DNA from: Aquificota bacterium
Lineage (GTDB): Bacteria; Aquificota; Aquificia; Desulfurobacteriales; DQVG01
Assembly (NCBI GenBank): GCA_027002265.1
Contig: JAMOTM010000071.1
Coordinates: forward strand, 1 to 58,410
Direction of reading: 5' to 3'
DNA: 58,410 nt
Shown: piece after piece, positions 1 to 58,410 of the stretch
Layout: each line of letters opens with the position of its first letter
How positions within the stretch are numbered: position 1 is the first letter of the stretch
Position numbers and translations under genes: made by a program
The notes under the pieces: model-generated
What the model saw: the letters and a program-made list of their open reading frames with translations, nothing else
Told to the model about the DNA's origin: nothing
Database searches by the model: none

Positions 1-591
1 AGACCACCTAAACATATAAATTATCCTCCAGCTTGGAGAAAAAAAGATGGAAAAATTCCTGGAATTTTATTAGATTTAGCAAGTCATCTTGGAAGCATTT
101 TTTTTTATTTAACCGGGAATTTTATTATAGAAATAAAAGAAGTTTTAGGAGCTAAATACTCGAAATTTAATGTTTATGATGATATAAAAGTTTTGGCTAA
201 ATCCGATGATATAAATATATTTCTATGGGTAAGTAAAGTTTCCTTGGGAAATAGAAATGGTTTAAAAATTTCTATTTTTGGAGATAAGGCAAGTGCTATA
301 TGGATTCAGGAAAAACCAGAGTTTTTATATATAAATAAGGATAATGGAGAAAGAATTAAAATAGATAGAAGCTATGAAGATGGTTATTTTAAAAATAGAA
401 TATTTAATAGAATGACTCCTGGACATCCCTCTGGATTTATAGAAGCTTTTGCAAACTTGTATAGTACTATTTACGAAGATATAATTTACTTTAAAAAACA
501 TAAAAAACATATAAATAATGATTTAATATGGACTTTTGAAAAGGAAAAAGAAAATTTAAAAACTCTTGATAAAATTTCTTTAAAATTATAA
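1..591 (+). CDS. Gfo/Idh/MocA-family sugar oxidoreductase, C-terminal part (5' end outside window)
   Basis: Reading frame 1 is open from the first base to the stop at 589-591, so the gene starts upstream of the window. The visible 196 residues match the C-terminal substrate-binding half of the NAD(P)-dependent Gfo/Idh/MocA dehydrogenases: a G-(I/L)-L-D-L-A-S-H segment near visible residue 25 corresponds to the conserved glycine/aspartate/histidine helix, and PGHPSGFIEAF (from about residue 140) is the usual C-terminal 'pgHpeGf' motif. The Rossmann half is not visible. Family members in surface-sugar loci oxidise UDP-sugars or cyclitols; the adjacent flagellin glycosylation genes make a nucleotide-sugar role likely, but the substrate cannot be read from this fragment. 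A TTG at 193 could be mistaken for a start, but it lies inside the domain. Confidence 0.85.
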   Translation, partial: RPPKHINYPPAWRKKDGKIPGILLDLASHLGSIFFYLTGNFIIEIKEVLGAKYSKFNVYDDIKVLAKSDDINIFLWVSKVSLGNRNGLKISIFGDKASAIWIQEKPEFLYINKDNGERIKIDRSYEDGYFKNRIFNRMTPGHPSGFIEAFANLYSTIYEDIIYFKKHKKHINNDLIWTFEKEKENLKTLDKISLKL

Positions 592-600
592 AAATTATAA

Positions 601-622
601 TGCCCCGCACAAAGGCGGGGCA
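601..622. terminator. Bidirectional hairpin terminator between the oxidoreductase and flagellin
   Basis: TGCCCCGC, a 6-base loop and GCGGGGCA form a perfect 8-bp GC stem in very AT-rich DNA. The two genes converge on it, and T-rich sequence flanks it on both strands, so it can terminate both transcripts. Confidence 0.8.
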
Positions 623-634
623 GATTATTTATTA

Positions 635-1945
635 TTAACCGACAAGTCTAAGAGCATATTGAGGGAGTTGATTAGCTTGAGCAAGCATAGCAGTACCAGA
701 TTGCATTAAGATTTGTAATTGTTGGAACTTAGCAGTAGCTTTAGCAAAATCTACATCTCTAATTCTTGATGTAGCTTCATCAATTGTAGTTTTAGCTTGT
801 TCATTGAAGTTAACAATAGATTGCAATTGATTAATAGTAGAACCTAAGTCTGCAGCTCTATCAGAAAGAACATTAATTAATCTACCAACCTTATCCGCAA
901 AGTCTAAAATCTTAGATTCTGCAGCTCCTTCACCAAATCCATACTTGCTTTCTAATTCCTGAGCTATTTCTTGATAATTTTTATCTTTAACTTGTATTCT
1001 TAAAACATTTGAAAATACATTTTCTGTAAATGTTGCTACAAATATTCTATTATCTCCAGTTCCATTTGCTCCAAATGATGTTTTTCCTTCGGCTGCTTCA
1101 GGTCCATATTGTATCATAAATTGATAAGTATCTGCATAGAAATTAGCTGCAACTTTATTCATTATACGGGATAGCTTGTTTCCACTTATAGCACTTACTA
1201 ATGCATCTGTTATTTGAACATATTTTGAATTATATTCTAAGATACTTGCAAATTTCTGTTGTGCGTTATTAGCTGAAAATTTATAACTTGATTTTAAATC
1301 AGCTTTCATAATAGTATTGTTAACAGCTCCCTTAATTAAATAGAAATCATTTTTACTATCTTCTATAATGTAAGCATTATTACCTATATAAACTGCACTA
1401 ATAGTTGTTGCTGTAGTATCGCTTGAATCAGAATATAATTCTAAAGTTAATTTTTGTGCACCAGCATATTGTTCAGCAACATATCCAAAACTATTATAAT
1501 GAACACCATTAGCATTTAAGTTAGCAGATTGGAAAAGCTTAAATTCATTAAAATCAACTTGTTGAGCAAGTCTATCCATTGCTTCAATAATTTTTGCTAT
1601 TTCAATTCCAATTTGCTTTCTTTCAGATGGATTTACAGTTTCGTTTGCCGCTTGCAATGCTTTTTGTCTTACGGTTTGATAGTTGTCAATCATTTGTTGA
1701 GTTGCAGATAATGCTACTTGTGCTAATGACATACCATCTTGAGAATTCATAATTCCTTGCTCGATTCCCTTAGATACTCTTGTTAATCTTTGTACAATGT
1801 TATATCCTGATACATCATCTGCTGCTGTTACTATTCTTCTACCGGATGATAATTGTGTTACTACTTTGTTTAAATTTTTCTCTGTACCATGTAGTTGTGT
1901 TAATGTAAAGTTTGCTAGATAGTTGTAATTAATTCTAAATGCCAT
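635..1945 (-). CDS. fliC: Flagellin (filament subunit)
   Basis: A 436-residue flagellin. The N-terminal D0/D1 region (residues 1 to about 150) carries the family pattern LSSGRRIVTAADDVSGYNI near residues 32-50, and the C-terminal D1/D0 helix ends with the usual LAQANQLPQYAL pattern. The middle (about 150-340) is the variable surface domain, rich in Ser, Thr and Asn, where O-glycans are normally placed. No signal peptide is present, as expected for a type III flagellar export substrate. An AAGGAGG ribosome site lies just upstream of the ATG, and a sigma-28 promoter lies about 50 bases further. It is transcribed divergently from maf-fliS-fliD and ends at the hairpin at 601-622. The neighbouring sugar genes make it the probable acceptor of the island's glycan. 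Confidence 0.97.
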   Translation of the reverse strand: MAFRINYNYLANFTLTQLHGTEKNLNKVVTQLSSGRRIVTAADDVSGYNIVQRLTRVSKGIEQGIMNSQDGMSLAQVALSATQQMIDNYQTVRQKALQAANETVNPSERKQIGIEIAKIIEAMDRLAQQVDFNEFKLFQSANLNANGVHYNSFGYVAEQYAGAQKLTLELYSDSSDTTATTISAVYIGNNAYIIEDSKNDFYLIKGAVNNTIMKADLKSSYKFSANNAQQKFASILEYNSKYVQITDALVSAISGNKLSRIMNKVAANFYADTYQFMIQYGPEAAEGKTSFGANGTGDNRIFVATFTENVFSNVLRIQVKDKNYQEIAQELESKYGFGEGAAESKILDFADKVGRLINVLSDRAADLGSTINQLQSIVNFNEQAKTTIDEATSRIRDVDFAKATAKFQQLQILMQSGTAMLAQANQLPQYALRLVG

Positions 1946-1990
1946 TTTTATTTACCTCCTTATTGTTTTCTATCTTTATCTATAATTAAC

Positions 1991-2017
1991 ATATCGTTTT
2001 CCGAAAAAATTATTTTA
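1991..2017 (-). promoter_or_regulatory. Sigma-28 (FliA) type promoter of flagellin
   Basis: On the minus strand TAAA (2014-2017), a 15-base spacer and AACGATAT (1991-1998) match the flagellar late-gene consensus TAAA-N15-GCCGATAA at the key CGAT core with exact spacing. It lies 46 bases before the flagellin ATG, leaving a short leader with a strong ribosome site. Confidence 0.75.
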
Positions 2018-2089
2018 GGGGTATTAAATAGCAAAAGTTATCTTAAATTTAAAAGTAAAATAATAAAAAGTAATGTGGGAGGGAAACTA

Positions 2090-4120
2090 ATGACTTTTAA
2101 AATACCTGTTGAATTTAAACTTACAAAGAAAAAGGAAAAATATATAAAAAATAAACTATTAAAAACTTTTGAAAAAAATTTAAAACTTTTTGAAAAAGAA
2201 CTTCCACAGTTTGTTGATTTCATAAAAAAAATTAAAGGCTTTGAAACGGATATAAAACTTGTTATTTACGATAATGATTACGATTTAATCTTAAATGGAG
2301 TTTCTATTTATCCCAAAGGAGCAAAAAATTATATACCGGAATTATATATAAAAAATTCTTTAAAAAATTTATTTGAAGGTTTCTTAAAAAATATAAAAAA
2401 CGAAAGCCTTAAACATAGTCAATTTATATATAATTCTTTAAAACCTATAGAAAAATATTTGAAGAAATATTATCGAAAAAGGAAAATAAAGGATTTTTCA
2501 TCTATAATAGTCATAGGTTTGGGTCTTGGTTTATTTTTAGAAGATTTAGTAAAAAAATATAACGCATTTGATATTGCTATTCTAGAAGATAATTTTGAAT
2601 TTTTCATAGCATCTTTATATGTTGTTGACTATACAAAAATTTGGGATATTCAAAGAAAAAAAGGAAAGTTAAAATTTTTTATCAATATTGCAAAAATAAA
2701 ACAAGGTTACGAATATCTTTTCTATACTCTTAGTTCCTATGTCCGGTACTTTCCTTCTCGTTTCGCTTTTCCTGCAATTTACGTTCATTATGAGGAAAAA
2801 AACACAAATTATAGAGAAACTGTAAATAATCAAATTAGAAATTTACTCAAGGGTTTAGGATTTTTTGATGATGAGGAGCAGGCTATTGAAAATGCTTACT
2901 ATAATTATCTTTTAAAAAGAAAAATGATCTTTGAAAAAAGTAAGATAGAAAATAACAAAATACCTGTCTTAATTATAGGTTCCGGTCCTTCCTTAGAACA
3001 AACGATAGATATAATAAAAAAGTATAAGAATAAAGCTTTAATAGTTTCCTGTGGATCATCCCTTTCTAAGCTCGCTAAAGAAGGTATTTTTCCAGATGTA
3101 TGGATAAATTTAGAAAGAGTACCTACAGTAAAAAATATTTTAGAAAAAGCTCAAGAATATGGCTTAGACTTATCAAAACTTTTGGTTATAACTTCTGATA
3201 TTACTCATAAATCTGTTATAGATATGTTAAATAAGGATAATATTTATTATTTTCCTCGTGGTGGAGCGGCTATTCACAGCATGCTTAATACAAGAAAGTT
3301 TTTAAGTGGTTTTCTTCCAACAGTGACAAATACGGGTCTTTCTATATTATTTTATATGGGATTTAAGAAATTTTATCTTTTGGGAGTAGATTTGGGAACA
3401 AAAACTCCCGGAATCCTTCATACTTCTCATACAATTTATAAAAAAGAAGATGATGCAAAGCATGCATATATAGGCCCTTTTCCTGGGAATTTTGGTGGAA
3501 AAGTTTATACAATAGATGTATTTTTATGGTCTAAGTCCAATATGGAAGATTTTATAAGATATATAACAACAAAAGAAAATGCAAAAGTATTTAATGTCTC
3601 AGATGGTATAAAAATTGAGGGAGCTTTACCTTTAAAACCAAAGGATTTTGAAAAGATATTAGAAAATATAAGCATTACAAAAGATGAAAAAAAAGAAATT
3701 TTAAATGAACATATAGAAAAATCCTTTGTAGATTACCACAAAGAATGGTACAACTACTTTTCTCCTTTTACTCCTGAGGAAATTGTTAATGCTATAAACA
3801 TCTTGATTTCCAAAGTAAATTTGGTATTTGAATATGAAAAGGTTAAAGATTTGAAAGATTTAATTTATAAGGTGGATGATTACTATAAAGTTCTTAACTT
3901 ACCAGTGGTATCTTCTATTTCTTCTTTCATTTTTGGGACAACAACGGGAGCTTTGTCTAATATTATAAAGGCTTATATTCTTACAAAAGACAATCAACTT
4001 TTAAATGAACTTATAAATAACTTTGTTATAGAATTTAATTATCTTTGTGAAAATTTATTAGATCTAATCGATAAATATTATAAGCCTATATACGAAACTA
4101 TAACTGGAGGAAATAAATAA
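2090..4120 (+). CDS. Maf-type flagellin glycosyltransferase (6-hydroxymethylpterin pyrophosphokinase MptE-like)
   Basis: About 676 residues. The MAF/DUF115 core begins near residue 290 with IPVLIIGSGPSL, the nucleotide-binding glycine loop of the family, followed by a DVWINLER segment and a GVDLG segment typical of the sialyltransferase-like fold. Known Maf proteins transfer nonulosonic acids (pseudaminic or legionaminic acid) to Ser/Thr of flagellin before export. The ATG at 2090 is chosen over a GTG at 2075 because the GGGAGGG ribosome site (2077-2083) lies between them at proper spacing to 2090. The gene overlaps fliS by one base and stands divergent to flagellin, which fits action on the nascent subunit. 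No nonulosonic acid synthesis genes (neuB-like) are in this window, so the donor sugar is unknown. Confidence 0.85.
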   Translation: MTFKIPVEFKLTKKKEKYIKNKLLKTFEKNLKLFEKELPQFVDFIKKIKGFETDIKLVIYDNDYDLILNGVSIYPKGAKNYIPELYIKNSLKNLFEGFLKNIKNESLKHSQFIYNSLKPIEKYLKKYYRKRKIKDFSSIIVIGLGLGLFLEDLVKKYNAFDIAILEDNFEFFIASLYVVDYTKIWDIQRKKGKLKFFINIAKIKQGYEYLFYTLSSYVRYFPSRFAFPAIYVHYEEKNTNYRETVNNQIRNLLKGLGFFDDEEQAIENAYYNYLLKRKMIFEKSKIENNKIPVLIIGSGPSLEQTIDIIKKYKNKALIVSCGSSLSKLAKEGIFPDVWINLERVPTVKNILEKAQEYGLDLSKLLVITSDITHKSVIDMLNKDNIYYFPRGGAAIHSMLNTRKFLSGFLPTVTNTGLSILFYMGFKKFYLLGVDLGTKTPGILHTSHTIYKKEDDAKHAYIGPFPGNFGGKVYTIDVFLWSKSNMEDFIRYITTKENAKVFNVSDGIKIEGALPLKPKDFEKILENISITKDEKKEILNEHIEKSFVDYHKEWYNYFSPFTPEEIVNAINILISKVNLVFEYEKVKDLKDLIYKVDDYYKVLNLPVVSSISSFIFGTTTGALSNIIKAYILTKDNQLLNELINNFVIEFNYLCENLLDLIDKYYKPIYETITGGNK

Positions 4121-4512
4121 TGAATATGAACCCTTATTTGCAAACCGAAGCAGAAACTCTTACCCCAGGACAACTTCTTTTGAAGGCTTACAAAGATGTT
4201 TTAGATCTAGTTGAAGAAGCAAAAAGTGCTATAGAAAATAATGATGTTATAACAAAAGCAAAAGCTATAAGTAAAGCTTCGAGGATTATCAATGTTCTAA
4301 AAGCAGCTTTGGATTTTGAACAAGGAGGAGAAATAGCAAAAAATTTAGATTATCTTTATGCTGTAGTTTTAGATCAACTAGCTTTAGCTAATGCAAATAA
4401 TAATGTTGAAAACTTAGAAAATGTTAAAGAAATATTAACTCCTTTATATGAAGCTTGGAAGGAAGCTGTAAGAAAGGAAGAAGGGATTGATTCAGAAGTT
4501 GACAAAGTATGA
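4120..4512 (+). CDS. fliS: Flagellin export chaperone FliS
   Basis: A 130-residue all-helical protein with the FliS pattern: an N-terminal 'NPYLQTEAETLTPGQLLLKAYKDVL' type start (conserved tyrosine and the leucine-rich first helix), then four predicted amphipathic helices. FliS binds the C-terminal helix of flagellin in the cytoplasm and prevents early polymerisation. It overlaps the maf stop by one base and is followed 35 bases later by fliD, the common flagellar order. The length is normal for the family. Confidence 0.9.
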   Translation: MNMNPYLQTEAETLTPGQLLLKAYKDVLDLVEEAKSAIENNDVITKAKAISKASRIINVLKAALDFEQGGEIAKNLDYLYAVVLDQLALANANNNVENLENVKEILTPLYEAWKEAVRKEEGIDSEVDKV

Positions 4513-4547
4513 ATTAATTAAAAAAAACTAAAAGATTGAGGTAAAGG

Positions 4548-6110
4548 ATGGCAGATAATACTTTAACCATAGATACTAGTCAATTTTATCTAGATTTTAC
4601 AGGTATTGCCGGAGATACTACAGTAACTACTCCAGGAATTGGAGTAGGTTTTGATATAGGTTCTATGGTTTCCCAAATAATGGATATTAAACAACATAAA
4701 CTTTTGGATCCTTTAGTAAACGAAATTGTAGACCTTACTCAAAGAATACAGGCTTATACAGATATTCAAACAAAAATAACTAAGCTTTATTCTATTGCAG
4801 ATGAATTAAGATATGTAGGAAATTTAACAGCTTTAATTGGAGTATCCTCAAATGAAAATATTTTAACAGCTGACGTAGGAAATAATGCTATAGAAGGTTC
4901 TTATATTTTAAACATAAATCAACTTGCTCAAAATGAAAAGTTAATAGCTTATGCCGTAGAGGACTCTTTAGCTATAACTAATCCTTTTGCGGATGATGTT
5001 ATTTTAGATAGTACAGGATCCTTAACTATTACAGTATCTGAATTAGATCCTGCAGGAAATGTTTTAACTTCAACTGCTAAAGATATAACAATAGATCTAT
5101 CTCAAGTTCATACTTTATATGATTTAGTGATGCAAATAAACAATCAAGCAGGAAATTATCTTGAGGTAGATTATATATACGATGGATCTCAATATCGCTT
5201 AAGCATAACTGCTAAAGATGGATATGGACTTGATATTTCTGATACAGCTACAGTGTTTTCCTCAAATGGTTATCAGGATTTAGATCCTATTCCGGCAAAA
5301 TTTACTTTAACAGGACTAGTTTTAAACAAAACTACAGGTGAAATGCAATATGTAACAAATTTAAATTTAGAAGCAAATTCTAACAATCCTAAGGAGTTTG
5401 AAGATAGTAATGGAAATATATATACTATACCAGATGTTACTTTACATTTCAAATCTGTAGGACAAGTTACCTTAGAGATAAAACCAAATATAGAAAATGT
5501 AAAAAATAAACTTCAAAATTTTGTAGACACATATAATGATTTAATGAAAACAATATATGAGTATACCTATTTCAAAAGTAAAGACGATAAGGGACTTTTA
5601 TTTGGAGATACTTTTCTTACTCAAATAAAAAATGAGCTACAAAATATTATTTCTACACCTATAAATGGTTTAACTTTTGCAAACATTGGTATTTATATTA
5701 GTGATCCTCTTAATCATCCTGAACAAGCTGTAAAAGATTCTAACACAGGCACTTATATTTCTGGAACCCTCTATTTTGATAAAGATAAATTTGAAGAAAT
5801 ATTTTCTAAAGATCCAAAAAGTGTTGTAAACTTTTTAGCTGGGTCTCCTGATGGATCTATTGATGGTATTATGGATAAAATAGCTAATTATACATTTGAT
5901 CTTAATTTACCTGGTGGACCTATATACTGGGAAATTACTTATAGCCAAGATAAAATTATTGATTTACAAAAAAGAATAAATGATTATAAACTTCTTTTAT
6001 GGAATGAATTTACGGCAATGTATTTAAAATTTGCTCGGCTTGATGGTTATGTAGCTCAGATGCAAAGTTTACAATCTAGTTTAGCCTCAGCTTTAAGCAG
6101 ATTGGGTTAA
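4548..6110 (+). CDS. fliD: Flagellar filament cap protein FliD (HAP2)
   Basis: A 520-residue FliD. An N-terminal region with 'GIGVGFDIGSMVSQIMDIK' character (about residues 25-45) matches the FliD_N domain, and the C-terminal FliD_C region with coiled-coil and a final 'LQSSLASAL' heptad-like helix is also present. Beta-rich central domains form the cap leg. FliD pentamers sit at the filament tip and fold exported flagellin. An AGGTAAAGG ribosome site precedes the ATG. It sits two bases upstream of the next small gene, so they are almost certainly co-transcribed. Confidence 0.93.
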   Translation: MADNTLTIDTSQFYLDFTGIAGDTTVTTPGIGVGFDIGSMVSQIMDIKQHKLLDPLVNEIVDLTQRIQAYTDIQTKITKLYSIADELRYVGNLTALIGVSSNENILTADVGNNAIEGSYILNINQLAQNEKLIAYAVEDSLAITNPFADDVILDSTGSLTITVSELDPAGNVLTSTAKDITIDLSQVHTLYDLVMQINNQAGNYLEVDYIYDGSQYRLSITAKDGYGLDISDTATVFSSNGYQDLDPIPAKFTLTGLVLNKTTGEMQYVTNLNLEANSNNPKEFEDSNGNIYTIPDVTLHFKSVGQVTLEIKPNIENVKNKLQNFVDTYNDLMKTIYEYTYFKSKDDKGLLFGDTFLTQIKNELQNIISTPINGLTFANIGIYISDPLNHPEQAVKDSNTGTYISGTLYFDKDKFEEIFSKDPKSVVNFLAGSPDGSIDGIMDKIANYTFDLNLPGGPIYWEITYSQDKIIDLQKRINDYKLLLWNEFTAMYLKFARLDGYVAQMQSLQSSLASALSRLG

Positions 6111-6112
6111 AA

Positions 6113-6460
6113 ATGAATATAAATTTTGATGAAATTATAAATTTGTTAGATGAACATATAAAAATTTTAAAAAAACATAATCTATCTGATAAAGATATTA
6201 AATTTCTTTTAACTACTTCTGAACAAATTCTTATTTTGCAAAAATATATAAATGAACTAAAAAACATTGATAATCTTTCTAGATGGCAAATGGAGAAGTT
6301 ACAAAGTATAAATAATAAAATTAAACGAATTATAAAACTTACAGATATTCATAAACAAAAAATATTGGAAAACTTATCAAAATATCAAAATAAAAAGAAA
6401 GCTTTTTATAACTATACTATAGAGAATCCTAATATAAAAAGCTTTTCAAAAAAGGTTTAA
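6113..6460 (+). CDS. Small helical protein in the FliT position
   Basis: A 115-residue, Lys/Ile/Asn-rich, predicted all-helical protein starting two bases after the fliD stop. I see no recognisable domain. Its size, helicity and place directly after fliS-fliD fit FliT, the FliD chaperone, which is very poorly conserved in sequence, so this is a positional inference only. It is followed 12 bases later by the GT41-like gene and is probably in the same transcript. It could instead be an unrelated regulatory or secretion chaperone. Confidence 0.6.
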   Translation: MNINFDEIINLLDEHIKILKKHNLSDKDIKFLLTTSEQILILQKYINELKNIDNLSRWQMEKLQSINNKIKRIIKLTDIHKQKILENLSKYQNKKKAFYNYTIENPNIKSFSKKV

Positions 6461-6472
6461 AAAGAGGGTTAG

Positions 6473-8335
6473 ATGTTAATAGTGAAGAAACGTTTAAATG
6501 ATTTGAAAAATTTTATAGAAAATAAAAATTATACAGAAGCTTTAAAATTGCTTTTAGCCTATGAAAATTTATTGTTTAATTTTAAAAAAAAAGATTATAT
6601 TAAAAATATAATAAAATTTTTAGATGATAAAAATGTTATAGAAAAATTCTTGAAAATATATTTAAATTATTATATTCATTTAGATAAATATAAATTTTTT
6701 GAACAACTATTAAAATTAAACATGTGGGAATTTTTAAATTCAGAAAAATATGTCTTTTTTCTTAATAAAATATTCTCACAAATCTATAAAAAATCTGATG
6801 TTTCCAAATTGCTAAATCAAATTTTCAGTTTAGAAGATGATGATATTATTCAAAAAAATAAATACTTTTTTTTATTTATTCTATTTCATAACTTTGAAAA
6901 TTCTAAACTTTGGTTTGAAAATTTAAAACTTTTCAAAAAGCATCAAGAAGAACTTATAAATCTAGATAAAGAAGAATTGTTATTGACTTTTAATACTTAT
7001 GCAAATCATATATTTTTAAATTTTTCTCAAACCCAAGATGAATTTGATATTATATGTGAAGCTTTTGATAAAACACTTTCCAATTACCTGTTGAAAAAAT
7101 ATAGAATTCAGTCCAATAACAAAAAATATAATAGTAAAAAGGATAAGCTAAAAATAGCTTTTATTGTAGATAAAGTTGTAAATAACTCACCAAATCAAAT
7201 ACTTTATGCTTTTCTAAAAACTTTTATGGAATTGTATAACAAAAAAGTTGAGATATATCTCATAGATGCAAATCAACAAGAAAGGGTTGAAAGTAAGAAG
7301 GAGGTTGTGAAAAGGTTTAAAGAAATAGGTATTAAATATATTAATTTAAAAGAATTTACAAAAAGTGAAGATAGTGAATATAATAATCATATAATGTATT
7401 CAAGAAAGCTTAGATGTGAAGGAGCCTACAACTTTATAAAGAAAGAAAATATAGATATCATAATTTTTGGAAATTCCTTATATTTATCTATATATTTAGC
7501 TGCAAGAAGGGCAGCTCCCATCCAAATATATTGGTCCCACGGAAATGCCAATTGGAACGTAAATGGAATAGACATAAGAATATCTCACTTTCCCCAAAAC
7601 TCTAAATATATTTATTTTATTTTCGAGGAACCGCGACTTAAAGAATTTTATATAGGTCCCAACCCAAAATTAGAAAAAGAAATTGCAAAACATATTAGAA
7701 AAAGCTTAGAAAAAAAATATGGTAAAGATATTGTAATTTTAGGTACTATAGGTAGAGCTATAAAACTCCAAAGTGAAGAGTATATAAAACTTATTTGTGA
7801 TGTAATGAAAAAGCATAAAAATACCATTTATTTAGCTTGCGGTAGGGGATGTGATATAGTTAAAGATTTAATACTAAAATACGGCGGAGAAGAAGTATTA
7901 AGTAGATGGATATTTCCAGGACAAGTAAATCCTTATATATACGGTTGGGTAATAGATATTTGGCCAGATACTTTTCCGTTAAATCAGGGTAAAAGCAAGA
8001 ATGAATTTGAATGTAAAAAAGGATGTACAGTCATATATGTGAAAGACAGCAAAGGTATTAATTATTTTTACCAATCCAAGATTAACTTACTATTAAATAA
8101 GTTAGGCATAATCAATTTTAATAAAATTTTAGATAGAATACGACCTCTAAATAATATTAATGATTATAAAACAAAATTAGAAAAATTTATCTCTGACGAA
8201 AATTTTAGAAAGGAAACTTTAAAGCTTGTTACAAAATATCATAATATTCTTTTTTCCAAAAGTTACAGAAAAATTATTATTAATGATTTTTACAAATTTT
8301 TATGTAAGCTTGAAAATTTAAAAACACGAATTTGA
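6473..8335 (+). CDS. GT41-like (OGT/HMW1C-type) glycosyltransferase
   Basis: 620 residues. The first roughly 220 are helical and carry no clear motif, possibly degenerate repeats. From about residue 228 a GT-B fold is suggested: an 'IAFIVDKV' first strand, a 'YNFIKKENIDIIIFGNS' segment, then 'AARRAAPIQIYWSHGNA', which resembles the R-x-APIQ-x-x-x-GH block of O-GlcNAc transferase and HMW1C enzymes. A later 'DIWPDTFPLNQGKSKNEF' corresponds to the donor-binding D-(T)-F-P-x-x-G-x-(S/T)-x-x-E loop. GT41 enzymes modify Ser/Thr or Asn of cytoplasmic proteins from UDP-sugars. Downstream of fliD it may modify flagellin or extend the Maf-added sugar; acceptor and donor are inferred. A GAGGGTT ribosome site precedes the ATG. 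Confidence 0.7.
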   Translation: MLIVKKRLNDLKNFIENKNYTEALKLLLAYENLLFNFKKKDYIKNIIKFLDDKNVIEKFLKIYLNYYIHLDKYKFFEQLLKLNMWEFLNSEKYVFFLNKIFSQIYKKSDVSKLLNQIFSLEDDDIIQKNKYFFLFILFHNFENSKLWFENLKLFKKHQEELINLDKEELLLTFNTYANHIFLNFSQTQDEFDIICEAFDKTLSNYLLKKYRIQSNNKKYNSKKDKLKIAFIVDKVVNNSPNQILYAFLKTFMELYNKKVEIYLIDANQQERVESKKEVVKRFKEIGIKYINLKEFTKSEDSEYNNHIMYSRKLRCEGAYNFIKKENIDIIIFGNSLYLSIYLAARRAAPIQIYWSHGNANWNVNGIDIRISHFPQNSKYIYFIFEEPRLKEFYIGPNPKLEKEIAKHIRKSLEKKYGKDIVILGTIGRAIKLQSEEYIKLICDVMKKHKNTIYLACGRGCDIVKDLILKYGGEEVLSRWIFPGQVNPYIYGWVIDIWPDTFPLNQGKSKNEFECKKGCTVIYVKDSKGINYFYQSKINLLLNKLGIINFNKILDRIRPLNNINDYKTKLEKFISDENFRKETLKLVTKYHNILFSKSYRKIIINDFYKFLCKLENLKTRI

Positions 8336-8351
8336 GAAGAAGGTAATCGAA

Positions 8352-9512
8352 ATGCATCTTATATTTAAAAGTTTAGAAAGATTTGACGAATATTTACCAG
8401 GATTTAAAGATAGATATCTTGAAAAATTTTTATGGAATTATGATGATATAAAAAATATAAAGGATCCTATTAGAGAAATCGAAAAAATTAAGTATCTGAA
8501 TGTAGAATTTCTATTTTTTTCTGAGAAATATAGTAATTTAATATTAAAATTAAGACATGCTGGATATAAGGTTGGTTTAATTGGTGGAATTTTTACAGAA
8601 AAGTTTGCAAGTAGATACAATATACCATATATATCATCTTATCCATTTAAGAAACTAATTATAGATTTTTATTTTAAGGATAAGGCTTTAGAGAAAAGTG
8701 AAACAAAATTAACTATTTGTAAATTAGTAAATATAATAAAAAATACCTCTATAAAATATTTAATTTTACCCATAGATTATCTTTTTTTAGAAAGATTTCT
8801 GATATATATATTTAAACAGGCAGGGAAAAAAACTATTACCATTCAAGATGGATTTGTTTCTAAGAAAAAAAATTCTATATTTCCCTTATGGTTAAGTCTT
8901 AAGGAAAAAATTTCTGATATTTACATGGTATGGGGTGAGTATTTCTTTAATATCCAAAAAAAATATTTTAAAAATACAAAAATACTTGGTTATCCTCATA
9001 AATTAAATTTTTATTTAGAAAATAAAAAGACATATAACTATAAAAATAGAATTTGCCTTGTTGGACAAGACTTTGAAAATTATGATCTTCACTTAGGTAA
9101 GATTAAACAGAAATTATTTTCAGAAATTAGTTATATTTTAAAAAAATTTAATTTCAATGTTTTTTACAAACCTCATCCATCTGAGAGAAATAGTTTTATA
9201 CCAAAGAAAGTAAAAATTTTTAAGGGTACTTTATCAGATGCTTTCAGATTTTTTGATGTTTTTATTGGTATTAATAGTACCCTACTAATGGAAGCATCTT
9301 TAAATAAGAAAATTGCTATACAAATATTACTTGAGAAGTTTCCTTGTGATAATTTCCAACAAATAGGGATAAGTTATACTTATGAAAATAAAAATTTAAA
9401 ATTCCTACCGAAATTTATAAAAAAAATTAAAAAACATTTGTACATTTCACAAAAAGTTGTTTTAAGAAAGGAGTGCATTCATAAAAGATTTATAGAAATT
9501 TTAAAAAATTAG
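8352..9512 (+). CDS. GT-B-like surface-sugar transferase (capsule/sialyltransferase-like)
   Basis: 386 residues. The C-terminal half has the arrangement of capsule-type and CDP-glycerol-type GT-B transferases: 'VFYKPHPSER' near residue 275 (the KPHP motif that contacts a nucleotide phosphate) followed by 'GINSTLLMEASL' near 315 (the G-x-x-S/T-x-x-x-E/MEA donor loop). An 'IQDGF' segment near residue 165 is also typical of such proteins. No signal peptide or membrane segment is evident. It lies 16 bases after the GT41-like gene and so belongs to the same operon. The sugar is unknown. Confidence 0.6.
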   Translation: MHLIFKSLERFDEYLPGFKDRYLEKFLWNYDDIKNIKDPIREIEKIKYLNVEFLFFSEKYSNLILKLRHAGYKVGLIGGIFTEKFASRYNIPYISSYPFKKLIIDFYFKDKALEKSETKLTICKLVNIIKNTSIKYLILPIDYLFLERFLIYIFKQAGKKTITIQDGFVSKKKNSIFPLWLSLKEKISDIYMVWGEYFFNIQKKYFKNTKILGYPHKLNFYLENKKTYNYKNRICLVGQDFENYDLHLGKIKQKLFSEISYILKKFNFNVFYKPHPSERNSFIPKKVKIFKGTLSDAFRFFDVFIGINSTLLMEASLNKKIAIQILLEKFPCDNFQQIGISYTYENKNLKFLPKFIKKIKKHLYISQKVVLRKECIHKRFIEILKN

Positions 9513-9562
9513 TTTATTTTACACTTTAGTTTTAACTAAATTATGGAGGTATATGGCCCCTT

Positions 9563-10576
9563 ATGGATTTTAATCTTAAAAATTTTCTAGAAAACATTTC
9601 TTTTCCAATATTAGAAAATAATGGTAACCCTATAATATATTTATCAGATACTCAAAAACTTGCTCTTGAAAATTTTAAGGAAGAGATAAAAAGAGGAGCA
9701 TGTAAATTTAAAAAGTTTAGTTGTATATGTGGAGGTAACGAAAAACTTCTAATAGCTGAAAAAGATAGATATGGCATACCAATTAAAATTTATTTATGTT
9801 TAAAGTGTAGCTCCATATTTTGTGGCGAAATTTTAGATGAAAAATCCTTAGAGAAATTTTATGAAAAATATTATAGAAGAATATATTCAGGAAACTTAAC
9901 AAAATATGAACTTTTTTACCAGCAGCTTGAAACTGGATATGAGTTTTTAAAAATATTACGAAAATTAAATATTTTAGAAAAAATTTATAATGTTTTCGAA
10001 GTTGGATGTAGTTCAGGAGGAATACTATATACTTTTAAAAAAATAGGTAAAAATGTAAAAGGTTGCGATTTAGATAAAGATTATTTACTATACGGACGTT
10101 CCAAAGGTTTGCATTTAAAAGTTGGTGGATATGATAAATTTTTAAAAAATATTAGAAATGCGGATTTAGTAATACTATCTCATGTTTTAGAGCATTTACC
10201 TAATCCTATTGAAGCTTTAAAAAAGGTTTTAAAAAACCTAGAATTGGGTAAGTATATTTTAATAGGATTACCTTCCCATTATGGAAAATGGAATTTGATA
10301 TATAGATTCCAAAACGCTCATATTATACAATTTTTTGATAATGATTTTCTTAAGCATATTGTAGTCACATTGGGTTGTAGAATTATATACTTTGATACTT
10401 ATCCGGATGTAGTTTTAGCTTTACAAAAAGTAAGAGCATTAGCAAATGTAAAAGCTATCTATAATTTTAGAAAAAATAAAAAGAAAATAGAAGATATAAT
10501 AGAACATATAAAATTATCTTTTTTAAAAGTGTTAAAAAGAAAAGGTTTATTGAACAAAGGTATTTTTAAATTATAA
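9563..10576 (+). CDS. Class I SAM-dependent methyltransferase with N-terminal zinc-ribbon
   Basis: 337 residues. Two cysteine pairs at about residues 52-54 and 79-82 (C-I-C-G and C-L-K-C) resemble the zinc knuckle found in sugar C-methyltransferases. From about residue 144, 'VFEVGCSSGG' is motif I of a class I methyltransferase, 'GCDLD' is motif II, and 'LSHVLEHLPNP' is the post-motif typical of the Methyltransf_23 type. It probably methylates a sugar intermediate of the flagellar glycan; the target is inferred from location. A TGGAGGT ribosome site at 9543-9549 sits rather far from the ATG; a closer ATG at 9553 is out of frame. Confidence 0.75.
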   Translation: MDFNLKNFLENISFPILENNGNPIIYLSDTQKLALENFKEEIKRGACKFKKFSCICGGNEKLLIAEKDRYGIPIKIYLCLKCSSIFCGEILDEKSLEKFYEKYYRRIYSGNLTKYELFYQQLETGYEFLKILRKLNILEKIYNVFEVGCSSGGILYTFKKIGKNVKGCDLDKDYLLYGRSKGLHLKVGGYDKFLKNIRNADLVILSHVLEHLPNPIEALKKVLKNLELGKYILIGLPSHYGKWNLIYRFQNAHIIQFFDNDFLKHIVVTLGCRIIYFDTYPDVVLALQKVRALANVKAIYNFRKNKKKIEDIIEHIKLSFLKVLKRKGLLNKGIFKL

Positions 10577-10912
10577 GTGTATTTATAAAATATAAGAAGG
10601 AATAATATTTTAAAAAGAAATTATATTAATAGATTTAATTATATTATTTGAAAATTTTTATTTTTACGAGTATTTTACTGTAAAGATAGGAAGACCTTAT
10701 ACACCAAAAAATTTTCCCAAAGAAATACCCGTAGAAAAAAATTTAGATATTTTTTCTACATCCAAACATTTTGCAAAAATTAATAAAGTTTTATCAAATT
10801 TTGCTTTAATATAGAAATTATATTTAAAAATTTGAAAAAAAATCAAAAAAGTTATTGAAACTCAAAACTTTAAGCTAAATTGTTTTGAAAGATTTTTTTT
10901 AATTTCATAAAA
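10577..10912 (+). other. Gene-poor stretch with decayed coding sequence
   Basis: 336 bases with no intact gene. One frame is open from 10614 to the stop at 10812-10814 but has no start codon or ribosome site. Its later part reads like real protein (charged, with a 'GRPYTPKNFPKEIP' segment) and looks like the tail of a lost gene of unknown family. The remainder, just before 10913, resembles the DNA preceding the MDIEG motif of the intact FkbM gene at 13348-14415 (…ATAAAAATGGATAT…), interrupted by stops. Confidence 0.5.
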
Positions 10913-11176
10913 ATGGATATAGAAGGCATCGAGTACAATGCTATTTTTGACGAAAAAAATACTATACTATTAAGAAAACTTAAACTTAAATTAGCCGTTT
11001 GTATTTATCATCATCCGAAACATTATTATAAAATCTATTTAATTGTAAAAATATTCAAATTTATAGAAAATAATGAGTTAACTGTTTGGAATAGAACCAA
11101 ATATTTGCTATTGATAGGAAATAACAAAAAATGTAAAATTTTCTACAAACATAAAAACTATAAGGATAACTTTTGA
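10913..11176 (+). pseudogene. FkbM-family methyltransferase remnant (C-terminal fragment)
   Basis: An 87-codon fragment beginning exactly at the internal 'MDIEG-x-E' motif of FkbM methyltransferases, so its ATG is an internal methionine and not a true start. It aligns with the intact FkbM gene at 13348-14415: MDIEGIEYNAIF against MDIEGSEYKAIL, and LAVCIYHHPK against LAICVYHHPK. The SAM-binding half is missing or destroyed in the preceding 300 bases. After the YHHP motif the similarity fades. It ends overlapping the start of the GT2 gene (TGATG). Most likely a decayed paralogue left by duplication or recombination within the sugar island; a short expressed peptide is possible but would lack the catalytic core. 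Confidence 0.75.
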
Positions 11177-12159
11177 TGTTATTCTCCATTATATTAACAA
11201 ATTATAATTATTCTAAATTTTTATATGAAGCTATAGACTCTGTTATAAATCAAACTTATCAAAATTTTGAACTTATTATTGTTGATGATGGAAGTGATGA
11301 TAATTCAAGAGAAATCATCTTTAATTTTGCTTTAAAATATAAGGAAAAAATTAAAGTCATAATGAAAAACAATGAGGGTCAAGCTGCAGCTTTCAATGAT
11401 GCTTATAAGTTATCAAAAGGAGATATTATAGTTTTTTTAGATGCAGATGATTATTTTTATCCAAATAAACTTAAGGTTTTAAAAGATTATTTTGAAAACG
11501 GACATGATTACATTCTAAATAATTTTGATATTCTTAAAGAATGTAGTAACAATCAAATTGTATATTATCCTGCGTATTATCCATATGAGGGATATAATTT
11601 GTTTTTAATCTATTACTTACAAATATATACTGGTCATACAACAAGTAACATTGCGATATCAAAAAAACTTGCAGAAAAAATTTTTCCGATAGTATTTGAA
11701 AAAGAATATAAAATATGTGCAGATGATTATATTGTGTACGCTGCATCAATTTTAACTACTCCAAAATACATTCAAGAAAAACTATCCGTTTACCGACTTC
11801 ATGGGAAGAACAGATTTATGTGCTCAGTTCAAAAAAATATAAAAAAGTATGAAAAGAAAATATTAACTTCAAAAGTTATTAAAAAATTTCTAAAAAAACT
11901 AGCTATATCTAGCTCATTTTTCGGAAACCCATACCATCTTTATTTGGAATTTAAAACCCATTCTTATTTGGATGAAAGTATCAAACTGACTTACAAGTAT
12001 ATATTGGACAACTTTTTAAACGTTCCAGAGGATGAAAAAAGAAGAATAAAAACTTTAATAGAAAATTATTATAAAAATCATAAAAATCTTTTTGAAAAAG
12101 ATAAAAAAACTATACTTGATTCCTTTGTAGAGGGTTTAAATGCAAGTAAAAACTTATAA
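11176..12159 (+). CDS. Family 2 glycosyltransferase (GT-A)
   Basis: About 327 residues. The start is the GT2 signature: 'FSIILTNYNYSKFLYEAIDSVINQTY' pattern in two parts (beta-strand, N-Y-N, then the E-A-I-x-S-V-x-x-Q-T helix), followed by 'IIVDDGSDDNS' near residue 33 (nucleotide-binding DDGSxD) and 'VFLDADDYF' near 95 (metal-binding DxD). These enzymes add a sugar from a nucleotide donor to a growing glycan on the cytoplasmic side. ATG 11176 is preferred over a TTG one codon earlier. It overlaps the next gene by 20 bases, which indicates translational coupling. The C-terminal third is helical and unassigned. Confidence 0.88.
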   Translation: MLFSIILTNYNYSKFLYEAIDSVINQTYQNFELIIVDDGSDDNSREIIFNFALKYKEKIKVIMKNNEGQAAAFNDAYKLSKGDIIVFLDADDYFYPNKLKVLKDYFENGHDYILNNFDILKECSNNQIVYYPAYYPYEGYNLFLIYYLQIYTGHTTSNIAISKKLAEKIFPIVFEKEYKICADDYIVYAASILTTPKYIQEKLSVYRLHGKNRFMCSVQKNIKKYEKKILTSKVIKKFLKKLAISSSFFGNPYHLYLEFKTHSYLDESIKLTYKYILDNFLNVPEDEKRRIKTLIENYYKNHKNLFEKDKKTILDSFVEGLNASKNL

Positions 12160-13333
12160 ACCGAAATTAAATTTTTTAACAAGAAGAGGGGTAGTTTGGC
12201 TTGGTCAAACTTGTAATTTAAAATGTTATTTTTGTTATTTTAGAAAAATATTAGATAGCAAAAATCATCCCGAAAAACCATTTATGCCCTTGAATAAAGC
12301 AAAAGAAATAATGAAAATTTTAAGATATATATATAAAAACACCTCTGTTGATATTCAAGGTGGAGAACCAACAATATATCCGGAGATTTTAGAACTTGTA
12401 AAATATTGCCATGATATAGGTTTAAAACCGACATTAATTACAAATGCTATAGTTTTAGATGATTTATCGTTGGTTAAAGACTATAAAAAGCAAGGTATAA
12501 CTGACTTTTTAATAAGCATTCATGCTCTTGGAGATATTTATGACAATATTGTTGGAGTAAAAGGAGCAAGCAAACGCCAAATAAAAGCAATAGAAAATTT
12601 AAAAAAGGAAAATATACCTTTTAGATATAATCTTGTTTTAACTAAGGAGCTTGTAAGTCAATTCAAAGATATACTATATTTTATAAAAAATACTGAACCT
12701 CTTGTTGTTAATTTTATTTATTATAATCCATTTGCTACTCAAGAAAATAGAGATAGATCCAAAATTCCTAGATATAGTGATTATAAAGAACTTCTTCAAA
12801 ATGCTGTTGATTTTTTGGAAAATTTAAACATTGAAGTTAATATTCGTTATTTCCCAATTTGTATACTGGATGAAAAATACAGAAAAAATATCTATAACTT
12901 CCATCAACTTCCTTACGATCACTGGGAATGGGATTATTTATCCTGGAGTTGGACAACAAAGTTTAATCAAAAAACTAATAGTCCTATTTTAGATGAACCT
13001 AAAGTCTGCTTACCATATGAAATTCAAAAATATTTTGAATATCAACCAATATACGGAAATATTGATTTACTAACCTCTATTATTTACCTAGCTTGCAATT
13101 TTTCAAAAGATTATATATATCTTCTTAACGCCAAACTTAGAGCATTTGTTCATACTAAATATAAAAAAGGAATACCTTGTGAAAATTGCTCTTTAAAATA
13201 TATTTGTGATGGATTTCATGGAGATTATGCAAGATATTTCGGATTTTCGGAGGCGAAACCCCTTAAATTAAATTATACCATTTTAGATCCAACTTATTAT
13301 ATAAAAAATCAAAGAAAAAAAATTATACTTTAA
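12140..13333 (+). CDS. Radical SAM enzyme with C-terminal cysteine cluster
   Basis: 397 residues. The radical SAM cluster motif CNLKCYFC (C-x3-C-x2-C) lies near residue 26, followed by 'DIQGGEPTIYPE' near 73, the glycine-rich SAM-binding segment, and a 'TNAIVL' strand. At about residue 353 a 'CENCSLKYICDG' cysteine group suggests an auxiliary Fe-S site of SPASM/twitch type. A substrate cannot be named. Its position between a GT2 and an FkbM gene inside a flagellar sugar island suggests modification of a sugar or of a peptide/protein attached to the glycan. Starts inside the GT2 gene with an AGAGGG ribosome site. Confidence 0.82.
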   Translation: MQVKTYKPKLNFLTRRGVVWLGQTCNLKCYFCYFRKILDSKNHPEKPFMPLNKAKEIMKILRYIYKNTSVDIQGGEPTIYPEILELVKYCHDIGLKPTLITNAIVLDDLSLVKDYKKQGITDFLISIHALGDIYDNIVGVKGASKRQIKAIENLKKENIPFRYNLVLTKELVSQFKDILYFIKNTEPLVVNFIYYNPFATQENRDRSKIPRYSDYKELLQNAVDFLENLNIEVNIRYFPICILDEKYRKNIYNFHQLPYDHWEWDYLSWSWTTKFNQKTNSPILDEPKVCLPYEIQKYFEYQPIYGNIDLLTSIIYLACNFSKDYIYLLNAKLRAFVHTKYKKGIPCENCSLKYICDGFHGDYARYFGFSEAKPLKLNYTILDPTYYIKNQRKKIIL

Positions 13334-13347
13334 AAGAGGTTTAGAAA

Positions 13348-14415
13348 ATGTTAATTAATTACCTTGCTCCTTACAATAAAAGGAATTATTCAGAAATTGT
13401 AAATTTTTTTAAATTAAAAAATATAAAAATACATATAGTTTTACATAACTTTTCCTCTGAAGGTATTGAACCTATAACATCTGATGGAGTTCCCATTTTT
13501 CCTTATGGTTTTACAAATTTTCAGCCGGGTAATATATATTTGTCTATTACTCGTCTAGGTAATATTTTGAACTTTGCTGATATATTTTTAAAAAATAAAA
13601 ACAACAAGCTCTATATTTCTTTCACTATTCCTCAATATGGATATATTGAAGATTTTGATATGAATAAATTAAAATTTGTAATTGAAAATATTTTTGAAGA
13701 TAATAAAGATAAGAGCTGGTTGAGAAACTCTCTAAAATATATAAATAATTATGCGGAATTTGATAAAAATATTTTTCTTGAAAGAATAAAACTCGGTTAT
13801 TCGTTTTTAGAAAAAAAAGAAGAAACATATTTTTATAAAAATATAAGGCCAAGACCGGGAGATATAGTAATAGACGCGGGAGCAGGAGGAGAAAATTCAG
13901 AAGTAGAGGATTATATTAAAATTTTTTTAAGATACATTAAAGACGGCAAAATATATGCATTTGAACCTGAAAAGAAAGCTTTCATAAATCTTTATGAAAA
14001 ATATAAAGATTATAAAAATGTGGAAATAATCAATAAAGCTGTTTCTAATAGAGAAGATACAAAATATATTGTGAGTAAAGGTTCTGCCACTTATATTACA
14101 GACAATCAATTAAAAGCAGATGATAAAATAGAAACAGTTTCTATCGATAATTTTGTAAAAGAACGAAAAATAAAAAAAGTTGATTTTATAAAAATGGATA
14201 TCGAAGGAAGTGAATATAAAGCAATTTTAGGAGCAAAAGAAACTATAAAAAAGTTTAAGCCTAAATTAGCAATATGTGTCTATCATCATCCAAAAGATTT
14301 ATACGAGATTCCGCTATTAATAAAGAATATAAATCCAGAATATAAAATTTATTTTAGAATTAACGAACTTGTAAACTTTAATCCCTTAGTGGGTGCCAAA
14401 ATATTTGCATATTAA
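13348..14415 (+). CDS. FkbM-family methyltransferase
   Basis: 355 residues. The C-terminal 210 residues are an FkbM SAM-dependent methyltransferase: 'DIVIDAGAGGE' near residue 172 (SAM loop), 'IYAFEPEKKAF' near 205, 'VDFIKMDIEGSEYKAI' near 283 and 'LAICVYHHPKDLYEIP' near 307. The N-terminal 150 residues are unassigned. FkbM enzymes O-methylate sugars or small hydroxyls, so this one could methylate a glycan residue. It follows the radical SAM gene by 14 bases. A degraded relative lies upstream at 10913-11176. Confidence 0.85.
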   Translation: MLINYLAPYNKRNYSEIVNFFKLKNIKIHIVLHNFSSEGIEPITSDGVPIFPYGFTNFQPGNIYLSITRLGNILNFADIFLKNKNNKLYISFTIPQYGYIEDFDMNKLKFVIENIFEDNKDKSWLRNSLKYINNYAEFDKNIFLERIKLGYSFLEKKEETYFYKNIRPRPGDIVIDAGAGGENSEVEDYIKIFLRYIKDGKIYAFEPEKKAFINLYEKYKDYKNVEIINKAVSNREDTKYIVSKGSATYITDNQLKADDKIETVSIDNFVKERKIKKVDFIKMDIEGSEYKAILGAKETIKKFKPKLAICVYHHPKDLYEIPLLIKNINPEYKIYFRINELVNFNPLVGAKIFAY

Positions 14416-14436
14416 ATAATTGTAGATGAGGTCTAT

Positions 14437-15420
14437 ATGAAAGTTTTACTGGTGGGAGCAACTGGCTTCATAGGTTTAAATCTTTTAAAATTTTTTCTTG
14501 AAAAAAGTTATGAAGTTATAGGTATAGATAATTTTTATTCTTCTTCTGAAAGAAATTTAGAAATACTGGATAATTATAAAAATTTTATGTTCTATAAGTG
14601 GGATATAAGAAGATATCCTAAATTTTTGGAAAAGTATGACATTGACATTATTATAAATTTGGCATGCCCTGCTTCTCCCAAATGGTATATGAAAGATCCT
14701 GTATTTACGCTTGAAACTTCTTTTATAGGTGCAAAAAATCTTTTAGATCTTGCTAAAAAGAAAAACTCCATCTTTCTTCAAGCATCCACAAGTGAGGTTT
14801 ACGGGGATCCTGAAATTCATCCTCAGAATGAAGAATACAGAGGAAACGTAAATACACTTGGTTCAAGAGCTTGCTATGATGAAGGGAAGAGAGTAGCTGA
14901 AACTTTATGTTATGAATATTGGAAAAGTTTTAATATGGATATAAGAATAATGAGAATATTTAATACTTATGGTCCTTATATGGATATAAAAGATGGAAGA
15001 GTAATAAGTAATTTTATAACGCAAGCATTAAAAGGAGAAGATATAACTATTTATGGAGATGGTAATCAAACAAGAAGTTTTCAATACATTGACGATTTAG
15101 TTAGTGCTATTTATAAGTATATAACTATTTCTAGAGAGGAACTTACAGAAAAATTAAAAACAAAATTTAACTGGAATACAGTTCCTACTCTCAACTTAGG
15201 TAATCCTGAAGAGTATAAAATTTTGGATTTAGCAAAAATTATTTTAAAACTTACAAATTCGGAAAGTAAAATCGTGTTTAAAGAAAAATTTCAAGATGAT
15301 CCTAAACAAAGAAAACCTGATATAACAAAAGCAAAGTATATTTTAAATTGGGAGCCAAAAATAGAGTTAGTCGAAGGTTTACAAAAAACTATTAGTTACT
15401 TTAAAGAGGTTTTATTTTGA
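14437..15420 (+). CDS. UDP-glucuronate decarboxylase-like NAD-dependent epimerase/dehydratase
   Basis: 327 residues of the extended SDR family. The Rossmann loop GATGFIG is at residues 7-13, the Ser/Thr site is in 'QASTSEVYGDP' near 122, and the catalytic Y-x3-K is YDEGK near 146. The combination STSEVYGDPE-x-HPQ-x-E, a GN-V-N segment and 'RACYDEGKR' is the diagnostic pattern of UDP-xylose synthase (UDP-glucuronate decarboxylase), so the product is probably UDP-xylose or a related pentose donor. The closely related dTDP-glucose dehydratases lack this exact pattern. It would feed the neighbouring transferases. It ends overlapping the start of the next gene. Confidence 0.82.
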   Translation: MKVLLVGATGFIGLNLLKFFLEKSYEVIGIDNFYSSSERNLEILDNYKNFMFYKWDIRRYPKFLEKYDIDIIINLACPASPKWYMKDPVFTLETSFIGAKNLLDLAKKKNSIFLQASTSEVYGDPEIHPQNEEYRGNVNTLGSRACYDEGKRVAETLCYEYWKSFNMDIRIMRIFNTYGPYMDIKDGRVISNFITQALKGEDITIYGDGNQTRSFQYIDDLVSAIYKYITISREELTEKLKTKFNWNTVPTLNLGNPEEYKILDLAKIILKLTNSESKIVFKEKFQDDPKQRKPDITKAKYILNWEPKIELVEGLQKTISYFKEVLF

Positions 15421-16508
15421 AAAATATACTAATAGATATTGACTGTCCCAAGTGGGCACTGTTCTTCAAAGAATTTTTATCCCATTTTGAAAAATATAAT
15501 ATTAATTACATTATCACTACTCGTGGAGATAAAAATCATAGAGAAAATATAGAACTTTTAGAGGAATACAATATTCCTTATGTAAAAATAGGATATTACG
15601 GTAAAGCTTTAGAGGAAAAGTTAAAATCTTCTCTATATAGACAAAGGAAGTTACTAGAAATAATAAAAAAATATAATATAACAACTGTTATTAGCGGATG
15701 CTCCTATGATGCAAATAGGGTAGCTTTTGGATTAGGTCTTGAAAATATAAATTTTTACGACATGCCTGTTAAAAATTATAGATATAACGTAAAAAAATAT
15801 ATTCCTCAAGCTCGTCTTTGTATACCTCTTTCAACAAAAGTTTTTAAACCATTTGTAGTTCCGGATAAAGTTTATATCCGACTTGGATTGTCAAAAGATC
15901 AAGTATATACTTATAATTTTTTAGATCCTCTTATATGGCTTAGAAATTTTAAATTTGATGAAAAATATTTTATGGAAAATTTTGGGAAATATCTAAATTT
16001 AGATTTTCCAATAGTTGTTATCCGCGAAGAAGAAATATTTTCTTCTTATGTTAACTACAAGAATTTAGAAAATACTTTATATTTCAGAATTTTAAGATAT
16101 TTTTATGATAAAAGAGATAAATACAACATTGTTGTAATACCACGATATAAACAAACATATAAAATATACAAAAAATATTTTCCAAAATTTTTTATTTTGA
16201 AAAAAGTGAAAAAAATTCAACACCTTCTTTATAAATCTCATATATTTATAGGTGGGGGTGGTACAATAAATATAGAAGCAGCTTATTTTGGAAATTTAGT
16301 AATATCTACTAGAAGTTTTTTAACACATTATGATAAATATTTAATAGACAATAAACTTATGTATCATATTAAAAACTTTAAACAATTTTCAAATTTAATA
16401 AGCAATTGTAATTCTAATACTGCTATAAGGAAGCAAAGAAAAAGATTTTGTATAGGAAATTTAGAAAAGGAAATAAAAAATATCTTAACTAAAGTGCTAA
16501 ATATATAG
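15417..16508 (+). CDS. DUF354-family protein (GT-B / UDP-GlcNAc 2-epimerase-like)
   Basis: 363 residues starting with TTG that overlaps the previous stop by four bases. The first strand 'ILIDIDCPKWALFFKEFL' and the later 'YIITTRGD' segment match the DUF354 proteins, which resemble UDP-GlcNAc 2-epimerases and GT-B transferases. A 'FIGGGGTINIEAAYFG' block near residue 280 is the glycine-rich nucleotide-sugar loop. It is the last gene of the plus-strand sugar island; about 230 bases of featureless AT-rich DNA follow. The biochemical role is unproven for the family. Confidence 0.65.
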   Translation: MKNILIDIDCPKWALFFKEFLSHFEKYNINYIITTRGDKNHRENIELLEEYNIPYVKIGYYGKALEEKLKSSLYRQRKLLEIIKKYNITTVISGCSYDANRVAFGLGLENINFYDMPVKNYRYNVKKYIPQARLCIPLSTKVFKPFVVPDKVYIRLGLSKDQVYTYNFLDPLIWLRNFKFDEKYFMENFGKYLNLDFPIVVIREEEIFSSYVNYKNLENTLYFRILRYFYDKRDKYNIVVIPRYKQTYKIYKKYFPKFFILKKVKKIQHLLYKSHIFIGGGGTINIEAAYFGNLVISTRSFLTHYDKYLIDNKLMYHIKNFKQFSNLISNCNSNTAIRKQRKRFCIGNLEKEIKNILTKVLNI

Positions 16509-16740
16509 TTTACTCAATTACATATAATACAGGAGAATATCTCCCCTAAATATGTAGAATAAGAAAAAAGGGATACAAAATTAGAAGTAAAATAAAAAGC
16601 AAGATAAAGAATTAAATTTATTATTTACAGCCAGTTACCCGAAATTTTCAAATAACGTTTAAAGGTGTGATACAATTTACATAGTTTTCAGAATATTCCT
16701 ATATTTCATAAAAATTTTTCATATATTCAAACATAATATT

Positions 16741-17280
16741 TTAATTATTCCCCTTTAATAAATTTTCTACATATTCTAAATTTTTTCTTATAGTTTCAGA
16801 ATTTGTATATTTTAAAGCTTCCTCAAAATTTTCCTTAGCTTCTTTATAATTCCCAAGCTCAAAATTTAGATTACCTAAAACATTTAACACAGCTGCTTTT
16901 TCATTATTTGTAAGCTCTTTTTCTTTTAAAAGATCCTCTAAAATTTCTTTTGCTTCTTTAAATTCTTTATTTTGAGCTAAAGCCACTGCATACTTAAACA
17001 CTTGAGCTGCATCTTCTTCACCGGATAACTCTATTATCTTTTCTATTACAACTTTAGCCTTTTTATTCTCATTTAAAAGCAAATATATATGAGAAAGAAT
17101 TTTTAAAGCATCTATATTGTAAGGAATGTTATGTTTTTCGTGATATTTAATAGCCTCTTCAAATTTTAACTTTGCTTTTGTATAGTTTCCTTCTTCAAAG
17201 GCATCTAATGCTTCTTTATAAAGCTTTTCCAATTCTTCAGGATATTTGATTTCATTTTTATTTTCTTGATTTTCCATCAT
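16741..17280 (-). CDS. Tetratricopeptide-repeat protein
   Basis: 179 residues made of about four TPR units, each with the pattern of small and aromatic residues (e.g. 'ALDAFEEGNYTKAKLKFEEA', 'LNVLGNLNFELGNYKEAKEN'). No signal peptide or membrane segment is seen, so it is probably a cytoplasmic scaffold. It overlaps the rnc end by 23 bases and is the last gene of fabF-rnc-TPR on the minus strand. The partner is unknown. Confidence 0.85.
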   Translation of the reverse strand: MMENQENKNEIKYPEELEKLYKEALDAFEEGNYTKAKLKFEEAIKYHEKHNIPYNIDALKILSHIYLLLNENKKAKVVIEKIIELSGEEDAAQVFKYAVALAQNKEFKEAKEILEDLLKEKELTNNEKAAVLNVLGNLNFELGNYKEAKENFEEALKYTNSETIRKNLEYVENLLKGNN

Positions 17281-18091
17281 CTACCTCTCTTATTTTTTCT
17301 TTTTCTATGTCCATGTTTTCGGAAAATTTGAGTTTATTTTTACTTTTCTTTTTTCTTAAAGAATATCCATAGGCTTCGAGTTTTTCTATCATTTTTTTTG
17401 CAGCTTCCTGTTCAGCTTGTTTTTTTGAAGATCCTTCTCCTATTGTTACAAAATCTCTAAAAGTGCATTTAACTACATAAGTTTTTTGATGCTCAGGCCC
17501 TCTTTCATCTATAGTTTCATAATTTGGTCTTTCATTAAAAAACTTTTGAGTAACTTCCTGAAGATAGCTTTTATAGTCCTGTTTTATTTTTCTTTCTTTT
17601 AAAATATTAAAGATTTCTTCTTCAAAATGTCTTAAAAAAACTTCTCTAGCTTTATCCAAATTACTATCTAAATAAATTGCTCCAAATAAAGCTTCAAAAG
17701 CATCACATAAGTTACTATCTCTATCCTTTCCACCTCTTAAAATTTCTGTTTTACCTAAAATTAAAAAATCTCCTAAATTTATTTTTCTTGCAAGTCTAGC
17801 AAGTCCGGGTTCGGAAACTATTAAAGCTCTGTATTTTGAAAGTTCTCCTTCTCTTTTTTGTGGATACCTTTCTACAAGCTTTTCACTTACAATAAGACCA
17901 ACTACCGAGTCTCCTAAAAATTCTAAAACCTCATAGTTATCTGTTTTATAGTCTGAAGAAAAAGAAGGGTGAGTCATAGCTTTTTTTAAAAGCTTTTTAT
18001 TTTTAAAGGTATATCCCAGTATTTTTTCAAGTTTTTCTAAATGTTTATATATATTCTCTTCAGCTAAAGGATTTATATTTTTTCTATCCAA
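17258..18091 (-). CDS. rnc: Ribonuclease III
   Basis: 277 residues. The RNase III signature 'YEVLEFLGDSVVGL' lies at residues 53-66 with the catalytic Glu/Asp; the second acidic site is in 'CDAFEALFGAIYLDS' near 130. A double-stranded RNA-binding domain occupies about residues 165-245 (ending with the 'GSSKKQAEQEAAKKMI' helix). A further 30 charged residues extend past the usual end. It cleaves double-stranded RNA in rRNA and mRNA processing. It sits 15 bases after fabF, the common fabF-rnc order, but no acpP is present nearby. Confidence 0.95.
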   Translation of the reverse strand: MDRKNINPLAEENIYKHLEKLEKILGYTFKNKKLLKKAMTHPSFSSDYKTDNYEVLEFLGDSVVGLIVSEKLVERYPQKREGELSKYRALIVSEPGLARLARKINLGDFLILGKTEILRGGKDRDSNLCDAFEALFGAIYLDSNLDKAREVFLRHFEEEIFNILKERKIKQDYKSYLQEVTQKFFNERPNYETIDERGPEHQKTYVVKCTFRDFVTIGEGSSKKQAEQEAAKKMIEKLEAYGYSLRKKKSKNKLKFSENMDIEKEKIREVDDGKSRK

Positions 18092-18106
18092 TTAAATCCT
18101 CCAAAA

Positions 18107-19420
18107 TTACTCTTCAAACTTTTTAAACACTAGGCATGCATTTGTTCCACCAAATCCAAAGTTATTTTTTAAAACATATTTAATATCTTTTTTAACAGCT
18201 TTATTTGGGGTGTAGTTTAGATCACACTCTGGATCTGGCTCTTCATAATTTATAGTTGGCGGAATGATACCATCTCTTAAAGCTAAAACACTAGCCACAC
18301 ATTCAACTCCACCGGCTGCGCCAAGAAGATGTCCTATCATGGACTTTATAGAAGACACGTTTATATCATAAGCTCTATCTTTAAATACTCTTTTAATAGC
18401 CATAGTTTCATATAAATCATTAAACTTTGTAGAGGTTCCGTGGGCGTTTATGTAGTCTACTTGAGAAATGTAGTTTTGAAATTCTTCTATATTATCTAAA
18501 GTTTCTAAGGTTCCTTTCTCAAATAAAATTTCATTTTTTGTTTCATTTTTAAAAGCATCATATAGAGCCAAAGCCATACATCTTGCCATACCTTCCCCTT
18601 CTGGGGCTGGAGCAGTTATATGGTAAGCATCTCCGGTTGTTGCATAACCTACAAGCTCTGCTAAAATTGGAGCTCCCCTTTTTATAGCATGTTCATAACT
18701 TTCTAAAATTAAAATTCCGGCACCTTCTCCCATCACAAATCCATCTCTATTTTTTTCAAATGGACGAGATGCCTTTTGAGGTTCATCATTTCTTGTAGAA
18801 AGCGCTCTTGCTGCAGAAAAACCGGCTACTCCTAGGGGAGTTATTGCCATTTCGGTCCCACCAGCAATCATTAAATCTGCTTCCCCAAGCTGAATTTTTC
18901 TAAAAGCTTCTCCAATAGCATGGCTTCCTGTAGCACATGCAGTTACCACAGAAACATTTGGGCCCTTAAATCCATATCTAATAGACACATAACCTGTTGC
19001 CATATTTATTATTTCCATAGGAACAAAAAATGGAGAAACTCTTTTTGGCCCTTTTTTTAATAAAACTTCATGCTGCTCTTCTATAGTTTTTATTCCTCCA
19101 ATTCCAGAACCTATTAAAACTCCTGCTCTTTCTTTATTTATTTTATCTAAGTTAATTTGAGCCATATTTAAAGCTTCTTCTGTAGCTGCAACTGCATAAG
19201 CTATAAAATCATCTATTCTTCTAGCTTCTTTTCTATCAAAATATTTAAGCTTGTCAAAATTTCTAACTTCTGCAGCAATTTTTACTGGAAAATTAGATGC
19301 ATCAAATTTAGTTATATAATCTATACAAGGCTTTCCATTAACAATATTTTCCCAAAAAGTTTTTATATCATTTCCCGCAGGAGATACTACGCCTACCCCT
19401 GTTATTACAACTCTTTTCAT
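18107..19420 (-). CDS. fabF: Beta-ketoacyl-ACP synthase II
   Basis: 437 residues. The thiolase-fold condensing enzyme has its catalytic Cys162 ([11 protein letters not shown]), His327 (NAHGTST) and His363 ([10 protein letters not shown]). It elongates acyl-ACP with malonyl-ACP in type II fatty acid synthesis. At about residues 292-319 there is a roughly 25-residue charged insertion compared with the usual 410-residue enzymes; it falls just before the first active-site histidine strand, at a surface loop. First gene of a minus-strand run with rnc and a TPR protein. The typical upstream acpP is not here; the plus-strand rnr starts divergently 188 bases away. Confidence 0.95.
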
Positions 19421-19608
19421 TTAAGCCCCCTTAAATTTTGGAAAATCTTTCAAATTTTTAGCTTTAATTATACAATTAATTTTGATATCTTAAGATTAGA
19501 TTTAAAATACTCTTGAAGATATTTAAAATATAAATAAATTAAAAGATAAAATTTTAAAAACATTAAATTTTTTTTGCGGCAAAAACATTACAAACAGAGG
19601 TTTGAAAA

Positions 19609-21882
19609 ATGAAGAAAAAAGATAAAATTTTAAGAATTTTGGAAAAAGAAGAAAAGGGTTTAAAAGAAGAAGAAATTTCTGAAAAATTGAGTTTAAATAA
19701 AGAAAACACAAAGGAAATTTTGGAACATTTAAAAAGTTTAGGAAAAATTATTAAATATAAAAATAAATATATATTACCTGAAAAGAAAAATTGGATAGTT
19801 GGAAAATTAACTTTATATAGAGAAGGGTTTGGTTTTGTAGATCCTTTAGATGGAAAAGGTAAAGGAATTTTTATCCCAGCTTCTCAAGTAAATTTTGCTA
19901 TGGATGGTGATATAGTTGCCGTTGTAGCAAAGGACCTGCCAGATGGAAGAAAAGAAGGAAAAATTGTAGAAATTTTAGAAAGAAAAAAAGACAAAATTGT
20001 TGGAAAAATAGAAAAAGAAGGAGAAGATTATTATTTAGTTCCAGAAGATAAGTGTTTTAAATATAAATTCAAAATAGAAAATCCTTCCTTGGATCTAAAG
20101 GAAGGAAATTTTGCTGTAGGAAAAATTATAAAATACCCAGATAAAAATAAAGATGGAGAAGTTGAAATAATAGAAGATTTAGGAGAAAAAAGTCCTAAAT
20201 TAGATGTAGAAATTATTATAAAAAAATATGATCTTCCTACCGAGTTTCCAAAAGAAGTTATAAATGAAGCTGAGAAAATAAAGGAAAACATTCCTTCTTC
20301 AGAAATTGAAAGAAGAAAAGATTTAAGAAATCAAATATGTTTTACTATTGATGGAGAAACTGCAAAAGATTTTGATGATGCCATAAGCATTATTAAACTC
20401 CCAAATGGGCACTATAAACTTTATGTTCATATTGCAGATGTATCTCACTATGTAAAAGAAGGTTCCTTCTTAGATAGAGAAGCTTATAAAAGGGGAACTT
20501 CGGTTTACTTTCCGGATAGAGTTTTACCCATGCTTCCAGAAAAGCTTTCTAATAATATATGTTCTTTAAATCCTTATGTAGATAGACTTACCTTTACTTG
20601 CGAAATGGAAATAAATAAATATGGTCAAGTAGTGGATTATAGGATTTATGAAAGCGTTATAAACTCAAAAGGTAGGTTAACCTACACCTTTGTTCAAAAA
20701 GTTCTAGATTTTCTTGAAGAAAATAAAGTTAAAAGGAAAGATATTTTAAGTTTTGTAGAAAAAAATAAAGACAAAATTTTAGAGCTTGCTTACTTTGAGG
20801 ATCCCACCACTAAAGAAAGAAAAAGAGTGGTTGTTTTAGAAGAAAAATATCTTCCAGATATAGTTTTAAAAATTTATGATGCTTATAAACTTGCTCAAAT
20901 TCTTTACGAAAAAAGATATAAACGTGGGGCTTTAGATTTTGATTTACCCGAACCGGTTGTAATTTTAAATGAATATGGAGAACCAACAGATATTTACAAA
21001 GCCGAAAGATGGTGGTCCCATAGAATTATTGAAGAATTTATGATTGTTGCAAATGAAACTGTAGCTGAATTTATGTTTTGGGCAGAGTATCCATGTGTTT
21101 ACAGAGTTCACGAAGCTCCAGATAGAAAAAAAATAAAAGAATTTTTAAATTTTGTAAGAAGTTTAGGATATAATGTATCTATTCCTCAAAATGATATAAA
21201 ACCAAAACATCTTCAACAAATTTTAGAAAAAGTAAAAGGAAAAAGCGAAGAAAAGCTTATAAATTATCTTCTTTTAAGAACTCAAGCAAGAGCTAAGTAT
21301 TCTCCTGAAAATATAGGTCATTTTGGTCTTGCATCTTCCTGCTACTCTCATTTTACATCTCCAATTAGAAGATATGCAGATCTTACTTTACATAGACTTA
21401 TTAAAAAAGCTTTGTACGGAAAATTCACTCCGGAAAATATAATGGATCATGAAGAACGTTTGGAAATTATATGTAAACATATTACCGAGCGCTCCATAAT
21501 TGCAGATGAGGCTGAAAGAGAAGTAATTTTCTTAAAGCAACTTGAATATGCAAAAGCTCATATTGGAGAAGAGTTTGAAGGAATAATTACAAAAGTTACA
21601 GATATGGGAATTTATGTAGAGCTTGTAGATACTTTAATTCCTGGTTTTGTCCATGTGAAAGACTTAAAAGATGACTATTATGTTTGTGTAAAAGATCAGC
21701 ATATTTTACTTGGAGTTCATACTGGAAGAAAACTTAGAGTAGGAGATAGAGTTATTGTCAAAATAAAAAATGTAGATTTAGATAATAAACTTGCAGATTT
21801 TGAACTTATAAAAGTTCTTGGGGAGGATTTAAAAAAATCTAAAAAGAAAAAATCAAAAAAGAAATCTAAAAAGAAAAAATAA
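19609..21882 (+). CDS. rnr: Ribonuclease R (RNB/VacB family exoribonuclease)
   Basis: 757 residues. Order: N-terminal winged-helix (about 1-60), cold-shock OB domains (about 65-215, 'YREGFGFVDPLDG'), the RNB catalytic domain from about 235 with 'AKDFDDAISI' (metal-binding aspartates), 'YVHIADVSHYV', and 'FTSPIRRYADLTLHR' near 584, then an S1 domain (about 645-735, 'GIITKVTDMGIYVEL'). The tail is a lysine/serine run, as in other RNase R proteins. It degrades structured RNA 3' to 5'. An AGAGG ribosome site precedes the ATG. The stop overlaps the hemW start by one base. Confidence 0.95.
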   Translation: MKKKDKILRILEKEEKGLKEEEISEKLSLNKENTKEILEHLKSLGKIIKYKNKYILPEKKNWIVGKLTLYREGFGFVDPLDGKGKGIFIPASQVNFAMDGDIVAVVAKDLPDGRKEGKIVEILERKKDKIVGKIEKEGEDYYLVPEDKCFKYKFKIENPSLDLKEGNFAVGKIIKYPDKNKDGEVEIIEDLGEKSPKLDVEIIIKKYDLPTEFPKEVINEAEKIKENIPSSEIERRKDLRNQICFTIDGETAKDFDDAISIIKLPNGHYKLYVHIADVSHYVKEGSFLDREAYKRGTSVYFPDRVLPMLPEKLSNNICSLNPYVDRLTFTCEMEINKYGQVVDYRIYESVINSKGRLTYTFVQKVLDFLEENKVKRKDILSFVEKNKDKILELAYFEDPTTKERKRVVVLEEKYLPDIVLKIYDAYKLAQILYEKRYKRGALDFDLPEPVVILNEYGEPTDIYKAERWWSHRIIEEFMIVANETVAEFMFWAEYPCVYRVHEAPDRKKIKEFLNFVRSLGYNVSIPQNDIKPKHLQQILEKVKGKSEEKLINYLLLRTQARAKYSPENIGHFGLASSCYSHFTSPIRRYADLTLHRLIKKALYGKFTPENIMDHEERLEIICKHITERSIIADEAEREVIFLKQLEYAKAHIGEEFEGIITKVTDMGIYVELVDTLIPGFVHVKDLKDDYYVCVKDQHILLGVHTGRKLRVGDRVIVKIKNVDLDNKLADFELIKVLGEDLKKSKKKKSKKKSKKKK

Positions 21883-23042
21883 TGGAACAAAACAAAAATA
21901 TAGCATTTGAAAGAATTTATATTCACTATCCCTTTTGCAAACGTTTTTGTTACTATTGTGATTTTTATAAGGAAAAATATGATAATGTGCTTGAAAAAAG
22001 ATATATTAAAAATCTTCAAAAAGAGATAGAATATGTAAAAGAAAAATACAAACTATTTCCTTTATCATCCCTTTATATAGGAGGAGGAAGCCCTTCCTTA
22101 GCTTCCCCTTCTTTTTTTGATTTGATATTTTCGCATTTTTCCTTTAAAAAAAACTCAGAGGTATCAATAGAAATAAATATTGAAGATATAAGTTTAAATT
22201 TTTTAAATACGTTAAAAAATTATCCTTTTAACAGAATAAGCATAGGAATTCAAAATTTTGTAGAAAATTACTCTTTCATTTTAGGTAGGAAAATAGATAA
22301 TAAATTAATTTTAAAGAATCTAGAAATATCTTCAAAATTTTTTGAAAATATATCTATAGATCTTTTAATTTTAGGATTTGAAAAAGATGAATTTAAAAAA
22401 AATATTAAGTATTTAAAAAATGTTTTAGAAAATTTTAACATAAAACACATATCTCTTTATATTCTTACTCTTTATGAAAAAACTTATCTTGCTAAAAATA
22501 TCGAAAAAATTATAGATAATTTTCTGTTAAAAAATATTAAAAAAGGTTCTAAACAAAATTTAAATAAAAAAGATCTATTACAAAGAAAATATATACAAAG
22601 AAAATATATAGATTATACGTATATAAAATATCAAGAATACCTTGATCAAAATAATTTTCTTCAATATGAAGTTTCAAACTTTGCAAAACCAAACTTTCTT
22701 TGTAATCATAACTTAGCCTATTGGATTTTTGAAAATTATCTTGGACTTGGACCAAGTGCAGTAAGTTTATATAAAAAAAATGGAAAGTTTATATCAAAAA
22801 TTAATCAAAAGAATTTAAATTTTTCTTCTTATGAAGAGGAAATTCCATTAGAAACTTACCTTTACTTTAGATTTAGAAGCTTTTTAGGAGTTCCTTATAG
22901 GTATTTAAAAAATAAAGAAAATACTAGATATTTAAATGAATTTTTGAAAAAAGATCTAATAAAAATAGAAAATAAAAATATAAAAGTTACTCAAAAGGGT
23001 TATTTGCTTTTAGACTATATATTCGATAAGTTATTTTTATAA
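21882..23042 (+). CDS. hemW: HemW-like radical SAM protein (heme chaperone / coproporphyrinogen-oxidase-like)
   Basis: 386 residues. 'YIHYPFCKRFCYYCDF' near residue 12 is the HemW/HemN-type cluster motif C-x3-C-x2-C with the following D-F; 'LYIGGGSPS' near 62 and 'ISIGIQNF' near 118 are further family blocks. HemW proteins bind heme and insert it into respiratory enzymes and are often misnamed HemN. The region around residues 205-250 is lengthened and contains a tandem 15-base duplication (22581-22610) that repeats QRKYI. It overlaps rnr by one base, so it is translationally coupled. Confidence 0.85.
   Translation: MEQNKNIAFERIYIHYPFCKRFCYYCDFYKEKYDNVLEKRYIKNLQKEIEYVKEKYKLFPLSSLYIGGGSPSLASPSFFDLIFSHFSFKKNSEVSIEINIEDISLNFLNTLKNYPFNRISIGIQNFVENYSFILGRKIDNKLILKNLEISSKFFENISIDLLILGFEKDEFKKNIKYLKNVLENFNIKHISLYILTLYEKTYLAKNIEKIIDNFLLKNIKKGSKQNLNKKDLLQRKYIQRKYIDYTYIKYQEYLDQNNFLQYEVSNFAKPNFLCNHNLAYWIFENYLGLGPSAVSLYKKNGKFISKINQKNLNFSSYEEEIPLETYLYFRFRSFLGVPYRYLKNKENTRYLNEFLKKDLIKIENKNIKVTQKGYLLLDYIFDKLFL
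22581..22610 (+). repeat. Tandem 15-bp duplication inside hemW
   Basis: CAAAGAAAATATATA occurs twice back to back (22581-22595 and 22596-22610), adding five residues (QRKYI) in frame. It lies in a poorly conserved insertion of the protein. Confidence 0.85.
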
Positions 23043-23060
23043 CTTTAATATTTTAATTTC

Positions 23061-24089
23061 TTACAGAAAATGTTTAGTATAGGAAAGTAAAGGAAAGTTA
23101 AAGTAGTTTTTATAAACTTTATCAGATAGTTTTAAAAGTTCATTTATATTTAAAGGTTCAGGCAGTTTTTTTACTTTACTTTTTATTTTTTCAGCTTCTT
23201 TTAAAATATAACTTATTTCCTTTTTTACATTTATATTTTTACTTTCCTTTAATACCTTTAATTTTTCTAATCTTTTTCCTTTAAATGGATAGATAATTTT
23301 TCCATATCTTAATATCATATTTAGTTCATAAAGAGCTCTTTTTGCATGATATATTCTTTTTTGTAGATTTTCTATCTTTCTTTGTTTTTTTTCTTCAAGT
23401 TCCTGTTTTAATTTTGCCAAAATATCTAAAATATACGTATTTTTAAAAGTATAAAGAAAGTATTTTCCAAAGAAAAATAGGCGATCTTCCAAAAATTTTA
23501 TCTTATTTTCTTCATAGCTTTTTATTTTTAATTTTAAAATATCTTTAATATCTTTTAGTTTTTTATCCTTATATTTTTCTAAAAAAGATATAAGAAAATT
23601 TAAACTTCCCTCAAAACTCCCTCTAACACCAAATCTTTTAAGTTCGTAAATAATATAATCTAGGTAAGAAATTAAATTTTTGTTTATATAAAGACGCTTT
23701 TCTTTTAAAAGAATATTTAATATATTTTTATAGCTTTTAGGATAATGAATTAAAGCTCCTTGGTTAGTATATGAAAAAAAAAGATTTAAAGCTTTTATGT
23801 CTCCAGAATTTAATTTTTTTATAAAATCAAAAAAGTTGTAAATATATATTTCAAAATCCCAAAATTTTGCTTTTTCTTGTTCTTCCTTTGAAGAAAATTC
23901 AAAATATCTTTTTATTTCTCCCTTTAAAACTTTATCTGGATAGCTTATATAAATTCCTAAAATATCTATATCACTTTTTAAAGTAGATAAACCATAAAGA
24001 TAACTTCCAAATTTAGTTAGAAATATTAATTCTCCATAATAGCTTATATCTTTTCTTAAAACTTTTAAAGATGCATCTATTATATTCAA
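23061..24089 (-). CDS. Predicted nucleotidyltransferase (YcgL/COG3541-like, Pol beta superfamily)
   Basis: 342 residues. Near residue 28 the pattern G-S-Y-L-Y-G, followed by S-D-I-D-I-L-G, is the G-S-x(n)-D-x-D nucleotidyltransferase motif with the YG insertion typical of the YcgL-like family. The remainder is helical and charged (Lys-rich). Members of this superfamily transfer nucleotides to RNA, protein or small molecules; the substrate of this family is not established. It is third in a minus-strand run after purA and secG, 57 bases from secG. Confidence 0.7.
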   Translation of the reverse strand: MNIIDASLKVLRKDISYYGELIFLTKFGSYLYGLSTLKSDIDILGIYISYPDKVLKGEIKRYFEFSSKEEQEKAKFWDFEIYIYNFFDFIKKLNSGDIKALNLFFSYTNQGALIHYPKSYKNILNILLKEKRLYINKNLISYLDYIIYELKRFGVRGSFEGSLNFLISFLEKYKDKKLKDIKDILKLKIKSYEENKIKFLEDRLFFFGKYFLYTFKNTYILDILAKLKQELEEKKQRKIENLQKRIYHAKRALYELNMILRYGKIIYPFKGKRLEKLKVLKESKNINVKKEISYILKEAEKIKSKVKKLPEPLNINELLKLSDKVYKNYFNFPLLSYTKHFL

Positions 24090-24146
24090 GGAAATTCCTT
24101 CTTCACTTTTGTTTATACTTTCATAATTTAAATTTATTAAACTACT

Positions 24147-24380
24147 TTAAAACATCCCTTGAAATTTTAAAACAGCTAAAAGAAAAGATGTTAATAGAAA
24201 AATTCCTCCCAAAGTAGCTGTAAATTTAGTTAAAACATCTTGAGTTTCAGTTCCAAAAACAGAACTTGTAGAACCTCCTCCAAATAAACTCATATCATCT
24301 TCACCTGGTTGAATTAAAACTACTAAAATAAGCAAAATACAAACTATTATATGAATTGTAAGTAAAAGTTTATAAAGCAT
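24147..24380 (-). CDS. secG: Protein translocase subunit SecG
   Basis: 77 residues with two transmembrane helices (about 3-22 and 53-72) joined by a Gly/Ser-rich loop. The pattern VLIQPGEDD…GGGSTSSVFGTE is characteristic of SecG. It assists SecYEG during preprotein export through the inner membrane. It lies 15 bases after purA, in the same operon. Confidence 0.93.
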   Translation of the reverse strand: MLYKLLLTIHIIVCILLILVVLIQPGEDDMSLFGGGSTSSVFGTETQDVLTKFTATLGGIFLLTSFLLAVLKFQGMF

Positions 24381-24395
24381 AATAAAAACACCTCT

Positions 24396-25715
<1,320 letters not shown>

Positions 25716-25836
25716 TTATTGTTAGCTTATACAAAAATTCATCTAAATTTTAGCAAAATCTTTGAAGCAATTATATTAAAATTTAAAATACACAAAGAAT
25801 CTTTTTCTTCAAAATTTTAAAATCTTTGGTTAAAGT

Positions 25837-28800
25837 ATGAAAAAATATTTTTATCAAAAAAAATTAATTTTATTCTTCCTTTTAGGATTTCTAAGCACAA
25901 TTTTGACTTTGTACTTTCAAGATGTTATACATCTATTTTTGGAAAAATATGGAATTTCAGACTTTGATTTCTCCTTAAAACATAAAAAAATTACCTTTCT
26001 TTCTATAGATTTTCCCTATACTCACGTAGATACTTTAAGTGTCTATTTTTATTATAGAAAACCAAATATTATAGATATCTATAAAATAGAAATATTTGGA
26101 TTAAAATCTACTTTTTTTGGGGATATAAATAAAGACAGTTTACAAAAAATTTTAAAAAATATAAAAAAATATTTTGAAAATAAATTTAATTCTTCAAATC
26201 ATAAAAAATTTCCTCTTCCAATAAAGATAATTTTTCATCCTAAAGTTTTTGTTTATGATTCTTATATAACTACCCCAAAATATAAAGTAAAAATAAATAA
26301 TTTAGTTATAAATGATTTAAAAGAAAAAAGTGGAAAAGGAAAAATTTCTTTAATATTAAAAAAATACAATTTAGCTCTAAATTCCAAAGCTGAGTTTAAT
26401 TGGGAAAAAGGTTATCTTAATTTAAAAGCAGACGTCTACTTTTTCGATAAGCTTATAGGATATTTTTATACTAAAATAAAAGAAAATAACTTTTTATTCA
26501 AAGGTTTTCTAGAAAAAATTGATTATAAAATTTTATCTTATATTCCAGAGTTAAAAAAATATTATGTAAAGTTAAAAGAAAAAAATATAGATGATTTAAA
26601 AATAAAAAATATAGATCTAGATATAAATATAAAAAACATATCTAATTTTAATTTACCCTTTAAAAAATATACTCTATATGCTACTTGCCTATTGGATTTA
26701 AATAGTAATTACTTAAAGCTAAAAAATGAAAAAATAAAGTTATCTTTATCTCCAGAAAAGAATTTTTTAGTTTTCCAAGGAAAAAATATTAAGGTAAATT
26801 CTAAAAATATTTACTATCATATTGGGGAAGTTGCTACAAAAGATTTTCAAGTTTTAAATTTAAAAGGAAAAATATATCCATCTTCCAAAAAAAATTATAT
26901 AAAGTTAGAAGGAAAATATTATCCGAAGGTATTTCTTGGAAAATTAAAGCTTTATGCAAAAAATCAAGAGCCTATAAAAAAATTTTTAGAAAATATTCCT
27001 ATAAAATTTAATAATTTGATAGTAAACTCTCAAATTGATTTTTTAAGTTTAGAAACTGTATCCAGAGTTTCTTTAGAAAAACTAAAATATAAAAAATATC
27101 CTTTTTATAATATATCCCTTAAAACCCTTTTTGACTATAAATCAAAATTACTTCAAGGCCTAGGTAAAATTCAAAATCCAAATTTAAAAATAAATGGTTT
27201 TCTTTATAATTTGAAAAATCAAACTTTAAAAGCAAATATACTTTTTTCTGAAAATTATAAAAAGCTCGAGGAATTTTTAAAAAATCTAAATATTTCTTTA
27301 CCCTTTAAAACACGTACTTTTGTAACTTCACAAATAAATATTTCTTCAAATTTTAAAGAAAAAAAATATAGCTTAAAATTTTCCTTAACAAATAAAAATT
27401 TTAATATTACCTATAAAAATTACACAATACCAATAGACAACCTATATACATTTGGAAATATTTCTCGTTCTAATAATAAAACAAAAGTAAATATATATGG
27501 AAATGGAACTTTAAAAAACTTTACTTTATTTGAAAATAATTTTCCAATATCTATTTTAAAATCTAGAATTACTTTTTCTTATACCTACCCGGAGAAAATT
27601 TTTAATTTAAAATCCAAACTTCTTGCCTATATAACTAAACTTAATTATACTTTTTTAGGAAATTTAAATTTTAATTATAAGAAAATTTTGAAGATAGATC
27701 TTTTGGAAGATAATAAAAATACTAAAATTTCTCTTTTAAAACAAAACGATGTTTTAGCTTTTAAAGGAAAAATAAAAAAATTAAATTATCAAGATTATAT
27801 TCTGAGTTCTCTAACTTTTTCAGGAAATTATTTACTTAACAAAAATCAAAATTTAAATTTAAAAGGATATTTATATTCTATCTCTAAAAAGACTTGGAAA
27901 AATTTAATTTTAAAAAATGTAAACTTTACTTATAATAAAAATTTATTTGAAAACTATCTTGAAGTTCTAAATTCTGAAATCTTTTATCAAAATACAGCTG
28001 GAAAATTAAAACTCAGATATGATTTAAATTCTAATAAAATAAATGGAATTTTAAAAGGAAGTATACACAAAGAAAATTTAAAACCTATTTTAGGAAAATA
28101 TATAAAAAATATAGGAAATTTTTCTTTAAATTATAAAAGTTTATTCACCTACGATTTTAAAAGTCAGAAATTACATACTAGCTCAAAAATAAAAAGGTGT
28201 TATGTAAAAGCAAATTTAAATATTTTAAAAAAATTAAATTTAAAACCAGATATTTTAAATATTTATTTAGAACCTTCATATATCTCTTTTGATATTTTGC
28301 AAAAAAACGCAACTAAAATATTTATACCAAAATTTATAAGTATAAAACTTAATTTAAAAAGTCAAAATAGATATTTTAAAAATGCTTATTTAAAACTAGA
28401 AACAAAAAAACTTTTATTAAATATAGATAGTTTAAGGTATAAAAATAAAAATCTTAACCTAGATACGGATATGAAAATAGATTCTCAAAATTATCTTGGA
28501 TATTTAAATAAGTTAAAAAAAATAAGTAAATTTTTAACTTTTAAGGTTTCTAATCCTAATATCAATGTAAATGTTAATATAAATAAATTAATCTATTCTT
28601 TTGAAGGCAAAAATAATAAAAGTTCTGTAGATCTAAAGCAACTTTATAATTATCTTTCAAAATATAACATATCTTTATCTTTAATATCTAAAAATCTTGT
28701 AAAAATAAAAGGTTCACTTTTTGAAATTTATGGAGAGTTGGAAGGAAATTTACCGGAAAATAATGTTATTACTTTAAAAAATTTAAGTGGAAGTTTTAAT

Positions 28801-29292
28801 CTTCTTGGTTATAAATTTATTATATTAACTGGGGAAATAAAATTTAACGTTTTAAATAAAACGGGAAATATTAATCTTATTGCAAGTACAAAAAAAGATG
28901 ATTTTTCCATTTTTTGTATAGTTAGTGGAAGTCTAAAAAATCCTCAGGTTACATTTATTTCTTACCCGTATTTGCCTCAAAATGAAATATTAAGTTTACT
29001 TTTAGGTTTTAAAAGTATAGAAGGAAACTATATAGAATATCAAACGAAATATTTTTCTATAAAACCAAAGTTTTCGGAAAATGTAGGATTTGAAGATTAT
29101 GTAATATCCTTGTATATTCCTATAAGTTCAAAATTAATATTTGAATACAGTCGTCTTCTAGGAGGATATACTCTAGGTTATAACATTAAATATAAATTGA
29201 CAAAAAATATTTTTATTTTATCTTCCTTAAAAAAAGAGGAAGATATTAATGTAATGGAGCTTGGAATTGGAATTGAAAAAAATATCTGGTAA
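25837..29292 (+). CDS. tamB: TamB-like (DUF490) translocation/lipid-transport protein
   Basis: 1151 residues. A single N-terminal transmembrane helix (about residues 9-28) is followed by a very long, beta-rich, repetitive stretch (AsmA/TamB-type lipid-groove fold) and a C-terminal DUF490 domain: 'LGYKFIILTGEIKF' near 992, 'GSLKNPQVTFISYPYLPQNEILSLLLGF' region near 1030-1060 (quoted in parts), then a beta-barrel-like end. TamB-like proteins bridge the inner and outer membranes and carry phospholipids. No TamA/BamA partner is adjacent. It is longer and more Lys/Asn-rich than E. coli TamB sequences of similar size. The gene overlaps the next one by about 30 bases. Confidence 0.82.
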   Translation: MKKYFYQKKLILFFLLGFLSTILTLYFQDVIHLFLEKYGISDFDFSLKHKKITFLSIDFPYTHVDTLSVYFYYRKPNIIDIYKIEIFGLKSTFFGDINKDSLQKILKNIKKYFENKFNSSNHKKFPLPIKIIFHPKVFVYDSYITTPKYKVKINNLVINDLKEKSGKGKISLILKKYNLALNSKAEFNWEKGYLNLKADVYFFDKLIGYFYTKIKENNFLFKGFLEKIDYKILSYIPELKKYYVKLKEKNIDDLKIKNIDLDINIKNISNFNLPFKKYTLYATCLLDLNSNYLKLKNEKIKLSLSPEKNFLVFQGKNIKVNSKNIYYHIGEVATKDFQVLNLKGKIYPSSKKNYIKLEGKYYPKVFLGKLKLYAKNQEPIKKFLENIPIKFNNLIVNSQIDFLSLETVSRVSLEKLKYKKYPFYNISLKTLFDYKSKLLQGLGKIQNPNLKINGFLYNLKNQTLKANILFSENYKKLEEFLKNLNISLPFKTRTFVTSQINISSNFKEKKYSLKFSLTNKNFNITYKNYTIPIDNLYTFGNISRSNNKTKVNIYGNGTLKNFTLFENNFPISILKSRITFSYTYPEKIFNLKSKLLAYITKLNYTFLGNLNFNYKKILKIDLLEDNKNTKISLLKQNDVLAFKGKIKKLNYQDYILSSLTFSGNYLLNKNQNLNLKGYLYSISKKTWKNLILKNVNFTYNKNLFENYLEVLNSEIFYQNTAGKLKLRYDLNSNKINGILKGSIHKENLKPILGKYIKNIGNFSLNYKSLFTYDFKSQKLHTSSKIKRCYVKANLNILKKLNLKPDILNIYLEPSYISFDILQKNATKIFIPKFISIKLNLKSQNRYFKNAYLKLETKKLLLNIDSLRYKNKNLNLDTDMKIDSQNYLGYLNKLKKISKFLTFKVSNPNINVNVNINKLIYSFEGKNNKSSVDLKQLYNYLSKYNISLSLISKNLVKIKGSLFEIYGELEGNLPENNVITLKNLSGSFNLLGYKFIILTGEIKFNVLNKTGNINLIASTKKDDFSIFCIVSGSLKNPQVTFISYPYLPQNEILSLLLGFKSIEGNYIEYQTKYFSIKPKFSENVGFEDYVISLYIPISSKLIFEYSRLLGGYTLGYNIKYKLTKNIFILSSLKKEEDINVMELGIGIEKNIW

Positions 29293-30046
29293 GGAAGGAA
29301 GAATTTTAGAAGTATTAAAGGAAGCATTAAATATTTCTACAAATAAGGCTAAGGAACTTCTTGATAATTTTTTTGTTTATGTAAATAATAAAGTAGTTTA
29401 TATTTCTTCTTATAAGGTAAAAAAGGATGATTTTATAGAAGTTTTATTATTTTTCCCAAAAAAAGAAAAGGGGAAAATTCTTTTTGAAAATGATGATTTC
29501 TTAGTTTTAGATAAACCTCCTTTCATAGATGTTTATGAACTTCAAAAAATCTACTATAAAAACTATAAAATTGTTCATAGATTAGATAAATTAACAAGCG
29601 GTCTTTTGATTTTTGCGAAAAATGAAAAAATAAAAAATGAATTTATAGATATTTTTAAAGAGAAAAAAATAAAAAAAGAATACAGGGCTATCGTATATGG
29701 TAAATTAGATAAATATAAAAAACTCAATTTTCCTTTGGATGGAAAAACGGCAATTAGTTATGTAAATCCCATAAATTTTAATCAAAATTATTCTTATTTA
29801 AAAGTAAATATTCTAACGGGAAGAAAACATCAAATAAGAAAACACTTAAGTTTAATTAAACATCCAATTGTTAAAGATGTAATTTATGGACCAAAAATAA
29901 TTAAAGATAAAAGAATAAAAAAATTACCTCGTTTTATGCTTCATGCAAAATATCTTGAATTTTCATACAAGGGAAAAAATTTTAAATTTAATGCGGATTT
30001 ACCAAATGATTTTCAGAATGCTTTGAAAGAATTAGAATTAGTTTAA
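29261..30046 (+). CDS. RluA-family RNA pseudouridine synthase with S4-like N-terminus
   Basis: About 260 residues. An S4-like N-terminal region (about 1-60) precedes the catalytic domain with 'VLDKPPFIDVY' near 85 and the HRLDK motif near 107 ('VHRLDKLTSGLLIFAKN'), whose Asp is the catalytic residue. 'TGRKHQIRKHL' near 187 is the second family block. It converts a uridine in rRNA or tRNA to pseudouridine; the target cannot be predicted. A TTG at 29261 or 29267 is the likely start; GGAG at 29256-29259 has better spacing to 29267. The 5' end overlaps tamB, and the 3' end overlaps ruvX by nine bases in convergent orientation. Confidence 0.88.
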   Translation: MELELKKISGKEGRILEVLKEALNISTNKAKELLDNFFVYVNNKVVYISSYKVKKDDFIEVLLFFPKKEKGKILFENDDFLVLDKPPFIDVYELQKIYYKNYKIVHRLDKLTSGLLIFAKNEKIKNEFIDIFKEKKIKKEYRAIVYGKLDKYKKLNFPLDGKTAISYVNPINFNQNYSYLKVNILTGRKHQIRKHLSLIKHPIVKDVIYGPKIIKDKRIKKLPRFMLHAKYLEFSYKGKNFKFNADLPNDFQNALKELELV

Positions 30047-30562
30047 TAACTTTTCAACTTCCTTTTCTCCATAATCTTTTGGAAGATATTTATCAAATAA
30101 CTCTTTAGCTAAAGTAGGCTTTGAAAAGTTATCTAAGTAATCTTGTAAAAATATTGCTGCGGCTATTGCATCTTCAATATTTTTGGATTTATTTTGTTTT
30201 TTTATTTCTAAAGCTTTTTGAGTAGTGAAATTTTCATCTACAAAATAGATAGGAACATTTATATTTTTATATTTCAAATAAAGATAAAGCTTTTTTATAA
30301 ATTTTAAAATAATAAAGGCTACTTTCGTTAAATTTCCATCTTTATGAGATGGAAGTCCTACAATAAGCTCTTTTATATTATTACTTTTTATTATTTTTAA
30401 AATGTCCTCAAAAACCTCTTTATTTTTTCTATTTTCTTTTTTTATAAAACCTTTGGGAGTAGCGAGCATCCTATTTATATCACTAATAGCATATCCTATT
30501 TTTTTTATACCTACATCTAAGGCAAGAACCTTACCTTTGGAATTTTTATTTTTTTTTTCCAT
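30038..30562 (-). CDS. ruvX: Putative pre-16S rRNA nuclease / Holliday-junction-resolvase-like YqgF (RuvX)
   Basis: 174 residues with the RNase-H-like fold: 'ALDVGIKKIGYAISD' near residue 14 (catalytic Asp16), 'IVGLPSHKDG' near 66, 'VDENFTTQKA' near 106 and the C-terminal 'IEDAIAAAIFLQDYL' block. The usual DERxTT block is DENFTT here, so one conserved Arg is Asn. Family members process 16S rRNA ends. It is the last gene of the glmU/trpC-lepA operon, three bases after the preceding hypothetical membrane protein. Confidence 0.9.
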   Translation of the reverse strand: MEKKNKNSKGKVLALDVGIKKIGYAISDINRMLATPKGFIKKENRKNKEVFEDILKIIKSNNIKELIVGLPSHKDGNLTKVAFIILKFIKKLYLYLKYKNINVPIYFVDENFTTQKALEIKKQNKSKNIEDAIAAAIFLQDYLDNFSKPTLAKELFDKYLPKDYGEKEVEKLLN

Positions 30563-30564
30563 TT

Positions 30565-30975
30565 CTAATATTCCTTTGACTTATTTAATATTTCCATCAA
30601 AACTTTCTTTGCTTTTTCTATATTTTCTTTATTTATAGAAGGTAAGTTCAAAGAAGAATTTTCGTCTTTAAACAGCTTATCTGGGAATAAAAAATTTTCT
30701 TTTTTCTTTGTGTTTTCCATTAAGTTTTTATTTATAGTTTTTTCAATATAAATTTGAACCTTTTCATACAATTTTTCTAAAGATTTTTTATCTAAAGAAT
30801 AACCCATATAGTAAAGAATTAAAATAATACCTACTGCAAGTAAAGTTAAAAACCTTATAAGTTTTCCTATAAAAGATATAATATAAGATAAAGTAAAGCC
30901 TAAAATTAATATACCTGCTACTAATAAGCCTGGATTATCTTTTATATTTTTAAAGTTTTCAAATATATCTGCCAC
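30565..30975 (-). CDS. Hypothetical membrane protein with two helices
   Basis: 136 residues. Two hydrophobic segments occupy about 16-38 and 42-60. A charged, helical C-terminal half follows (about 60-136), probably cytoplasmic. I recognise no domain. It sits between lepA and ruvX with spacing of 30 and 2 bases, in the same operon, but this gives no function. Confidence 0.7.
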   Translation of the reverse strand: MADIFENFKNIKDNPGLLVAGILILGFTLSYIISFIGKLIRFLTLLAVGIILILYYMGYSLDKKSLEKLYEKVQIYIEKTINKNLMENTKKKENFLFPDKLFKDENSSLNLPSINKENIEKAKKVLMEILNKSKEY

Positions 30976-31005
30976 AACTACTTTCCCACGTTTTTATTTG
31001 ATTTT

Positions 31006-32871
31006 CTAATCAACTTTAAGTACACTTAAAAAAGCTTCTTGAGGAAGCTCTACTTTACCTATCATTTTTAATTTTTTCTTTCCTTCTTTTTGACGCTCAA
31101 GTAATTTTTTCTTTCTTGTAACATCTCCTCCATAGCACTTTGCAAGCACATTTGCTCTTAAGGGCGGAATTCTCTCACTTGCAATTATTTTACTTCCAAT
31201 ACCAGCTTGAATATTTACTTCAAAAAGTTGACGAGGTATAACTTCTTTTAATTTTTCAACCAAAGCTCTGGCCCTTTCATATGCTTTACTTCTATGAACA
31301 ATTATAGATAAAGCATCTACTATCTTTTTATTTATATAAACATCAAGTTTTACTAAGTCACTCTTTTTATAACCAATATGCTCATAATCAAAAGAAGCAT
31401 ATCCTTTAGATACGCTTTTTAACTTATCAAAAAAGTCAAAAAGAATCTCTGCCATAGGCATCTCATACTCTAAACATACTCTTTGTTGAACACCTTCCCC
31501 AATATATTCAAATTTTTTAAGCTCTCCTCTTCTATTTTGACAAAGCTCCATAATAGGTCCTACATATTCTTCGGGAGTAATTATAGTAGCCCTGATATAA
31601 GGCTCTTCTATATATAAAATCTTTGAGACTTCTGGCATTTGGGAAGGATTATCTACGTAGAGAATATATTTTTCCTTTTCTTCTTCAGATGCCTTTTCAT
31701 ATCCTCTTAAAATTACTTTATATTTAACAGAAGGAGCAGTTACTATAACTGGAATATTAAAATGTCTTTCTAATCTTTCTCGGATAACATCCATATGTAA
31801 AAGACCTAAAAATCCTACTCTGAACCCAAAACCTAAAGCTGCTGAAGTTTCAGGCTCAAAGGTTAAAGCTGCATCATTTAATTTAAGTTTCATTAAAGCT
31901 TCTTTTAAGTTTTCAAATTGATCAGAATCTATAGGATAAATACCCGCAAAAACCATAGGTTTTGCTTTTCTAAATCCAGGACATGGCTCGCAGGTTGGAT
32001 TTTCAGCATCTGTAATGGTATCTCCCACTTGAGCATCTTCTATATTTTTTATATTTGCTGCAACGTATCCAACTTCCCCAGCTTTTAACTCCTTAAGTTT
32101 TACAGGAAAAGGTCTATTTGTTCCAACTTCCACAACTTCAAAAACTTTATTATTGCTCATAAGTTTTATTTTTTGACCTGGTTTTATAACTCCATCAAAT
32201 ACTCGAATATATAAAACTACACCTTTATAATTATCATAATAAGAGTCAAATATTAAAGCTTTTAAAGGTTTATTTATATCTCCTTTTGGGTGAGGAATTT
32301 TTTTTATGATAGCTTCCATAAGTTTATCTATTCCAATTCCTTGTTTTGCAGATACTAAAATTGCGTCATCTGGATCTAAACCTAAAACCATCAAAATTTG
32401 CTCTTTAACCATTTCTATGTTTGCATTTGGAAGATCAATTTTATTTATAACCGGAATAATTTCCAAATTAGCCTCTAAAGCTAAATAAAAATTTGCAAGA
32501 GTTTGAGCTTCTATTCCCTGAGTGGCATCTATGACAAGCAAAGCGCCTTCACAAGCTGAGAGTGATCGAGAAACTTCATAAGAAAAATCTACATGTCCAG
32601 GGGTATCTATTAAATGAAGAGTATATTCCTTATTATCTTTCGCTTTATATTTCATTTGAACTGCATTTAATTTTATAGTTATACCTCTTTCCCTTTCAAT
32701 ATCCATTTGATCCAAAAATTGCTCTTGCATTTTTCTTTCATCTACAGTCTTTGTATATTCCAAAATTCTATCGGCTAAAGTACTTTTTCCGTGATCTATG
32801 TGAGCAATAATACAAAAATTTCGAATATATTTTTGATACTCATTAGATTTGCTCAAAGCCTTTTCCTCCAT
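31006..32871 (-). CDS. lepA: Elongation factor 4 (LepA), ribosome back-translocase GTPase
   Basis: 621 residues. GTPase motifs: 'AHIDHGKST' near residue 23 (P-loop), a '[12 protein letters not shown]' block near 91 (G3) and 'NKIDLP' near 142 (G4). EF4-specific C-terminal blocks ('GYASFDYE' and the end '[14 protein letters not shown]'-like region) are present. A 15-20 residue N-terminal extension precedes the family start. It lies three bases after the glmU/trpC gene. Confidence 0.97.
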
Positions 32872-32873
32872 TT

Positions 32874-34994
32874 TTAATTTTCAAAAAACTTCTTTGTAAC
32901 CAAAGCTTCTCCAATTAAAAATACGTTAATTCCAAGCGATTGCAAATATCTAATATCTTTTATAGATCTTATTCCACTTTCTGCAACAAAAACAAAGGGT
33001 ATATTTTTTATAATATTTTTTATCTCTTCGTATACCGAAAGATTTGTACTAAAAGTTTTTAGATCCCTGCTATTAAATCCAAGGAAAATAGGAAGATTTT
33101 TTGGAAAAGTATTTAAAACCTCTAAAAGCTCATCTTTACTTGAAACTTCTACTAAGGGAGTTAAACCTTCTTTTATAGCTAAAAGAGAAAAATCTAAGGT
33201 TTTTTCTTTTAAAATTTTATATATAAGTAAAATCATACTTGCTCCAAGATATTTTGCAAGGTAAATTTGATAAATATCAATTACAAAATCTTTAAAAAGA
33301 GCTGGTTTACTAGTAGCTTCACTTACAGTTTTTAAAACACTATAATCTCCAAAGAAAAATGTTTTATCTGTTATAACTGAAATTGCAAAGGGATCTATGT
33401 TTTCTTCATAAAACTTTAAAATTTCTAAGGCAATTTCACTTTTATCTTTTCCCTTTAAAATATCTTTTATAAAAAGGCCTTTGGAAGGCGAACCAAATTT
33501 AATTTCTGCAATAATATTTTCTCTACCGCTTTTTAAATATTCAAAGGGATTTTTTGGAAAAATAGTTTTTGTTTTTTCTATTAAGAAATCTAATGGAAGT
33601 AAATTTTTTAACTCTTTAATTTCTTTTTTCTTTTTATTTACAATTTTAGACAAAATATCTTGAGAAATTTCAAAATGTTTTTTATATCCACCTTTAATAT
33701 TTACTTGAGGAGAACGAGAAATCAAAAGCTCGCCTTCTTTAGAATTTTTTGTAATAACTGAACCTGCAGCAACTAAAGTATTTTCTTCTAAAACTACCGG
33801 GGATACTAAAGTGGTGTTTGAACCAATAAAAGAATTTTTTCCAATAAAACTTCTATATTTTTTAACTCCGTCATAATTACAAACTATAGTCCCAGCTCCT
33901 ATATTTACATTTTCTCCAATATATATGTCTCCAAGATAGGATAAATGATTTGCTTTTGTTCCTTTTGAAAGATAAGCATTTTTTAGCTCTACAAAATTAC
34001 CTACTTTTGTGTCATTTTCTAAATAGGAGTTTGGACGAATACGTGCAAAAGGTCCAATAGTAACGTTATTTTCTATTTTTGCTTTTTCTATATGAGAAAA
34101 AGGTAAAACCTTTACATTTTCTCCAAGTGAGCTTTCTATAATAAATGCAGGTCCATAAATAACACTGTCTTTACCTATTTTGCTATCTATCGTAATATAA
34201 ACGTTTTTTTCATTATAAATACTTACCCCAACTTCAAGCATAAAATAAGTGTTTATTTTTTCTCTTAAAATCTCCTCAGCTTCAACAAGCTCCTTTCTAT
34301 TATTTACTCCTTTTAAAATATCTGAGTTTTCTATAAAAATATCTTTTACTTTTAAACCCTCTTTTTGGAAAATAAAGATAAGATCAGTAATATAATACTC
34401 TTTTTGAGCATTTTCTGAAGATAATTTATCTATAAGCCTTAAAAGAGGTTCTACTTTTATTAAATAAATCCCAGCATTAACTAAATTAATTTTATAAATA
34501 TTTTCATCTTTTATATCTTTTTCTTCTATTATCTTTATAAAACCATTTTTCTTAACTACTCTTCCATAACCGTTTGGATTTTTAAGTTTTACACTAACAA
34601 AACCAAGATCTATATCTTCTTTTAAATTTTCCAAAATTCTTTCTATAGTTTCATCGTCTATAAGAGGCATATCGGCATTTAATACTAAAATGTAATCATA
34701 ATTCCTTAATTTTTCCAAAGATATTTTTAAAGCATGTCCAGTTCCAAGTTGTTCTTTTTGAAAAATGAAATTATTTTCTTTAAAGTTTTTAAAATACTTT
34801 AAAACACATTTTTTTACTTTTTCCGCTTTATATCCAATAACTACGTATATATCTTCAAAAGATAAATTCTTTGATAAAGCATACAAAGGATAAAAAATTA
34901 AAGGTTTAAACAAAACTTCGTGACAAGGTTTTGGATACTCACTTTTAAAACGCGTTCCTTTACCTGCCGCAAGAACTAAAGCTCCTATTTTCAT
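32874..34994 (-). CDS. glmU: GlmU-TrpC fusion: UDP-GlcNAc pyrophosphorylase/GlcN-1-P acetyltransferase joined to indole-3-glycerol-phosphate synthase
   Basis: 706 residues in one uninterrupted frame. Residues 1-440 are GlmU: the uridyltransferase loop [16 protein letters not shown] (8-23), 'LNADMP' (105-110) with the metal Asp108, 'GVNNR' (229-233), then the left-handed beta-helix with 'NHLSYLGD' (349-356, catalytic His350) and '[14 protein letters not shown]' (372-385). Residues about 445-706 are TrpC: Glu497 and Lys499 in '[12 protein letters not shown]', Lys568 in 'FKDF', Glu616 in 'LVEV', Asn641 in 'NSRDL' and Glu672-Ser673 in 'AESGI'. All known TrpC catalytic positions are kept. No linker separates the halves; the GlmU tail '[11 protein letters not shown]' runs into the first TrpC helix. 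It heads the lepA operon. GlmU makes UDP-GlcNAc for peptidoglycan and LPS; TrpC closes the indole ring in tryptophan synthesis. Confidence 0.92.
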
Positions 34995-35183
34995 GTTTTC
35001 CTCTTATGCAAAGTTTTAGGAGAATTTTATCATAAGGGAAAATTAGTAAATTAAAAATGTATATTATATGGGATTTAGGGATGTAGGACTTTATTTTTAG
35101 AATTGATAGGATGGATTATTGAAAATTTGAAAAATTATAAATAAAAAAGGTGGGGCTTGTAGCTCGTAGCTCAGGCAATTTAA

Positions 35184-35258
35184 TGGCTGGGGCGGGAGGA
35201 TTCGAACCTCCGAATGGCGGATCCAAAGTCCGCTGCCTTACCGCTTGGCTACGCCCCA
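35184..35258 (-). tRNA. tRNA-Gln (anticodon TTG)
   Basis: 75 nt on the minus strand including an encoded CCA. The acceptor TGGGGCG pairs with CGCCCCA (U1-A72, usual for Gln), the T arm is GGAGG-TTCGAAT-CCTCC, and the anticodon stem-loop is CGGACTTTGGATCCG with TTG at the centre. It follows tRNA-Phe by ten bases in the same transcript. Confidence 0.93.
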
Positions 35259-35268
35259 ACCGTTTAAA

Positions 35269-35344
35269 TGGTGGCGAGGGGCGGAGTCGAACCGCCGACA
35301 CACGGATTTTCAGTCCGCTGCTCTACCACCTGAGCTACCTCGCC
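35269..35344 (-). tRNA. tRNA-Phe (anticodon GAA)
   Basis: 76 nt on the minus strand including an encoded CCA. The acceptor GGCGAGG pairs with CCTCGCC, the D arm is GTAGCTCAGGTGGTAGAGC, the anticodon stem-loop is CGGACTGAAAATCCG, and the T arm is GGCGG-TTCGACT-CCGCC. It is the first tRNA after a consensus promoter. Confidence 0.95.
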
Positions 35345-35372
35345 ATTCTGTAAGCCCCACCCTGCACTAGTA

Positions 35373-35400
35373 ATTATATATAAAAATTTTTCTGTGTCAA
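35373..35400 (-). promoter_or_regulatory. Consensus sigma-70 promoter of the tRNA pair
   Basis: On the minus strand TTGACA (35395-35400), a 16-base spacer and TATAAT (35373-35378) are both perfect hexamers, with the tRNA-Phe 5' end 29 bases downstream of the -10. Confidence 0.88.
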
Positions 35401-35531
35401 GAATTTTTCATTTACTTACCCCGAATAGGTATGCAGATATTCCCCAGTTTAATATAAGAAAAGAAGCTGCCCTCCTGGTACTTAAAATATTAAGGGCAAA
35501 AAAAGGTAACAAAAGTTAAATACTTATAGAC

Positions 35532-35561
35532 TTGACATACAAAACTTTGTGCTTATATATA
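35532..35561 (+). promoter_or_regulatory. Sigma-70 type promoter of tmRNA
   Basis: TTGACA (35532-35537), an 18-base spacer and TATATA (35556-35561) lie 13 bases upstream of the tmRNA 5' end. The -35 is perfect; the -10 differs from TATAAT at two positions. Confidence 0.75.
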
Positions 35562-35574
35562 TATTACGGAAAAT

Positions 35575-35937
35575 GGGGGTGATGTGGGTTCGACGGGAAC
35601 GATGGGCCGCTAAGCGGCAGGCCGGGTTCGCCACCAAACCGTAAAAATGGTGGCAGAAAAACAACTGCCGAAGAAGAACTCGCTCTCGCGGCATAAGAAA
35701 AGATACGCCGCGACGTCCTCTTAAGGCCTGGGGGCGGTCTTAAGAGGGCGTGAGAGGATGCCCCCTAGCCTTGAAGGTTTGTGCCCGACCTTCAAGGTGA
35801 AACTTAAAGGGCACACCCCTTGAACTCTGCCGGCCCACGGGGCAGGTCAAGGGGGATATAAAAACCGTGGGCTAAGCCTGTAGATGCTTAGCGGCTCGCG
35901 TTCTCGGAAGCGGGTTCGATTCCCGCCACCTCCACCA
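35575..35937 (+). tRNA. ssrA: Transfer-messenger RNA (tmRNA, SsrA)
   Basis: 363 nt. The ends form the tRNA-like domain: GGGGGTG pairs with CACCTCC before the encoded ACCA, and the T arm is GCGGGTTCGATTCCCGC. The 'GGGTTCGACGGGAACG' D-loop-like region is typical. Pseudoknot 1 uses GCCACCA…TGGTGGC (around 35629-35653). The tag reading frame starts with resume codon GCC at 35667 and ends TAA at 35694-35696, encoding AEEELALAA, a normal proteolysis tag of the AxxxxALAA kind. The RNA is much richer in GC than its surroundings. It rescues stalled ribosomes with SmpB. It converges with rluD, whose stop lies two bases beyond it. Confidence 0.96.
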
Positions 35938-35938
35938 T

Positions 35939-37009
35939 TTAATTTAAAACCTCTAAAATTTCTTTCATCTCCTTGGGTAAGTCTATTTCAAACTTTAAAA
36001 TTTCTCCAGTTCTTGGATGAGGAATTTCTAGTTTATAAGCACATAAAGCATGCATTTTATCTTTATACTTTTTTAAAATTTCTTTAAGCTTTTTATTTTC
36101 AATTTTTGAGAGCTTGAATCCATAAAGCTCATCATTTAAAATAGGAAAACCTAAAGAAGCTAAATGTGTTCTTATTTGATGAGTTCTACCCGTTATTAAA
36201 TCACATTCAACAATAGAAACATCACTTTTTGGATATGTTCTTAAAACTTTTACAATAGTTTTAGCTTCTTTTGGATTGGAAGATTTATAAGAAAATTTAA
36301 GACGATTATTATCTTCTCTTCCTATAGGTAAAGCAATTTCTCCTAAACCATCTTTAAAAGTTATTTTATACTCGTTGTTCTTGTATCTTAAAACCTTTTT
36401 TAAATCCTTGGGAATTAGTCCTTGACAAATAGCAATATATTTTTTTTTAGCTTTTTTTTCTTGAAAAATTTGAGAAAGTTTTTGATGAGATTCTTTATTT
36501 TTAGCTATAACAAGAATTCCGGCTGTATTTTTGTCAAGTCTATGAACTATACCAGGTCTTAAAATAGAAGAAATATTTGCTTTTTTTAATTCCTCTTTAT
36601 CAAACTCTTCTTTTGAAGAAAACTCTTTTAGAAAATTTTCTAAAGTTAATCCCTGTTTTTCAAAGTGATATAAAAGATAATTTAGTAAAGTATCCTCTAC
36701 ATGTCCGGGAGCAGGATGAACAACTAAACCAAAAGGTTTATTTAATACTAAAATATCTTCATCTTCATAAAGAATATCTAAATTTCCCTTTTTTGGTTTT
36801 AAACTTAAAGTTTCGGGTAAAGGTAAGGTATATAAAATCTCATCATTTAACTTTAATTTGTAAGAAGGCTTTGTTTTTTTGTTATTTACATAAACCTTAC
36901 CTTCTTTTATTAAATCTTGAACTTGCTTTCGAGATAAGTTTTCAAGTTTTGAAAGAGCTATATCTAATCTTAAATCCTTTAAATTTTCATCTACTATAAC
37001 TTTTTTCAT
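35939..37009 (-). CDS. rluD: RluD-family 23S rRNA pseudouridine synthase
   Basis: 356 residues. An S4 domain (about 15-75) precedes the catalytic domain with 'VLNKPFGLVVHPAPGH' near 92 and the HRLDK motif near 157 ('VHRLDKNTAGILVIAKN'), whose Asp is catalytic. 'TGRTHQIRTHL' near 272 is the C-terminal block. The S4 domain and the PAPGH block favour the RluD subgroup, which modifies helix 69 of 23S rRNA. It overlaps lspA by 23 bases and ends one base short of tmRNA, with no visible terminator between. Confidence 0.92.
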   Translation of the reverse strand: MKKVIVDENLKDLRLDIALSKLENLSRKQVQDLIKEGKVYVNNKKTKPSYKLKLNDEILYTLPLPETLSLKPKKGNLDILYEDEDILVLNKPFGLVVHPAPGHVEDTLLNYLLYHFEKQGLTLENFLKEFSSKEEFDKEELKKANISSILRPGIVHRLDKNTAGILVIAKNKESHQKLSQIFQEKKAKKKYIAICQGLIPKDLKKVLRYKNNEYKITFKDGLGEIALPIGREDNNRLKFSYKSSNPKEAKTIVKVLRTYPKSDVSIVECDLITGRTHQIRTHLASLGFPILNDELYGFKLSKIENKKLKEILKKYKDKMHALCAYKLEIPHPRTGEILKFEIDLPKEMKEILEVLN

Positions 37010-37445
37010 TTTTCTTTGCTTTTTCCTCTTTTTTTAAAAAAGAAAATATATATAAAATTATTCCTAAGGTAATATATACATCTGCTAAATTAAAAGTAGG
37101 ATAATGCCAGTTTCCAATATGAAAATCAATAAAATCAGTTACGTTTCCATATATAATTCTTTCTATTAAATTAGAAAATCCTCCAATTATAATTAAACCC
37201 AAGGAAAAATTTTTTATACCTTCTTTTTCCTTTATAAAGATATATATACAAAAAATCAAAAAGAAAAAAGGAAGCAAAATTGTGAAAATAGTATTTTTTT
37301 GAAAAAGAGAAAAAGCTACGCCTGCATTTAAGGCAAGTTTAAAGTTTAAAAATGGAAGTACTTTAATTGTTTGATAATGCGCATGAAAATAATATTTTGT
37401 TAGCAAATCTAAGCAAAGTAGAATTATAAGAAAAATATATATCAT
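36987..37445 (-). CDS. lspA: Lipoprotein signal peptidase (SPase II)
   Basis: 152 residues, four transmembrane helices. The 'NAGVAFS' block is near 40-46, the catalytic Asp104 in 'GNVTDFIDF' and Asp122 in 'FNLADVYI' match the family's two aspartates. It cleaves lipoprotein signal peptides in the inner membrane; substrates in this window include RlpA, the 54070 lipoprotein and the diheme protein. It overlaps rluD. Confidence 0.95.
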   Translation of the reverse strand: MIYIFLIILLCLDLLTKYYFHAHYQTIKVLPFLNFKLALNAGVAFSLFQKNTIFTILLPFFFLIFCIYIFIKEKEGIKNFSLGLIIIGGFSNLIERIIYGNVTDFIDFHIGNWHYPTFNLADVYITLGIILYIFSFLKKEEKAKKNEKSYSR

Positions 37446-37451
37446 CTTTGA

Positions 37452-37946
37452 TTATACCTTTCTTCTTCTTTCAATATCAGCCAGTTCCTTTTTGAAACGG
37501 TTTTTTATTTTATCCGCTTTTGCTTTTAAAAGATAATAAAAAAGTAAAGATATTATAGATACTCCTATACCAGCTGCAGTAGCTATAAGAGCATCCCCTA
37601 TTCCTTTACTTACTTCAGAAATATTAGAAGTACCTTGCTGAGCCATAGTATGAAAAGAAATCATAATTCCAAAAATTGTTCCTAAAAGTCCAAATAGAGG
37701 TCCCAAAGTAGTACATAAAGCTAAAATCCAAAGTCGGGAATATAAATAATCTTCAAGTTCATAATAAGCTGCCTCTGGAGAAATAAAATTGTTTTTGACA
37801 TCGGATAAAAGCTTATATATATATCCTTGAGCTTGAACTAAAGATAAAAATTTCGATATGGCTACAAAAATAGTTATAAAAAATAAAAGAGCTAAAGAGT
37901 AAAATACAAATTTATGTAAAAAAGAATATGTTACAGCTATTTCCAT
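37452..37946 (-). CDS. MotA/TolQ/ExbB-family proton channel protein
   Basis: 164 residues. An N-terminal helix and two later hydrophobic segments flank 'LGPLFGLLGTIFGIMISF' near 80-97, the conserved MotA/TolQ/ExbB pore helix, with 'GIGDALIATAAGIGVSI' near 110. ExbB or TolQ proteins use proton flow to energise outer-membrane import or cell division through ExbD/TolR, which is absent next to it. It lies six bases upstream of lspA. It could belong to a transport system whose partner is elsewhere. Confidence 0.85.
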   Translation of the reverse strand: MEIAVTYSFLHKFVFYSLALLFFITIFVAISKFLSLVQAQGYIYKLLSDVKNNFISPEAAYYELEDYLYSRLWILALCTTLGPLFGLLGTIFGIMISFHTMAQQGTSNISEVSKGIGDALIATAAGIGVSIISLLFYYLLKAKADKIKNRFKKELADIERRRKV

Positions 37947-37976
37947 AAAGTTCCTCCTAAAGATATAAATCTTTTT

Positions 37977-39104
37977 CTAAACTTTATTTTTTAGGTACAT
38001 AACTAAAAGTTTGTAAGTAAGATTATAGTAAATAATAAATAAAATGCTTAAAAGCAAAAGAATTATACTATTTTCTTTAAATATATATGCTAGCACTTGA
38101 AAGGGGGATATCCAAAATAAAATAAATATAGTAGTTAAAGGATTAGCTAAAAACTTTATTTTTTCTTGAATCTCCGTATAGTGTTTCAAAAATTCTAAAA
38201 TGTTTTTCTTATTCAAATTAGAAGTGTATTTTCTTCTTAAAAATTTTTTTATAGCCTTATATACTAGCATATGAAAATGATAGGAATCCGGTTTAAAAGG
38301 TGAAGTTCCTCTTTTAAGTTTTCTTTTTATAGAAAAAATTACTTCATATATAGGGTACAAAAGAACTAAAAAAGGATAAAAGGCACTTACGGAGGGAATT
38401 AAATTTTTTATTAAAATACAGAGAAAAGAGAAAATATAACCCAAATAGTATGCTCCTCCATCGCCTAAAAATATAAATCCAAAAGGGAAATTTAAAATGA
38501 AAAAACCTAAAATTACAAAAATCAAGCTTGTTATAACATCTAAAAGGAAAAAATTTTTATAAGTGTATACTGTTAATAAAAAGTTTGTTAAAGCTACTAA
38601 GCTAAAACCGGAAGCTAATCCGTTAAATCCATCTATTATGTTTATAGCGTTTGTAAATCCTAAAATTCCAATAAAAGTAATAATTATGCCTACTATCTTT
38701 GGTAAAGCTATAAAATCAAGATTTGAAACATAAAGATTTGTAAGGAAAATTCCTAAAATTGCGGATAAAGAAATTAAAAATAGTCGAATTTTGGGAGAAA
38801 GCTCTTTATTTATATCACTAAAAACTCCTGAAATGAAAGCAGGCAAAGCAGAAAAATTTAAAAGGTTAAAGATTTTTAAATAAAAAGTTCCAAAAATTAC
38901 GCCTAAGTATATTCCTATTCCTCCAAGACGGGGAACCGGATGAGTATGATACTTTTGAGCCCCTTTAAGATTTTTATCTAGAAAATCAGGAAACTTATAG
39001 GAAATAATAATTATAGTTAGGGAAACACAAAATGATATTAAAAAAACTAAAAAATATTTTATAAGAAAATAGGATGGCTTTAAAAAGATTAATTTTTGTA
39101 GCAT
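37977..39104 (-). CDS. WecA/MraY-family undecaprenyl-phosphate sugar-phosphate transferase
   Basis: 375 residues with about ten transmembrane helices. 'HPVPRLGGIGIY' near 55-66, 'INIIDGFNGLASG' near 155, and 'FLGDGGAYYLGY' near 213 are blocks of the polyprenol-phosphate GlcNAc/MurNAc-1-phosphate transferases (WecA type). It starts a lipid-linked surface glycan. At the conserved DD motif after helix 3 the sequence is S-D (residues 96-97), so the first aspartate is replaced by serine. Two bases separate it from the gspE-like gene. It may supply the polysaccharide exported by the Wzz/SLBB pair upstream on the other strand. Confidence 0.82.
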   Translation of the reverse strand: MLQKLIFLKPSYFLIKYFLVFLISFCVSLTIIIISYKFPDFLDKNLKGAQKYHTHPVPRLGGIGIYLGVIFGTFYLKIFNLLNFSALPAFISGVFSDINKELSPKIRLFLISLSAILGIFLTNLYVSNLDFIALPKIVGIIITFIGILGFTNAINIIDGFNGLASGFSLVALTNFLLTVYTYKNFFLLDVITSLIFVILGFFILNFPFGFIFLGDGGAYYLGYIFSFLCILIKNLIPSVSAFYPFLVLLYPIYEVIFSIKRKLKRGTSPFKPDSYHFHMLVYKAIKKFLRRKYTSNLNKKNILEFLKHYTEIQEKIKFLANPLTTIFILFWISPFQVLAYIFKENSIILLLLSILFIIYYNLTYKLLVMYLKNKV

Positions 39105-39105
39105 T

Positions 39106-40530
39106 TTAAATTAATACCCTATTAACTTCTTTTATATCCGTTAAACCTTTTAATATTTTTTCCTGCGCATCTAAAATTAACGGATAATATAACTTGTTTT
39201 CAAAAGCATATCTTTTTATATTTTCAATAGGACTGTCTTCAGCTATCATATGTTTTATTTTATCATCAAAAAATAAAAATTCATAAACGGCAATTCTACC
39301 CATGTAACCTGTATTTAAACATTTTTCGCATCCCTTAGCTTTGAAAAGTTTTATTTTTTTATCTTTCAAAACTTTTGCTTTTTCTTTTCCGAAAATTAAA
39401 CTTAGCTCTTCAAAACTTGGTTCATATTCTTCTTTACAATAAGGGCATAACTTTCTTACTAATCTTTGAGCAATAGATAAAAGCATAGCAGAAGATATCA
39501 TATAAGATTCTATTTCCAAATCTTTAAGTCTAGGAATAACTTCTAAGGCTGTATTTGTATGCAAAGTAGATAAAACTAAATGTCCTGTTATTGCTGCTCT
39601 TACAGCAATTTTTGCACTTTCTTTATCTCGAATTTCTCCAATCATAATAACATCCGGATCTTGTCTCAAAATACTTCTTAAAGCTTTTTCAAAAGTAAAT
39701 CCAATTTCGCTTTTTACTTCTACCTGATTTATACCTTCTATTTGATACTCCACGGGATCTTCTACGGTAATTATATTTTTATCTTCTCCCTTTATTTCAT
39801 TTAAAAAAGCATATAAAGTTGTGGTTTTCCCTGAACCTGTTGGTCCAGTATTTAAAATCATACCGTAAGGACTTTTAATAATTTTTTTTACCCTTTCTTC
39901 AAGATGAGAAGGAATTAAAAGATCTTTAAAAGATAAAATTCCCTCATTTTTATATAAAAGCCTTAAAACAGCTCTTTCTCCAAAAACTGTAGGAAGAATA
40001 GAAACTCTAATATCTATTTTTTTTCCATCTTTTTGATATAAAATTTTTCCATCTTGAGGAAGTCTTTTTTGAGCTATATCAAGTTTCGCCATTATTTTAA
40101 GTCGAGTAATAACTGAAGACATATCTTCTTTTGGAATTTTTTTTATGGTATGTAAAACTCCATCTACTCTTATTCTAACTCTCATAAATTTTTCAAAAGG
40201 TTCAAAATGAATATCACTCGCTTTGTGGCTAATAGCTAAATTTAAAATGTCATTAATAAGCTCCACTATGGGGCCTGAGACATCTTTGTCTTCCTTTTCA
40301 TCTTCCTCAAATTCTACTTCTTGATTTAAAATTTCCTCTAAAAATAATTTTTCAAATTTGCTTTTGTCTATTAAAGTAACCTTAATAGGTTTTTGAAATT
40401 TAAGTTCTAAATAAGCTAAAACCTCCTCTTCCGGAGGTTTTGGAGAGTATATATACACATAATTTTCATCTTCCTTATAAGGTAGAATTTGATTTACTTT
40501 TAAAAACTTTTCACTTAAAGTTTTTAACAT
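39106..40530 (-). CDS. Type II secretion / type IV pilus assembly ATPase (GspE/PilB)
   Basis: 474 residues. Walker A 'GPTGSGKTTTLYAF' near 228, the Asp box and Walker B 'MIGEIRDKESA' near 295, the His box 'HLVLSTLHTN' near 315, and a C-terminal tetracysteine zinc motif (CPYCKEEY … CEKCLNTGYMGR). It is shorter than PilB of pilus systems, lacking a full N-terminal MshEN domain. It drives pseudopilin or pilin extension. No pilin, inner-membrane or secretin genes are nearby. First gene of a minus-strand run with the WecA-like, ExbB-like, lspA and rluD genes. Confidence 0.93.
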   Translation of the reverse strand: MLKTLSEKFLKVNQILPYKEDENYVYIYSPKPPEEEVLAYLELKFQKPIKVTLIDKSKFEKLFLEEILNQEVEFEEDEKEDKDVSGPIVELINDILNLAISHKASDIHFEPFEKFMRVRIRVDGVLHTIKKIPKEDMSSVITRLKIMAKLDIAQKRLPQDGKILYQKDGKKIDIRVSILPTVFGERAVLRLLYKNEGILSFKDLLIPSHLEERVKKIIKSPYGMILNTGPTGSGKTTTLYAFLNEIKGEDKNIITVEDPVEYQIEGINQVEVKSEIGFTFEKALRSILRQDPDVIMIGEIRDKESAKIAVRAAITGHLVLSTLHTNTALEVIPRLKDLEIESYMISSAMLLSIAQRLVRKLCPYCKEEYEPSFEELSLIFGKEKAKVLKDKKIKLFKAKGCEKCLNTGYMGRIAVYEFLFFDDKIKHMIAEDSPIENIKRYAFENKLYYPLILDAQEKILKGLTDIKEVNRVLI

Positions 40531-40545
40531 AAGGAAACTCCAAAA

Positions 40546-41334
40546 ATGAAAATAAATTATGAAAATATAGTAAGTTATATTATATTACTTTCTATTTTTT
40601 TCCTCTTTTATGGATGTAATTTAAGTGTAAAAACTTATCCAAAAAGGTCATATAAAATTTTATATTGCTATAAAGTGAAAGGGAAAAGATACTGCGTAAA
40701 AGATGTTCCAGTAGGTTATACCCAAGTTGGTATAGCTTCTTGGTATGGTCCAAATTTTCATGGAAAAAAAACTGCCACAGGTGAAATTTATAATATGTAT
40801 GATTTAACTGCAGCTCATAAAACTCTTCCTTTAAATACATATATAAAGGTAATAAATCTCGAAAACGGAAAAAGTGTTGTAGTTAGAGTAAATGATAGAG
40901 GTCCCTTTGTAAAAAATAGAATTCTTGATTTATCTTATGCCGCCGCAAAAAAACTTGGTATAACAAAAAAAGGAACTGCCTTAGTAAAAATCATTGTTTT
41001 AGGAAAAGAAAAAAAATTTAATTATAATTCAAATAATAAAAACTTTAGAAACTTAAAAAAATTAAAGTTCTATTCTTATAAAACACTAGAAAAAATTCTA
41101 AAAAAATATAAAAATAAAAAAGTTATTTTGGCAGTAGCCTCCTACAAAAGTTACTACTATGCTTTAAAAAAATATAAATATCTTAAAAGAAAAGGTTTTA
41201 AAGTATTTCTTAGAGAATACAATGATAAAATTTTAGTCTTAATAGGGCCTTATAAAATAAACTACGTTTTAAAAAGATTGTATAAGTGGAAAAAATATGG
41301 TTTAAGGAGATATAGTATTATTTTTATATTTTAA
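40546..41334 (+). CDS. rlpA: RlpA-like septal lipoprotein with SPOR domain
   Basis: 262 residues. A lipoprotein signal peptide with the lipobox F-Y-G-C (Cys at about 24) is followed by the double-psi beta-barrel: 'GIASWYGPNFHGKKTATGE' near 63-81, 'AAHKTLPLNTYIKV' near 90 and 'RVNDRGPFVKNRILDLSYAAA' region near 115 (given here in parts). The last 80 residues form a SPOR-like fold that binds denuded peptidoglycan at the septum. RlpA is a lytic transglycosylase of the outer membrane. It is transcribed divergently from gspE. Confidence 0.92.
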   Translation: MKINYENIVSYIILLSIFFLFYGCNLSVKTYPKRSYKILYCYKVKGKRYCVKDVPVGYTQVGIASWYGPNFHGKKTATGEIYNMYDLTAAHKTLPLNTYIKVINLENGKSVVVRVNDRGPFVKNRILDLSYAAAKKLGITKKGTALVKIIVLGKEKKFNYNSNNKNFRNLKKLKFYSYKTLEKILKKYKNKKVILAVASYKSYYYALKKYKYLKRKGFKVFLREYNDKILVLIGPYKINYVLKRLYKWKKYGLRRYSIIFIF

Positions 41335-41555
41335 CTAAAATTAAAATATTAGAATCTTTGTCAAGGGTAGATAAAGAGCTCAAAATATTTTAAAGTAAAA
41401 CCTCATTTATTAAAATGATTTTTAAGATCTTCTATTTATATCTTTTAAGAGTATAGAAAATTTGCTTATGAGAGCAAGGTATTTTACTATAAAACCAAGA
41501 AAAGAATAGATAATGCTAAAATATACTTTCGAAATTTCAATATGAGGTTGCTTAA

Positions 41556-42878
41556 TTGCAGGATAATAAAAATAAAAAGGATCAGATAGATAATAGAAAT
41601 ACAGAAAAAAATTATCAATTTTATCCTCCTTATCCTTATATGGAACCTTACATAGAAGATGATGAAATCGATTTATATGAGCTTTATTTAGTTCTAAAAA
41701 AACGGAAAAAAATTATTTTCAAAACCGTTCTTGCTTTTCTAATTTTTGCTATTTTATATCTTGTTAAAACCACTCCCTTATATAAAGCCTCTTCAACGAT
41801 AGTACCTTTATCTTTATCACCTACATTTTCTTTAGCTTCTTTAGCAACTATAGCTTCTAATTTTGGAGTAAGCATTTCTAGTAGAACTTCTCAAAATATT
41901 CTAGAAGCTGTGCTAAATTCTAGAGAACTTCGAGAAAAAGTTATAGAAAAAGTCAATTTAATGCCATATTTTTACAACGAAACAGCTTTGAAAAAATCTT
42001 TCGTGTACAAAATAAAAAAAAGTATAAAAAATCTTTTTCATATAAAAACAAAACCACCTACTATCCATGAGATAGCAGATAGTACCTTCAAAAAGTATAT
42101 TGATATAAGTAGCGATAGAAAGGTTGGAACCATAAGTATTAATACTTATTTTAAAGATCCTATATTAGCTTATAAAATAAATATTGCAGTTTTAAATATA
42201 ACTCAAGATATTATTAATAAAAAAACTTTTACTTTAGCTAAACTAGAAAGGATATATCTTGAAAAACAATTAAAACAAGCTGAGGAAAGTTTAAAAAAAG
42301 CAGAGAAAGCATTTTTTGATTTTGTAAAGAAATATGAAATAATGTATGGAATAATAGATGTAAAAGATCAAACTTCTTTTACCACAAATGAATATGCAAA
42401 TTTAAAAGCTCAGCTTTTATCTTTACAAGCAAAACTTAAAGCTATGAAAGAATTTTATACCTCAAATGATCCTAAGGTAAAAGCTGTAGAGAGTCAAATA
42501 GCATTTATAAAAGAAAAAATAAATAAGATTTTAAAAAGAAAAAAAGAAAATATTAGCCCAGAAATTCCCTTTATGTTAACTCCCGATTTAGCAAAGAAAT
42601 ATATAAATTTAAAAAGAAATTTAGAAATAGCTCAAACTATATACATAATTTTAAGGAAACAATATGAGATTGCGAAAATTCAAGAACAAAAAGAAAAAAT
42701 AGCTTTTCAAGTTATAGATAAACCTTATGTACCTTCTTATCCAGCTAAGCCTAAGAAAAAACTGATTATAATCGTAGCTTTAATTTCCGGTTTATTTTTT
42801 GGAGTATTTTTAGCTTTCTTTAAAGAGTGGTGGGAAAATATAAAAAAAGAGCATGAAAATAAAGAGGTAAAAACATGA
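41556..42878 (+). CDS. wzz: Wzz-family polysaccharide chain-length determinant
   Basis: 440 residues from a TTG start (GAGG at 41544-41547 at good spacing). The N-terminal 'DEIDLYELYLVLKKRKK' leads into a transmembrane helix near 57-74, a large coiled-coil periplasmic domain follows (about 210-320), and the C-terminal 'PSYPAKPKKKLIII' region near 380 with a second helix is the standard Wzz ending. It sets the length of exported polysaccharide. It overlaps the SLBB export gene (ATGA). About 220 bases of AT-rich DNA without a gene precede it. Confidence 0.9.
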   Translation: MQDNKNKKDQIDNRNTEKNYQFYPPYPYMEPYIEDDEIDLYELYLVLKKRKKIIFKTVLAFLIFAILYLVKTTPLYKASSTIVPLSLSPTFSLASLATIASNFGVSISSRTSQNILEAVLNSRELREKVIEKVNLMPYFYNETALKKSFVYKIKKSIKNLFHIKTKPPTIHEIADSTFKKYIDISSDRKVGTISINTYFKDPILAYKINIAVLNITQDIINKKTFTLAKLERIYLEKQLKQAEESLKKAEKAFFDFVKKYEIMYGIIDVKDQTSFTTNEYANLKAQLLSLQAKLKAMKEFYTSNDPKVKAVESQIAFIKEKINKILKRKKENISPEIPFMLTPDLAKKYINLKRNLEIAQTIYIILRKQYEIAKIQEQKEKIAFQVIDKPYVPSYPAKPKKKLIIIVALISGLFFGVFLAFFKEWWENIKKEHENKEVKT

Positions 42879-45372
42879 AAAAGTTAATTTCTTTTTCCTT
42901 ATTTTTTTGGTTTAGCTTTTAGTCAAAGTGTTACTCTCCCAGGAACCAATTTAAGAGCAAGCACCTTAGTGCCTTCAAGTTCAGCTTCTAGAAGTCAATC
43001 CTCAGAGGCGCCATTTTCTCAAGGTTTCAACTTAGAAGGAAAATCTTTAAACCCTCAAAATTTAAATCTTCAAACTTTAGAAAATAAAATAAATAATATT
43101 GAAAGTTCAAAAACTTCAAAACAAAATAATATCCAAAAAAATAAAGGTAATATTGAAATTATAAAGGGAGCAATAACAAACTCTTCTGTAAGTAAATTGG
43201 AATATAGTTACAATCTAGCTATAAAAAATGTTTTTAATATTACTCCAAATTTAAAACAGTTTGGATATGATATATTCAAAAGTTCTCCAAAAGAGTTTAT
43301 TTCTATTATTGATTACTCAAATTATATAGTTGGACCAAAAGATATTTTAAGCTTATATGTTTGGAATATCCCTGAAGGGGCCTATCCAAATTATCTAGAA
43401 TTAAAAGTAGACAATAGTGGAAAAATATATCTTCCAAAAATAGGTGTTATTTATATAGCTGGAAAAAATATTAAAAAGAGAAAAAATATAATAAAAAGAA
43501 AACTCAAAAAATATATAAAAAATCCAAAAATAGATTTATTTATAAAAAACCTAGAAAAATTTCTATTATTATTTCAGGAGAAGTTAATAAACCCGGAACT
43601 TATAATTTATCTTCTTTAAACACTCTTTGGGATGCTTTAAATTTAGCCGGAGGTATAAAAAAAAGTGGAAGTTTGAGAAAAGTATATTTAATAAGAAAAA
43701 AGCGCGGGAAAATAAAAAAATATTCTTTTGACTTTTACTGTCTTTTGGGAGTTCAAGATAAAGATTGTTTAATAAAAATTAAACCCTCAAGATTTTTATT
43801 TAAAAAGCGGAGATATTATATATATTCCACCTATATATAATACTTTCGCTACTGTGGGCCAGATTAAAAGATCATTTATTTTCGAATATATAGGAAATTT
43901 AAGTTTAAAAAAAGCTTTAAAAAATTATGGAGCAGGCCTATCTCCATTTGTAAATAAATATAATGTAGCTATTTTGAGACAAAAAAATGATGGAAGTTAT
44001 TATGTTTTTAGAATATTTAAAAATATTTCAAAAATTCTATCCAATATAAAAATAAAAGATGGAGATATTATTTATATTTCAGAAAACAAAATTCCTGCAC
44101 AAAATTCAGTATTTGTAAAAGGGGAAATTTTAAATCCAGGAATTTATAATCTTAATGATGTTAAAGATATTTATGCTCTTTTAAATTCAGTTAAGTTTAC
44201 GCCCAATACAAACCTAGAATTCGCAATTATTAAAAGAGTTACTAGCTTTGGGGAAGTACTTTTTACTTTTTCCCCAAAAAAAAGTTTTAGAAAAAAAAGA
44301 AAACTTCTCGTTAAGACCTTATGATGAAATTATATTTTTAAATAAATATTTCAAACCACCTATTTTAATAAGTGGAAATGCCCTAAAAACATCAAAAATA
44401 GTAAGATATTATGAAAATGTTACATTAAAGGATGTTTTAAATACTAAAAACTTAAAACATAATGATATAGACAACATTAGAGTAATTTTAGATACAGGAA
44501 AAACTAAAAAGGTTTTTCTTTATAAAGATATTTATAAATCAAATTCAAATTTCGGAAATATAAAATTAATTCCAGGTGAAAAAATATATATTGTTTATAA
44601 TCCTGGTATTAATTACGCTAAAGTATCTCTATGCGGGGCTGTAAAAAAACCCGGAGTATACAAAATAACAAAAAATACTACCTTATATGACGTTTTAAAG
44701 GAAGCTGGTGGTTTTGATGATAACGCTTTTCCACAAGGTATCATTATTTTAAGAAAATCTATTGCTGAAACTCAAAGGAAATATTTAGATATTACTCTTC
44801 TAAAATTAAAACTTTATTTACAAAATTTTGCTATAGAAAATTTAGCTTCTACTCAAGAAAATACTAAAACTAATATTTTGGCTATTATCAATACTCAAAT
44901 GGCTTTAATAGATCAAATAAAAAATAAAGAAGTTTTAGGAAGAATTTTAGGTTTAAAAATTCCAAATAATCTAGAAAAACTAAAAAATTCTCCTTATAAC
45001 ATAAGATTAGAAGATGGAGATAAGATATATGTTCCTGTCAAACCTAGTGCAGTTTTTATCTTTGGTGCAGTAAAAAAAAGTGGTGCTTTTTACGTTAAAA
45101 ATAAAGTTAAGTTGAAAAAAATTATTAACCTTGCTGGAGGATATTTAAATTCTGCGAATAAAGACGAAATTTATATTATAAAACCAAATGGAACTGTAGT
45201 AGCCGCAGATAATTTAGGATGGTTTAAAAGTATAGAAAATATATATGTTTATCCTGAAGATGCAATTGTAGTTCCTTATAAACTTGAGATTAGAACACCT
45301 ATTTTAACTTTAGTTAAAGATATTACTCAAATTCTTTATCAAAGTGCCTATACTTTTTACCTATTAAAATAA
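42875..45372 (+). pseudogene. Polysaccharide export protein (Wza-like, SLBB domains), interrupted by four homopolymer frameshifts
   Basis: The coding capacity is about 830 residues, but the frame changes four times. The start ATG (42875) gives a signal peptide that is cut by T7 at 42902-42908 (T6 restores 'SLFFGLAFSQSV'). A second shift is at A6, 43544-43549 (A7 needed), the third at A5, 43802-43806 (A4 needed), and the fourth at A8, 44276-44283 (A7 needed). Between shifts the protein is well kept: the poly_export block 'YIVGPKDILSLYVWN', several SLBB units ('SGEVNKPGTYNL', 'KGEILNPGIYNL', 'CGAVKKPGVYKI', 'FGAVKKSGAFYV') and the typical C-terminal 'DITQILYQSAY'. There are no other internal stops. 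It would form the outer-membrane exit for Wzz-regulated polysaccharide. Either recently inactivated, rescued by slippage, or sequence error. Confidence 0.85.
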
Positions 45373-45381
45373 ATTTAAATA

Positions 45382-45409
45382 ATTGGCCCTAGTTTTAACT
45401 GGGGCCAAT
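45382..45409 (+). terminator. Hairpin terminator after the export gene
   Basis: ATTGGCCCTAGTT and AACTGGGGCCAAT pair over about 12 bases (one G-U), ten bases after the stop of the SLBB gene. The U-tract that follows is weak, so it may be a partly efficient terminator. Confidence 0.6.
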
Positions 45410-45725
45410 ACCTTAATATCTTTAAAATTTTATTTGTTTTTCCGAACAATTTCCGTTGCTGATACATTTAAAATAGTTGTAGTATCAGGAATATTTATTT
45501 GAATAATTACAATTTAAAAGAAAATAGAAAAATATTTATAGAATTTTTAAAAATGTTATAAAAATTTATATTTTCACTTAAGAATAGCTGCGAAGAAAAA
45601 AAAAGATTTAATTCCTTTGAAAATCTATTATTATCTTGTTACGAAAATATTACAGAGATTTCAAAACCTCAAAGTCATCTTACTTGATCTGATATAAAAA
45701 GATCAAACATAAAAAAATAAAAAAA
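45410..45725. other. Non-coding stretch with gene debris
   Basis: 316 bases with no intact gene. On the plus strand two short open pieces with protein-like composition occur without start codons (about 45580-45689 reads 'KNSCEEKKRF…ENITEISKPQSHLT', stop). They look like the remains of a lost downstream gene of the polysaccharide locus. An inverted repeat TTGATCT/AGATCAA lies at 45684-45706. Confidence 0.4.
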
Positions 45726-45745
45726 GGGGCTCCTAAGCGAGCCCC
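45726..45745 (-). terminator. Rho-independent terminator of hspR-clpC
   Basis: GGGGCTC, a six-base loop and GAGCCCC form a 7-bp GC stem. On the minus strand it is followed by TTTTTATTTTTTT. It lies eight bases after the clpC stop. Confidence 0.9.
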
Positions 45746-45752
45746 CTAGATT

Positions 45753-48293
45753 TTATTTATCTTCTTTATTTTCCTTCTTTCCGTCTTTTTTATCTTCCTT
45801 TTTTTCTTTTAAATCTACTTTTTTGGCTTCTGGAATTTCACCCTTTTCAACTTTAAAAGTAAACTCATCTTTATCTTCATTGTAGTCTACTACAACGGTA
45901 TCGTAATCTTTTACTTCACCCTTTAAAATCTTTTCAGCAAGTGGAGTCTCAATAAGTTTTTGAATAGTTCTTCTTAAAGGTCTAGCTCCAAATTCTGGAA
46001 CATAACCTTTTTTAGCAATTGCTTTTTTAGCTTTTTCAGTGAGCTTAACTTTAATTCCTCTTTCTTCTAAACGTTTGTTAATTTGCTTAATAAGTAAATC
46101 TACAATTTTGATAATTTCTTCTTCAGAAAGTGGATGGAAGATAATAATTTCATCAATTCTATTTAAAAATTCTGGTCTAAATCTTCTTTTGAGCTCATTC
46201 ATAATTTGTTCTTTTATTTTGTCATAGTTCTTTTCAAATTCTTCCTTAGAAAGATTCATTAAGTACTCGCTACCTACGTTAGAAGTCATAATAATTACAG
46301 TATTAGAAAAGTCTACTGTTCTACCTTTAGAGTCTGTAAGTCTACCGTCGTCAAGTATTTGTAAAAGAATATTAAATACGTCCGGATGAGCTTTTTCAAT
46401 TTCATCAAGTAAGATTACAGAATATGGTTTTCTTCTTACAGCCTCAGTTAAAATACCTCCTTCCTCGTATCCTACATATCCCGGAGGTGCACCTATAAGT
46501 TTAGAAACTGCATGTTTTTCCATAAATTCACTCATATCTATTCTAATCATTGCAGAGTCATCTCCAAAGAGGTACTCTGCAAGTGTTTTTGCAAGCTCAG
46601 TTTTACCTACCCCAGTTGGTCCTAAAAAGAGGAATGAACCAAGAGGTCTTCTATGTGGAGAAAGTCCAGCTCTAGCTCTTCTAATAGCTTCAGAAATAGC
46701 CTTAATAGCTCTTTCTTGTCCAATAACTCTTTTGTGAAGCTCATCTTCCATCTTAAGTAATTTTTGAACTTCTTCTTCTTTAAGCTTAGATACTGGGATA
46801 CCTGTCATTTCAGAGATAACTTCTGCAATGTCGTCTGCAGTAATTACAGGTTTTTTCTCCTTACCTTCTTCCACAGTTTCTTCTTTTTTCTTTTCAAGTT
46901 CTTTTAGTCTTTCTTCAATTTTCTTAATTTTCTTTTTAAGTTCAGCAGCTTTTTCAAATTCTTCGTTTTTCACAGCTTTATCAAGTTCTTCTCTTAATTT
47001 TTCAAGCTCTTCTTTTAATTTAATAACTTCTGGATTTTGTTTAGATAATGCAAATCTTTTTCTTGCACAAGCTTCATCTAAAACATCAATAGCTTTATCT
47101 GGTAAGTATCTTCCTTGGATGTATTTTTTAGAAAGTTTAACTGCTGCTTCAATAGCCTCATCGCTAATTTTTACATTATGATGCGCTTCAAGTTTTGGTC
47201 TTAAACCTTTAAGCATTTCAATAGCTTGTTCTATAGTTGGTTCATCTACATATACTGGAGCAAATCTTCTTTCGAAAGCTGGATCTTTTTCAATGTGTTT
47301 TCTATATTCATCTATAGTTGTAGCTCCAATTACTCTAAGTTCACCCCTTGCAAGAGCAGGTTTTAAAATGTTTGCTGCATCCATTGCTCCTTCTGCACCA
47401 CCTGCTCCAAGAACGGTATGAAGTTCATCGATAAAGAGGATAATATTTCCTTCATTTTTTACAGCATCAATAACTTGTTTAATTCTTTCTTCAAAATCTC
47501 CTCTATATCTTGTTCCTGCAACTAAAGAAGCAAGGTCTAAAGCTAAAATTCTTTTATCTTTAAGTTCATCTGGAACTTCACCTTTTGCTATTTTTTGAGC
47601 TACTCCTTCTACAATAGCAGTTTTACCTACTCCAGCAGGTCCTACTAAAACTGGATTATTTTTAGTTCTTCTACAAAGAATTTGCATAACTCTTTTAATT
47701 TCTTGGTCTCTACCGATAACTGGATCTAATTTTCCTTCCTCTGCAAGTCCAGTTAAATCTACACAATATTTTCTTAAAACTTCTGGAAGTTTAGTGCTTC
47801 TCTTTCCTCTACCTTTAATATTTCTAGATACTTTTTCTCTTCCTTCTCTGAATTTTCTAATAGCTTCTAATACTTTTTCCTTACTAAGGCCAAGCTTTGC
47901 AAGAATTCTATATGCCATTCCTTCTTGAACATCAAATAAAGCTAAAAAGAGGTGATCCACATCTACACTATGGCTTTTAAATTGTTTTGCATAATCTAAA
48001 GCAATATCTAAAACTTTTTTCAAAGTTGGAGTGATATAAATTTCTTCGTATCCTGCTTGAGGAGTTGGAATTCCTAAAGCTCCCATACGATCAACATGTT
48101 CTCTAATAAACTTCTTAACTCTAACTGGATCATATCCTAATATTTCCAAAATATCTAAAATTGGGGAACCTGGAATTTCTACCAAAGCTAAAAGTAAATG
48201 CTCAGTATCCACATAGTTGTCCCCTAGTCTTGCTGCAATCTCTTGCGCTAATATTAAAGCTTCTTTTGCCCTTCCTGATAAAACGTCCCACAT
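45753..48293 (-). CDS. clpC: ATP-dependent Clp protease ATPase subunit ClpC
   Basis: 846 residues. Order: two N-terminal Clp repeats (about 1-150), AAA1 with Walker A 'GPAGVGKTA' near 219, a UVR-type coiled segment ('[20 protein letters not shown]', about 425-450), AAA2 with Walker A 'GPTGVGKTE' near 567, and the D2-small domain. The UVR segment in place of the long ClpB middle domain identifies ClpC. It unfolds substrates for ClpP. The charged Lys/Glu tail is longer than usual. It follows hspR by 12 bases and ends at a strong terminator. Its regulation by HspR is probable from the operon. Confidence 0.95.
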
Positions 48294-48305
48294 ATTAAAA
48301 ACCTC

Positions 48306-48674
48306 CTATTTTAATTTTTTTAAAAGTTCGTCAAAATCTAAAGATTTAAAAGAAGTTTCTTTTAAAGTCTCTAAGAGACTTTCGAAAGTCTCTTTATCTA
48401 ACATATTTTTTAAAATGGTAAATATAGTTAAAATATCTTCTTCCAATTTTAAAATTTCCTTAACTCCAGCTATATTTATACCTTTTTCCCGTGTTAAATA
48501 AACAATCCTTCTTATTTTCCTAAACTCTCTTTCCGAATAAAGTCTTGTTTGTCCTTCAGTTCGAGCAGCTTTAATCAAACCTTCCTTTTCATAAAATCTT
48601 AAAGTTTGAGGATGCACCCCCACAAGCTTTGCTACAATACCTATCATATAAACTGGTTTTTTTTCATCTATCAT
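48306..48674 (-). CDS. hspR: MerR-family heat-shock repressor HspR
   Basis: 122 residues. The N-terminal winged helix 'YMIGIVAKLVGVHPQTLRFYEKEGLIKAARTEG' (cited by its HPQTLRFYE core near residue 20-29) is the HspR version of the MerR DNA-binding domain, followed by 'TRLYSEREFRKIRRI' and a helical dimerisation region. Actinobacterial HspR represses dnaK and clpB through HAIR sites (CTTGAGT-N7-ACTCAAG). I see no such site in the 186 bases upstream. It is the first gene of the hspR-clpC operon. Confidence 0.85.
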   Translation of the reverse strand: MIDEKKPVYMIGIVAKLVGVHPQTLRFYEKEGLIKAARTEGQTRLYSEREFRKIRRIVYLTREKGINIAGVKEILKLEEDILTIFTILKNMLDKETFESLLETLKETSFKSLDFDELLKKLK

Positions 48675-48695
48675 TTTTGGAAGCCTCCTGGCTTT

Positions 48696-48724
48696 AAATT
48701 TAATGATTAAAAAAATATTGTCAA
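48696..48724 (-). promoter_or_regulatory. Candidate sigma-70 promoter of hspR-clpC
   Basis: On the minus strand TTGACA (48719-48724) is perfect and an A/T-rich -10 (TAAATT or AAATTT) follows at 16-17 bases. CAGGAGG ahead of the hspR ATG is a strong ribosome site. Confidence 0.5.
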
Positions 48725-48860
48725 TAATCTAAAATAATTTTTTAAATAAATCTAACAGAATTTTATAAAATTTCCATAAATTTCGCAAAAAACGTAAAAT
48801 TTTTGTAAAATTTCTTTATCATTATTTTTAAAAGTTTGAATCTTAAGGGGGAATTTTAAA

Positions 48861-49436
48861 ATGATAGAAATTCGTTGGCACGGTAGAGGTGGGCAAGGGG
48901 CAGTAACAGCTTCAAAAATCTTATCTTCTGCAGTTATAGCTGAAGGATCATACTCTCAAAGTAATCCTGACTATGGAGCTGAGCGTTCTGGAGCGCCTCT
49001 TAGAACATATAATAGAGTTTCTAAAAAACCTTTAACCTTACATTGTATGGTTACAAATCCAAATATTGTTGTTGTTATAGATCCAACTTTACTTGATGAA
49101 GTAGATATCTTAGAAGGAACAGACGAAAATGCAATTTTAATTATTAATACATCTTTAAGCCCAAAAGAAATTAGAGAAAAATACAATATAAAAGGAAGAA
49201 AAATATATACTTTAAATGCAACCGATATTGCTTTAGAAGAAATTAAAAGACCAGCTACAAACATTCCTATGCTCGGAGCTTTAGTTAAAGTTCTTTACGA
49301 ACTTGAAGGGTTACCTAAACTTGAAACTGTAGAAAATGAAGTAAAAGAAACTTTTGGAAAAAAACTTTCTCCAGAAGTTTTGGAAGGAAATTTAAGAGCT
49401 TTAAAAAGAGGTTATAACGAGCTAATATCTGAATAA
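48861..49436 (+). CDS. porG: 2-oxoacid:ferredoxin oxidoreductase, gamma subunit
   Basis: 191 residues. '[18 protein letters not shown]' at residues 4-21 and '[19 protein letters not shown]' near 36 are the gamma-subunit signature of pyruvate/2-oxoacid:ferredoxin oxidoreductases. The enzyme decarboxylates a 2-oxoacid with CoA and passes electrons to ferredoxin. A GGGGGAA ribosome site precedes it. First gene of a gamma-delta-alpha operon. Pyruvate is the likely substrate but 2-oxoisovalerate enzymes share this architecture. Confidence 0.9.
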
Positions 49437-49450
49437 AGGAGGATTTTTTC

Positions 49451-49711
49451 ATGTGGGAATTAGGAGCAGTTATTCCTTATCCAGGAAATTCTAAAGAATA
49501 TAAAACTGGAAACTGGAGAACTTTTAAACCCGTTTTACATAAAGATAAATGTATCAACTGTATGATTTGCTTTATGGTGTGCCCAGACAGCTCTATTATT
49601 GTAGAAGATGGAAAAATGATCGGGTTTGATTATGACCATTGTAAAGGATGTGGTCTTTGCGCATACGAGTGTCCCAAAGATGCTATTGAAATGGTAAAGG
49701 AAAGGGGGTAA
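49451..49711 (+). CDS. porD: 2-oxoacid:ferredoxin oxidoreductase, delta (ferredoxin) subunit
   Basis: 86 residues. Two 4Fe-4S motifs of C-x2-C-x2-C-x3-C type: [11 protein letters not shown] near residue 36 and [11 protein letters not shown] near 65, each followed by a proline (CP). This small ferredoxin subunit carries electrons out of the oxidoreductase. It lies 14 bases after the gamma gene and three bases before the alpha gene. Confidence 0.93.
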
Positions 49712-49714
49712 GTA

Positions 49715-50959
49715 ATGGCAGTTATTTTGTTTAAAGATAGAGTAGTAAGACCTTTAACTGGAAATATGGCTGTTTCGGAAGCTATGAGACAAATAAATCC
49801 AGATGTCGTTGCAGCTTATCCAATCACACCTCAAACTGAAATTATGCAAATATTTTCTTCTTTCGTTTCCAATGGATATGTAGATACTGAGCTTATCACT
49901 GTGGAAAGTGAGCATTCTGCGCTTTCCGCATGTGTAGGGGCTTCTTTATCTGGAGCAAGAGCTATGACTGCAACCGCAGGGCCAGGTCTTGCTTTAATGT
50001 GGGAAATTTTAAGTATTGCATCTGGTATGAGAGCTCCAATAGTATTAAATCTTGTAAATAGAGCTCTATCTGCACCTATTAATATACATTGTGATCATTC
50101 AGATGCAATGGGAGCAAGAGATCAAGGATGGATTCAAATTTTTTCAGAAGATGCTCAAGAGGCTTATGATCACCTAATTCAAGGGGTAAAACTTGCTGAA
50201 AAACTTTATTTGCCAGTAATGTCTTGTATGGATGGATTTATAGTTTCTCATGCTATAGATAGAGTATCTATGCTTGCAGATGAAGAAGTAAGAGAATTTG
50301 TGGGAGAGTACTCTCATCCTTATCCAATGCTTACAAAAACTGTAACCCATGGCCCAATTGCCATGACAGATTCTTATATGGAATTTAAACATCAACAAAG
50401 ACTTGCAATGGAGGAAGTAGAAAAAGCTTTAAATGAAGTAAGTAAGGAGTATAAAGAACTTTTAAAATCTAAGGGAAATTTAGAAGATTGGGAAATAGAA
50501 AAAAGAATTTTAAAGTTTGTGGAACCTTATAAAGTAGAAGATGCAGAAATAGTTTTGGTAGCCATAGGTTCCGCAGCAGGAACTATAAAATATGTTATAG
50601 ATAAGTTAAGAGAGGAAGGAAAAAAAATAGGCCTTGTAAAAATAAAGGTATTTAGACCTTTTCCTTATGAAGAACTTGCAAAATATTTAGAAAATGCAAA
50701 GATAATTGGAGTTTTAGATAGAGCAGAAACTTTTGGAGGCAAAGGAGGACCTTTACTTTCTGAGGTTTTAACTGCACTTTATCTTAAAGGAATTTTCAAA
50801 CCAATTAGAAACTTTATTTATGGCCTTGGAGGAAGAGATTTTAATATTATTCACGTAAAAGAAGTTGTTGATATTTTGGAAAGAACTTTAAAAGGAGAAA
50901 ACACTCCATTTTTAAACTATATTAATTTGAGAAAAGATTATTTAGAGTCTTTAAAATAA
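49715..50959 (+). CDS. porA: 2-oxoacid:ferredoxin oxidoreductase, alpha subunit
   Basis: 414 residues. 'MAVSEAMRQINPDVVAAYPITPQTEIM' region (in parts near residue 18-40) with the YPITPQTE block, 'VESEHSALSACVGASLSGARAMTATAGPGLALM' region (parts near 63-95), and a late 'AIGSAAGTIKYV' segment near 287 are the alpha-subunit domains I and II. It contributes to the active site with the TPP-binding beta subunit, which does not follow here. After the stop comes a terminator and obg. It is three bases after porD. Confidence 0.92.
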   Translation: MAVILFKDRVVRPLTGNMAVSEAMRQINPDVVAAYPITPQTEIMQIFSSFVSNGYVDTELITVESEHSALSACVGASLSGARAMTATAGPGLALMWEILSIASGMRAPIVLNLVNRALSAPINIHCDHSDAMGARDQGWIQIFSEDAQEAYDHLIQGVKLAEKLYLPVMSCMDGFIVSHAIDRVSMLADEEVREFVGEYSHPYPMLTKTVTHGPIAMTDSYMEFKHQQRLAMEEVEKALNEVSKEYKELLKSKGNLEDWEIEKRILKFVEPYKVEDAEIVLVAIGSAAGTIKYVIDKLREEGKKIGLVKIKVFRPFPYEELAKYLENAKIIGVLDRAETFGGKGGPLLSEVLTALYLKGIFKPIRNFIYGLGGRDFNIIHVKEVVDILERTLKGENTPFLNYINLRKDYLESLK

Positions 50960-50961
50960 AT

Positions 50962-50988
50962 ATGGGCCGGGTTCATTCCCCGGCCCAT
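50962..50988 (+). terminator. Rho-independent terminator after porA
   Basis: ATGGGCCGGG, a short loop and CCCGGCCCAT form a 10-bp GC-rich stem just after the porA stop, then TTAAAAAG. It also lies at the end of the convergent obg gene. Confidence 0.85.
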
Positions 50989-51016
50989 TAAAAAGATATA
51001 TAACGCTTACATTTAA

Positions 51017-52096
<1,080 letters not shown>

Positions 52097-52132
52097 TTAT
52101 TCCTGTCTTTAAAATTATAAGGAGCTTAAAAA

Positions 52133-52966
52133 ATGTCAATTTTAGAGTACTTTTCTTTTGATTTTGTTAGATTCGCATTTATCTCATGCTTACTTTTATC
52201 TATAACTTCACCAATTTTAGGAGTATTTTTACTTTTAAGAAGACTTTCTTTTTTTGGGGCAGGACTAAGCCACCTATCTTTTGCAGGAATAGCCTTAGGA
52301 TTTTTGTTAAAAAAAGATCCCATTTTAACTTCAAGTATATTTACTAGTTTTCTAGGGGTTCTAAGTTATTATATATATATAACAACAAAACTTCCTGGAG
52401 ATATTTTAATTTCTATATTATTTTCTCTAGGACTTGCCCTTGCAGTATTTATCCTAGGAATTATAAAGAGTCTTGGAAGTACCATATTTTCCTATCTTTT
52501 TGGAAGTATACTTTTAGTAACAAAAAAGGATTTAGCAATAATTTTTATTTTTTCAATAATAACTTTACTATACTTTTTCGTTTTTAGAAAAGCAATTACT
52601 ATTTCTTTGCTGTCTCGAGAACTTGGAAAAGTTTATTTTAAAAAATTAGACTATATTGAGCTTGGTTTCATATTTTTAAGTAGTTTATTTGTTGTGTTTA
52701 CAATAAAGATTGTTGGTATTATCTTATCTACTAGCTTCTTAGTTATACCTTCCCTTTTTGGACTTATATTTGGAAAAAGTTTAAATCAAGCTATAGTTTT
52801 TGGAATTTTATTTGGAGTATTTTCAAGTTTTTTAGGACTCATATTCTCTTTATATTTAAATGTCCCCCCAGGGGGGACAATAGTTCTTACGATGACTATA
52901 CTTTTAAAGTTTTTTTATCTCTTCAATTACTTTTTTAACCGCTTCTTCAAAAAGACCTTCAGTTAA
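52133..52966 (+). CDS. Metal ABC transporter permease (ZnuB/MntB type)
   Basis: 277 residues with seven or eight hydrophobic helices. 'RRLSFFGAGLSHLSFAGIALG' type block near 36-56 (ABC-3 family, the FFG-x-x-LSH-x-SFAG pattern) and the late 'GTIVLTMTILL' segment identify the zinc/manganese permease family. No ATPase (ZnuC) or binding protein (ZnuA) gene is adjacent. The last 63 bases overlap the 3' end of the convergent zinc-finger gene on the other strand. Confidence 0.88.
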   Translation: MSILEYFSFDFVRFAFISCLLLSITSPILGVFLLLRRLSFFGAGLSHLSFAGIALGFLLKKDPILTSSIFTSFLGVLSYYIYITTKLPGDILISILFSLGLALAVFILGIIKSLGSTIFSYLFGSILLVTKKDLAIIFIFSIITLLYFFVFRKAITISLLSRELGKVYFKKLDYIELGFIFLSSLFVVFTIKIVGIILSTSFLVIPSLFGLIFGKSLNQAIVFGILFGVFSSFLGLIFSLYLNVPPGGTIVLTMTILLKFFYLFNYFFNRFFKKTFS

Positions 52967-53242
52967 ATTAGGTAATTGAGTTTTAACTAAATCTCTAACA
53001 ACTTTTTCAAGTTCATTATCTGGTAAATTTTTAAATTCTTTAGCCGTTTTAAGAGGTATTTTTATATATTCAAACTCCATTCCTACTCTTCCGGTTCCTT
53101 TACATACTGGACAGGGAACAACCTTTGCACCTTCTTTTAAAACTTCCGGATTTTGATCAGCAGATATTGCTATATAACCAGTTCCATTACATCTTGGACA
53201 AATTTCTCCTTCCTTTATTTTTATAGGAATAACTAATGCCAT
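52904..53242 (-). CDS. Small protein with DnaJ-type CxxCxGxG zinc motifs
   Basis: 112 residues. Two half-sites C-P-R-C-N-G-T-G near residue 16 and C-P-V-C-K-G-T-G near 44 form one zinc-binding unit of the DnaJ central-domain type. The rest is helical and charged, and no J domain is present. ACGGAGG precedes the ATG. Such proteins may be chaperone-like or bind thiol or metal; function unknown. Its last 63 bases overlap the ABC permease gene antisense. Confidence 0.75.
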   Translation of the reverse strand: MALVIPIKIKEGEICPRCNGTGYIAISADQNPEVLKEGAKVVPCPVCKGTGRVGMEFEYIKIPLKTAKEFKNLPDNELEKVVRDLVKTQLPNLTEGLFEEAVKKVIEEIKKL

Positions 53243-53390
53243 ATTTTACCTCCGTAAAGTATAAATTTCAAAATAGCCTTACTTTTATTATAACATCTAC
53301 AATTTTTAAAATTAAAACTATTTATATTTACCTATAAATATATTTTATAATTTGTAATATTTATGAAAATTAAATGAAAATCAAAAACTA

Positions 53391-53407
53391 AACTTTTAGT
53401 AAAAGTT
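53391..53407. repeat. Perfect 17-bp inverted repeat before the 53419 gene
   Basis: AACTTTT-AGT-AAAAGTT is a perfect 7-bp inverted repeat around AGT, directly upstream of the ribosome site (TAGGGG) and TTG start of the next gene. It could be an operator or an RNA hairpin next to the ribosome site. Confidence 0.5.
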
Positions 53408-53418
53408 AGGGGTTTAAA

Positions 53419-54045
53419 TTGATTGTAAACTTAATAAATTTTTTTATATCATTTTCAATGGGTTTTGAAATTAGGTTTTTGAATATAAAAAATAAAGTTA
53501 GAGCTTTAATGTACAGGGATAAATATAGTAGAAAACTAATTATCTATTATAAATATAGAGGAAAAAGAAAAAGATTTATATTTTTTAATCCAAAAAAATA
53601 TATTAAAATAGGGAAATATCGCATAAATACTTATACGTTAAGATATAAAAATACAAAGCCAAAGATTTATCATGTTCATACCCTTTTGAAAGCTTTAAAA
53701 TTTCATCCAAATATGATTTCTGTAACTATATATCAACCAATATTTTATTGGAAAAATCAAAAAAGACGTATAAAAAGTTTAATATTAGAATATAACTTTC
53801 CTTCTATTATATGGTTTGAAAGAAGAAATTTTGTGGGAAAATTTGGAAAACTAAAAGTCTTTCGTTCATATTTCTATAAATGGGACTTTTTAGTATATTA
53901 TTATTTAAAATCTAAAGAACCACTTGCAGTATATCTTATCAAAGATAAAAAAAATAAGAGAGAATACCTAATAGATGTAGAAAATAACATATGTTGGAAC
54001 TTAAATTATGTATATCCCGTTAGGTGTAATATAGAAATATATTAG
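53419..54045 (+). CDS. Hypothetical basic, tyrosine-rich protein
   Basis: 208 residues from a TTG start with TAGGGG at good spacing. A short hydrophobic N-terminus (residues 3-15) may be a weak signal or anchor; the rest is strongly basic and rich in Tyr, Phe, Lys and Ile, predicted beta-rich. I recognise no domain. Compared with neighbours it has unusual aromatic content. It is followed 24 bases later by a lipoprotein gene, so an envelope role is possible but unproven. Confidence 0.6.
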   Translation: MIVNLINFFISFSMGFEIRFLNIKNKVRALMYRDKYSRKLIIYYKYRGKRKRFIFFNPKKYIKIGKYRINTYTLRYKNTKPKIYHVHTLLKALKFHPNMISVTIYQPIFYWKNQKRRIKSLILEYNFPSIIWFERRNFVGKFGKLKVFRSYFYKWDFLVYYYLKSKEPLAVYLIKDKKNKREYLIDVENNICWNLNYVYPVRCNIEIY

Positions 54046-54069
54046 CTTTATTTTGGAGGTAATTTTTAG

Positions 54070-54717
54070 ATGTTAAGAAAGTTTAAAATAAATAAATTGC
54101 TTTTCATACTCTTTATACCCTTTCTACTTTTTTCTTGTTTCTTAAAAAAACCTAAAGTAAATCAAAATAAAAAGAAAATAGAGAAAAATGTTTATAATAA
54201 AACCTCAGAAAGACAAAAAAAACTAACTTTAAAAGATTTTATCAATTGGGATAATTCTAGAAAATGTGAGTTTTATTTTCTTTCTGGAAAATTAAAAGTT
54301 AATTACTTAAATGGAAAGAAATTTGAAGGCTCGTTTAATATTGAATATAAAAATGGGAGCTATAGCTTTTCTATTTATAACAAACTTGGCTTTAAAATTT
54401 ATGAAAGAAAAATAAAAAACAATTCTTTCTCCTTATGTATAAATAATTCTATATGTATTAACATATTTCATGATGACTTAATTGGATACATAAATTTTAA
54501 AAAATTAAAAAAAGTGAAAATACTGGGTAATACACTTTTTGGTTTAAGAAATGGAAAAATCGTTATTGCAAATTATCCTTCGTGGGTTGAAGTAAGAGAT
54601 TTAGAAAAAACTATAAGATATTATTACGATAAATATGGAAAAGTCAAAAAAATAGAGATAAAACTAAAACGAATTGGTAAAGTTACTTTAGATATAAAAC
54701 ATTTAATTTGTTTATAG
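54070..54717 (+). CDS. Lipoprotein with LolB-like features
   Basis: 215 residues. A lipoprotein signal peptide ends in the lipobox L-F-S-C (Cys near 23). The mature part has 'GKLKVNYLNGKKFEGSFNI' and 'YKNGSYSFSIYNKLGFKIYE' type strands, resembling the half-barrel of LolB/LolA-like proteins that receive lipoproteins at the outer membrane. The match is by eye and low-confidence. GGAGGT precedes the ATG. A diheme lipoprotein gene follows after 20 bases. Confidence 0.6.
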   Translation: MLRKFKINKLLFILFIPFLLFSCFLKKPKVNQNKKKIEKNVYNKTSERQKKLTLKDFINWDNSRKCEFYFLSGKLKVNYLNGKKFEGSFNIEYKNGSYSFSIYNKLGFKIYERKIKNNSFSLCINNSICINIFHDDLIGYINFKKLKKVKILGNTLFGLRNGKIVIANYPSWVEVRDLEKTIRYYYDKYGKVKKIEIKLKRIGKVTLDIKHLICL

Positions 54718-54737
54718 AAACTTTTTAAAAAGAAATC

Positions 54738-55028
54738 ATGGTAACTATAAAAAGTGAAAAAATTTTTCTATTTAAAAGGACTAATAAAATTCTTTTTGCT
54801 CTTTCTTTTATCTTTATTTTATCATGTAACAATTTAGAAGATAATAAAAAAATCAATAATTTACATGCGGAAAAAAGTGTAAATTTATGCATTTATTGTC
54901 ATAAAAAAAGGAATGTTAAAAATTGTAAATATGCAAAAAATTCAATAAGTACAAAAAATTGTTTAAAATGCCATAAGGGGAATAAAAATCATCATGGATT
55001 TAAAATAAAAGAAAGCCCTGCCTTTTAG
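54738..55028 (+). CDS. Small diheme c-type cytochrome lipoprotein
   Basis: 96 residues. A signal sequence near 16-30 ends with the lipobox I-L-S-C. The mature part has two heme-binding motifs C-x2-C-H: CIYCH near 52 and CLKCH near 77, with extra histidines (including a NHHG) that could be distal ligands. It is a periplasmic, outer- or inner-membrane-tethered electron carrier. The coding end lies inside a terminator hairpin. It forms a cluster with two envelope-type genes of unknown role. Confidence 0.82.
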   Translation: MVTIKSEKIFLFKRTNKILFALSFIFILSCNNLEDNKKINNLHAEKSVNLCIYCHKKRNVKNCKYAKNSISTKNCLKCHKGNKNHHGFKIKESPAF

Positions 55029-55037
55029 AGCAGGGCT
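55014..55037. terminator. Bidirectional terminator hairpin
   Basis: AGCCCTGC, an eight-base loop and GCAGGGCT give a perfect 8-bp stem. It overlaps the 3' end of the diheme gene and serves the convergent gene at 55045-55302; on the minus strand TTTCTTTTATTTT follows. Confidence 0.85.
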
Positions 55038-55044
55038 CTAAAGG

Positions 55045-55302
55045 TTACTCTGCAGTTTCTTCAGCTTCAGTTTCCGGTTCAATTTCCTCAAACTCAATAT
55101 TTTTAGATTTACCCTCTAAAAGTTCTTCAAGTTCTCCAATAGTGGAATACTCTAATCTTTCTTCAATAATGTTTCTAATGAGTTTATTTAATTTTTGTTC
55201 ATTATTACCTGCAACTCCATAGAGAATATAGTATATTTTTTTAGGCAAAGATAATCTAACAATTTTGTTAGCTCTTTTTCCACCTTTTCTTCCTCTTGCC
55301 AT
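55045..55302 (-). CDS. Small basic, ribbon-helix-helix-like protein
   Basis: 85 residues. The ATG at 55302 is chosen because AAGGAGG lies just upstream; a longer frame to 55371 has no ribosome site. The N-terminus is rich in Arg/Lys/Gly ('MARGRKGGKRANKIVRLSLP'), followed by two helices, the arrangement of ribbon-helix-helix DNA-binding proteins, and a Glu-rich tail. It might be a nucleoid or regulatory protein. No target can be named. Confidence 0.65.
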   Translation of the reverse strand: MARGRKGGKRANKIVRLSLPKKIYYILYGVAGNNEQKLNKLIRNIIEERLEYSTIGELEELLEGKSKNIEFEEIEPETEAEETAE

Positions 55303-55430
55303 AACAAGCCTCCTTGTAAATTTTTTTTTAATTCTTAACTTAAATATAAATATAAAAGTTTTTTTTGTCAAGAAAAAGCGAAATTTTAAATAAATTTTAA
55401 ATAATTTTAGAAAATTTTAATAGTAGTTGT

Positions 55431-56300
55431 TTAAATTTTAAGCAAAATTAAAATTATAGGTATATAAAAAAAGGAAAGTAAAGTACTAAAGAAAACTATA
55501 GAAGAAACTAAAGAAGGACTCTGATTATATTTTTCACAAAAAACGTAATTTAAAATAGCACTCGGTAGAATATTTTGTAATATAAAAATATTTTTTATTA
55601 TTCCGGGTAATGAAAAAATTTTAGAAATGAAAAGTAATAAAATAAAAGAGAAAAAAACTTTAAAGATGCTTAAAATAAAAGCATATTTAATATCTTCAAA
55701 CTTAACCTGAGATAACCTTGTTCCCAAAGTAGTTAGCATTAAAGGTAAAGAAGATTTTCCTGTAAGTTCAAGTAAATTCATAAAAGGTATAGGGATAATA
55801 ATTTTTAATTTCCTAAAAAGCACAGCTAGAACAACTGCAAATATAAAAGGTAATTTAAAAACCTCTTTAACTTTTCCGGTTAAAAAATAAAGTCCTAAGC
55901 TAAAGTGTAAAATAGATATAACTATAAAATTAATGATAGCTATATTAAATCCTTTTTCCCCATATAAAAAATAAACTAAAGGAAGACCTAAATAAGCTAC
56001 GTTGGAAAAAGTTAAGCTTAAAGCTATAGCTTTATATTTTTCTTTATATATTTTTTTGAAAAAGTAAGATAAAAGAAATAAACTAAGAAAAATATAAGAT
56101 ATATTTGCTAAAATTAAGTTGAATACAGGAAAATTTATTTCTAACTTATAAAAAGAAACAAAAACTAGGATAGGGGAAAAAAAATATAAAACTATATCTG
56201 ATACATAGGATAAGTCATATTTTTTTCTTTTACCAAATAAAAATCCTACAAAAATCAATATATATAAAGGAAGTATTTTTTCTAAAATAATTTTAAACAT
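55431..56300 (-). CDS. AEC (auxin efflux carrier) family transporter
   Basis: 289 residues with about ten transmembrane helices. 'ALSLTFSNVAYLGLPLVYFLYGEKG' region near 93-117 (cited by its N-x-x-Y-L-G-L-P core) matches the AEC/YwkB family, which exports or imports organic acids or auxin-like anions. It starts 11 bases after queF, at the end of the carB-aroA-queF-AEC run. Substrate unknown. Confidence 0.82.
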   Translation of the reverse strand: MFKIILEKILPLYILIFVGFLFGKRKKYDLSYVSDIVLYFFSPILVFVSFYKLEINFPVFNLILANISYIFLSLFLLSYFFKKIYKEKYKAIALSLTFSNVAYLGLPLVYFLYGEKGFNIAIINFIVISILHFSLGLYFLTGKVKEVFKLPFIFAVVLAVLFRKLKIIIPIPFMNLLELTGKSSLPLMLTTLGTRLSQVKFEDIKYAFILSIFKVFFSFILLLFISKIFSLPGIIKNIFILQNILPSAILNYVFCEKYNQSPSLVSSIVFFSTLLSFFYIPIILILLKI

Positions 56301-56311
56301 AAAACCTTTAT

Positions 56312-56794
56312 TTAGCCTCTATTATTTTTTATAGAAGGCATCATAATAGGTCGATGAAAAATAAAACGTTTTTTAGCAAGCTCTTCTACCCAAGGAATAC
56401 CTTTTCTGTATCTTTGAACGTAAGGATCTATAGAAATTCCTCCTCTTGGATTAAACTCACCATAAACTTCTATATAAAAAGGATTTAAAAGATTATAAAG
56501 ATCATCTGCAATTATGTTTATAGTATCTTCGTGAAAAGCTTTATGATTTCTAAAAGAAAAAAGATAAAGTTTTAAACTTTTGCTTTCAACAAGATATTTA
56601 TCTGGAATATATTGAATATATATTGTTGCAAAATCCGGTTGACCCGTTATAGGACATAAAGTTGTAAATTCAGGGCAGTTAAAAGAGACCCAATATATTT
56701 TTCCCGGAAATCTATTTTCAAATTTTTCAAGTAAATTTGGATCGTAAGAATACTTATATTCTACTTTTTTCCCAAGAGCTTTAAATTCCTCCAA
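56312..56794 (-). CDS. queF: NADPH-dependent 7-cyano-7-deazaguanine reductase (QueF)
   Basis: 160 residues, the short (unimodular) QueF type. The catalytic Cys47 and Asp54 are in '[15 protein letters not shown]', '[12 protein letters not shown]' and '[10 protein letters not shown]' are the substrate-binding blocks, and '[11 protein letters not shown]' is the end motif. It reduces preQ0 to preQ1 in queuosine synthesis. It lies three bases after aroA; other queuosine genes are not in the window. Confidence 0.95.
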
Positions 56795-56797
56795 GAT

Positions 56798-58246
56798 CTA
56801 ATCCTCCAGATGTTTATCTAAATAAATATTAAAAGATGGAAAAGAAGTTTTAATACACTCCTCATTTTCAAAATTAAATTTTTTATTTAATACCTTTTCC
56901 AAAATTTTAAATGTCATAGCTATTCTATGATCTAAGAAAGTCTTAATAAAAATATTTTTATTTTCAATGTTTTTTAGTATTTTTTCTTTTGAAATACCTT
57001 CAATTTCAAAACCATCTTCAAATTCTTCTATATTTACTCCAAATTGAGAAAGGTTAGAACAAATTAAAGAAATTCTATCACTTTCTTTTACTCTAAGCTC
57101 CTTTGCATCTTTAACTATACTTTTTCCATTTGCAAAAAGCATAAGTAAAGATAAAATAGGAATTTCATCAATAAGTCTTGGAATTAAAGAACCCTCTATT
57201 TTAATTGGTTTCAAATTGGGTGTATACTTTACTCTTAAATCTCCTACAATTTCTCCGTTTAAAATTCTTACATTTTCAAAAGAAATATTTGCTTCCATTT
57301 TAAGTAAAACATCTATAATTCCACTTCTTGTAGGATTTAAAAGAAGATCTTTTAATAAAATTTCCGAATTTTCTATTAAAAGAGCTCCTACTATAAAAAA
57401 GGCTGCAGAGGATATATCTGCCGGGATAAAAATTTCTTTATTTCCTTTTAACTCCCTATCTTCTTTTAAAGCTACTTTATTTTCCTTAGAAAAAATTTTA
57501 TTTATTAAAGAAAAATATAAATTTATATCTCTATTTTTATAAGCCTCTATAAATTTCTCATCTTCGATTTTTGGATTTTCCTCTATATCTACTTCAAAAA
57601 ATCTTAAAAGTCTTTCAGTATGATCTCGCGATTTTGTAGGCTCAATAACTTCTACTTTATCTTGTGTAAAAAGACCCGCAAGTAAAATACAGGATTTAAC
57701 TTGAGCCGAAGCGATTTTAGATTTGTAAGAAATTCCTTTTAAATTTCCACCCAAAATAGTCATAGGTAAAAGTCTATTTTGTCTTAAAAATATTTTTGCC
57801 CCCATTTTTTCTAAAGGAATTTTTACTCTTTCCATAGGGCGATTTCTTAAAGAATCATCCCCTGTTAAAACAGCATAATTTATTTTCCCAGCTAAAATTC
57901 CAGATAAAAGACGTGTAGTAGTTCCAGAATTACCTAGATATAAAACATCATCAGGTTCCTTTAAATTTTTGTCTAAACCTTCAACTACAATATAGCTTTC
58001 TTCCTCTAAAGAAATAGGATTTATTTTTAAAAGAGAAAAAACATCTTTTACAGAAATTTTCTTATTTCTATGGAAAATTTTTATATTACTTCCTAGTCTT
58101 AAAAAAGCTAAAATTGTATGCAAAGTATCTTCTGAAAATAAAAACTTTTTGATTTTAGTTTTTCCTTTTGCTAAAGAAGAAAGCATAATACTTCTATGAG
58201 ATATAGATTTATCTGATGGAACTCGAATTTCTCCTTTTAATGGCAT
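56798..58246 (-). CDS. aroA: 3-phosphoshikimate 1-carboxyvinyltransferase (EPSP synthase)
   Basis: 482 residues. 'VPSDKSISHRSIML' near 9-22, 'LGNSGTTTRLLSG' near 104-116, 'RDHTERLL' near 207-214, 'LRVKESDRI' near 397 and 'DHRIAMTF' near 455 hold the active-site residues. The usual enzyme has about 430 residues; here two insertions occur, near 56-83 and near 222-268, both charged and at surface positions. It makes EPSP in the shikimate pathway. GAGAGGAT precedes the ATG. It lies downstream of carB. Confidence 0.94.
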   Translation of the reverse strand: MPLKGEIRVPSDKSISHRSIMLSSLAKGKTKIKKFLFSEDTLHTILAFLRLGSNIKIFHRNKKISVKDVFSLLKINPISLEEESYIVVEGLDKNLKEPDDVLYLGNSGTTTRLLSGILAGKINYAVLTGDDSLRNRPMERVKIPLEKMGAKIFLRQNRLLPMTILGGNLKGISYKSKIASAQVKSCILLAGLFTQDKVEVIEPTKSRDHTERLLRFFEVDIEENPKIEDEKFIEAYKNRDINLYFSLINKIFSKENKVALKEDRELKGNKEIFIPADISSAAFFIVGALLIENSEILLKDLLLNPTRSGIIDVLLKMEANISFENVRILNGEIVGDLRVKYTPNLKPIKIEGSLIPRLIDEIPILSLLMLFANGKSIVKDAKELRVKESDRISLICSNLSQFGVNIEEFEDGFEIEGISKEKILKNIENKNIFIKTFLDHRIAMTFKILEKVLNKKFNFENEECIKTSFPSFNIYLDKHLED

Positions 58247-58301
58247 TTTATCCTCTCTTTTTGGAACTTTTCTACTTTTATCTTTTCTAATTTTTCAAAA
58301 A

Positions 58302-58410
58302 CTAACTTATATCTTGAAGAGCGTAAACGTCTAAAGGTTTTGTTTTTAAACTTTCAATAGCAAGCACTGCCATTTGAGCACTTCTAATAGTAGTGTAATA
58401 AGGGATATTA
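58302..58410 (-). CDS. carB: Carbamoyl-phosphate synthase large subunit, C-terminal end (partial)
   Basis: The last 36 codons are visible; the gene continues beyond the window. 'IPYYTTIRSAQMAVLAIESLK' (in parts) and 'LDVYALQDIS' followed by a stop match the methylglyoxal-like allosteric C-terminus of CarB. It lies 55 bases upstream of aroA. Confidence 0.85.
   Translation of the reverse strand, partial: NIPYYTTIRSAQMAVLAIESLKTKPLDVYALQDIS

What the first reader, a model, noticed from the sequence alone, without database searches (positions are those of the whole stretch)
32874..34994. Continuous GlmU-TrpC fusion
A single frame joins a full GlmU (residues 1-440) to a full indole-3-glycerol-phosphate synthase (about 445-706) with no linker. 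Catalytic residues of both halves are kept, so both activities should be alive. I know of no such pairing: it couples UDP-GlcNAc synthesis to tryptophan synthesis. GlmU is a trimer and TrpC a monomer or dimer, so the fusion would arrange TrpC domains around the beta-helix. The partner trp genes are not nearby, so this may be how trpC is supplied in this lineage.
Basis: partly seen in the sequence, partly recalled or inferred. Interest (0 to 1): 0.78.

Follow-up and report, generated by a model that had tools for sequence, protein, structure and literature searches.

The report
GlmU–TrpC fusion from overlapping genes
In one AT-rich bacterium of the phylum Aquificota, two enzymes from unrelated pathways (cell-wall sugar and tryptophan synthesis) are encoded as one 706-residue protein; relatives show that their genes already overlapped and were then joined, which makes it a genuine but probably one-off accident of genome compaction.

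Summary
A single 706-codon frame on the MINUS strand (34994→32874) joins a full GlmU to an indole-3-glycerol-phosphate synthase (IGPS/TrpC). Curated models match both halves above cut-off, and the known catalytic residues are kept. It is the genome's only IGPS and only full GlmU, and trpA, B, D, E and F are all present elsewhere, so the TrpC half is very probably working. Among 136 Aquificota genomes no other fusion was found. The sister family (Thermovibrio and kin) shows its origin: in all 17 loci examined that hold both genes, glmU is immediately followed by trpC, overlapping by 4–47 nt in different frames. In the window the trpC start codon (ATG/GTG/TTG there) has become CAA, the frames are merged, and no ribosome-binding site remains. 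The fusion most likely arose from this overlapping pair. Metabolic coupling is not supported. New details: the TrpC half has diverged unusually fast and lost its last helix; the GlmU half lacks one 18-residue β-helix coil. Caveat: one metagenome-assembled genome; the only congener (64% complete) lacks the region. Fusions of a trp gene to an unrelated gene have precedent (trpF–truA).

The parts
32874..34994 (-). glmU-trpC fused open reading frame, 706 aa plus TAA stop
33675..34994 (-). GlmU half, residues 1-440; E. coli residues R18, K25, D105, N227, R333, K351, H363, Y366, N386, K392, S405, A423, R440 map to identical residues
   Evidence: TIGR01173; alignment to E. coli GlmU chains
33669..33710 (-). 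junction, residues 429-442 (GlmU C-terminal tail), predicted disordered
33666..33668 (-). CAA (Gln443) at the position of the trpC start codon of relatives (ATG, GTG or TTG in the sister family)
33657..33659 (-). TTG (Leu446), the only in-frame ATG/GTG/TTG near the junction; no Shine-Dalgarno pairing (-0.9 kcal/mol against a gene median of -6.8)
32877..33668 (-). TrpC (IGPS) half, residues 443-706; catalytic E497, K499, K568, E616, N641, R643, S673 kept; last helix (alpha 8) truncated by about 9 residues
   Evidence: PF00218; alignments; model
31006..32871 (-). lepA (elongation factor 4), its first ATG 2 nt after the fusion's stop; probably the same transcription unit
   Evidence: TIGR01393
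35184..35344 (-). tRNA-Phe (35344-35269) and tRNA-Gln (35258-35184) upstream of the fusion, same strand
35373..35400 (-). 12-of-12 sigma-70 promoter-like site (TTGACA-16-TATAAT) upstream of the tRNAs; may also serve the fusion
   Evidence: a consensus match, not proof

Best explanation
This is a real lineage-specific gene fusion. The common ancestor of this order (Desulfurobacteriaceae and the window's own family) probably had glmU directly followed by an overlapping trpC. In the window's lineage an indel or small rearrangement put both in one frame, and the glmU stop and trpC start codons were lost, giving one 80-kDa protein. It works as two independent enzymes on one chain: the N-terminal half makes UDP-GlcNAc, most likely as the usual GlmU trimer, and each C-terminal tail carries an IGPS barrel for the indole-glycerol-phosphate step of tryptophan synthesis, whose other genes are scattered through the genome. 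The join fixes a 1:1 output of both enzymes but need not link the pathways. Shown: frame, domains, residues, sole copy, gene order in the sister family, missing start and ribosome site. Inferred: the ancestral state and the mutational step, activity of both halves, trimer, absence of regulatory coupling.
For: Both halves exceed curated cut-offs. Catalytic residues kept. Sole IGPS in the genome; only full-length GlmU match, the second hit being a weak 28% partial. trpA, B, D, E, F present. In 17 sister-family loci with both genes, glmU and trpC overlap by 4, 26 or 47 nt in different frames; in other families of the class the glmU loci read have no trpC beside them. trpC start replaced by CAA, no Shine-Dalgarno. 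The TrpC barrel models with pLDDT above 90 over most blocks and TM 0.87 to M. tuberculosis IGPS. Contig ends C52/C53 share exactly 127 nt, the mark of a k=127 short-read assembly, in which a false indel is unlikely (the reading of 127 is from general knowledge).
Against: One metagenome-assembled genome only; the congener G001 (64% complete) lacks both halves and cannot confirm it. No reads available. The TrpC half sits on a very long branch (4.28 against 1.12 for the GlmU half), keeps only 44 of 55 near-invariant positions and lacks alpha 8, so reduced activity is possible. The window rows are long branches of skewed composition, so their exact place in the trees is not certain.
Confidence: 0.75

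Rival explanations
1. Artefact: the true sequence has one more base near 33660-33680, so that glmU ends and trpC starts separately, as in relatives. A start at the out-of-frame TTG 11 nt upstream of Gln443, which has an SD-like AGGTGGA, would then be used.
For: Relatives have separate overlapping genes, many with the same frame offset. An SD-like stretch pairs at -6.7 kcal/mol before that TTG.
Against: Short-read k=127 assembly, few indels expected. The trpC start equivalent is CAA, which one base cannot explain. The SD-like stretch coincides with the GlmU tail motif that is also purine-rich in relatives. The only homopolymer of 5 or more just before the junction (A6 at -21) lies upstream of the TTG, so a slip there would not give this arrangement. 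Not excluded without reads.
Confidence: 0.07
2. The two enzymes are made or end up separate: internal initiation on the mRNA (TTG Leu446 or a rare ATT) or proteolysis in the disordered 429-442 stretch.
For: Disordered junction; a TTG in frame three codons after the old start.
Against: No Shine-Dalgarno at TTG or ATT (-0.9 to -1.7 kcal/mol against a random median of -1.5). No evidence of a cleavage site.
Confidence: 0.12
3. The fusion was selected because it couples or co-localises UDP-GlcNAc and tryptophan synthesis.
For: The gene pair stays adjacent through the sister family although the genes flanking the pair in the window differ.
Against: The pathways share no intermediate (established knowledge). 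Overlap of neighbours alone explains the fusion. It occurs in one genome of 136. In the other families of the class the two genes lie apart.
Confidence: 0.06

Closest known systems
Overlapping glmU-trpC gene pair of Desulfurobacteriaceae (Thermovibrio ammonificans and kin)
   Same: Same two genes, order and strand; 38-47% identity of the halves; same junction
   Different: Separate proteins with stop and start codons, overlapping 4-47 nt in different frames
trpF-truA and trpE-PLPDE_IV fusions in the Sargasso Sea metagenome (PMC2395257)
   Same: A tryptophan-pathway enzyme fused to a protein of an unrelated function
   Different: Other trp genes and other partners; neither involves trpC or glmU
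TrpC-TrpF of E. coli (1pii)
   Same: IGPS barrel in a two-enzyme chain
   Different: The partner is the preceding pathway step and IGPS is N-terminal; here IGPS is C-terminal and TrpF is a separate gene on contig C77
Bifunctional GlmU (E. coli 1hv9/2oi6)
   Same: Residues of both GlmU activities and domain order
   Different: One 18-residue beta-helix coil shorter than relatives, with an IGPS domain at the C terminus

Membership tests
GlmU (bifunctional UDP-GlcNAc diphosphorylase / GlcN-1-P acetyltransferase) | Score above the curated equivalog cut-off of TIGR01173 | tested here: met
   454.6 bits against 366.85
GlmU (bifunctional UDP-GlcNAc diphosphorylase / GlcN-1-P acetyltransferase) | Catalytic and binding residues of both domains | tested here: met
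   Uridyltransferase R15, K22, D108, N231 and acetyltransferase R320, K338, H350, Y353, N373, K379, S392, A410, R427 equal those of E. coli (residue list from memory)
GlmU (bifunctional UDP-GlcNAc diphosphorylase / GlcN-1-P acetyltransferase) | Trimer through the left-handed beta-helix | not testable with these tools
   Only monomer prediction offered; beta-helix region of moderate confidence
Indole-3-glycerol-phosphate synthase (TrpC) | PF00218 above the gathering score | tested here: met
   166.1 bits against 27
Indole-3-glycerol-phosphate synthase (TrpC) | Catalytic Glu51/Lys53/Lys110/Glu159/Asn180/Arg182/Ser211 (S. solfataricus numbering, from memory) | tested here: met
   E497, K499, K568, E616, N641, R643, S673; all in columns invariant in A3 (alignments; numbering is shifted by one)
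Indole-3-glycerol-phosphate synthase (TrpC) | Complete (beta-alpha)8 barrel | tested here: inconclusive
   All eight strands modelled at high confidence, TM 0.87 to 3t44, but alpha 8 is about 9 residues short
TrpC-TrpF fusion family | A PRAI (TrpF) domain in the same chain | tested here: not met
   No PF00697 in the chain; TrpF is a separate gene on contig C77
True gene fusion (one translated chain) | No usable separate start for the second half | tested here: met
   CAA at the start position, no ATG/GTG in frame nearby, no Shine-Dalgarno at the only TTG; by sequence only
True gene fusion (one translated chain) | Same fusion in an independent genome of the lineage | tested here: inconclusive
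   The only congener is 64% complete and lacks the region

The most novel reading that the evidence does not exclude
The IGPS domain has adapted to life on the GlmU trimer: it lost its last helix, gained loops and diverged fast because it now folds against, or is regulated by, the GlmU beta-helix, making a trimeric three-activity enzyme unlike any described.
Probability: 0.12. Interest if true: 0.6.

Novelty: new variant of a known kind. Interest (0 to 1): 0.42.

Why it matters
It appears to be an undescribed enzyme pairing and, more usefully, it shows how such a pairing can arise: the sister family keeps what looks like the pre-fusion state, with the same two genes overlapping in shifted frames, and the window shows the merged state with the old start codon erased. 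It warns that fused genes need not mean linked pathways (the 'Rosetta stone' inference), and it explains how this lineage supplies its only IGPS.

Tried and rejected
An automatic alignment of the fused protein with separate GlmU and TrpC rows misplaced the TrpC rows (A1, A2, A4) and was not used; a smaller set, A5, placed them properly and was used for the model. The genome-contig scan with the single sequence found only two distant hits and cannot exclude the fusion in other phyla. A plasmid-collection search found no record covering 80% of the chain. Paper searches for the pairing found nothing relevant. Considered and rejected: a decayed trpC read through from glmU (sole copy, pathway complete, catalytic residues kept); a chimeric assembly join (the same gene order exists in the sister family).

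Full report
WHAT IS THERE. The window holds a single frame of 706 codons on the minus strand, 34994→32874. NCBIfam identifies residues 5–440 as GlmU above the equivalog cut-off, and Pfam identifies 448–701 as indole-3-glycerol-phosphate synthase (IGPS) far above cut-off. The genome (1.39 Mb, 81 contigs, 95% complete) has no other IGPS and no other full GlmU. Its other tryptophan genes are present but scattered: trpA on C66, trpD split by the C53/C52 contig break, trpF on C77, trpE on C79, trpB on C61. A working pathway therefore needs the TrpC half of this protein.

WHERE IT LIVES. Genome G006 of the same order has a chromosome contig of exactly 1,682,965 bp (locus list), the size published for Thermovibrio ammonificans HB-1 (PMC3570795). 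The sister family f2 is therefore Desulfurobacteriaceae and the phylum Aquificota (family and phylum names from general knowledge). The window's own family holds only two genomes, and the phylum set 136.

ORIGIN. In the 17 sister-family loci read that carry both genes, glmU is followed directly by trpC on the same strand, and the two overlap by 4, 26 or 47 nt, always in different frames. In the three other families of the class the glmU loci read have no trpC within the flanks held (mostly 1.5 kb or more), and trpC lies elsewhere. Adjacency is thus a trait of this order, and the fusion a derived step within it. At the junction the sister family reads ATG/GTG/TTG–(Asn/Asp/Thr)–Ile–Leu; the window reads CAA-GAT-ATT-TTG (Gln443-Asp-Ile-Leu). 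Gln sits where the start codon was, no ATG or GTG is near in frame, and the one in-frame TTG (Leu446) lacks any Shine-Dalgarno (−0.9 kcal/mol against a median of −6.8 for 33 genes of the window and −1.5 for random places). Flanking genes differ between the families: the window has tRNA-Phe, tRNA-Gln and lepA, the sister family a NUDIX-like gene upstream and a putative secreted protein downstream (named by eye).

IS IT AN ARTEFACT? Contigs C52 and C53 share exactly 127 terminal bases, the usual signature of a k=127 de Bruijn assembly from short reads, which rarely makes false indels. A single missing base could restore two genes on paper, using an out-of-frame TTG with an SD-like stretch, but that stretch is GlmU tail coding sequence, purine-rich in relatives too, and the lost start codon would stay unexplained. 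The congener G001 cannot decide: it is 64% complete, its contigs around this region are differently arranged or end, and neither half is present. I put the artefact at about 7%.

ARE BOTH HALVES ALIVE? GlmU: all 13 E. coli residues checked are identical. TrpC: Glu497, Lys499, Lys568, Glu616, Asn641, Arg643 and Ser673 lie in columns invariant across 25 sequences (the residue list of IGPS is from my own knowledge; one search's output is shifted by one). AlphaFold2 gives the barrel at pLDDT above 90 over most blocks, with all eight strands, and Foldseek matches IGPS structures at TM 0.85–0.87, rmsd about 2 Å. Residues 410–445 are below pLDDT 50 in the monomer, so the relative placement of the domains is unknown (pTM 0.44).

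AN UNREMARKED ODDITY. The halves differ in pace. Identity to the sister family is 44% for GlmU and 41% for TrpC, while the sister family and family f3 share 45% and 51%. The GlmU half has thus diverged from its sister about as far as more distant families have from each other, but the TrpC half clearly further. Its end branch is 4.28 against 1.12 (long branches, so read with care), and it keeps 44 of 55 near-invariant positions where other families keep 90–100%. It has an 8-residue insert after β1, a 4-residue insert before β6, and ends about 9 residues early, without a full helix α8, 2 nt before lepA's first ATG. The GlmU half lacks 18 residues, the length of one full turn of the β-helix, ahead of the acetyltransferase site. 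Faster change may reflect relaxed demand or adaptation to being tethered; this was not resolved.

HOW IT WORKS. Most likely as two enzymes on one chain, made 1:1, with GlmU trimerising and IGPS barrels hanging from its flexible C-terminal tails. Coupling of the pathways is not needed to explain the fusion and has no direct support. A perfect sigma-70-like promoter upstream of the two tRNAs may drive tRNAs, fusion and lepA together; this is a consensus match only.

NOVELTY. I found no other GlmU–TrpC fusion in 136 Aquificota genomes, in plasmid records or in papers. Fusions of a trp gene with an unrelated gene were reported before: trpF–truA and trpE–PLPDE_IV (PMC2395257). This is a new pairing of a known kind of event. 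Other phyla were not surveyed properly.

Noticed in passing
G013, G019, G021 (genus g7 of the sister family): Three genomes, one of them 99% complete, have neither a GlmU nor an IGPS match, although congeners carry both as overlapping neighbours. Joint loss, replacement or withheld sequence is possible.
   Followed up: partly
window 34130-34150, minus strand: The GlmU half lacks 18 residues present in relatives, the length of one full turn (three hexapeptides) of the left-handed beta-helix.
   Followed up: partly
window 32840-32871, minus strand: lepA's first ATG has no Shine-Dalgarno; a GGAGG just inside it precedes TTG (Leu6), a likelier start.
   Followed up: no
window 35373-35400, minus strand: A perfect 12/12 sigma-70 consensus (TTGACA-16-TATAAT) lies just upstream of tRNA-Phe and tRNA-Gln.
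   Followed up: no
G000 contigs C52 end and C53 start: The contigs overlap by exactly 127 nt inside trpD, so they are probably neighbours and trpD is whole.
   Followed up: yes
window 35575-35937: tmRNA gene (plus strand) with tag AEEELALAA, conserved in G001.
   Followed up: no
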